From: Tsukamurella sp. M9C
GTDB lineage: Bacteria; Actinomycetota; Actinomycetes; Mycobacteriales; Mycobacteriaceae
Assembly (NCBI RefSeq): GCF_020169415.1
Contig: NZ_JAIULG010000057.1
Coordinates: forward strand, 1-33,476
DNA length: 33,476 nt
Reading direction: 5' to 3'
Below the pieces are notes generated by a model. It had not been told where the DNA came from and did not search any database. It was given only the letters and a program-made list of their open reading frames with translations. Numbering within the stretch: the first letter of the stretch is position 1; each line of letters begins with the position of its first letter. Position numbers and translations under genes: made by a program. Of this stretch, positions 1 through 33,476 are shown in pieces.

Positions 1-1102
1 CTACGACCGGGGCGGCAGGGGCGGCGGCGTCTGCCCGAACAGCGACGCCAGGGCCGGCACCTGGCCGGCCGGAGTCCAGCCGGTGAGCGCGGGCGACCAC
101 ACGAGCGTCTGCGGGGTGAGGTTCATGGCGCGGAGTTGCTCCACCGGGAACGGGCCGGCGGACTGCCCGTTCTGCTCGACGTGGAAGACCTGCGCGTTCG
201 GCAGCGGCGGCGGTCCGGGCTGCGCCGCCCCCTGCGGCGCGCCCTGCGCGGGCGCCTGCTGCTGGTTCTGGAAGTTCTGGGCGAACTGCTGCCCCATCGC
301 CATCCCCATGCCGGCGCCGCCACGAACGAGGGCGGGGGCGGCCCTGCTGGAAGCGGCTCATGTCGCCGACGTTGCCGTAGTAGCCCTTCTCCTCCACGCC
401 GCGGGCGACGCCGCGGGTCATGGCCTGCGTGATCTCGTCGGGCAGGGAGATGTTCAGCTCGATGGCCTCGCACGCGAGACCGTACTGCTGGTTGATCTTC
501 GACTGCACGTACTCCTGCAGCTTCACGGCGAGCTCCCGTTGCCGGGCCTGCAGGTCGATCGCGCCCACGCCGGTCTCGATGAGCATCTCGGAGAAGGCCG
601 TGGTGATGGTGCGGCGCAGCAGCTCGGCGATCTCGTCGGAGTCGACGTTGGAGTCGGTGCCGATCACCTGGCGCAGGAAGGTCGGCGAGTCGACCACCCG
701 CACGACGCAGAGCCCGTTCGCGCGCACCTGGACCATGCCGAAGTCCTGGTCCCGGATGGTGATCGGGTTCGCCGTGCCCCACCGCAGGTCGGTGATGGGC
801 CGGGTGTTGACGAAGTAGACCTCACTGCGGAAGGGGCTCTTGAAGCCGTGCGGCCAGCCCTGCAGCGTGGACATGACCGGCATGTTCTCGGAGACCAGCT
901 GGTAGTTGCCGGGGCCGTAGCGGTCGGCGAGCTGTCCGCGGTAGACGAACAGCGCCTCCTGCCCCTCGCGCACGATGAGCTGCGCGCCGTTCTTGATCTC
1001 GTTGTTGTAGCGCGGGAACCGCCACGCCATCGTCGAGCGGTTGTCCTCCAGCCACTCGATGATGTCGACGAGTTCGCCCCGGACCCGGTCCATGATCCCC
1101 AT
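1..1102 (-). CDS. SPFH-domain (YdjI/virion-core-like) protein with C-terminal GYF_2-like domain; apparent frameshift
   Basis: Read from ATG at 1102, the protein starts MGIMDRVRGELVDIIEWL and continues as a typical SPFH/band-7 protein of the YdjI type: an antiparallel-beta N-terminal part, then a helical region rich in Q, E and K. That frame holds to about position 350 (ending near GDMSRFQQG). It then becomes an arginine-rich nonsense frame, while another frame continues with GMGMAMGQQFAQNFQ, a Q/A/P-rich linker, and a GYF_2-like domain (FHVEQNGQSAGPF, later LVWSPALTGWTPAG). That frame stops at 1-3. The two halves join exactly if one G is removed near 334-349, next to a five-G run. Either the read has an indel or the gene is broken. 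Proteins of this design are thought to scaffold membrane or redox stress responses. The exact role here is unknown. The family call is fairly secure; intactness is not. Confidence 0.75.
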   Translation of the reverse strand, partial: MGIMDRVRGELVDIIEWLEDNRSTMAWRFPRYNNEIKNGAQLIVREGQEALFVYRGQLADRYGPGNYQLVSENMPVMSTLQGWPHGFKSPFRSEVYFVNTRPITDLRWGTANPITIRDQDFGMVQVRANGLCVVRVVDSPTFLRQVIGTDSNVDSDEIAELLRRTITTAFSEMLIETGVGAIDLQARQRELAVKLQEYVQSKINQQYGLACEAIELNISLPDEITQAMTRGVARGVEEKGYYGNVGDMSRFQQGRPRPRSWRRRHGDGDGAAVRPELPEPAAGARAGRAAGGGAARTAAAAERAGLPRRAERAVRRPVPGGATPRHEPHPADARVVARAHRLDSGRPGAGPGVAVRADAAAPAAPVV

Positions 1103-1159
1103 CTGCGCTGCCACCCCTGTCGTCGTTGCCGTTCGGATTCCACGATAGCCACGCTCCTT

Positions 1160-1206
1160 GGCATCGGCTGAGCGCTCGCTGATGCCGGTTCGGATCGGGG
1201 CGATCC
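1160..1206. promoter_or_regulatory. Two adjacent inverted repeats between divergent genes
   Basis: GGCATC (1160-1165) pairs with GATGCC (1181-1186) around a GAGCGCTC palindrome. A second perfect repeat follows: GGATCG, GGG, CGATCC (1192-1206). They lie between the divergent SPFH and DUF1508 genes. They could be operators or mRNA hairpins; the sequence does not decide. Confidence 0.35.
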
Positions 1207-1307
1207 TGATCCGGCGTGTCGGTCGCTTCGCCTCACATTCCCGTGGGCGACGTCATACGCTGCATCCGGCCCCGACGACGGGGATCACCACGAGAAAGGC
1301 GCTCCAG

Positions 1308-1493
1308 ATGGCAGGCAAGTTCGAGGTGTACGAGGACAACGCCGGCAAGTTCCGGTTCCGGCTGAAGGCCGGCAACGGAGAGGTCGTGGCCTCGGGCCAG
1401 GCCTACGCCTCGCGCAAGGGCGCCCACGACGGTGCCGCCGCGGTCGCGCGTGCCGCCGAGGGCGCGAAGGTGGTCGACGTCGACAAGGAGTGA
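1308..1493 (+). CDS. DUF1508 (YegP-like) small protein
   Basis: This 61-residue protein begins MAGKFEVYEDNAGKFRFRL. The aromatic/charged strand, the central NGEVVASGQAYASRKGA and the AxxGAKVVD end are the single DUF1508 repeat found in E. coli YegP and many actinobacterial small proteins. The ATG at 1308 is chosen because the DUF1508 match begins there; the frame is open upstream but without resemblance to the family. It is transcribed alone, divergent from the SPFH gene. DUF1508 proteins are small, soluble and dimeric with no proven biochemical role; some are stress-induced. Identification is firm, function unknown. Confidence 0.88.
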   Translation: MAGKFEVYEDNAGKFRFRLKAGNGEVVASGQAYASRKGAHDGAAAVARAAEGAKVVDVDKE

Positions 1494-1509
1494 GCCGCTG
1501 ACCTGCGGC
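1494..1509 (+). terminator. Possible weak hairpin after the DUF1508 gene
   Basis: GCCGC (1494-1498) pairs with GCGGC (1505-1509) directly behind the stop codon. There is no U-run, and the stem is only 5 bp, so this is weak. Confidence 0.25.
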
Positions 1510-1511
1510 GC

Positions 1512-1542
1512 TTGACCTTGACATCGTGACAGGGTCTGGAAT
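1512..1542 (+). promoter_or_regulatory. MerR-type promoter/operator of the HEAT operon
   Basis: TTGACC (1512-1517) and TGGAAT (1537-1542) are separated by 19 bp, the over-long spacer typical of MerR-controlled promoters. A 23-bp interrupted dyad (1514-1536; GACC at one end, GGTC at the other, 8 of 11 positions per arm symmetric) fills the spacer. The second downstream gene encodes a MerR-type protein, so autoregulation is a natural inference. The leader to ATG 1575 carries a strong Shine-Dalgarno, AAGGAGG at 1560-1566. Confidence 0.6.
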
Positions 1543-1574
1543 CGAGCCACCGACGATTCAAGGAGGTGGCCACC

Positions 1575-2207
1575 ATGGCCCGGACCCTGCTCGATCATCA
1601 GAACGCCTCGATCCGCCTGCGCGCGGCCCTCGACGCCGGGACCTCCCCCGGGAGCGTCGACGCCGCGGCGCTCGTCGCGCGCTGCGCGGTCGAGCCCGAC
1701 TTCTTCGTCCGCGACATGCTCACCTGGGCCCTGACCCGGCTGCCCGCCGCGTCGACGGTGCCGCTGCTCCGCGCGGAGCTCGCCTCCCCGGTCGCGCAGG
1801 CCCGGAGCCAGGCGCTGCACTCGCTGTCGAAGATCGGCGGCGCCGAGTCCGCGGCCGCGTTCGGTGAGGTCACGGCCCTCGCGGGCGACGCCGACGACGA
1901 GGTCGCGAAGGCGGCATGGCGCACGGCCGGGTCGCTGGCCCCGGACGCCGAAGCCCGACGGTCCGCCGCCCGCGCCCTGCTCGGGCAGCTGGGGCGCGGC
2001 GGCGCGGAGACCCGCCGCAGCCTGAGCCGGGCGATCCTCGCGCTCGGCGACGAGGGCGTCGCCGAGCTGGGAGGCGCACCCACGACGACGGACGCCGCGC
2101 GGGAGCACGTGGCGCAGACCCTGCAGCTGCTCGAGGACCCGGACTCCGGGTTCGCGGGCTCGGTGCACGAGGCGCAGCGCGTGGCGGCCCTCGGCCGCCC
2201 GGAATGA
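1575..2207 (+). CDS. HEAT-repeat protein
   Basis: This 210-residue, alanine/leucine-rich, all-helical protein has HEAT-like repeat units such as DFFVRDMLTWALTRLPAAS, PVAQARSQALHSLSKIG and EVAKAAWRTAGSLAPDA, with the conserved D/V/R/A/L spacing. HEAT solenoids usually bind proteins or nucleic acids; no catalytic motif is visible. ATG 1575 is preferred over the in-frame GTG at 1566, because AAGGAGG (1560-1566) lies 8 nt before the ATG and would overlap the GTG. Its end overlaps the next gene by ATGA (2204-2207), so the two are translationally coupled. That coupling and the shared fold suggest a functional pair with the MerR-HEAT regulator. No specific function can be named. Confidence 0.8.
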   Translation: MARTLLDHQNASIRLRAALDAGTSPGSVDAAALVARCAVEPDFFVRDMLTWALTRLPAASTVPLLRAELASPVAQARSQALHSLSKIGGAESAAAFGEVTALAGDADDEVAKAAWRTAGSLAPDAEARRSAARALLGQLGRGGAETRRSLSRAILALGDEGVAELGGAPTTTDAAREHVAQTLQLLEDPDSGFAGSVHEAQRVAALGRPE

Positions 2208-3214
2208 CCGACGGGACGGACGGGGCGATGCAGATCGGCGAGGTGGCGCGGCGCTCGGGCGTCAGCGCGCGGATGCTGCGGCACTACGACGCGCTGGGCC
2301 TGGTCCGGCCGTCCCAGCGGTCGTCGTCGGGGTACCGCGAGTACTCCGACGACGACATCCGCCGGATCTTCCACGTCGAGAGCCTCCGTTCGCTCGGGTT
2401 GTCGCTCAAGGAGATCGGGCGCGCGCTCGACGACCCGTCGTTCGCGCCGGAACGGCTGGTCGCCGACATGATCGCGCGGAGCCGGGAGCGGATCCGACTG
2501 GAGACGGAGCTGCTGGAGCGGCTGCGCCAGGTCGCCGCCGCCGGCCCGACCGACTGGGAGCAGGTCCTCGGCGTCGTGGGCCTGCTCTCCCGGCTCGACA
2601 GCGTCGCGCCCGCCGCGCGGCAGCTCGCCGCGCTCACCGGCGCGGGGCGGGCTCCCGCCGACGCGCTGGCCCAGGCCCTGCTGAAGGAGGAGAGCACCAA
2701 CGTGGCGGGCGCCCTGCGCTGGGCGCTCGCGCAGGCCGACGGCGAGGACCTCGCTCCCCTCGTCGAGGCGCTCGACTCCGCCGATCCGGCCGTGCGGCAC
2801 CGCGCCGCCCTGGCCCTCGCCGAGGTTCCCGGGCAGGACGGGCCACTGCGGGCCGCGCTCGACCACGACGACGGTGCGGTGCGCATCGTCGCCGCCGTCG
2901 CCCTGGGGGGCCGCGGCGACGCCGCGGCCGCACCGCAGTTGCTGCGCATGGTGCGGGACGGCGAGAAGGACGTCGACGCGGCGGAGTCCCTCGGGGTGAT
3001 CGCGGCCGCGGATCCCGCCGGGGAGACGATCAGCGCCGAGCTCGGGGCGCTCGCCCGGGATTCGGGCGACTACCCGGTGCGCCAGCGAGCGGTGCAGGCC
3101 CTCGCCGAGATCCCCACGGCCGGTGCCGAGGAGGCGCTGCGCGAACTCGCCGGCGACGCCGACGCGCGGATCGCGGGCACCGCCGCGTTCATCCTGCGGC
3201 GGACGGCTCGCTGA
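2204..3214 (+). CDS. MerR-family regulator fused to HEAT repeats
   Basis: The 336-residue product opens with a clear MerR head at about residues 9-77 (MQIGEVARRSGVSARMLRHY, then SSGYREYSDDDIRRI and LGLSLKEIGRAL), followed by a short dimerisation-type helix (about 85-112). Instead of a small effector pocket, residues from about 150 to the end are HEAT repeats (PAVRHRAALALAEVPGQ, GAVRIVAAVALGGRG, YPVRQRAVQALAEIPTA). Translation starts at ATG 2204 in an ATGA overlap; ATG 2228 is an alternative. The combination suggests a DNA-binding protein whose signal is a protein partner, possibly the HEAT protein encoded just upstream. The 3' end overlaps the convergent phospholipase C gene by 26 bp. Domain call firm, signal unknown. 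Confidence 0.85.
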   Translation: MTDGTDGAMQIGEVARRSGVSARMLRHYDALGLVRPSQRSSSGYREYSDDDIRRIFHVESLRSLGLSLKEIGRALDDPSFAPERLVADMIARSRERIRLETELLERLRQVAAAGPTDWEQVLGVVGLLSRLDSVAPAARQLAALTGAGRAPADALAQALLKEESTNVAGALRWALAQADGEDLAPLVEALDSADPAVRHRAALALAEVPGQDGPLRAALDHDDGAVRIVAAVALGGRGDAAAAPQLLRMVRDGEKDVDAAESLGVIAAADPAGETISAELGALARDSGDYPVRQRAVQALAEIPTAGAEEALRELAGDADARIAGTAAFILRRTAR

Positions 3215-4979
3215 CGAACTCCCAGTGCTCGCCCGAGGGGCCGAGGACCAGCAGGTCGTAGTGCCCGCCCGGTGCGGGCACCACCAACTCGTGCTCGCCG
3301 AGCACGTCGGCGTGCAGCGGCACGGAATCCGGTGCGTGGTAGGGGAAGAGCGTGAAGTGCGCGGACCTCGTCCCCGAGTTGGACAGGCGGACGCGGACAC
3401 CGTCGGGACCGGGACTCGCGGTGGCCCCGGGGACGTAGGGCACGGGCCGGGCCGGGCGCTCGCCCGGCTCCTGGCCGGGCCGACGACCGACCGCCGGCGC
3501 GTGCGGCTTCCAGCGCGGGCTGAGCGACCCCACCGACTGCGGACGCGACCGCGCCGGAAGCGCCTGCGGTGTACGGAAGTCGAAGGCGCTGGTGAGGTCG
3601 CCGCAGACGGTACGCCGCCAGCCGGAGATCGCCGGGACGGAGATTCCCAGCCAGCGCTCGAGGAAGCGCAGCGTGGAGGTGTGGTCGAAGGTCTCCGAGG
3701 CCACGTGCCCGCCGACGGTCCACGGCGAGACCACGGTCATGGGTACGCGGTCGCCGAGACCGAGCGGCAGGTCGCCGACCCACTCGTCCGCCCGGTCGCG
3801 GGGCGGTCGCGGCGGCGGGACGTGGTCGAAGTAGCCGTCGTTCTCGTCGTAGAGCAGGAACAGCGCCGTCTTCCGCCACACCTCGGGGTTGCGCCCGAGC
3901 GCGTCGAGGATGCGGTGCACCAGATTCGCCGACGCCCGCGGCGAGGAGCCGCTGGGGTGCTCCGATTCCCGTTCGGAGGCCACGACGTAGCTGACCGTGG
4001 GCAGAGTGCCCGCGGCGATGTCGGCCGCGATCCGGTCGGTGAGCGTGCCGGTGGCGGTGCGGCGCAGGCCGCGGAAGAACAGGTCGCGCTCCTCGGCCCC
4101 CAGGGTCCGGGCCCGGGCGTCCACCTCCTCCGACCGACGGTGCGCCTCGTCCGCTGGCAGGCGCCGCAGCCCCTGGTAGAAGTCGTCGATCTCCGTGCCG
4201 AAGTCCGAGAAAACCGCCTTCGACACCGCCTTGAACCGGCGGAAGAACTCGATGTTGTTGTCCGTGAAGTTGTCCCACTCCTGATACACCTGCCAGGAGA
4301 TCCCCGCCCGCTGCAGGATCTCGCCGATGCACGGCCAGTCGTAGCCGGAATGACCGCGGTCGTACGCGGTGTTCTCGACGGCGCGCTCGCCGGTGCCGGG
4401 CTCGTACCCGGTGGTGCCGGAGAAGAAGAAGTTGCGGTTGGGCGAGGTCGAGGTCGGCGAGCTGCAGTAGTAGTGGTCGCAGATCGTGAAGGCGTCCGCG
4501 AGCGCGTAGTGGAACGGGATGTCCGCGCGGTCGTAGTAGGCCATCGTCGAGTCGGTCTTCGCTGCGATCCATCCGTCGTGCCAGCCGTCCGCGAGCGCGG
4601 CGTGCCCGCCCTTCCACGTGTGATCGAGGGCGTCGATGTTCTCGGCGTCCATGCGCTGGCGGTCCGCCGCGCCCCGGACGGGGAAGGGCGGCACCGTCAG
4701 CCCCGATCGAGTGGGCTGCAGGAAGACGTCGTGACCGGAGCGCAGGCGGATCGCGGCGGGGTCGGCGAAGCCGCGCACGCCGCGGAGCGCGCCGTAGTAG
4801 TGGTCGAAGGAGCGGTTCTCCTGCATCAGGAAGATCACGTGCTCCAGGCCGTCGAGCCCGCCCGACGGGGCCGGCTGCGCCAGCACCTCGGTCAGCGACG
4901 ACGGGAGCAGGCCCATGCCTGCGACGATACCGCCCGTGAGGGCTCCCCTGAGGAACGTGCGCCGATTCGCAGTGCTCAC
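3189..4979 (-). CDS. Secreted phospholipase C (phosphoesterase family, Tat-exported)
   Basis: This 596-residue protein has a twin-arginine signal at the N-terminus (NRRTFLRG, residues 5-12, then a hydrophobic stretch ending near AQPAP). The phosphoesterase domain shows the family motifs QENRSFDHYYG (about 53-63), LLYDENDGYFDHV and VSPWTVGGHVASETFDHTS, which supply metal ligands and active-site residues. The end (LSNSGTRSAHFTLFPYH, later GGHYDLLVLGPSGEHWEF) matches the DUF756-type C-terminal domain of bacterial phospholipases C. Such enzymes cleave phosphatidylcholine and related lipids outside the membrane to diacylglycerol and a phospho-headgroup. Head-group preference cannot be read from sequence. 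The upstream TetR gene lies on the same strand 63 bp away. Family assignment is secure. Confidence 0.93.
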   Translation of the reverse strand: MSTANRRTFLRGALTGGIVAGMGLLPSSLTEVLAQPAPSGGLDGLEHVIFLMQENRSFDHYYGALRGVRGFADPAAIRLRSGHDVFLQPTRSGLTVPPFPVRGAADRQRMDAENIDALDHTWKGGHAALADGWHDGWIAAKTDSTMAYYDRADIPFHYALADAFTICDHYYCSSPTSTSPNRNFFFSGTTGYEPGTGERAVENTAYDRGHSGYDWPCIGEILQRAGISWQVYQEWDNFTDNNIEFFRRFKAVSKAVFSDFGTEIDDFYQGLRRLPADEAHRRSEEVDARARTLGAEERDLFFRGLRRTATGTLTDRIAADIAAGTLPTVSYVVASERESEHPSGSSPRASANLVHRILDALGRNPEVWRKTALFLLYDENDGYFDHVPPPRPPRDRADEWVGDLPLGLGDRVPMTVVSPWTVGGHVASETFDHTSTLRFLERWLGISVPAISGWRRTVCGDLTSAFDFRTPQALPARSRPQSVGSLSPRWKPHAPAVGRRPGQEPGERPARPVPYVPGATASPGPDGVRVRLSNSGTRSAHFTLFPYHAPDSVPLHADVLGEHELVVPAPGGHYDLLVLGPSGEHWEFVSEPSAAG

Positions 4980-5042
4980 GATTCCACGCTGACGGATCCG
5001 GTTGAATCGGCGGTGGAGACGCCCTGAACGGACGTCGACGGT

Positions 5043-5705
5043 TCAGCGCCGGTAGCGCTCCGCGAAGCCCGTGCACAGCGCGTCGACCCCGGAGTGCAGC
5101 AGCGGCATCGCCGCGCACAGGTCTGGACGGTCCACTTCCACCAGCTCCTTGAGCAGCGGCAGTTCCTCGATGAGGGGGTTGTCCGCGAGGTCTGCGACGA
5201 AGCCCGCTCCCTCGAGCGACGATCCCGGGGCGAGCAGGAGCCGGCCGACCGCGCCGATGCCCGCGCCCTGCACCTGATTCCACACGTGCAGTGTGAGCTC
5301 GGCGGAGTCGGCGACCGTACCGGTGAGGTGGGTGAACGCCTCGACGAGCCAGTGGAAGCACGAGACGGCCGACGGCGCCATGGCTGCGCGCGGCATCGAG
5401 TGCGCCAGCAGCACCCACGGGTGATGCAGGTAGAGCCGCATGTCGGCCTCGGCGGCGACGTGCGTCCGCATGCGCCAGTCCGGGTCGCCGATCAGCTCCG
5501 GCGGGTACAGGTACTCCGCGCCCACGGCCGCGGCCATATCGCGGACCAGCGTGTCCTTGTCCGGAACGTGGCGGTAGAGGGACATGGCGCCTGCGCCGAG
5601 CGCGTCCGCGATGCGGCGCATGGACACCTTCTCGAGGCCGCCCTCGTCGGCGAGGCGGACGGCCTCGGCCACGATGGCCTCGCGGGTCAGAGTGGTCTCG
5701 GACAC
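5043..5705 (-). CDS. TetR/AcrR-family repressor
   Basis: The 220-residue protein has an N-terminal TetR HTH (TREAIVAEAVRLADEGGLEKVSMRRIADALGAG, then MSLYRHVPDKDTLVRDM, about residues 7-56) and a C-terminal ligand domain of the TetR_C type common in drug-efflux regulators (EADMRLYLHHPWVLLAHSMP). It is divergent from an MFS exporter, and two spaced inverted repeats lie between them, so it most likely represses the exporter and itself. The arrangement recalls mycobacterial LfrR/LfrA, although there the two genes lie in tandem; that comparison is inference. It could also influence the downstream phospholipase C gene by read-through. Confidence 0.9.
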   Translation of the reverse strand: MSETTLTREAIVAEAVRLADEGGLEKVSMRRIADALGAGAMSLYRHVPDKDTLVRDMAAAVGAEYLYPPELIGDPDWRMRTHVAAEADMRLYLHHPWVLLAHSMPRAAMAPSAVSCFHWLVEAFTHLTGTVADSAELTLHVWNQVQGAGIGAVGRLLLAPGSSLEGAGFVADLADNPLIEELPLLKELVEVDRPDLCAAMPLLHSGVDALCTGFAERYRR

Positions 5706-5742
5706 CAGCGCCCTTTCTCCGTTGACCGGGATCGACGATGCT

Positions 5743-5781
5743 GCGTACAGTGTACCCAGTCATCCTGCGTACGCCGTACGC
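5743..5781. promoter_or_regulatory. Twin TetR-type operators between tetR and the MFS gene
   Basis: Two copies of a GTAC-N3-GTAC element occur: GCGTACAGTGTACCC (5743-5757) and GCGTACGCCGTACGC (5767-5781; arms GCGTAC/GTACGC perfect). Their centres are 24 bp apart, so they lie on roughly the same DNA face. They sit in the 106-bp gap between divergent starts. The likely ligand is the adjacent TetR protein. Confidence 0.65.
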
Positions 5782-5811
5782 GCCTGCCGTGAACATTCTG
5801 AGGAGTTCTTC

Positions 5812-7326
5812 GTGTCCACCACCCCGCGCCGCGCCTGGGCCGGTCTCGCCGCGCTGCTCCTGCCGGTGTTCCTGGTTTCGATGGACGCGTCGGTGCTGTA
5901 CCTCGCGATGCCGCACCTCAGCGCCGCGCTCCATCCGACGTCGGCCGAGCAGCTGTGGATCCTGGACATCTACCCGTTCATGCTGGCGGGATTGCTCATC
6001 ACGATGGGCAACCTCGGTGACCGCTGGGGCCGTCGCCGCCTCATGACCTGGGGTGCCGGGCTGTTCGGCGTCGCCTCCGTGATCGCCGCCTTCGCGCCGT
6101 CCCCGGCTCTGCTCATCGCCGCCCGCGCCCTCATGGGCGTCGGCGGCGCGACCCTGCTGCCGGCCAGCCTCGCGCTGATCGCCAACATCTTCCGCGACCC
6201 GAAGGCCCGCGGCATCGCGATCGGCGTGTGGACCGCGGCGTTCTCCTTCGGCATGGCGGTCGGCCCGGTCATCGGCGGCGTGCTGCTGCACCACTTCTGG
6301 TGGGGCTCGGTCTTCCTCATCAACGCGCCGGTCTTCCTCGCCTTCCTGGTGGCCGGCCCGCTGCTGATCCCCGAGTTCCGCAGCGACTCCGCGGCGCGCT
6401 TCGACCTGGTGGGCGTCGCGCTGTCGATGGCCGCGATCTTCCCGCTGGTCTACGCGGTGAAGGCGGCCGCCGGGCACGGCGTGGACGGAACCACGCTGGC
6501 GGTCGGCGGCGCCGGCGCGATCATGCTGATCGCGTTCGTCGTGCAGCAGCGCCGCACGGACCACCCGCTGATCCCGTTCGACCTGTTCCGCAACCGGTAC
6601 TTCGCGATGGCCATCGCCGGCACGATCCTGGCGGTCTCGACGCTGAGCTCGATGTCGTACCTCACGGGCATCTACCTGCAGTCGGTCGTGGGCTTCGACG
6701 TGCTCGCGGCGGCCCTGCTCGGCCTGCCCGCGGCCGCCGTGGTGGCGTACTTCTCCATGCGAGCGCCCTGGATCGAGCAGTACCTCGGCCGGCGCAGCAC
6801 GTTCGTCGCCGCGCTCCTGTTCTCCGCCGCGGGTCAGCTCCTGCTGGTGCGGCTCGGCACCGACGGTCCCGCCTGGCTGTACGTGCTCGGGACGGTGGTC
6901 GCGGGCGTCGGCTACGGCACCCTGTTCACCTTCGTCTCCTCGGTGGCGCTCGCCGCGGCGCCGCCGGAGCGCGCCGGGCAGGCCTCGTCGATGTCGGAGA
7001 TGAGCTTCGAGCTCGGGACCGCGCTCGGCCTCGCCGTGCTCGGCTCCGTGGCGACAGCGGTCTTCACCCGGCACGACGGCATGTCGCGCACGCTCGGCGA
7101 CACCCTGTCGCGCGCGGACGGGATCGCGGGGCCGGACGGAGCCGCGCTCGCCGACGCCGCCCGCTCGGCCTGGGTCGACGCGGTCACCACGACCGTCGGC
7201 GTCTCGAGCGTGATCCTGGTCGCGACCGCGATCGCCGCCTTCATCGTGATGCGCGACCGGACCTCGGAGCCGCAGCCGGCGGGGCGTACGGCGACGGGAT
7301 CCGCAGACGCTATCGTCGTGGAATGA
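5812..7326 (+). CDS. MFS drug exporter, DHA2 family (EmrB/QacA/SmvA-like)
   Basis: The 504-residue polytopic protein starts at GTG 5812 behind a GAGGAG-type ribosome site. It has the DHA2 family signatures: a membrane-embedded acidic residue in TM1 (VSMDASVLYLAMPHLSA), the TM2-TM3 loop GNLGDRWGRRR (motif A), and motif C-like glycine-rich TM5 (SFGMAVGPVIGGVL). Hydrophobic segments run throughout, consistent with 14 TM helices. Members use the proton gradient to expel cationic dyes, quaternary ammonium compounds or fluoroquinolones; the substrate here is unknown. It is controlled, most likely, by the divergent TetR protein through the twin operators. The stop overlaps the next gene by ATGA (7323-7326). 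Confidence 0.92.
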   Translation: MSTTPRRAWAGLAALLLPVFLVSMDASVLYLAMPHLSAALHPTSAEQLWILDIYPFMLAGLLITMGNLGDRWGRRRLMTWGAGLFGVASVIAAFAPSPALLIAARALMGVGGATLLPASLALIANIFRDPKARGIAIGVWTAAFSFGMAVGPVIGGVLLHHFWWGSVFLINAPVFLAFLVAGPLLIPEFRSDSAARFDLVGVALSMAAIFPLVYAVKAAAGHGVDGTTLAVGGAGAIMLIAFVVQQRRTDHPLIPFDLFRNRYFAMAIAGTILAVSTLSSMSYLTGIYLQSVVGFDVLAAALLGLPAAAVVAYFSMRAPWIEQYLGRRSTFVAALLFSAAGQLLLVRLGTDGPAWLYVLGTVVAGVGYGTLFTFVSSVALAAAPPERAGQASSMSEMSFELGTALGLAVLGSVATAVFTRHDGMSRTLGDTLSRADGIAGPDGAALADAARSAWVDAVTTTVGVSSVILVATAIAAFIVMRDRTSEPQPAGRTATGSADAIVVE

Positions 7327-7922
7327 CCCGCTCCCCCATCGATCTCGGTCCGCCGGCTGCGCTCTGGTCGACCACCGCGGTATGGGCGGCCCTGCAGGCC
7401 GCAGTCTTCCGAGAAACGGGCCTCGGCCCCGTCGCGGCCGGGATCGCGCACCGAGAGGACGGCGGCGGATCCTGGTTCGATCTGGCCCTGCTTCCCGACG
7501 GTCGCGCGTCGATCGTCGGCTTCGACCGCGATGTGGGCGCCATCGATCTCCAGGGCCGCGACGATCTGATCGCCGCCGGAGCGCTGGAGTGGTGGTTCGT
7601 CGCGCCGGACCCCGATATCGGCCACGCGAACTTCGCCTACGGCTACGACGGGGATGTCTGGACCGTCGTCGGTCACGTCGACGGCCTGACGATCGACGAA
7701 CACTACATCGACAGCGCGTCGTGGGTCCTGGACTACGCGCAGGAGAGCTACGACGCGGAAGCCGACGACGATGACGACGAGTACTCGGCCGAGGAGGCCG
7801 ACGCGCAGGCCGCCGTCGACGCCGGCGAGTACCTGGATGAGGCGCACCTGCGGAAGCTGTTGCCGGGCGACCACGTCGACGTGGCCCTGGGGGCGGCGAC
7901 CGCGGCCCTCTACCGGAGGTGA
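7323..7922 (+). CDS. Hypothetical acidic protein coupled to the MFS exporter
   Basis: The 199-residue product starts at ATG 7323 inside the exporter's stop codon, which implies translational coupling. I do not recognise the family. It has a globular N-terminal part (TAVWAALQAAVFRETGLGPV, SWFDLALLPDGRASIVGFDRD, EWWFVAPDPDIGHANFAYGYDG) and then a strongly acidic stretch (AEADDDDDEYSAEEAD, about residues 144-159) before a short helical end. No signal peptide or membrane segment is visible. The tryptophan/aspartate-rich blocks suggest a soluble fold with a beta sheet. Whether it works with the exporter is unknown. Confidence 0.75.
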   Translation: MTRSPIDLGPPAALWSTTAVWAALQAAVFRETGLGPVAAGIAHREDGGGSWFDLALLPDGRASIVGFDRDVGAIDLQGRDDLIAAGALEWWFVAPDPDIGHANFAYGYDGDVWTVVGHVDGLTIDEHYIDSASWVLDYAQESYDAEADDDDDEYSAEEADAQAAVDAGEYLDEAHLRKLLPGDHVDVALGAATAALYRR

Positions 7923-7980
7923 CCGAGACCTACGCGCCGCTGATCCGCCCCGGGACGTGCTCGTCACCTGCCCCTGCGGG

Positions 7981-8466
7981 TCAGCGCGGGGTCAGCCGGA
8001 AGACCGGGATCACGCGCCCCTGCGCCGCCTCCTCGTACTCGGCGAACCCGCTCGACCGCGCGACGAAGCGGGCCCACGCCTCGTCGCGCGCGGCTCCGGT
8101 CAACTCCTGCGCGGTGACCTCCGCGGTGGAGATCCCGCCCTCGTCGTTCGGGTACTCGATCTCGATGTCCGGGTGGGCCTTGAGGTTGTGGTACCAGGCG
8201 GGGTTCTTCGGCGAGCCGCCCGCGGACGCCGGCAGCAGCCAGCCCTCGTCGTCGTGGATCGCGGCCAGCGGATTCACCCGCGGCTCGCCGGATTTGGCGC
8301 CCGTACTGTGGACGAGCGCGAGCGCCCGGCCGAAGCCCATGGCGGTCACGGTGCCGTTGTTGGCGCGGAACTCGTCGATGATGCCCTGATTGAAGTCGCT
8401 CACGGCTTCATCATGCGCCCGCACCCGCGCCATCGCCACCGAGGGCTGATCCGTGCCGTCGCTCAT
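7981..8466 (-). CDS. Deazaflavin (F420)-dependent nitroreductase-family protein
   Basis: The 161-residue protein has the signature of the F420-binding split-barrel family that includes mycobacterial Ddn: FNQGIIDEFRANNGTV, ALVHSTGAKSGEPRVNPLAAI, WLLPASAGGSPKNPAWYHNL and PDIEIEY in the expected order. These enzymes bind F420 and reduce quinones, nitro compounds or other electrophiles. ATG 8466 gives an N-terminal extension before the family match; ATG 8433 (MARVRAHDEAV) is an alternative start. It diverges from the kinase gene at 8501. The family is secure, the substrate unknown. Confidence 0.9.
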   Translation of the reverse strand: MSDGTDQPSVAMARVRAHDEAVSDFNQGIIDEFRANNGTVTAMGFGRALALVHSTGAKSGEPRVNPLAAIHDDEGWLLPASAGGSPKNPAWYHNLKAHPDIEIEYPNDEGGISTAEVTAQELTGAARDEAWARFVARSSGFAEYEEAAQGRVIPVFRLTPR

Positions 8467-8486
8467 CGGACCATCATGCGCCCCAG

Positions 8487-8492
8487 TAGGGT
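8487..8492 (+). promoter_or_regulatory. Putative -10 box of the APH-type kinase gene
   Basis: TAGGGT ends 8 nt before the GTG at 8501, so transcription should begin at or next to the start codon. This supports GTG 8501 and a leaderless mRNA. Confidence 0.45.
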
Positions 8493-8500
8493 CGGATGCT

Positions 8501-9325
8501 GTGCAACCCCTCGATGCGTGGCGCGGGCCCCTCGAACGCTGGGACCTCTCCCCCGACGGTGCGCCCTTCGCCACCCCCGGCAGCGATCTGCTGCCGGTGC
8601 GGTGGCGGGGCCGCGCCGCGATGCTCAAGCGCGCCAACACCCCTGAGGAGCGCGCCGGCGCCGCGGTGCTCCGCTGGTGGGGCGGCGACGGGGCCGCGGA
8701 GGTCTTCGCGGACGAGGGCGACACCGTGCTGATGGAGCGGGCGACGGGCACCGGCGATCTCATGGCGATGGCGCTGGAGGGCCGGGACGACGAGGCCACC
8801 CGGATCCTGTGCGTCACCGTCGAGCACCTGCACCGGCCGCGCCCCGGAGCCCCCGCGACCGAGTTGACCCCCCTGCGGGACTGGTTCTCCTCGCTCGCGG
8901 CGGTCCGTGGCGACGACCCGCGGTACTCCCGGTCCTGGGCGGCGGCGGACGCCCTCCTCGCGGACCCGCGCGACGAGGTGGTCCTGCACGGCGACGTGCA
9001 CCACGACAACGTGCTCGACTTCGGCGATCGCGGCTGGCTCGCGATCGACCCGAAGTGCGTCGTCGGCGAGCGCGGCTACGACTACGCCAACCTGCTGACC
9101 AACCCGGACCTGCCGACCGCGGCGGATCCGGTCCGCTTCGCCCGGCAGCTCGACGTGATCGCTGCAGAGGCGCGACTGCCTCGGGAACGCCTGCTGCGGT
9201 GGGTGCTCGCCTTCGCGGGGCTGTCGGCCGCGTGGTTCGACGAGGACGACGAGGCCGAGGAGCGGGAGCGGGACTTCGCGGTCGCGGATCTCGCCGCCGC
9301 GCACCTCGCGGGGGCGACGCCGTGA
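8501..9325 (+). CDS. Aminoglycoside/hydroxyurea phosphotransferase-family kinase (APH(6)-like)
   Basis: The 274-residue kinase-like protein shows the APH catalytic loop VLHGDVHHDN (about residues 161-170, putative base Asp165) and the metal-binding loop AIDPKCVVGERGYDYANLL (Asp183). The IDPK and GERxYD pattern is that of the APH(6)/hydroxyurea kinase branch (PF04655). The N-terminal lobe carries LPVRWRGRAAMLKRAN. Such enzymes phosphorylate streptomycin or related hydroxyl compounds with ATP; many chromosomal members have no proven resistance role, so an antibiotic phenotype should not be assumed. GTG 8501 is chosen from the -10 position and domain start. It overlaps the next gene by GTGA (9322-9325). 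Confidence 0.88.
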   Translation: MQPLDAWRGPLERWDLSPDGAPFATPGSDLLPVRWRGRAAMLKRANTPEERAGAAVLRWWGGDGAAEVFADEGDTVLMERATGTGDLMAMALEGRDDEATRILCVTVEHLHRPRPGAPATELTPLRDWFSSLAAVRGDDPRYSRSWAAADALLADPRDEVVLHGDVHHDNVLDFGDRGWLAIDPKCVVGERGYDYANLLTNPDLPTAADPVRFARQLDVIAAEARLPRERLLRWVLAFAGLSAAWFDEDDEAEERERDFAVADLAAAHLAGATP

Positions 9326-10119
9326 CCGGCGGCCTGCCGGTCGTCCTGCTCCACGGCTGGCCCGTCACCGACCTGCACTGGCGACACCTGACCCCGCGGC
9401 TGAGAGACGCCGGGTTCGAACCGCTCCCGATCACGCTGCCCGGCCTCGGGTCCGGCGACGACGGAACGGGCGACTTCCGGAAGAGCGCGCTGGCGGCGCG
9501 GGTGCGGGATCGGCTCGCCGCGGACGGGATCGCGCGGTGCGCGGTGATCGGCCACGACTGGGGCGGCACCGTCGCGGTGAACCTGGCGGCCGCGGCGCCC
9601 GAAATCGTCGCCGCGCTCGTCGTCGAGGAGGAGATCCTGCCCGGGATCGACGTGGCGGTCCCATCGCCGGGGCGCGAGCACTATCCGGACTGGCACGGCG
9701 CGTTCAACCGCGCGCCGGGCCTGGCCGAGAGCCTCGTCCCCGGGCGGGAGGACGACTTCTACGGCGCCTTCCTGCAGCAGAGCGCCGGACCCGCCGGACT
9801 CGATCCTGCGGTCCTGGGCGCGTACGTCGATGCGTACCGCCCCACCGACGTCCACGTCGCGGGGCTCGCGCACTACCGCACCCGGGCGGACGATCTCGCC
9901 GACATCGCGGCACTGCGCGCCGACCCGATCCGGACGCCGGTACTGGCCGTCGGCGGACGGTACGCGATGGGCGCCGCGGTCGCGGAGGGCCTACGGCCGG
10001 TGGCGGCCGACGTCCGCGGCGTGGTGCTGGACGACTCCGGCCATTACCCGGCGGAGCAGGAGCCCGAGCGGACCGCGACGGTCGTCATCGACTTCCTGCG
10101 GCGGCACGGGGATCGGTGA
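9322..10119 (+). CDS. Alpha/beta hydrolase, epoxide-hydrolase/dehalogenase type
   Basis: The 265-residue enzyme has the oxyanion motif LLHGWPVTDLHW (about 9-20) and the nucleophile elbow IGHDWGGTVA (about 76-85). The elbow has Asp79 rather than Ser, which is the mark of epoxide hydrolases, haloalkane and fluoroacetate dehalogenases. The catalytic His is in DDSGHYPAEQEP near the C-terminus. The cap region carries FNRAPGLAESL and HYRTRADDL. It is coupled to the kinase by GTGA, starting at GTG 9322. Its last 35 bp overlap the convergent MerR gene. The substrate is not predictable. Confidence 0.88.
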   Translation: MTGGLPVVLLHGWPVTDLHWRHLTPRLRDAGFEPLPITLPGLGSGDDGTGDFRKSALAARVRDRLAADGIARCAVIGHDWGGTVAVNLAAAAPEIVAALVVEEEILPGIDVAVPSPGREHYPDWHGAFNRAPGLAESLVPGREDDFYGAFLQQSAGPAGLDPAVLGAYVDAYRPTDVHVAGLAHYRTRADDLADIAALRADPIRTPVLAVGGRYAMGAAVAEGLRPVAADVRGVVLDDSGHYPAEQEPERTATVVIDFLRRHGDR

Positions 10120-10474
10120 CGGAACCGGCGGTGTCGATCACCTCGTCGAGCACCTCCCGCGCCCGCTGCAGGTCGCGGATGCCCTCGTCGATCCGGTCGC
10201 GCTCCGCGCGCAGGGTGGCGGCGAGCCAGGGCGTCGCGGTCGCGTTCGGCGATCCGTCCTCGTCGTGGATGCACGGCAGCAGCTGCGCGATCACGCCGCT
10301 CGCGAGCCCGGCGGCGAACAGCTCCTGGATGCGCACCACCCGGTCGACGGCCCGCTCGGGATAGACGCGCTGCCCGGCCGCGGTCCGCGTCGACGCGAGC
10401 AGGCCCTTCTCCTCGTAGTACCGCAGCGAGCGCACGCTCACCCCGGTGCGCTCCGCGAGTTCGCCGATCCGCAT
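10085..10474 (-). CDS. MerR-family regulator (single Cys; not SoxR)
   Basis: The 129-residue protein is a standard small MerR: HTH and wing MRIGELAERTGVSVRSLRYY, EEKGLLASTRTAAGQRVYPE, then a dimerisation helix (RAERDRIDEGIRDLQRAREVL). The only Cys is in LLPCIHDEDG, so it lacks the four-Cys iron-sulphur motif of SoxR. It is divergent from an Old Yellow Enzyme gene whose promoter carries a MerR-type dyad, so it very likely activates that gene in response to an electrophile or redox compound. The 3' end overlaps the hydrolase gene by 35 bp. Confidence 0.9.
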   Translation of the reverse strand: MRIGELAERTGVSVRSLRYYEEKGLLASTRTAAGQRVYPERAVDRVVRIQELFAAGLASGVIAQLLPCIHDEDGSPNATATPWLAATLRAERDRIDEGIRDLQRAREVLDEVIDTAGSVTDPRAAAGSR

Positions 10475-10477
10475 CGC

Positions 10478-10509
10478 TTGCCCCTCACATCGGTGTCAGG
10501 TTCTAGCGT
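10478..10509 (+). promoter_or_regulatory. MerR-type promoter of the Old Yellow Enzyme gene
   Basis: TTGCCC (10478-10483) and TAGCGT (10504-10509) are 20 bp apart. The spacer holds the dyad CCTCACATCGGTGTCAGG (10483-10500), arms matching 6 of 7. The -10 ends 6 nt before ATG 10516, so the mRNA should be leaderless. The -35 begins four bases past the divergent MerR start codon. Confidence 0.7.
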
Positions 10510-10515
10510 ACGGAC

Positions 10516-11601
10516 ATGTCACTCCTCACGCCGTACCGCAGCCGAACCCTCGACCTCCCGAATCGCATCGTCATGGCGCCGATGACGCGCCTGCGGTCCG
10601 AGCCCGACGGCTCCCCGACCGCGGACGTCGCCGACTACTACCGCCAGCGGGCCGGCGCGGGCCTGATCGTCACCGAGGGCATGTGGCCCCACTCCTCCGG
10701 GCAGAGCGAAGCCCGGGTGCCCGGGCTCGCGACGGACCGTCACGAGCGCTCGTGGGCCCGGGTCGTCGACGCCGTGCAAGCCGAGGGCGGCCGCATCGTC
10801 GCGCAGCTCATGCACGGCGGGCGCAAGGGTCACCCCGCCGCCCGGATCGACGGAACGGTGCCCGCCGGACCGTCGGCGGTGCCCGACGGCGACGTGCTGC
10901 ACCTGCTCGACGACTCCAAAGCGACGTGGCCGCGCCCCGCAGCGATGTCGATCGCCGAGATCGAGGCCACGGTCGCGCGGTACGCGGCCTCCGCACGGCG
11001 GGCCGTGGCGGCGGGCTTCGACGGCGTCGAGCTGCACGGCGCCAACAGCTACCTGATCCACCAGTTCCTCGCGGACAACACGAACCTGCGCGACGACCGC
11101 TACGGCGGATCGGTCGCGAACCGGACGCGCTTCGCGCTCGAAGTGGTCGACGCCGTAACCGACGCCATCGGCGCCGATCGCACGGCCCTCCGGCTCTCGC
11201 CCGGAAACCCGCAGTTCTCCATGATCGAGCGCTATCCCGCCGAGCTGTACCGCGGCCTCGTCGACGAACTGAACCGCCGCGGCCTGATGTACCTGCACCT
11301 GACCGACAACGACGACTACCCCGCGCTGGCGGACCTGCGACCTCGTTTCGACGGCACCGTCATCGCGAACGTGGGCGAGAACCGTGTTCCCACGTCGGCG
11401 CCCGCCGCCGAGCTGGCGCTGGCCGACGGTGCCGACCTGGTCTCCTTCGGCCGCGCGTTCATCGCCAACCCCGACCTGGTGGAACGGATCCGGCGCGGCC
11501 TGCCGTTGTCGGCGGTCCGCGACGACGTGCTCTACGGCCGCACCGCGGAGGGCTACTCCGACTACCCGTGCGCCGCGGTCTCAGCCGGCGGGGATCGGTA
11601 G
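10516..11601 (+). CDS. Old Yellow Enzyme-family alkene reductase (NADH:flavin oxidoreductase)
   Basis: The 361-residue FMN barrel has the family landmarks: LPNRIVMAPMTRLRSEPDG (N-terminal strand and FMN contact), AQLMHGGRKGHP, GFDGVELHGANSYLIHQFL (paired substrate-binding His and Asn), NRTRFALEVVDAV, and SFGRAFIANPDLVERIRRG at the phosphate-binding end. Members use NAD(P)H to reduce activated alkenes, nitro-esters or quinones and often serve in electrophile detoxification. The divergent MerR gene and the MerR-type promoter make it an inducible gene. It overlaps the convergent glutathionyl-hydroquinone reductase-like gene by 21 bp. Confidence 0.93.
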   Translation: MSLLTPYRSRTLDLPNRIVMAPMTRLRSEPDGSPTADVADYYRQRAGAGLIVTEGMWPHSSGQSEARVPGLATDRHERSWARVVDAVQAEGGRIVAQLMHGGRKGHPAARIDGTVPAGPSAVPDGDVLHLLDDSKATWPRPAAMSIAEIEATVARYAASARRAVAAGFDGVELHGANSYLIHQFLADNTNLRDDRYGGSVANRTRFALEVVDAVTDAIGADRTALRLSPGNPQFSMIERYPAELYRGLVDELNRRGLMYLHLTDNDDYPALADLRPRFDGTVIANVGENRVPTSAPAAELALADGADLVSFGRAFIANPDLVERIRRGLPLSAVRDDVLYGRTAEGYSDYPCAAVSAGGDR

Positions 11602-12576
11602 CGGCGCGGGCGCGGTTCCGGCGCCGAAGGGGCTGCCGCCCAGCGCCTCCCGGCCGTGCGGGGTGAACCAGTTCTGCAGGTCCGGCCCCTTCGGCACGAT
11701 GCCCGACGGGTTGATGTCGCGGTGCACCTCGTAGTAGTGCCGCTTGATGTGGTCGAAGTGCGTCGAGTCGCCGAACCCCGGGGTCTGGAACAGATCGCGC
11801 GCGTACGCCCACAGCACGGGCATCTCGCTGAGCTTCTCCCGATTGCACTTGAAGTGGCCGTGGTACACCGGGTCGAACCGGGCCAGCGTGGTGAACAGGC
11901 GCACGTCGGCTTCGGTGATGGTGTCGCCCACCAGGTACCGCTGCGTGGCGAGGCGCTCGGAGAGCCAGTCGAGCCGGGAGAAGAGCTGGTCGTACGCGGC
12001 GTCGTAGGACTCCTGCGAGCCGGCGAAGCCGCATCGGTAGACGCCGTTGTTGACGTCGCGGTAGACCAGCTTGTTCACCTCGTCGATCTCGCCGCGCAGG
12101 TCCTCCGGGTAGAGCTGCGGCGCGCCGGGTCGGTGGAAATCCGTCCACTCGAGCGAGAAGTCGATCGTGATCTGCGGGAAGTCGTTCGTGACGACGGCAC
12201 CTGTCGGCACGTCGACGATCGCAGGCACCGTGATGCCCTTCGGGTAGTCGGGGACGCGCGCGAAATAGGCATCCTGCAGACGCGGGATCTGCAGCACCGG
12301 ATCGAGGCCGCCGGGGTCGAGGTCGAAGGTCCACGACCGCTTGTCGTGCGTGGGGCCGGCGATGCCGAGGGAGATCGCGTCCTCGAGGCCCAGCAGCCGC
12401 CGCACGATGATGGTGCGGGTGGCCCACGGGCAGGCGTACGAGGCGACCAGGCGGTACCGGCCCGGCTCCACGGGATAGCCGTCGCGCCCGTCGCGGGTGA
12501 TGCGGGTCTCGATGTACCGGGTGTCGCGCTCGTACGGCTTGTTCTCGGTGACGTAGCTGCCCTGTTCCTCGCTCAT
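11581..12576 (-). CDS. Glutathionyl-hydroquinone reductase-like protein (YqjG/ECM4, Xi-class GST)
   Basis: The 331-residue protein contains the Xi-class active site YACPWATRTIIVRRLLGLE (Cys49), a thioredoxin-fold part with PAIVDVPTGAVVTNDFPQI, and an all-helical GST C-domain (YLVGDTITEADVRLFTTLARFDPVY, HFKCNREKL). The family reduces thiol-conjugated hydroquinones by attack of the Cys. Mycobacteriales generally make mycothiol rather than glutathione, so the physiological thiol may differ. ATG 12576 is chosen because a TAACCT -10 box lies 7 nt upstream. It is convergent with the Old Yellow Enzyme gene, another quinone/alkene reductase. Confidence 0.9.
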   Translation of the reverse strand: MSEEQGSYVTENKPYERDTRYIETRITRDGRDGYPVEPGRYRLVASYACPWATRTIIVRRLLGLEDAISLGIAGPTHDKRSWTFDLDPGGLDPVLQIPRLQDAYFARVPDYPKGITVPAIVDVPTGAVVTNDFPQITIDFSLEWTDFHRPGAPQLYPEDLRGEIDEVNKLVYRDVNNGVYRCGFAGSQESYDAAYDQLFSRLDWLSERLATQRYLVGDTITEADVRLFTTLARFDPVYHGHFKCNREKLSEMPVLWAYARDLFQTPGFGDSTHFDHIKRHYYEVHRDINPSGIVPKGPDLQNWFTPHGREALGGSPFGAGTAPAPLPIPAG

Positions 12577-12583
12577 GGCATCA

Positions 12584-12589
12584 AGGTTA
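12584..12589 (-). promoter_or_regulatory. Putative -10 box of the GST-like gene
   Basis: TAACCT on the minus strand ends 7 nt before ATG 12576, pointing to a leaderless transcript and supporting that start. Confidence 0.45.
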
Positions 12590-12688
12590 GTGACGCCCGC
12601 GGGGTAACGTCGAGTGATCGTTACCCGATACAAGCAGTGCCCGTCGATGGAGCCCGCGTCGACCTCCCGTCATGGAAGGACCGAAGCC

Positions 12689-13189
12689 ATGCGCAAGCCT
12701 CTGATCGCCCTCGCCCTCTCCGCAGCGGCCGCCGCCTCCGTCGCCGGATCGGTCGTCGCCGGGACGGGCGCCGCCGGTGCCACGCCGATCGCCTGCCCCG
12801 AGCTCCCGCAGGACCGCATCGACGGCGCGATCCGCTCGATCGCGCCGCCGATGCCCGGCGTCCCGTGGCGCGTGACCGGGATGGGCGGCTCCGTCGACTG
12901 CACCCTGAACTGGGTGCGCCTCGACACGGACCGCGGCACCGGCAGCTCGCCCGTGCAGATCCTGCTCTTCGACCACAAGAAGTTCGCCGGGACCCCGACG
13001 CCGAAGGGCGACGCCTTCACCTCGGTCGTCGGCAGCAACGGGCCGGGCCAGATCACCATCCGGTTCAAGTGGCTAGCCCCGAACGACGCGAACGCGGCGC
13101 CGTCGGGCTCGGCCGACGTCCGGTTCCAGACGATGCCACAGGACACCCCGCAGCCGCTGGATCCGATCCCGCCGCAGGTCGCCGACTAG
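12689..13189 (+). CDS. Exported LppP/LprE-family protein
   Basis: This 166-residue protein starts MRKPLIALALSAAAAASVAG, a Sec signal with cleavage probably after GATA-type residues near 30. The mature part (CPELPQDRIDGAIRSI, later CTLNWVRLDTDRGTGSSPVQ, LLFDHKKFAGTPTPKG, SVVGSNGPGQITIRFKW) follows the mycobacterial LppP/LprE pattern (PF14041). No Cys lipobox follows the signal, so this copy looks secreted rather than lipid-anchored. The two Cys residues may form a disulphide. ATG 12689 has a GGAAGGA ribosome site. The family is found in mycolic-acid bacteria and its role is unknown. Confidence 0.85.
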   Translation: MRKPLIALALSAAAAASVAGSVVAGTGAAGATPIACPELPQDRIDGAIRSIAPPMPGVPWRVTGMGGSVDCTLNWVRLDTDRGTGSSPVQILLFDHKKFAGTPTPKGDAFTSVVGSNGPGQITIRFKWLAPNDANAAPSGSADVRFQTMPQDTPQPLDPIPPQVAD

Positions 13190-13192
13190 GTG

Positions 13193-13690
13193 TTAGCCCT
13201 GCGCCGCCGCCCACTCCTCCACGCGGGCGGCGCTCTCCTCGTCGCTGAGGTCCTCGACGCGGGTCATGATCGACCAGCGCACGCCGAACGGGTCGCGGAT
13301 GCTGGCGAACCGGTCGCCGGAGACGAAGTTCGCCACCGGCTCCCGGACCGTCGCGCCCGCGGCCTCGGCGCGCGCGACCACGTCGTCGACGCTGCTGCAG
13401 TACAGCCCCAGCGAGTAGCAGTCGGCGTCACCGTCGGGCATGGGGACGAGGCCGAACTGCGGGTTGGGCTCGCCGAGCTGGAGCCGCCCGTTGCCGAAGT
13501 CGAGCTCGGCGTGGACGACGACGCCGCCCATCTCGGTGACGCCGAGCGAGCGGGCCCCGAAGACCGAGGTGTAGAAGTCGATGGCCGCCTTGGCGTTCGG
13601 GATCGCGAGGAAGGGCGTCAGCGAGGAGAAGGAGTGCGGGACGCCGTCGGTCGTGTGTGCACCGCTCGCGGCGGTGATGTTCTCTGTCAT
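13193..13690 (-). CDS. VOC (glyoxalase/PhnB-like) family protein
   Basis: The 165-residue protein has the two beta-alpha-beta-beta-beta modules of vicinal oxygen chelate proteins: LTPFLAIPNAKAAIDFYTSVFGA, then GGVVVHAELDFGNGRLQLGEP, CYSLGLYCSSVDDVVARAEAAGA and FASIRDPFGVRWSIMTRVEDL. The PhnB-like subset often lacks a clear enzyme activity. It starts at ATG 13690 and is divergent from the AraC-type gene at 13765, 74 bp away, so it may be a target of that regulator. Confidence 0.88.
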   Translation of the reverse strand: MTENITAASGAHTTDGVPHSFSSLTPFLAIPNAKAAIDFYTSVFGARSLGVTEMGGVVVHAELDFGNGRLQLGEPNPQFGLVPMPDGDADCYSLGLYCSSVDDVVARAEAAGATVREPVANFVSGDRFASIRDPFGVRWSIMTRVEDLSDEESAARVEEWAAAQG

Positions 13691-13752
13691 GCCGGCAACG
13701 CTACGAGTGCCGGCCGCCCCGGCGATTGAACATTCGCGACAGAACTCGGGCC

Positions 13753-13758
13753 TACGAT
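13753..13758 (+). promoter_or_regulatory. Putative -10 box of the AraC-type gene
   Basis: TACGAT ends 6 nt before GTG 13765. It suggests a leaderless mRNA and supports this start. A TTGAAC at 13726-13731 is 21 bp upstream, too far for an ordinary -35. Confidence 0.4.
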
Positions 13759-13764
13759 CGATCC

Positions 13765-14529
13765 GTGAACCCCCGCGGCATCCTCTACCCGGCACAGCTG
13801 CCCACCTTCGAGCGCCGGGCGGCCTCCCCCGCTGCGGACCCGCTGGTGCGGTGGTTCTGGATCTCCCAGTGGGAGATCGCACCCGGCCGCACCTCCCGCC
13901 AGGACGTCCTGGCCTTCCCCGCCCTCAACCTCGTGGTGGAACCGGACCTCGTCGGGCTCGCGGGTGCGACCACGGAGCGATCGCACCGCGACCTCGTCGG
14001 CACCGGGTGGGCGGTCGGCGCGCTGCTGCGGCCCGCGGCGACGCCGGCCGTGACCGACGACGCCCGCGCGATCCTCAACGAGTATCCGGCCGTCGACGCC
14101 CCGGGCCTGCACGACGCCGTGGCGGCCGCCATGCGCACCGGAGACCTGGCCGGAGCCTGCCGCGCCGTCGAATCCTGGCTCACCGCACGGGTTCCGGCGG
14201 TGTCCGACGACGCCGCGCTCGCCAATCGGCTGGTCGTGGCCATCGAGGAGGACGAGGCCATCCTCACGGTGGAGGATGCGGCGGCCGCGATCGGCGTCTC
14301 GCCGCGGACGGCGCAGCGCCTCACCCGGCGCTTCGTGGGGCTCACTCCCCTCGCGCTGATCCACCGCCGCCGGCTGCAGCACGCGGCGCACCTGCTGAGC
14401 ACCGAGCCCGACGCAACGGTCGCCGACATCGCGGCGGAGCTGGGCTACGCCGACCAGTCGCACCTGGTGCGGGACTTCCGCAAGGTCCTCGGATTCACGC
14501 CCGGCGGCTACCGCCGCACGGCGCGGTGA
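13765..14529 (+). CDS. AraC-family transcriptional regulator
   Basis: The 254-residue protein has a C-terminal AraC double HTH: LTVEDAAAAIGVSPRTAQRL and ATVADIAAELGYADQSHLVR followed by DFRKVLGFTPGGYRR. The N-terminal domain (LVRWFWISQWEIAPG, VLAFPALNLVVEPD, GTGWAVGALLRPAA) matches the DUF6597-type sensor domain seen in such regulators. GTG 13765 is favoured by the adjacent -10 box. It is divergent from the VOC gene. Effector unknown. Confidence 0.9.
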   Translation: MNPRGILYPAQLPTFERRAASPAADPLVRWFWISQWEIAPGRTSRQDVLAFPALNLVVEPDLVGLAGATTERSHRDLVGTGWAVGALLRPAATPAVTDDARAILNEYPAVDAPGLHDAVAAAMRTGDLAGACRAVESWLTARVPAVSDDAALANRLVVAIEEDEAILTVEDAAAAIGVSPRTAQRLTRRFVGLTPLALIHRRRLQHAAHLLSTEPDATVADIAAELGYADQSHLVRDFRKVLGFTPGGYRRTAR

Positions 14530-14793
14530 TCAGTCCTTCCGGGTCACCCTGTCGGCGACTCCGTCCGACGCCTCTCGCGCCGTGTCGAGGTTCTCGCTCG
14601 CCAGCTTGACGCCCTCGGCGGTGGCCTCCGTAGCGATGTCCGCCGCGCTGGTGGCCATCCGGCTGATGCCGCCCTTCAGGTCGCCCTTCAGCACCTCGCC
14701 CGCGCCCTCGACGATCTCACCGGACTTGCGGACCGAGTCCGCCGCGATCCTGGTGACCGCCTCGATGTTGTCCTGGATCCGCTTGCCGATCAT
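14530..14793 (-). CDS. Small amphipathic helical protein, last gene of the ethanolamine cluster
   Basis: The 87-residue protein starts MIGKRIQDNIEAVTRIAADS behind a strong AAGGAGAT ribosome site. It is almost entirely alpha-helical with A/D/E/K heptads (VEGAGEVLKGDLKGGISRM, ATSAADIATEATAEGVKLAS), like phasin-type or membrane-surface helices. It has no Cys, no signal and no long hydrophobic span. It lies 25 bp downstream of eutC on the same strand and could be cotranscribed. No family is recognised and any link to ethanolamine metabolism is speculative. Confidence 0.7.
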   Translation of the reverse strand: MIGKRIQDNIEAVTRIAADSVRKSGEIVEGAGEVLKGDLKGGISRMATSAADIATEATAEGVKLASENLDTAREASDGVADRVTRKD

Positions 14794-14818
14794 GGTGATC
14801 TCCTTCGCTCCGCCCCAC

Positions 14819-15628
14819 TCAGTCTAGTCCGCGCAGGTCAGAGCCTTCCAGTTGCGCGCGCGAGGTGTCCTTGAGGTCGACGCCGGATCGACCGAGTCGC
14901 CGCGCCCCCACGACGAGGCCCGCCGCGATACGGGCGGCGTCGCTGTAGCCGAGACCCTCCGGCGGGTGGATGTTGGAGATGCAGTTGCGGTGCGCGTCGG
15001 TAACGCCGGCCCCGAAGTCCTCGGGGTCGGCGCGGTGCGTCAGGTAGATGCCGAGGCTGTCGGCCACGGACAGGCCCGGTCGCTCGCCGATGAGTACGAG
15101 CAGCGTGCGCACGCCGAACGCCCGCGCCACGTGATCGCCCAGCGCGACGCGCGATTGCGTCGCGACCACCGGCGGCGCGACGACGACGTCGGGCGGCAGG
15201 GCGGCGAGGATCGCCGCGGCCAGCGCGACGCCGTGGTCGGTGAGAGCGCGGGGCGAGAGGCCGTCGGCGAGGACCAGTGCCACGTCCGCAGTCACCGTCG
15301 GGAGACCGGACAGGTCTGCGGGCTCCCGGCCCAGGTCGGGGCGGCGGAGGTACTCGCCCCGGTCGGCGGCCCGGCTGGTGACGACGACGGGTTCGCCGAG
15401 TCCCAGGTCGCGGGCGCGGGTGACGAGATCGTCGGCATCGAGGGGTTGGTGGACGGCGTCGCGCGCCGCGGCGTGCGCGGCGGCGAACTCGAGAACGCGC
15501 CGGGTGGGCAGCGCATCGCCGGTGCGCCCCAACCCGATCCGCGACTGGGTCGTCGTCCTCAGGGCGTCCCAGAAGGCGCCGTCGGCGGGCCGACGTTCGG
15601 CACCGCCCGAGCGCTCGGGCGCGCTCAC
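14819..15628 (-). CDS. eutC: Ethanolamine ammonia-lyase light chain
   Basis: The 269-residue protein matches EutC from the N-terminal FWDALRTTTQSRIGLGRTGD through LADGLSPRALTDHGVALAAA, RVALGDHVARAFGVRTLLVLIGERPGLS, LGIYLTHRADPEDFGAGVTDAHRNCISNI and HPPEGLGYSDAA, in family order and at family length. With EutB it forms the adenosylcobalamin-dependent lyase that turns ethanolamine into acetaldehyde and ammonia; EutC contributes to the cobalamin-binding site. It overlaps eutB by ATGA (15625-15628). No microcompartment shell genes, eutA or aldehyde/alcohol dehydrogenases are in the window, so acetaldehyde is handled elsewhere. Confidence 0.96.
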   Translation of the reverse strand: MSAPERSGGAERRPADGAFWDALRTTTQSRIGLGRTGDALPTRRVLEFAAAHAAARDAVHQPLDADDLVTRARDLGLGEPVVVTSRAADRGEYLRRPDLGREPADLSGLPTVTADVALVLADGLSPRALTDHGVALAAAILAALPPDVVVAPPVVATQSRVALGDHVARAFGVRTLLVLIGERPGLSVADSLGIYLTHRADPEDFGAGVTDAHRNCISNIHPPEGLGYSDAARIAAGLVVGARRLGRSGVDLKDTSRAQLEGSDLRGLD

Positions 15629-17040
15629 CGCGGGACTCCCGCAGCGAGTTCGCGCAAGGGTGACGCCTCGACGGCCACGTCGCGGAGGCCGCCGGACTCG
15701 TCGGTCATGCCCTGCCGCGCCAGCCAGGCGTCGAACTCCGGCGCGGGCCGCAGGCCGAGCGCACGGCGCACGTAGAGCGCGTCGTGGAAGGCGAGGGACT
15801 GGTAGCCGAGCATCACGTCGTCGGCGCCGGGCACGGTGATGACGAACGACACCCCGGCGACGGCGAGCAGGGTGAGCAGGTCGTCCATGTCGTCCTGATC
15901 GGCCTCGGCGTGGTTGGTGTAGCAGACGTCAACGCCCATCGGCAGGCCCAGGAGCTTGCCGCAGACGTGGTCCTCCAGACCGGCGCGCGTGATCTGCTTG
16001 CCGTCGTAGAGGTACTCGGGACCGATGAACCCGACCACGGTGTTGACCAGCAGCGGGTCGAGGTGCCGGGCCACGGCGTAGGCGCGGGTCTCGAGCGTCT
16101 GCTGGTCGACGGGCGCGCCGCCGGTGCCGAGGTGCGTGCCGGAGGACAGCGCGGAGCCCTGCCCGGTCTCCAGGTACATGACGTTGTTCCCGACGGTGCC
16201 GCGCCCCAGCTCCCGCGCCGCGGCGTTGGCCTCCTCGAGGAGGGAGATCGTCACGCCGAACGCGGAGTTCGCGCCCTCGGTTCCGGCGATCGACTGGAAG
16301 ACCAGGTCGACGGGGGCGCCCTGCTCGATCAGCCCCAGGGTGGTGGTGACGTGGCTGAGCACGCACGACTGGGTGGGGATGTCGAAGCGGGTCCGCACCT
16401 CGTCGAGCAGGTACAGCAGGTCGGAGGTCGCGTGCGGCGAGTCGGTGGCGGGGTTGATGCCGATCACGGCGTCGCCGCAGCCCAGCAGGAGGCCGTCGAG
16501 GGTGGCGGCGGCGATGCCCCGCGGATCGTCCGTCGGGTGGTTCGGCTGCAGCCGCGTGGCCAGGGTGCCGGGAAGCCCGACGGTGGTGCGGAATCCCGCG
16601 GTGACGCGGACCGCCCGCGCGACGGCGATGAGGTCCTGGTTGCGCATCAGCTTGCTCACCGCCGCCACCATCTCCGGCGTGAGGGCCGGGCCGAGCGCGG
16701 CGAGCCGGGCACCGGCATCGTCGGCGACGGCGATCCGCAGGAGGAGGTCCCGCAGGTCCCCGACGGTGAGATGTGCGATCGGCGCGAACGCCGCGCGGTC
16801 GTGGCTGTCGATGATGAGGCGCGTGACCTCGTCGGACTCGTACGGCACGACGAGTTCCTCGAGGAGGGCGGTGAGCGGCACGTCGGCGAGGGCCCACTTC
16901 GCGGCGGCCCGCTCGGCGTCGGACGCCGCCGCGCAGCCGGCGAGCTGGTCACCGGAGCGCAGGGGCGTGGCCTTGGCCAGCAGGTCCGCCATCGAGGTGA
17001 AGGTGAAGGTCTCCCCGCGCACGGATTGGCTGCGGATCAT
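15625..17040 (-). CDS. eutB: Ethanolamine ammonia-lyase heavy chain
   Basis: The 471-residue protein is a full-length EutB: SVRGETFTFTSMADLLAKATP, LRSGDQLAGCAAASDAERAAA, VGFIGPEYLYDGKQITRAGLE, FGVTISLLEEANAA, MYLETGQGSALSSGTHLG and GVDVCYTNHAEADQDDM, the last being the well-known EutB signature region. It is the substrate-binding TIM-barrel subunit of the B12-dependent lyase. It follows the HAD lipoprotein gene after 25 bp and is translationally coupled to eutC. The enzyme requires adenosylcobalamin, so the host must make or import B12. Confidence 0.97.
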   Translation of the reverse strand: MIRSQSVRGETFTFTSMADLLAKATPLRSGDQLAGCAAASDAERAAAKWALADVPLTALLEELVVPYESDEVTRLIIDSHDRAAFAPIAHLTVGDLRDLLLRIAVADDAGARLAALGPALTPEMVAAVSKLMRNQDLIAVARAVRVTAGFRTTVGLPGTLATRLQPNHPTDDPRGIAAATLDGLLLGCGDAVIGINPATDSPHATSDLLYLLDEVRTRFDIPTQSCVLSHVTTTLGLIEQGAPVDLVFQSIAGTEGANSAFGVTISLLEEANAAARELGRGTVGNNVMYLETGQGSALSSGTHLGTGGAPVDQQTLETRAYAVARHLDPLLVNTVVGFIGPEYLYDGKQITRAGLEDHVCGKLLGLPMGVDVCYTNHAEADQDDMDDLLTLLAVAGVSFVITVPGADDVMLGYQSLAFHDALYVRRALGLRPAPEFDAWLARQGMTDESGGLRDVAVEASPLRELAAGVPR

Positions 17041-17065
17041 GATTGCTCCGTTCGAGAGGTGGCTT

Positions 17066-18328
17066 CTAGTAGACGGTATCCGCGACGGAGCCCAGCGGGG
17101 CGCCGTCGGCGCCGCGGACCGGCACCTTCGCCCCGGAGGCGTCCGTGCCCGCGCTCGCGCACGCGTAGGGCTTCGCCTGCGGCTTCGGCTCGATGAACAT
17201 GGGGTTCACCAGCCACTTGTCGTCCGCGTCGGCGTACGCCGTGCACATCAACTCGGGAACGTTGCGGTTGATCACCAGGCGCAGGCCGGTCGCGTCGCCG
17301 AGGAAGGTGATGTCGGTGACCGAGTCGCCGGCGGAGAAGACCTGCCGACGATCCGCCGGGGCCTGCTGCCAGGCCGCCGCGCCGGTGATGCCCAGGACCT
17401 CCTGGTTGACCAGGCAGCGCTTGCCGTCGATGTAGTTGATCATCGAGTCGTCGCCGTCGGGGACGTCTCCGCAGCCGCGCAGATGCGGGGCGATCCTCCC
17501 GTCCGCGACGACGGGGCGGATCCCGATCAGCTTGTCCGGGGCGAGGCCCACCTCGGGCGCCCAGGCCCGAACCACCGGCTGCGCCGACGCGGAGATGATC
17601 CGGACGTCGAAGCCGTTGGCGACGAGCGTGCCGATGAGGTTCTTGATCTGGCTGTAGTAGCGGACCCAGGCGGCGACCTCGGTGGTGCCGACGCGCTGCT
17701 TCGCGCCCTCGGGAGCGGCCAGCGCCTCAGTGCGGGCGGTCTTCGCGAAGTCCTCGATCTCGACCTCGGTGTAGCCGGCCATGAGCTGAACCACCCATGC
17801 GTACGCGGGCTCCATGCGCCGGTGGTCGAAGCCGGCGAAGGCGGGCTTCCCGCCGATCTCGGCATCGTCGACCACGGCGACGAGGGCGTCGGCGCAGCGG
17901 GTGTCGCGGTCCGTGGGCAGCGGCGAGCCGGGGGCGGCGAGCGTGGTCGGGCACGCCTCCGCGAGGGCCTGCGCCGCCTCGGGCACGAGGTACCGGCTGG
18001 TGGTGCGCCAGTCGCCGTTCGCGGGCTGCCGGATCTTGCCGGTGCGGATCATCCAGTAGGCGGTCGCGGAGCCGATGTCGTTGCGCACCACGGTGTTGTC
18101 CCAGTCGAACAGGGCGACCGGGGAGGCGCCGTCGTGACCGGGGCCGCAGTGGCCGCGCTCGGCGATCAGCTTCTGGAGGCGGTCGTGGTTCTCGCCGTAC
18201 CAGCCCGCGTCCGGGGCGAGGGTGCGGCACTCGGCGGCCTTGTCCTGCGCGTCGTTCGTGGTGCAGCCGGCGATCGGGGCGAGCGCGAGGAGCGCCGCGG
18301 CGAGCAGCGCCGTGCGGGTGCGCCTCAC
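17066..18328 (-). CDS. HAD-superfamily phosphatase lipoprotein in the ethanolamine operon
   Basis: The 420-residue protein starts at GTG 18328 in a GTGA overlap with the permease gene. Residues 1-22 are a lipoprotein signal with lipobox PIAGC (Cys22). HAD motifs follow in order: FDWDNTVV (nucleophile Asp75, Asp77), IISASAQ (245-250), a candidate Lys303 in DGKRC, and AGDSVTDITFL (334-339). It is thus an extracytoplasmic phosphatase of the phosphoserine-phosphatase type. Pseudomonas phosphorylcholine phosphatase PchP is a secreted HAD enzyme of comparable motif style. Placed between an ethanolamine permease and eutBC, a phosphoethanolamine phosphatase role is attractive but is inference. Six or more Cys residues in the mature part suggest disulphides. 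Confidence 0.88.
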   Translation of the reverse strand: MRRTRTALLAAALLALAPIAGCTTNDAQDKAAECRTLAPDAGWYGENHDRLQKLIAERGHCGPGHDGASPVALFDWDNTVVRNDIGSATAYWMIRTGKIRQPANGDWRTTSRYLVPEAAQALAEACPTTLAAPGSPLPTDRDTRCADALVAVVDDAEIGGKPAFAGFDHRRMEPAYAWVVQLMAGYTEVEIEDFAKTARTEALAAPEGAKQRVGTTEVAAWVRYYSQIKNLIGTLVANGFDVRIISASAQPVVRAWAPEVGLAPDKLIGIRPVVADGRIAPHLRGCGDVPDGDDSMINYIDGKRCLVNQEVLGITGAAAWQQAPADRRQVFSAGDSVTDITFLGDATGLRLVINRNVPELMCTAYADADDKWLVNPMFIEPKPQAKPYACASAGTDASGAKVPVRGADGAPLGSVADTVY

Positions 18329-19770
18329 TGGAGGTCCCGCTCGGCGTCTGCGAGGGCGGCGAACTCCTCGTCGGGCGAGTTCGCCACCAGGTGGTGGCGG
18401 CTGTACACGCCGAAGTAGACGAGGAAGGCCGCGAACGCGGCCAGGGTCAGGCCCGCCGCCGTCCGGTCGACGAGGAACGTCGCGACCACCGCGGCGCACG
18501 CGACGACCAGGGCGAACGAGGTGGTGACGATGCCGCCGGGCGTGCGGTACGGGCGCGGCATGTCGGGCTCGCGGCGGCGCAGCACGATGTGACTGATCAT
18601 CATGAGCACGTAGCTCACGGCCGCGCCGAACACGGCCATGTTGAGCAGCATCGGGCCCTCGCCGGTGAGCGAGAGGGCGAAGCCGATCGCGCCGGGGACG
18701 ATGAGCGCGAGGACCGGCGCCTTGCGGGCGTTGGTGACCGACAGGCTCTTCGGGAGGTAGCCGGCGCGCGAGAGCGCGAAGGTCTGGCGCGAGTAGGCGT
18801 ACATGATCGAGAAGAAGCTCGCGACCAGGCCGGCCAGGCCGATGTAGTTGACCACCTTCGCGGCGGTGCCGTCACCCAGCGCCTCCACGAGCGGATTGCC
18901 CGACGCGGCCATGGCGTTCGCGCCGACGGCACCGGGCGCGAGCAGGAAGACCGTCGCGCCGGTCACGACCAGGATCAGCATCGCGACGATGATGCCGCGG
19001 GGCACGTTCTTCTCGGGCTCGCGCGCCTCCTCCGCGGCGAGTGGCACGCCCTCGATGGCGAGGAAGAACCAGATCGCGAACGGCACCGCGGCCCAGATGC
19101 CGAGGTAGCCGAACGGCAGCCAGCTGGAGGCGCCCGCGGCGTCGGTCACGGCGATGTCGGTGAGGTTGTGGGCGTCGAACTTCCCGATGGCGAAGACCGC
19201 GAAGATCACCAGGCCGACCAGGGCGATCGCGGTGATGACGAACATCGCCTTGAGCGCCTCGCCCGCGCCGGTGAGGTGGATGCCGATGAACAGCGCGTAG
19301 ACGAACAGGTACACCCACCAGCCGTCGGTGATCCCGAACAGGTTGAGCGATTCGACGTACGAGCCGATGAAGGTGGCGATCGCGGCGGGCGCGATGGAGT
19401 ACTCGATGAGGATCGCGATGCCCGTGGCATAGCCGCCCCAGGGGCCCATCGCACGTCGGGCGAAGGTGTAGCCGCCGCCGGCCGCGGGCAGCGCCGACGA
19501 CATCTCGGCCATGCCGAGGACCATCGCGAGGTACATGCCGGCGATGACCACCGCGGCGATCGCGAGGCCGCCCCAGCCGCCCTGCGCGAGCCCGTTGTTC
19601 CAGCCGGCGTAGTCGCCGGAGATCACGTAGCTCACGCCCAGTCCCGCCAGCAGCACCCAGCCGGCGGAACCCGACCGGAGGGTGCGTTTGGCGAGGTAGT
19701 CGTCGGACTCGATGGTGGCGTCCACCCCGTCGTGGTGGAGCTGGTTCGGCGCCTGGCGCTCGTTACTCAT
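18325..19770 (-). CDS. eat: Ethanolamine permease (APC superfamily)
   Basis: The 481-residue, about 12-TM amino acid/polyamine/organocation permease has the family pattern LLAGLGVSYVISGDYAGWNNG, LAMVLGMAEMSSALPAAGGGY, TFARRAMGPWGGYATGIAI and EEAREPEKNVPRGI. The VISGDYAGWN segment is characteristic of the ethanolamine transporter group. ATG 19770 is chosen for the GGAAGG ribosome site just upstream; an upstream in-frame start at 19869 would abut the TetR stop and disrupt the repeats there. Its stop overlaps the HAD lipoprotein start. It imports ethanolamine for EutBC. Confidence 0.93.
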   Translation of the reverse strand: MSNERQAPNQLHHDGVDATIESDDYLAKRTLRSGSAGWVLLAGLGVSYVISGDYAGWNNGLAQGGWGGLAIAAVVIAGMYLAMVLGMAEMSSALPAAGGGYTFARRAMGPWGGYATGIAILIEYSIAPAAIATFIGSYVESLNLFGITDGWWVYLFVYALFIGIHLTGAGEALKAMFVITAIALVGLVIFAVFAIGKFDAHNLTDIAVTDAAGASSWLPFGYLGIWAAVPFAIWFFLAIEGVPLAAEEAREPEKNVPRGIIVAMLILVVTGATVFLLAPGAVGANAMAASGNPLVEALGDGTAAKVVNYIGLAGLVASFFSIMYAYSRQTFALSRAGYLPKSLSVTNARKAPVLALIVPGAIGFALSLTGEGPMLLNMAVFGAAVSYVLMMISHIVLRRREPDMPRPYRTPGGIVTTSFALVVACAAVVATFLVDRTAAGLTLAAFAAFLVYFGVYSRHHLVANSPDEEFAALADAERDLQ

Positions 19771-19803
19771 GTGGGCCTTCCTGATCACGGTCGATCCTGT
19801 TCC

Positions 19804-19856
19804 CGGCGTGTTTCCGGAATCGGATCGGCGTGTTTCACCGACGGGTCTTGTCGGTG
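19804..19856 (-). promoter_or_regulatory. Repeat cluster upstream of the ethanolamine permease gene
   Basis: Two exact copies of CGGCGTGTTTC (19804-19814 and 19826-19836) are 22 bp apart, two helical turns. Next to them is a perfect inverted repeat CACCGAC-N7-GTCGGTG (19836-19856). Both are in the 98-bp gap between the TetR gene and the permease gene. Direct repeats on one DNA face suggest an activator site; the inverted repeat could be an operator or the TetR terminator. Confidence 0.5.
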
Positions 19857-19868
19857 TGATCTGGAACA

Positions 19869-20486
19869 CTACGAGTCAAGAGTTGCAGCGGGGTTGCAGC
19901 GCAGGTCGAGGACCGCCGGGGCCACCCAGCGCTGCAGGTACGCGCGCAGTTCGTCCTGCGTGCGAGGCGGGTCGCCCGGGGAGATGAAGAAGGACTGCAT
20001 GATGCGCAGTTGGAATTCGACGAGCTCACGCAGCCGCTGCTCGTCGTAGCCGTGGGCGGGCCAGTCGACGTCGAAGCGTTGGATCATGGTTATCCCGAAC
20101 GCCATGGCCTGACCGGAGGCGATCGCCTCGGCGTGCGAGTGCTCCCCCGCCAGCATGAGCCGCAGATGCGGGGCGCGCGGCACCTGATCGAGGGTGAAGA
20201 CGATGCCCTCGACGACCGCTTCGGCCGGATCACCGATGCCGCGCAGGTGCGCGGCGAGCCGGTCGAGGAAGGCGCCGACGGCCTGGACGGCCGCGGCCTG
20301 GAGCAGGGCGTCGACCGTCGGGAAGTACCGGTAGACCGTCTGCCGGATCACGCCGAGCGCGTCGGCGACCTCCGCGATCGAGGTGGTGCCGCGCTCACCG
20401 ATGAGTTCGACAGCGGCGGCAACGATGCGCGCGGCGGCCTCCTCATCGCCGGCGGGCGGCGAACCACCCCATCCCCTGCGTGCCAT
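19869..20486 (-). CDS. TetR-family regulator
   Basis: The 205-residue protein has an N-terminal TetR HTH (AAARIVAAAVELIGERGTTS, IAEVADALGVIRQTVYRYFP, about residues 17-56) and a ligand domain (FLDRLAAHLRGIGDPAEAVVE, LRLMLAGEHSHAEAI). It lies divergent from the metal-dependent hydrolase at 20552 with palindromes in between, and upstream of the ethanolamine genes on the same strand. It most likely controls the hydrolase/membrane-protein pair; control of the ethanolamine operon is possible but not shown. Confidence 0.9.
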   Translation of the reverse strand: MARRGWGGSPPAGDEEAAARIVAAAVELIGERGTTSIAEVADALGVIRQTVYRYFPTVDALLQAAAVQAVGAFLDRLAAHLRGIGDPAEAVVEGIVFTLDQVPRAPHLRLMLAGEHSHAEAIASGQAMAFGITMIQRFDVDWPAHGYDEQRLRELVEFQLRIMQSFFISPGDPPRTQDELRAYLQRWVAPAVLDLRCNPAATLDS

Positions 20487-20507
20487 CGCCCCAGGCTACA
20501 GCTTCGC

Positions 20508-20545
20508 ACGTTCTCAACATACAGAACGTGTTCTATGTGTATGTT
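20508..20545. promoter_or_regulatory. TetR-type operator and promoter for the 20552 gene
   Basis: ACGTTCT (20508-20514) pairs perfectly with AGAACGT (20523-20529). The overlapping AGAACGTGTTCT (20523-20534) is a second palindrome. TATGTT (20540-20545) ends 6 nt before ATG 20552, so the message should be leaderless and TetR binding would block it. Confidence 0.6.
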
Positions 20546-20551
20546 CGGTCC

Positions 20552-21475
20552 ATGACGGACCTGCACCCCCGCAAGATGGACTTCCACTTCGATGAGGCGC
20601 CCGTGCCCTTCCTGTGGAACCCGGACAACCCCGCCTTCTCGTCGATGATGAACGCGGTCAGCTTCCTCGCCGTCGGCTTCGAGAAGATGATCGTCAAGCT
20701 GATCCTGCAGCTGCGCAAGGAGTTCGCCGACCCCGAGGTCGCCGCGGAGGCGACGGCCTTCATGCAGCAGGAGGGGCACCACTCGACCGCGCACCGTCGG
20801 CACGTCCAGGCCCTGATCGCCCAGTACCCCGGCCTGGAGAACACCCTCGATGCGGTGATCGGCGAGTTCGACCTGCTCACCGAGGCGACCTCCACCGACT
20901 ACCGGCTGGCGTACACCGCCGACCTGGAGGCGACGTTCACCCCCGTCTTCAAGCTCATGCTCGACAACGAGGCGGCGCTGTTCCGCCCCGGCGACGACCG
21001 GGTGGCATCGATGTTCCTGTGGCACTTCGTGGAGGAGGTGGAGCACCGCAGCTCCGCGCTGATCATCTACAACGCGATCGTGGGCAGCGAGGTGTACCGG
21101 ATGCGGATGGCGCCGTCGATCTTCGCGCACGTGCTCAAGGTGATCCGGATCGCGTGCGCGGGCTTCAACCAGCACGTCCCGCTCCGGGACCGGAAGGTCG
21201 ATGCCCTGTCGATGTTCGGCCGGTACCGGCTCAAGCAGAAGATGCTGGTCGCGGTGGCGCCGCACCTGACGAAGGGCGCCATGCCGCGCGCCTTCGACGT
21301 GCTGCCGAAGGCCGAGCAGGCCGTCGCGATGAAGGGCATCATCCGCAGCCAGATGCCGCTGCACGATCCGGCGCACGAGAACCTGCCGGTTCTCGCCGGC
21401 GAGTGGCTGCGCCGCTACGACCGCGGCGTCGATTGCACGCGCTGGTACGCCTCGGACGCCGCGATCGGGGCCTGA
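20552..21475 (+). CDS. Predicted metal-dependent hydrolase (PF10118 family)
   Basis: The 307-residue, mostly helical protein matches PF10118: FHFDEAPVPFLWNPDNPAFS, FMQQEGHHSTAHRRHVQAL, DNEAALFRPGDDRVASMFLWHFVEEVEHRS. The conserved E-GHH-H and E-E-H clusters resemble a diiron or other metal four-helix site. It starts at ATG 20552, directly downstream of a -10 box. Members are often regulated by an adjacent TetR and occur near lipid genes in mycobacteria; the reaction is not known. The following membrane-protein gene starts 4 bp after its stop and is probably cotranscribed. Confidence 0.85.
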   Translation: MTDLHPRKMDFHFDEAPVPFLWNPDNPAFSSMMNAVSFLAVGFEKMIVKLILQLRKEFADPEVAAEATAFMQQEGHHSTAHRRHVQALIAQYPGLENTLDAVIGEFDLLTEATSTDYRLAYTADLEATFTPVFKLMLDNEAALFRPGDDRVASMFLWHFVEEVEHRSSALIIYNAIVGSEVYRMRMAPSIFAHVLKVIRIACAGFNQHVPLRDRKVDALSMFGRYRLKQKMLVAVAPHLTKGAMPRAFDVLPKAEQAVAMKGIIRSQMPLHDPAHENLPVLAGEWLRRYDRGVDCTRWYASDAAIGA

Positions 21476-21478
21476 CCA

Positions 21479-22627
21479 ATGGATCTGTGCACGCCGACCT
21501 TCGACGCGCTCGCGCGCCGGATGGGCTTCACCTGCGACGACACCGGCGGACTCGTCTCCGTCCGCAGCCCGCTCCAGCTGGAGAACTGGACACTGCCGGT
21601 ACTGGAGCTGACGATCATCGCCGGCTCGATCCTCATGCTGGTCCACGCCTTCCGGCGGTGGCGCGCCGGCGACGCGACGAACCTGGCGGTGTGGTTCGGC
21701 GCGACCGCGTACCTGTTCGTCATCGAGCCGCCGCTCTACTTCCCCGGCGCCTTCGGCATCGACGGCTACGTGGACACGATGTTCGCGCACAACCTCTTCA
21801 CGGTCGAGTTCCTGTGGGGCCGGCTGCCGCTGTACATCGTGGCGATCTACCCGATGATGGCGACGATGTCGTTCGAGATCGTCCGCATGCTCGGCGTCTT
21901 CCGACGATGCGGGATCGTCCTCGGTGCGTGCACCGTCGGGCTGGTGCACGGCGCCTTCTACGAGATCTTCGACCACCTCGGCCCGCAGCTGCGCTGGTGG
22001 GAGTGGGCGCCGGAGAATCCCATCAACCTGCCGTTCTTCGCCTCGGTCCCGATGGGCTCGGTGGTCGTGTTCGCGGCGCTGTGGCCGATGTCGCTGGCGC
22101 TGTGCGTGCAGTTCATGGTCGGGCGGCACGTCGACGCGGGCGCGCGGTTCACCGGGCAGCAGCTGGTGTGGCGCACCGTCGTGATCGGGCTCGCGGCCTC
22201 CGTCGGCACGTTCGTCCTGCCCCTTCCCGCCACGATCCTGGGCCTGGCGGGCGATTCGGTGCGCGGCACCGTCTACGCCCTGGAGCTGGCCCTGATGGCC
22301 GGGGCCGCCCTGTACGCGATCCGACGGCGCCTGGCCCCCGGGGCCGGCGCGCCGTCGATCCCGGCGCACCGCAACCGCCTGGTCCAGATCTACGCGGCGG
22401 CGTACCTGGCGGTCTTCGCCCTGCTGTGGGCGACGGCGCTCCCCGCCTTCTTCGGCGCTAAGGACGGTGTGACGGCGGCCGGCGACCCCGTCGGGAACCT
22501 GCCCTTCACCGCGCTCTGTTTCCTGATCGCGATCGGGGTCGTGACTGCCGTCACACGGCCTGGAACAGGGGTGAACCGAACGGTTCGTGACGATCCCACA
22601 AGACACGGGGGTGAAGTTCTCACCTGA
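21479..22627 (+). CDS. Polytopic membrane protein of unknown function
   Basis: The 382-residue protein has about eight to nine hydrophobic spans (for example [78 protein letters not shown]). Conserved-looking polar residues sit at span edges ([44 protein letters not shown]). The DHLG/WWEW region may form a polar site in the membrane. It is in an operon with the PF10118 hydrolase. I do not recognise the family and assign no function. Confidence 0.8.
22573..22586. promoter_or_regulatory. Palindrome upstream of the Kas gene
   Basis: GAACCGAACGGTTC has perfect 6-bp arms around AA. It lies inside the 3' end of the membrane-protein gene, 82 bp before ATG 22669. A second repeat, GGTGA-N5-TCACC, lies at 22610-22624. 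Either may be an operator for a fatty-acid-type regulator. Confidence 0.4.
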
Positions 22628-22668
22628 GGACAGCCGGTTGGGCGGTCCGATCCTGTTTCATAGAGGGC

Positions 22669-23976
22669 ATGGCAGACATCCGGAGTTTCAGCACGCTCGG
22701 TGGACAGTTCCCCAACGTCGTGGTCACCGCGATCGAGATGACCACCTCGATCGGCACCGACACCGAGTCCACGTGGGCGGGCCTCCTGGCCGGCAAGAGC
22801 GGCATTCGCGAGCTCAAGGGCGATTTCATCGGCGTCGACATCGCCGACCTCCCGGTCCGCTTCGGCGGCCAGCTCCTCGAGGACCCCACCTCCGAGGTCC
22901 CCGAGCGTCCCGACCGCAAGTACGCGGGCGACATCAGCAAGCAGCACGTCAGCAAGCGCCGCATGTCCTACGTGGAGCAGGCCGCGCACGTCATCACCAA
23001 GCGCCTGTGGGACAACGCGGGCCGCCCCGACGTCGACCACAACCGCCTCGCAGCGGTCGTCGGCACCGGTCTCGGCGGCGGCGAGTCGATGGTCGAGGCC
23101 GTCGACGCGCTGCGCGATCACGGCGTCCGCAAGGTCTCGCCGTTCACCGTGCAGATGGCCATGCCGAACGGCGCCTGCGCCGTCTCGGCCCTGGAGATCG
23201 GCGCCCGCGCCGGCGCCATCGCCCCCGTCTCGGCATGCTCGACCGGCAACGAGGCCATCGCCCACGCCTGGCGCCAGATCGTCATGGGCGACGCCGACAT
23301 CGCGGTCTGCGGCGGCATCGAGGGCAAGATCGACAGCCCCGTCATCGCCCCGTTCGCCATGATGCGCGCCCTCTCGACCCGCAACGACGATCCGCTGCAC
23401 GCCTCGCGTCCGTTCGACAAGGACCGCGACGGCTTCGTCTTCGGCGAGGCGCAGTGCCTGATGATCATCGAGACCGAGGAGCACGCCCTCGCCCGCGGCG
23501 CGAAGCCCATCGCGCGCCTGCTCGGCGCCGGCATCACCTCCGACGGCTACCACATGGTCTCCCCCGACGTGGAGGGCGGCGGCGCCGCTCGCGCCATGAA
23601 GCGCGCCATGGAGACGGCCGGCCTCAAGCGCGAGGACATCGACTACATCAACGCGCACGCCACCGCGACCCCGATCGGCGACACCGCCGAGGCCAAGGCC
23701 ATCAACGCGGTCGTCGGCACCGACGCGGCGATCTACGCCCCCAAGGGCGCGCTGGGCCACTCGATCGGCGCCGTGGGTGCCCTCGAGGCCGCGCTGACCG
23801 TGCTGTCGCTGCGCGACGGCATCATCCCTCCGACCCTCAACCTGGACAACCAGGACCCCGAGATCGAGCTCGACGTGGTGCACGGCGAGGCGCGCAAGGG
23901 CGACTACAAGTACGCGCTGAACAACTCGTTCGGCTTCGGCGGCCACGACGTGGCGCTCGCCTTCGGCAAGTACTGA
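22669..23976 (+). CDS. KasA/KasB-family beta-ketoacyl-ACP synthase
   Basis: The 435-residue thiolase-fold enzyme shows the full condensing triad: Cys190 in PVSACSTG, His330 in [12 protein letters not shown] and His364 in GALGHSIGA, plus the C-terminal [23 protein letters not shown] and [11 protein letters not shown] are typical of the mycobacterial Kas enzymes, which extend meromycolate chains in FAS-II. In M. tuberculosis kasA and kasB lie in a fabD-acpM-kasA-kasB-accD6 operon; this copy stands alone, so it may be a paralogue. Whether it corresponds to KasA or KasB is not decidable here. ATG 22669 follows an AGAGGG ribosome site. Confidence 0.93.
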
Positions 23977-23990
23977 TCTTCTTCACCAGG

Positions 23991-24023
23991 ACCGGCGGTC
24001 GGGAATTCTTCCCGGTCGCCGGT
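23991..24023 (+). terminator. Hairpin terminator after the Kas gene
   Basis: ACCGGCGGTCGGGAA (from 23991) pairs with TTCCCGGTCGCCGGT (to 24023) except for two central positions, giving a long GC stem with a TTC loop, 15 bp past the stop. A short T-containing tail follows. It also marks the left edge of the low-GC island. Confidence 0.75.
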
Positions 24024-24106
24024 TCTGTCGTTTCGCGACGCTATCCAACAAATGCTCTACTATATGCGCATAGCAACGGAGCCGAACAAGCGAGACACGG
24101 GGGATC

Positions 24107-25813
24107 ATGTCCATAATTAACCAAATTCGGGTAACAAACTTTCGCTCCATAAAAGATGCTCAGATATCACCCCTAAGTGGATACGAATCCATCGTAGGCC
24201 TAAACAGCGCCGGGAAATCCAACCTCCTACGCGCTCTCAAGTTGTTCTTTACAGGATCCGTCGACGAAACCGGTTCTGGCCTCGATGTCGACCGGGACTA
24301 TAGCGACTACGGACCGCAGAAGCCCCGACGGATCAAAGTCGGAGTTTCCTTCCCGATCAACAGCGGAATAAAGTTCCCCCGTCAAGCAGACTTCCTCGAA
24401 CGCCAAGGTCTCGTTGACAATTTGGCAATATGTCAGACTTGGTATCGAGACAGCCAGACTCGCGGTATCACGCGGGAGTTCTCGTACGGACAAGATCTTG
24501 ACAACCTAGCACCAGCCACCGACCCGGCAGATATCTCAAGCCTCGAATCCTTTATCCGTTCGATCGAGTTCCGATACGTTCCCAACCACGCACAGCCATC
24601 CGAGCTAATAAGACAATACGTTCAGCCACTCCGTAGCGCGCTGGTAACCAGGCTCCGAAACACGAAAGAGTATCGTTCGAGCGATGTCGGTGAACTTCTC
24701 CTGGCGATGTCCAGGCTTGCAGACACCCTATTTGAGGATGTCGCAACAGCGGTTTCCAAGGGAATCTCAGGACGTACCCTAAAGTCTGCGTTGCCGACCG
24801 ACTTTGCCGACCTTGCATTCGACCTTGCAATCCGTTCGATAGATCCAGACGGACACGCCCGATCCCCCGAGCTGGAAGGCTCAGGGACGCAGCAGTTCAT
24901 GTTTCTCCACCTCCTCAATCTCGCAGATCGAACCGCACGGGGAGCAGGGTTCGGATGGCTACAGGGGCACATTTGGGCCATCGAGGAACCGGAATCGTTT
25001 CTTCATGCTGGCCTGCGCCAAAGATACGCTACAGATCTGTTTGCGTACAGCGACGACCCGCGGCGACAAATATTCCTCACAACTCACCAGGATGAGTTTG
25101 TGCGAGTTGGAGATAGTGCGATCGTCGCAAAAACTTCTGCTGGCGGCACCATCTTCAATCGGCTTACTCCGAAGTTGGCGATCGAACAATCAAATAAGGA
25201 AGCGGTTACAGCATATCGGCACCCTCTCCTTCAGTACTCCGATCAGCCACTCGTTTTAGTGGAGGGCAAGTTTGACGCACAATACATACGACAAGGACTA
25301 GATGCCGCAGGAATCAAGCCTCGCTGGCGCCTCGCCGATCCCGATGACCTAACAGGCGACGCCACTGGAGGCGATGCATTCAAACAGTACCTGCGATACA
25401 ATGGCGCAGCTATCAAGTCCCGACCAGACTCGGCGCCGATCCTGGTTGTCCGCGACTGGGAAACTAGTGACGCAAGTTCCTATCGAACATACCTCAAGGG
25501 TCACCAATACTCGACGGTAGTAACAATGCCGTCAGACCTTTGCACGTCAGAGCTCGGCACCGGTTGGGCGGGAATTGAGCGCTACCTCCCGGTAGACTTC
25601 GTTGAATCAATGGTCCCGGAGGAAGATTTGCTGCGCCGCTCAAACGGCGTGATCGAACCGGAAAAACCTGCACTCAACTCGCACAAGCAAGCAATGGCGA
25701 GGGCGTTCGACATTGCCGAGCACCCCGCCCCAAATTTGGTTTCCTTGGCAAAATGGATCGATGAGCGCGTCACAGAAATGCTGGCAGAAATCCCCACTGA
25801 AGCGTTCTTCTAG
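24107..25813 (+). CDS. OLD-family ATP-dependent nuclease (AAA ATPase + TOPRIM)
   Basis: The 568-residue protein has an SMC/ABC-like ATPase: N-terminal IRVTNFRSIKDAQISPL, Walker A GLNSAGKS (31-38), signature LEGSGTQQ (256-263), Walker B IWAIEEPESFLH (289-300) and H-loop TTHQDEF (325-331). A TOPRIM domain follows, with LVLVEGKFDAQYI (Glu386) and ILVVRDWETSD (Asp450). This is the overcoming-lysogenisation-defect architecture found in phage-defence nucleases, including GajA. No UvrD-like GajB or other known partner is adjacent, so it is a single-gene OLD or part of an unrecognised system. ATG 24107 follows a GGGGG ribosome site. Composition is foreign. Nuclease and defence roles are from family knowledge. 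Confidence 0.92.
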   Translation: MSIINQIRVTNFRSIKDAQISPLSGYESIVGLNSAGKSNLLRALKLFFTGSVDETGSGLDVDRDYSDYGPQKPRRIKVGVSFPINSGIKFPRQADFLERQGLVDNLAICQTWYRDSQTRGITREFSYGQDLDNLAPATDPADISSLESFIRSIEFRYVPNHAQPSELIRQYVQPLRSALVTRLRNTKEYRSSDVGELLLAMSRLADTLFEDVATAVSKGISGRTLKSALPTDFADLAFDLAIRSIDPDGHARSPELEGSGTQQFMFLHLLNLADRTARGAGFGWLQGHIWAIEEPESFLHAGLRQRYATDLFAYSDDPRRQIFLTTHQDEFVRVGDSAIVAKTSAGGTIFNRLTPKLAIEQSNKEAVTAYRHPLLQYSDQPLVLVEGKFDAQYIRQGLDAAGIKPRWRLADPDDLTGDATGGDAFKQYLRYNGAAIKSRPDSAPILVVRDWETSDASSYRTYLKGHQYSTVVTMPSDLCTSELGTGWAGIERYLPVDFVESMVPEEDLLRRSNGVIEPEKPALNSHKQAMARAFDIAEHPAPNLVSLAKWIDERVTEMLAEIPTEAFF

Positions 25814-26192
25814 ACAGCGGAACCCGGTGACTTCCACGAGGATCTCCCCACAGAATCGGGGACAACAACGCCGACCGTATCTGGGAGCTGCAGTTGCTTG
25901 TCCGCGCCATTCTGACGAAAGTCAGCGAATCGAGTCCCGCGCCGCCAGCCGAATGACCGTAGATGAGATCGCGTTCATTCGGGCGGCACGCCGACCCCAC
26001 ACCGTAAGATCAGCCGCCAAGCCAAAGCGACACATTTCGTCAGTCAAGCCGCAGAGCCTGGATCTCCAGTACGCCGACATCGCGCGAATGAATAGCGAAC
26101 CGAACCAATTCCTGTCTTCCGTCACGACGACGACGCCAAGAGCTGAGTCCGAGCCGGAACTCCCACCTGTTAACCAGCTGTTCTGGCGATGA
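25814..26192 (+). other. 379-bp gap in the island: no confident gene
   Basis: This gap holds a weak TCCCC-N8-GGGGA hairpin (25845-25862) that may end the OLD transcript. A short open stretch then reads DNNADRIWELQLLVRAILT to a TGA at 25954-25956, with no start codon I can find. That TGA overlaps an ATG (25953) opening a 79-codon frame (MTVDEIAFIRAARRPHTVRS and so on) to 26192. The ATGA junction looks like coupled genes, but the second frame reads poorly as protein. It may be a decayed gene. Confidence 0.3.
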
Positions 26193-26600
26193 TCAAAAAG
26201 GCGCCTTCCCCCAGGGATCATCTTTGGGCGGCGGAGTGTCACTGATATTCAATTCCGAGAAGATTTCATCCAGCTTGGACTCTACACCTAGATTATTTCG
26301 AGAGGCGCTCGTAAATAGCTCAGCAAGCCCGTAATAGGGTTCGTCCTCGCGAACACCTTCGATCACCGACTCGATTATCCTCCCCGAATCGTCCAGGATA
26401 TCGAGAACAAACGGATACGTCCCATCGCCATCTCGCGAACGCACCCGAAGCGTGCTTCGAGAGAGTGACAATTCGTACGTGTCGCCATCCACAATGTCCC
26501 ATTTATCGGATGGCTCGTCCCCCACACTTTTCGGTCTACTGCGTTCAATCAGGCCCGTGACGAGCCGCTGAATCCGAGCCACAAAATCGTAGTCACTCAT
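26193..26600 (-). CDS. Hypothetical island protein, second gene of an opposed pair
   Basis: The 135-residue soluble protein starts at ATG 26600, overlapping the stop of the upstream gene (ATGA, 26597-26600). I do not recognise it. The middle part (DGDTYELSLSRSTLRVRSRD, YPFVLDILDDSGRIIESVIE) reads as a small beta sheet, followed by helical and acidic segments (YYGLAELFTSASRNNLGVES, LDEIFSELNISDTPPPKDDP). No Cys, signal peptide or membrane segment. Low-GC composition matches the OLD gene. A role with the membrane-anchored partner is implied only by coupling. Confidence 0.7.
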   Translation of the reverse strand: MSDYDFVARIQRLVTGLIERSRPKSVGDEPSDKWDIVDGDTYELSLSRSTLRVRSRDGDGTYPFVLDILDDSGRIIESVIEGVREDEPYYGLAELFTSASRNNLGVESKLDEIFSELNISDTPPPKDDPWGKAPF

Positions 26601-27166
26601 TGAACACTCCCTGAAGAACTTGCAGGCGGACGAATCGGATGCTGAGCAGCGATCTCACCCAGTAGATCTGTTATTTCGGCGATCACGCGTCGCAGGCGAT
26701 CAGTCTCCTTGTTCCAATCGGTGGCGGAACTGAATCCGCCCGCACGTACCTTAAGTGCATTCGAGGCCGTGATCGACTTCTGTATCGCAGTCATCGTCTT
26801 TAGCTGAGTGGGGTCGTTGCCGTCCAGGTACAGGCGGCACGTTTGAGCCTGCCACTTCCAGGTTTGAATAACGTGCGTCAAATACTCAGCAGATTTCAGG
26901 CGAGCTGCTTGATCAAATGCTTGCTCTAGCCTTAGCAATTGGGGTATCAAAGCGATCGCAGCACCAGTCTTGAAATGAGCCACAGCCCCCGATACTGCAC
27001 GTTCAGCGCTCTCCGCCGCAGACTTTACCTTTCGGATCTGCTGAATCGCAATGCAGAACCCGACCGCCGCTAGTGGAATCGCCGCTACCGCGTTCAGCCA
27101 GTTCAACCACCCCCACACGGGGGTGTCGTTCAACCAACGCAAGTCCAAAGTGCCCCCTAGCCGCAA
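26597..27166 (-). CDS. Hypothetical membrane-anchored island protein
   Basis: The 189-residue protein has one N-terminal span (WLNAVAAIPLAAVGFCIAI, about residues 23-41) followed by a long helical cytoplasmic-type part (QQIRKVKSAAESAERAVSGA, LLRLEQAFDQAARLKSAEY, DRLRRVIAEITDLLGEIAA). The longest frame begins at a TTG (27166). A GGGGG run lies just before TTG codons at 27148 and 27142, so the true start may be there. It is translationally coupled to the 135-residue gene. A single-TM helical protein near a nuclease gene is a pattern seen in defence effectors, but no known family is recognised. Confidence 0.7.
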   Translation of the reverse strand: MRLGGTLDLRWLNDTPVWGWLNWLNAVAAIPLAAVGFCIAIQQIRKVKSAAESAERAVSGAVAHFKTGAAIALIPQLLRLEQAFDQAARLKSAEYLTHVIQTWKWQAQTCRLYLDGNDPTQLKTMTAIQKSITASNALKVRAGGFSSATDWNKETDRLRRVIAEITDLLGEIAAQHPIRPPASSSGSVQ

Positions 27167-27283
27167 TCTTGGTACCCATCATCTCACGCAGCAGCAGCGC
27201 AGGTTCGGACGTTCTGGAGGTACCGCCGCGGCGTGCCGGGTTGCTGCTAGTTGGGCGCGGCCAGCCGCCCGCACAGATTGCTT

Positions 27284-27298
27284 GGCAAGCCGCTTGCC
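27284..27298 (-). terminator. Hairpin downstream of the tRNA gene
   Basis: On the minus strand GGCAAG-CGG-CTTGCC forms a perfect 6-bp stem 11 bp past the encoded CCA. No U-run follows; it may be the processing or termination signal of the tRNA. Confidence 0.45.
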
Positions 27299-27308
27299 TG
27301 CGGCGATG

Positions 27309-27385
27309 TGGTGCCCCCGGTGAGACTCGAACTCACACTGGACGGGTTTTGAATCCGTTGCCTCTGCCAATTGGGCTACGGGGGC
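27309..27385 (-). tRNA. tRNA with CAA anticodon (Leu by code) but class I variable loop
   Basis: The 77-nt gene has a perfect 7-bp acceptor stem (GCCCCCG/CGGGGGC), discriminator A, encoded CCA (27309-27311), T-arm GTGAG-TTCGAGT-CTCAC and anticodon loop TTCAAAA giving CAA. The variable region is only about 5 nt, whereas normal tRNA-Leu has a long extra arm. The anticodon stem has an A-C mismatch next to the loop, and the D-stem is only about 3 bp. Bacterial annotation would call it tRNA-Leu(CAA). Its 3' end abuts the low-GC island. Confidence 0.88.
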
Positions 27386-27422
27386 GTCCGGCGGACCGTC
27401 GGAGACGGCCAGCCGAGCCAGC

Positions 27423-28538
27423 TTACCGGGCGGGGTCGGCGGCCTCGGACCCGGCGTCCACGGACGCGAGGAAGGCGTCGATCACGGGCCAGGTCTCGCG
27501 GACGGCGTCGGGGCCGGCGACGAGGCCGAGGTGGCTGGACTCGACGGTCGCGAACTCGACGCGCGGCGAGCCGGTGAACAGGTCCACGCCGTGGCGCGCG
27601 GTCTCCCACGCGCACAGGGCGTCCCGGTGCGAGCCGAAGAGCTGGATCGGCACGTCGATGGAGTGCAGATCGATCGTCCGCTCCCCCAGCTGGACCTCAC
27701 CGGCGGCCAGCTCACCGCGGAAGATCAGCCGCTCCCACAGCTGCGTCGCGAGCTTGCCGGGGTAGCCGGGGAAGGTGCGCTGGAAGCGATCGATGACCTC
27801 CATGCGCGCGAGCTTCTCGGGCTCGCCGAGGTTCTCCAGCACGAACTTGGGCTTCTTGAGCTCCCGGTCCCACGACGTGGCGCGGTAGGCCACCTGCACG
27901 ATCGGCGCGGGGATGCCGCCCATGAGCGCGATCAGCGCACCGGGGCCGAATCCGTCGACCGGCTTCATCAGCGAGGTCACGAGCGGGTACGGCGGCTGCG
28001 CGGCGTACTTCAGCGGCGTCGCGATGGAGACGATCGAGCGGATGGACTCCGTCGACGCCCCGGCGGCGAGGAAGGACAGCGTGCCGCCCAGGCTCCAGCC
28101 GTACAGGTCGACGCCGGCACCGTCGGGCACGTCCCCGCCCCAGAAGTCCTCCAGGGCGCGCGCGATGGCCTGCGGGATGATGTCGAGGGCGAAGTCCTCG
28201 AAGCCGAGACCGCGGTCGCCGTAGCCCATCTCGCCGAAGTCGATGACGTAGGGAACGCGCCCCGTCGACGCGAGGTGCGCGACGACGGACGTCTCGGGCG
28301 AGAGGTCGTAGCAGGTGGCGGGCGCGGCGATCGGCGGCACCAGCAGCACCGGTGCGGCGCCGGGCACGGCGGCCGCGGCACGGTCGGAATCCGAGGCGAA
28401 CCGGCGGAGGGTGCGGTGGTCACCGTCGGCGACGGCGACGTGCGGGGTGCGCTCGACGGGGCGGATGCCCTCCCCCAGAGTCAACGCCCAGAGGTTGCCG
28501 GCGCGCTCGCGCAATTGAGTCAGGCTCAATACGTTCAT
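27423..28538 (-). CDS. PhaC-like alpha/beta hydrolase with Ser nucleophile
   Basis: The 371-residue protein resembles the polyhydroxyalkanoate synthase fold: PVLLVPPIAAPATCYDLSPE, YVIDFGEMGYGDRGLGFEDF, the elbow DLYGWSLGGTLSFLAA, later IQLFGSHRDALCAWE (candidate Asp) and ESSHLGLVAGPDA (candidate His). PHA synthases carry Cys in the elbow; here it is Ser149, as in lipases, so polymer synthesis is doubtful and an esterase or lipid acyl-hydrolase role is more likely. It starts at ATG 28538 and is divergent from pdtaR. Confidence 0.85.
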   Translation of the reverse strand: MNVLSLTQLRERAGNLWALTLGEGIRPVERTPHVAVADGDHRTLRRFASDSDRAAAAVPGAAPVLLVPPIAAPATCYDLSPETSVVAHLASTGRVPYVIDFGEMGYGDRGLGFEDFALDIIPQAIARALEDFWGGDVPDGAGVDLYGWSLGGTLSFLAAGASTESIRSIVSIATPLKYAAQPPYPLVTSLMKPVDGFGPGALIALMGGIPAPIVQVAYRATSWDRELKKPKFVLENLGEPEKLARMEVIDRFQRTFPGYPGKLATQLWERLIFRGELAAGEVQLGERTIDLHSIDVPIQLFGSHRDALCAWETARHGVDLFTGSPRVEFATVESSHLGLVAGPDAVRETWPVIDAFLASVDAGSEAADPAR

Positions 28539-28583
28539 GGGCCTACGGTACCGCGCGCGGCGGGCCCGATTTCCGCCGCCCGG

Positions 28584-28589
28584 TAACGT
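28584..28589 (+). promoter_or_regulatory. Putative -10 box of pdtaR
   Basis: TAACGT ends 8 nt before ATG 28598, consistent with a leaderless or near-leaderless transcript. Confidence 0.45.
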
Positions 28590-28597
28590 ACCCCCTG

Positions 28598-29221
28598 ATG
28601 AAGGACACCGAGCCCACCCCGCACCGCGTGCTCGTCGCCGAGGACGAGGCGATCATTCGCATGGACCTGTCCGAGATGCTTCGGGAAGAGGGCTACGACG
28701 TGGTCGGCGAGGCCGAGAACGGCCAGGTCGCCCTGGAGAAGGCCCGCGAACTCCAGCCCGACCTGGTGATCATGGACGTCAAGATGCCGGTCCTCAACGG
28801 TCTGGAGGCCGCGCAGGACATCGCCCGCGAGCGGATCGCCCCCGTCGTGATGCTGACCGCCTTCGGCCAGCGCGAGTTCGTCGAGAAGGCCCGCGAGGCG
28901 GGCGCGATGGCGTACCTGGTCAAGCCCTTCACGAAGGCCGACCTGGTGCCCGCGATCGAGATCGCCATCAGTCGGTTCGCCGAGCTCAAGGCGCTCGAGA
29001 AGGAAGTGACGACGCTCTCCGGCCAGCTCGAGACCCGCAAGCTGGTGGACCGGGCGAAGAGCATCCTCATGCAGGCGCACGGCGTCTCGGAGCCGGAGGC
29101 GTTCCGCTGGATTCAGCGAACCGCCATGGACCGCCGCACCGACATGCGCACCGTGGCGCACCTGGTGATCGACACGCTGGGCACCCCCACCACCCCTACC
29201 GACGCGGCGGGAGCGCCCTGA
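28598..29221 (+). CDS. pdtaR: Response regulator with ANTAR RNA-binding domain
   Basis: The 207-residue protein has a receiver domain (HRVLVAEDEAIIRMDLSEML, LVIMDVKMPVLNGLEAA with phospho-acceptor Asp60, LTAF, AYLVKPFT) and an ANTAR domain (LETRKLVDRAKSILMQAHG, SEPEAFRWIQRTAMDRRTDM, about 136-195). It matches mycobacterial PdtaR (Rv1626), which is phosphorylated by the histidine kinase PdtaS and binds nascent RNA to prevent termination. The kinase is not in this window, as is also usual for pdtaR. It sits in the same general neighbourhood as pykA and tesB in M. tuberculosis. Confidence 0.95.
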   Translation: MKDTEPTPHRVLVAEDEAIIRMDLSEMLREEGYDVVGEAENGQVALEKARELQPDLVIMDVKMPVLNGLEAAQDIARERIAPVVMLTAFGQREFVEKAREAGAMAYLVKPFTKADLVPAIEIAISRFAELKALEKEVTTLSGQLETRKLVDRAKSILMQAHGVSEPEAFRWIQRTAMDRRTDMRTVAHLVIDTLGTPTTPTDAAGAP

Positions 29222-29236
29222 CGGTCGGCTAGACCG
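29222..29236. terminator. Short hairpin between convergent genes
   Basis: CGGTC-N5-GACCG (29222-29236) follows the pdtaR stop and includes the stop end of the opposite gene. It is a short stem with no U-run, so weak. Confidence 0.3.
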
Positions 29237-29537
29237 CGCGGACGGACCGCGACGGCGGCAGCTGCTGGCCCCGGTAGTACCCGGTGCGCGGCATGTTCTG
29301 GAACGCGGGCGCGTCGCCCGTGGCCTTGTCGTTCTGGCGGTCGATGACCTTCTTGACGGCCTGCGGCGACGTGCCCGTGTAGCGGGCGATGTGCACGATC
29401 GGGATCCGCGCCGCGTAGGCGGCGAGGATCGTCTTGCGGTACTGCTCCTCCGCGTTGGCCTTGAGGTGGGACCAGTGCGAGATGGGGCTGAGGAAGTCGC
29501 GGACCTCCTGAGGCGTGGGCTCGGGGACCTTCGGCAT
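29229..29537 (-). CDS. Small HTH-like protein of unknown function
   Basis: The 102-residue protein starts at ATG 29537 (MPKVPEPTPQEVRDFLSPIS) with GGAG upstream. Residues about 34-67 (RKTILAAYAARIPIVHIARY, TGTSPQAVKKVIDRQ) look like a helix-turn-helix of the resolvase/sigma type, suggesting DNA binding. The C-terminal tail is basic and Pro/Arg-rich (RTGYYRGQQLPPSRSVRAV). A perfect 16-bp palindrome lies 49 bp upstream of its start, so autoregulation is possible. The upstream in-frame extension to 29768 overlaps the divergent gene and is rejected. Confidence 0.7.
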   Translation of the reverse strand: MPKVPEPTPQEVRDFLSPISHWSHLKANAEEQYRKTILAAYAARIPIVHIARYTGTSPQAVKKVIDRQNDKATGDAPAFQNMPRTGYYRGQQLPPSRSVRAV

Positions 29538-29585
29538 CTCTACTCCGTGCGTTCGAGCCCGGGGCGGGTACCCAGGCAATCTGAC

Positions 29586-29601
29586 AGGGACGTTCGTCCC
29601 T
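29586..29601. promoter_or_regulatory. Perfect 16-bp palindrome, DosR-box-like core
   Basis: AGGGACGTTCGTCCCT has perfect 7-bp arms around TT. Its core GGGAC-N4-GTCCC has the arm sequences and spacing of the DosR/DevR hypoxia box, although the flanking bases do not match. It lies between divergent genes, one of which encodes a cytochrome-oxidase assembly-type protein. Confidence 0.55.
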
Positions 29602-29673
29602 AGATCGATCATGCGCCGCGCTTTGTTACACGTCGGTTGGATTAGTTTGCCAGGGGTGGTACAACGGGCATCG

Positions 29674-30645
29674 ATGTATCCCTCAGCAGTGGCGACGCAG
29701 TCGCCGGACGTGCTCCACACGTGGGTGTTCACCCCCGTGGTGACGGGGCTCATGGCCGTCGCTTCCATTCTCTACGTGTACGGCACGGTCCGGGCGCGGC
29801 GCGCCGGAGTCGCCTGGCCGATATCCCGCATCCTGTCGTGGTTCGTCGCGATGGCGCTCCTGGTGCTCGCGGTCAACAGCGTGATGGCCGAGCTGGCCAA
29901 GCACCTGTTCTGGGCGCACATGGTGGTGCACCTGGTGCTGATCACGGTGGTGCCGATGTTCCTCGTGCTCGCCGAACCGATCCGTCTGCTCGCGACGGCC
30001 ACGGGCGAGGCCGGCGACCGCAGGGTGCGGGCCTTCCTCGGCAACCGGGTGGTCCGGCTGGTCACCAGCCCGATCGTCGGACTGCCGCTGTACGCGTTCG
30101 CGCTGATCAGCACCCACCTCACCGGCTTCCAGGACCTCGCCCTCGACAATCCGTGGCTCAAGCAGCTCGAGTACGCCGGCTACTTCGTGATCGGCTGGAT
30201 CTTCATGCTCCCGCTCATCGGCAACGAGCTCTGCGGGCCCACCAAGCTCTCGCACCCGCTGCGCTTCGCGTCCTTCCTGCTGGCCATGGGCCCGGACACC
30301 CTGGTCGGCGTCACGCTCATGATGACCACCACCGAGCTGGCGCCCGGCTACTCCGCGTCGCGCCTGGGCTGGGGCCCCACGGGCCTCGAGGACCAGTCGG
30401 CGGCCGGCGCCATCATGTGGTTCGGCGGCGACGGTCTGATGATGATCCTGCTGCTCGTGGTGGCCTTCCAGTGGATCACCGCGGAGGCCACCGGCAAGCG
30501 CGGCGGCGGCATGGGCTCCTGGCTCGATTCCGCGCGCCGCGGTCAGCTCATGGGCGAGGACGGCGAGGACGTGGACATCGACGACGACGAGGCCGCGCTG
30601 GCCGCCTACAACGCGCGCCTGCGGGAGATGAACCGAGGCCACTGA
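29674..30645 (+). CDS. CtaG/Caa3-type cytochrome c oxidase assembly protein
   Basis: The 323-residue protein has about seven TM segments and matches the CtaG_Bacillus/caa3_CtaG family (PF09678): LHTWVFTPVVTGLMAVASIL, SVMAELAKHLFWAHMVVHLVLITVVP-type helix with conserved His residues, HLTGFQDLALD, and GGDGLMMILLLVVAFQW. Such proteins help assemble copper-containing oxidases. ATG 29674 places the first TM correctly; upstream in-frame codons cross the palindrome. The C-terminus is an acidic cytoplasmic tail (GEDGEDVDIDDDEAALAAY). Confidence 0.88.
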   Translation: MYPSAVATQSPDVLHTWVFTPVVTGLMAVASILYVYGTVRARRAGVAWPISRILSWFVAMALLVLAVNSVMAELAKHLFWAHMVVHLVLITVVPMFLVLAEPIRLLATATGEAGDRRVRAFLGNRVVRLVTSPIVGLPLYAFALISTHLTGFQDLALDNPWLKQLEYAGYFVIGWIFMLPLIGNELCGPTKLSHPLRFASFLLAMGPDTLVGVTLMMTTTELAPGYSASRLGWGPTGLEDQSAAGAIMWFGGDGLMMILLLVVAFQWITAEATGKRGGGMGSWLDSARRGQLMGEDGEDVDIDDDEAALAAYNARLREMNRGH

Positions 30646-30656
30646 CGGCCACCGTC
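30644..30656 (+). terminator. Hairpin between convergent genes
   Basis: GACGG-CCA-CCGTC begins in the stop codon of the CtaG-like gene. Outer GAGGCC/GGCCTC arms extend it. It could end transcription from both sides. Confidence 0.45.
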
Positions 30657-30670
30657 GGATCGGCTCGGCC

Positions 30671-31388
30671 TCAGCGCAGCGTGTACACGTCCGCGCCCGG
30701 GAAGGTGCCGAAGCGGATGGCGATCGCCGCGGCGATGACGCCGGCGCACGCCCAGCCGAGGCCCTCGACCTGCTGGCGGGTGCGCTTGTCCCGGGGAAGC
30801 AGCTCGGGCGCGTAGACGAAACCCGCGGCCACGAGAGCCCCGATGACGAAGCCGCCGAGGTGGCCGAGCCACGAGATGCCCGAGATCGTGAACGACGCGA
30901 CGACGTTCACGCCGATGATCATCAGCAGCGACGTCGGGTTCAGCTTCAGCCTCAGGTAGAGCACCAGCTCCGCCCCGATGAGGCCGAAGATCGCGCCGGA
31001 GGCGCCCACGGTGATCGTGTTCTCCAGCCCGAACCACAGCACCGCCGCGCTTCCGCCGAGCAGCGCGATCCCGTAGATCGCGCCGAACCGCGCCCGCCCA
31101 GAGTTGCTGCTCGACGCCCCGCCCGAAGACGTACAGCGTGAACATGTTGACGAGCAGGTGGATCGGCCCGAAGTGCAGGAATCCCGAGGTCACCGCCGTC
31201 CACCACCAGCCGTTCGCGGTGGCCGGCTCGGACAGGGCGAACCGTGCGACCTCCTACGAGGCCATGTTGTTCTCGATGCTGCCGGTCTGCTTCGCGCTGA
31301 ACGCGAAGACGATCACGTTGACCGCGATCAGCGAGTAGGTCACGACGGGCTGCCAGTCGCGGCGGACCGTCGTTCCGAGTGCGGTCAC
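30671..31388 (-). pseudogene. Rhomboid intramembrane protease, broken by a stop codon and a frameshift
   Basis: The start is GTG 31388 (VTALGTTVRRDWQPVVTYSL). An in-frame TAG at 31254-31256 interrupts after NNMAS. The same frame then resumes with EVARFALSEPATANGWWWTA, FLHFGPIHLLVNMFTLYVFG and RGVEQQLW. Near 31100 the reading must shift by one base to continue as RARFGAIYGIALLGGSAAVL, then ENTITVGASGAIFGLIGAEL (catalytic Ser in GASG) and ISWLGHLGGFVIGA (catalytic His). Both catalytic motifs survive, but two separate lesions make the gene inactive unless they are sequencing errors. Rhomboids cleave TM helices of substrate proteins. The gene starts 6 bp after the preceding single-TM gene, in the tesB operon direction. 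Confidence 0.82.
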
Positions 31389-31394
31389 CGGCGG

Positions 31395-31946
31395 CTAGCC
31401 CGCGAGCGAGACCATGAGGGTGCCCGACGTGGAGGCGAGCTCGCTACCCGCCACCGGCGTGGCCTGGGCGCCGCCGACGGTCACCGCGTAGTTCACGTCC
31501 GGGTCCGCGTGCACCGACGAGAGCGTGAACGGGAAGACGCACCGGCCGGAGCGCAGGACGCCGTCGCCGAGGCTCGTGTCGAAGCTGTCCGACCCGCTCC
31601 GGAAGACGATGCGCGCCCCCTCCTTGACCCCCGCCGCGTCGCGGGCGCCCGAGCAGGTCGTGGTCGTCGCCGTGTACTCGGACGGCGTCAGCACGACGAT
31701 GCCCTGCCGCTCGAAGGCGGTGGTCGCGAAGCCGAAGGAGACGGCGAAGATACCGGCCCCCGCCATGACCACGAGCACGATCGCGGTGAGGACGCCGACC
31801 CAGGTGCGCGAACCGGGGCCGTGGCGGCGCCACGGCTGCTGCGGGCCCTGTGGGAGCGCCTGGGGCAGCTCCGCACGCCAATCACGGCCGGGCGTGCCCT
31901 GCGGCACGTTCGGGATCGGACGCTGCTGCGTGTCCTGGCTGGTCAC
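31395..31946 (-). CDS. Single-span membrane protein downstream of tesB
   Basis: The 183-residue protein starts at GTG 31946 in a GTGA overlap with tesB. The N-terminal part is Pro/Gln-rich (DTQQRPIPNVPQGTPGRDWR), followed by one TM span (GVLTAIVLVVMAGAGIFAVS, about residues 51-70) and an extracytoplasmic-type domain (VVLTPSEYTATTTTCSGARD, RSGRCVFPFTLSSVHADPDV) with two Cys that may pair. No family is recognised. Its coupling to tesB suggests coexpression, not a shared pathway. Confidence 0.8.
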   Translation of the reverse strand: MTSQDTQQRPIPNVPQGTPGRDWRAELPQALPQGPQQPWRRHGPGSRTWVGVLTAIVLVVMAGAGIFAVSFGFATTAFERQGIVVLTPSEYTATTTTCSGARDAAGVKEGARIVFRSGSDSFDTSLGDGVLRSGRCVFPFTLSSVHADPDVNYAVTVGGAQATPVAGSELASTSGTLMVSLAG

Positions 31947-32833
31947 TTCGCCCCCTTCGACGGGAAGTACTTGAGCACACCCTCCTGGGTCGTGCTTGCT
32001 ACCAGAATGCCCTTCGAATCGAAGAATTGCCCGTTGGACATACCGCGGCCGCCGTCGGCCACCGTCGAATGCGACGAGTACAGGTTGTACTGGTCGAACC
32101 GGACGCGACGGTGGAACCACAGCGACTGGTTGAGCGTGACCGCCATGATCCGGTCGAATCCCCACGACAGCCCGTGCCGGGTGATGATCGAGTCGAGGAT
32201 CGTGGTGTCCGAGGCGTAGGCCAGCGCCGCGTCGTGGATGACCTGATCGTCGGGCAGCGGGCCGGCGGTCCGGATCCAGACGTTGTTGTCCTCCTGGATC
32301 AGGCCCTTGCCCTTGGCGATCCAGGCCGGATCGTTGGTGAAGCGCATGTCCATCGGCTGCGGGGCGTCGACGAACATCGTGACGACGTCCTCGTAGCCCT
32401 GGAGCGTGTCCTGGATGTTCGGCAGGCCGTCGGGGCCCGGCACCGCGGGCGCGGGATCGCCGTGCACCAGCGGGTTCCGGCCGTCGGTCTGGTAGGCGAG
32501 CTGCATCAGCGCGAGGACGGTGCCGCCCTGCTCCACCGAGACCAGCCGGTTCGCGACGTTGCGGGTGTCCCGCAGGCGCCGCACCACGAACTCCAGGTCG
32601 GCGTTCGTCTCACCGCCGTTGATGAAGTGCGTGTGCGCGGCGTGCAGGAACAGCGAATCCCGAGCCCCCGGAACGGTGTTGCCCGAGGCCACGATCGCCT
32701 GCGAGAGGATCTGCCCGCCGAACGTGCGGGACGCGGTCTTGGCGGGGTGACGACCGAGATACCGGTCCTCCCCCGCCTCCGCGAGATCCAGGGTGCCGAG
32801 GAACTCGTCGAAATCGGTGAGTGTCTCCGTCAT
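31943..32833 (-). CDS. tesB: Acyl-CoA thioesterase II
   Basis: The 296-residue double-hotdog protein matches TesB: GRHPAKTASRTFGGQILSQA, SLFLHAAHTHFINGGETNAD, FVVRRLRDTRNVANRLVSVE near the N-terminal hotdog, and ALAYASDTTILDSIITRHG, then NQSLWFHRRVRFDQYNLY and GRGMSNGQFFDSKGILVAS in the second. The SDTTIL and FDQY blocks supply the Asp, Thr and Gln of the active site in this family. It hydrolyses medium- to long-chain acyl-CoA. In M. tuberculosis tesB1 (Rv1618) also follows pykA (Rv1617), which supports orthology. Confidence 0.95.
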   Translation of the reverse strand: MTETLTDFDEFLGTLDLAEAGEDRYLGRHPAKTASRTFGGQILSQAIVASGNTVPGARDSLFLHAAHTHFINGGETNADLEFVVRRLRDTRNVANRLVSVEQGGTVLALMQLAYQTDGRNPLVHGDPAPAVPGPDGLPNIQDTLQGYEDVVTMFVDAPQPMDMRFTNDPAWIAKGKGLIQEDNNVWIRTAGPLPDDQVIHDAALAYASDTTILDSIITRHGLSWGFDRIMAVTLNQSLWFHRRVRFDQYNLYSSHSTVADGGRGMSNGQFFDSKGILVASTTQEGVLKYFPSKGAK

Positions 32834-32847
32834 ACGACGAGCGTATG

Positions 32848-33476
32848 TCAGTGGTCGTCCTCGCCGATCCGGTGCACCTGGATCAGGTTGGTCGAGCCGA
32901 TGGTCCCGGGAGGCGCGCCGGCGACGATGACGACCTGATCGCCCTTGGAGTAGCGGCCGATTCCCTCGAGGGAGTGGTCGACCTGCTTGATCATGGCGTC
33001 GGTGCTGTCGGCGCCGTCGACCAGGAAGGTCTCCGTGCCCCAGGACAGGGCGAGCTGGCTGCGGACCTCCGGCAGCGGCGTGAACGCCAGCAGCGGCAGG
33101 CGGGTGTGCAGGCGGGCCAGGCGGCGCACGGTGTCACCCGACTGGGTGAACGCGACGAGGGCCTTGGCGTTGAGCCGCTCCCCGATGTCGCGCGCGGCGT
33201 AGGAGATGATGCCGCGCTTGGTGCGGGGCACGTGGTTCAGCGGCGGCACGGACGGTCCGCCGTCCTCCACGGCCTGCACGATCTTGGCCATGGTCCGGAC
33301 GGTCTCGATCGGGTACTTGCCCACCGACACCTCGCCGGAGAGCATCACGGCATCCGCACCGTCGAGCACCGCGTTCGCCACATCCGAGGCCTCCGCCCGG
33401 GTCGGACGGCTGTTCTCGATCATCGACTCCAGCATCTGCGTCGCCACGATCACCGGCTTCGCGTTCTCCCGGGCGA
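32848..33476 (-). CDS. pyk: Pyruvate kinase, C-terminal part (partial)
   Basis: The frame enters from the right edge and encodes the end of the barrel and the C-domain: [76 protein letters not shown], and the last strand [20 protein letters not shown]. The family makes pyruvate and ATP from phosphoenolpyruvate and ADP. The N-terminal half lies outside the window. The stop at 32848 is followed after 14 bp by the tesB start on the same strand, so the two are probably cotranscribed. Confidence 0.97.

What the first reader, a model, noticed from the sequence alone, without database searches (positions are those of the whole stretch)
24030..27190. Low-GC OLD-nuclease island at a tRNA 3' end, with an unassigned opposed gene pair
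A compact foreign block holds a complete OLD ATPase/TOPRIM protein and a convergent, translationally coupled pair (single-TM helical protein, then a small soluble protein). No known OLD partner (GajB-type helicase, PARIS AriB) is present. This may be a single-gene OLD beside an unrelated cassette, or a new multi-gene defence system. Presence, composition and coupling are seen; defence is inferred from the family.
Basis: partly seen in the sequence, partly recalled or inferred. Interest (0 to 1): 0.75.

Follow-up and report, generated by a model that had tools for sequence, protein, structure and literature searches.

The report
OLD nuclease beside unrelated two-gene cassette
A small foreign DNA block beside a tRNA gene in an actinobacterium carries a stand-alone nuclease that resembles known anti-phage proteins, and next to it a separate, uncharacterised two-gene unit that other bacteria carry without that nuclease.

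Summary
The block is real: about 3.2 kb (24041 to ~27269), 55% GC in a 71% GC contig, on the 3' side of tRNA-Leu(CAA), in a site that is hypervariable in the genus. The OLD gene is confirmed as ABC ATPase plus TOPRIM, with DxD replaced by a conserved D-W-E. The opposed pair is confirmed as a translationally coupled unit (one-helix membrane protein, then small soluble protein). The proposed three-gene system is not supported: four other genomes with this OLD lack the pair in the stretches examined, and six other genomes with the membrane protein lack the OLD there; in five of those six the small gene follows directly. So two independent low-GC cargo modules share one site. Most likely the OLD acts alone as a class 1 type defence nuclease. 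The window's pair matches nothing convincing in Pfam, NCBIfam, PHROGs or PADLOC. In one further genome the small gene precedes a SIR2-type defence gene instead of the membrane-protein gene, which hints at a shared small regulator or sensor with exchangeable effectors.

The parts
24041..27269 (.). Low-GC variable block between conserved flanks (junctions approximate)
   Evidence: GC 55.1 vs 71.1%; homology of genus relatives stops at 24040 at the latest on the left and resumes at 27270-27311 on the right
24107..25813 (+). OLD-family ATPase-TOPRIM protein, 568 aa; Walker A 31-39, Walker B 289-296, VEGKFD 385-390, D450-W-E452, K520
   Evidence: Pfam AAA_15 and AAA_21 above cut-off; invariant residues; profile alignment to a Vibrio ATPase-TOPRIM protein E 5.5e-13 and to P2 Old E 1.4e-6
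26597..27166 (-). First gene of the pair: helical protein with one N-terminal membrane helix, 189 aa (start TTG 27166; TTG 27148 or GTG 27118 also possible)
   Evidence: ORF; hydropathy; found by a profile built without it, E 2.2e-24
26193..26600 (-). Second gene of the pair: small soluble protein, 135 aa, start overlaps the stop of the first gene (ATGA)
   Evidence: ORF; overlap; found by a profile built without it, E 1.5e-11
27309..27385 (-). tRNA-Leu(CAA), whose 3' end faces the block
   Evidence: ARAGORN, Rfam RF00005
22669..23976 (+). Left flank: ketoacyl-synthase-like gene (name by eye)
   Evidence: Matched in 16 of 16 genus genomes
27423..28538 (-). Right flank: hydrolase-like gene (name by eye)
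   Evidence: 81% identical in genus-mate G234, beside the same tRNA

Best explanation
The block is variable cargo at a tRNA-Leu(CAA) site and holds two modules that move independently. Module 1 is a single-gene OLD nuclease of a rare actinobacterial subfamily; by analogy with class 1 OLD proteins its ATPase domain would sense a sign of infection and license the TOPRIM domain to cut nucleic acid, stopping phage growth, perhaps by stopping the cell (inferred). Module 2 is a translationally coupled pair: a membrane-anchored helical protein and a small soluble protein. Fixed order, tight coupling and repeated occurrence as a roughly 0.9-kb low-GC cassette show that the two belong together (strong inference). 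The most likely job is a two-component defence or abortive-infection unit in which the small protein holds or triggers an effector: here the membrane protein, in one other genome a SIR2-type protein (weak inference).
For: OLD: Pfam, invariant motifs, profile alignment through both TOPRIM motifs and to P2 Old; its relatives stand beside integrases in L021 and L022, in L022 also near a tRNA-Val, and beside a weak Rep_1 match in L020. Pair: small gene directly downstream in 6 of 7 membrane-protein loci, window included, spacing from a 14-nt overlap to a 15-nt gap; no such hits in 23 control loci (best E 0.44); leave-out profiles. Integrase in the L008 locus (59.9 bits). Small gene 22 nt upstream of a SIR2-type gene in L041 (PADLOC E 1.9e-10). 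Separation of OLD and pair. Hypervariable site in the genus.
Against: No defence activity is shown for any part. The SIR2 link is one case. L007 has the membrane-protein gene without a detectable small gene. None of the neighbours of the pair that I scanned in L007, L008, L010 and L024 (9 proteins) matched PADLOC beyond one weak hit (NsnC, E 0.0043). The pair has no relative in the phage, plasmid or viral-contig collections searched. In the published YbjD case the TOPRIM domain was dispensable for the anti-phage effect (PMC13261556, first of two parts read).
Confidence: 0.55

Rival explanations
1. All three genes form one new OLD-based multi-gene defence system, with the pair as regulator or membrane effector of the OLD.
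For: The genes lie side by side in one foreign block with similar GC and codon-position GC.
Against: 0 of 4 other OLD loci hold the pair and 0 of 7 other pair-family loci hold the OLD; the genes converge with a 379-nt gap, so they are not one operon. Numbers are small and each locus was seen only as a stretch.
Confidence: 0.06
2. The pair is a toxin-antitoxin unit that stabilises mobile DNA, not a phage-defence unit; the membrane protein would be the toxin and the small protein its antidote.
For: Two small coupled genes on mobile-looking DNA, next to an integrase in L008; no known defence domain in the window's pair.
Against: In L041 the small gene stands before a SIR2-type gene, a type listed among defence effectors; no toxin or antitoxin family matched beyond chance level (best E 0.027 in one of seven).
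Confidence: 0.25
3. The block is a decaying remnant of an integrated element and the genes are no longer used.
For: No integrase ORF and no copy of the tRNA 3' end at the left junction, while four genus relatives keep 27-55 nt partial tRNA copies near the site; the OLD relative in L013 has its start in another frame.
Against: All three window frames are intact, and OLD motifs and full-length similarity are kept.
Confidence: 0.12

Closest known systems
Class 1 OLD nucleases (P2 Old; Thermus scotoductus OLD, PDB 6p74; E. coli YbjD)
   Same: Single gene, N-terminal ABC ATPase and C-terminal TOPRIM; 6p74 is the best PDB match (E 3.8e-7 with the profile, ATPase part only); profile alignment to P2 Old over residues 4-396.
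   Different: D-W-E instead of DxD; very distant in sequence; lies next to a second gene cassette; function untested.
Gabija (GajA/GajB)
   Same: GajA is an OLD protein; weak match to the ATPase part (E 1.9e-6).
   Different: No GajB-type helicase gene in the block.
PARIS (AriA/AriB, also as a single-gene fusion)
   Same: AAA_15/AAA_21-type ATPase; the best PADLOC score is an AriA model (3e-18), carried by the generic ATPase motifs.
   Different: No DUF4435 match up to E 1.
P2 old-tin cargo locus
   Same: An OLD gene beside a second, different exclusion gene in a cargo hotspot of about 1-5 kb (PMC9122126, passages seen).
   Different: P2 old and tin are on one transcript (old-tin mRNA); here OLD and pair converge, and the site is beside a chromosomal tRNA.
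SIR2-type defence operons
   Same: In L041 the small-family gene is directly upstream of a SIR2-type gene.
   Different: The window's partner is a membrane protein with no SIR2 match.

Membership tests
Class 1 OLD nuclease | N-terminal ABC ATPase with Walker A and B | tested here: met
   AAA_15 63.4 bits and AAA_21 52.9 bits, both above cut-off; motifs invariant in four sequences
Class 1 OLD nuclease | C-terminal TOPRIM with acidic metal-binding residues | tested here: met
   Profile alignment puts VEGKFD on VEGETD and RDWE on LDYD of a protein noted as ATPase-TOPRIM; the second acid of DxD is E, so a variant; no structure could be made
Class 1 OLD nuclease | Single gene without OLD partner gene | tested here: met
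   No shared neighbour of the pair type in four relatives' loci; in the window the neighbouring cassette is convergent and separable
Class 1 OLD nuclease | Nuclease and anti-phage activity | not testable with these tools
   needs experiment
Gabija | Adjacent UvrD-like helicase GajB | tested here: not met
   No such gene among the ORFs of the block or directly beside it (by reading the ORF list)
PARIS | DUF4435 (AriB) domain, separate or fused | tested here: not met
   No DUF4435 match for any of the three proteins up to E 1
Retron with OLD (class 3) | Reverse transcriptase and retron RNA | tested here: not met
   No reverse transcriptase among the block's ORFs (by reading); no retron RNA at Rfam gathering threshold
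tRNA-integrated genomic island | Foreign composition next to a tRNA 3' end, absent in relatives | tested here: met
tRNA-integrated genomic island | Own integrase and duplicated tRNA end | tested here: not met
   No repeat of any 13-mer of 27241-27390 elsewhere in the window; no integrase ORF or match in the block
Known two-gene defence or toxin-antitoxin family (for the pair) | Match of either protein to a described family | tested here: not met
   Window proteins: no match better than E 0.04 in four libraries. Relatives: best PADLOC LeoBC, one of seven membrane proteins, E 0.0015

The most novel reading that the evidence does not exclude
The small protein is the shared sensor or regulator of a not yet described modular actinobacterial defence family. 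It is translated next to exchangeable effectors, a one-helix membrane protein in six genomes and a SIR2-type protein in a seventh, carried as low-GC cassettes of about 0.9-1.4 kb on mobile DNA. Independently, the OLD belongs to a subfamily that uses a D-W-E metal motif.
Probability: 0.3. Interest if true: 0.65.

Novelty: new variant of a known kind. Interest (0 to 1): 0.45.

Why it matters
The OLD gives a natural single-gene case for an open question: can a bacterial class 1 OLD defend alone? (Raised in the review PMC10568477, passages seen.) The pair is an unassigned, recurrent, mobile two-gene family; if the small protein works with different effectors, its profile would be a handle for finding further defence units. 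The tRNA-Leu(CAA) site is a small cargo hotspot of one actinobacterial genus that can be mined.

Tried and rejected
Three-gene OLD system: rejected on co-occurrence. PARIS fusion: no DUF4435. Retron or other RNA: only the tRNA reached Rfam's threshold. Relict integrase in the 379-nt gap: four ORFs there gave no Pfam match better than E 0.055. Promoter and terminator scan: no promoter-like site and one terminator-like site, both below the shuffled means, uninformative. SSB-like C-terminus: 3 of 7 small proteins end in PF (window, L024, L025), one as DDGLPF; 4 of 7 do not, so no claim is made. PDB search with the pair profiles gave only scattered, implausible hits (best E 0.0022 and 0.071).

Searches without relatives: viral contigs with the membrane protein, the OLD alignment, four small proteins and the SIR2-type protein; plasmids and phages with pair proteins. 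In plasmids the OLD gave one distant partial hit (E 6e-11); in phages none at 1e-10 and 21 records at E <= 1, most short.

Rows dropped before counting: membrane-protein profile hits L017, L018, L019 (E 2.8e-5, 2.7e-4, 1e-3; matches to part of the model, no small-family hit in the locus) and small-profile hit L071 (E 0.005). The single-sequence search with the window's small protein found only the window among 298 order genomes, so the small family rests on profiles. L009 and L010 were first included by position and eye; profiles built without them then found both (L009 E 1.1e-9 to 9e-16, L010 the weakest, E 1.1e-4 to 6.5e-7).

Papers: search listings only; passages for PMC10568477, PMC12137116 (a reference-list passage of no use) and PMC9122126; the first of two parts of PMC13261556. 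'Tsukamurella' was a guess of mine at the genus from recall, not a result.

Full report
Observation. The window is one whole contig (C63, 33,476 bp) of a 4.73 Mb assembly. Between a ketoacyl-synthase-like gene and tRNA-Leu(CAA) lies a block of about 3.2 kb at 55.1% GC; the rest of the window is 71.1%, and no other 3240-bp stretch falls below 67.9%. The names of the flanking genes are mine, by eye.

The site. The ketoacyl-synthase-like gene is matched in 16 of 16 genomes of the genus, the window's included. I fetched one such region from each of the 15 others, choosing the copy by hand where two close ones exist. On the left, homology to the window ends at 24040 in three of them (L053, L054, L062), at 24033 in one and at about the end of the gene in the rest; on the right it resumes at 27270-27311 where the tRNA is within reach. 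A complete tRNA-Leu(CAA) was found near the gene in 5 of 15 (L055, L056, L062, L063, and G234 through L038), with intervals of roughly 2.6 to 10.5 kb and differing content. Partial 27-55 nt copies of the tRNA end were found in 4 (L057, L058, L059, L064; the 27-nt one in L057 is weak evidence). In 6 neither was in the stretch, one of them only 2.3 kb long. G234 has a weak integrase match beside the tRNA (24.8 bits, under the Pfam cut-off of 27.1). So the site is hypervariable cargo space. Among 16 genus genomes the OLD (E <= 1e-10) and the membrane-protein gene (E <= 0.001) are found only in the window's own.

The OLD. Pfam AAA_15 and AAA_21 are above cut-off. A scan of 84,980 species genomes found four relatives: an uncultured actinobacterium (75%), Lentzea atacamensis (49%), Actinomycetospora termitidis (40%) and Amycolatopsis saalfeldensis (47%); it works from two short peptide patterns and is not exhaustive. 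In the order sample 2 of 298 genomes matched at E <= 1e-30, one being the window's own. VEGxxD, D-W-E and K520 are invariant in five sequences, Walker A in the four that cover it. Profile comparison aligns residues 6-455 with a Vibrio prophage protein noted as ATPase-TOPRIM, putting VEGKFD on VEGETD and RDWE on LDYD (E 5.5e-13), and residues 4-396 with P2 Old (E 1.4e-6). The PDB sequence search reaches only the ATPase part. Two of the four relatives have a tyrosine-integrase match nearby (L021, L022), one of these also a tRNA-Val, and one has a weak Rep_1 match (L020). In all four the OLD gene is lower in GC than its flanks. It looks like a mobile single-gene OLD.

The pair. Neither window protein matches a family better than E 0.04 in Pfam, PADLOC, NCBIfam or PHROGs. 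Among relatives the best is PADLOC LeoBC for one of seven membrane proteins, E 0.0015 (the small family was checked in Pfam, PHROGs and NCBIfam). Membrane-protein relatives were found in 5 of 298 order genomes and 6 of 394 class genomes, the window counted in both; three weak class hits were dropped. That leaves seven loci: the window, L007, L008, L009, L010, L024, L025. The small gene lies directly downstream in 6 of 7; L007 is the exception. L024 and L025 were independent tests: they were fetched for the membrane protein alone, and a small-family profile made before found the small gene in both (E 1.4e-14 and 3.8e-22). Spacing runs from a 14-nt overlap to a 15-nt gap (starts are my choice). 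A control of 23 loci and 3,472 frames gave no hit better than E 0.44. Profiles built without a member recover the window, L008, L009, L010 and L041. From the other side, small-family hits were 4 of 296 class genomes (window, two known pairs, one weak hit dropped) and 2 of 346 phylum genomes (window and L041). The five other complete pairs span 904-955 bp and are lower in GC than their flanks, L010 only slightly. L008 has an integrase nearby.

The SIR2 link. In L041 (genome G707) the small gene is followed after 22 nt by a gene matching PADLOC SIR2 models (E 1.9e-10) and weakly Pfam SIR2_2 (19.5 bits, cut-off 24.5). The membrane-protein profile found nothing in this locus. Two tRNA genes lie next to it, and a gene that looks like a phage terminase lies a few kb away, by eye only. 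This is one case.

Separation. The OLD profile finds nothing in the seven other pair-family loci at E <= 1, and the pair profiles find nothing of weight in the four OLD loci; L020 has only 350 bp on one side. With convergent orientation and a 379-nt gap, a joint operon is excluded. The numbers are small and a loose link cannot be ruled out, but the simplest account is two cargo modules in one site, comparable to old and tin in phage P2 (PMC9122126 passages).

Function. Shown: genes, motifs, coupling, signs of mobility, separation. Inferred: the OLD acts as a class 1 type defence nuclease, from family and setting. The literature seen is mixed on mechanism: PMC13261556 (first of two parts) reports that the anti-phage effect of YbjD did not need its Toprim domain, and cites others for P2 Old cleaving a host tRNA and for isolated class 1 OLDs occurring in 0.45% of bacterial genomes. 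Weakly inferred: the pair is a two-component effector unit. Two word searches turned up no paper whose listing described such a pair, but words are a poor way to find a nameless family, and I do not claim that it is unpublished.

Noticed in passing
window 27108-27125: A perfect inverted repeat (7-nt arms, 4-nt spacer, CACCCCC/GGGGGTG) lies over the start region of the membrane-protein gene; the true start may be TTG 27166, TTG 27148 or GTG 27118.
   Followed up: partly
L041 4662-6057: Small-family gene directly upstream of a SIR2-type gene, beside tRNA-Val and tRNA-Cys, with a terminase-like gene (by eye) a few kb away.
   Followed up: partly
L007 5351-6664: Membrane-protein-family gene without a detectable small partner, preceded by another gene for a protein with an N-terminal hydrophobic helix (by eye) that matched no Pfam family.
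   Followed up: partly
L013 7250-8970: In the Amycolatopsis relative the start of the OLD gene is in a different frame from the rest, so the gene is broken or the sequence has an error there.
   Followed up: no
L057, L058, L059, L064: Partial 27-55 nt copies of the tRNA-Leu 3' part beside the same site in genus relatives, suggesting past integrations of larger elements.
   Followed up: partly
L074 1310-3067 (Vibrio phage 10N.286.55.C3_PE001): A single OLD-type gene stands directly after an integrase gene at the end of a tailless-phage-like prophage record.
   Followed up: no
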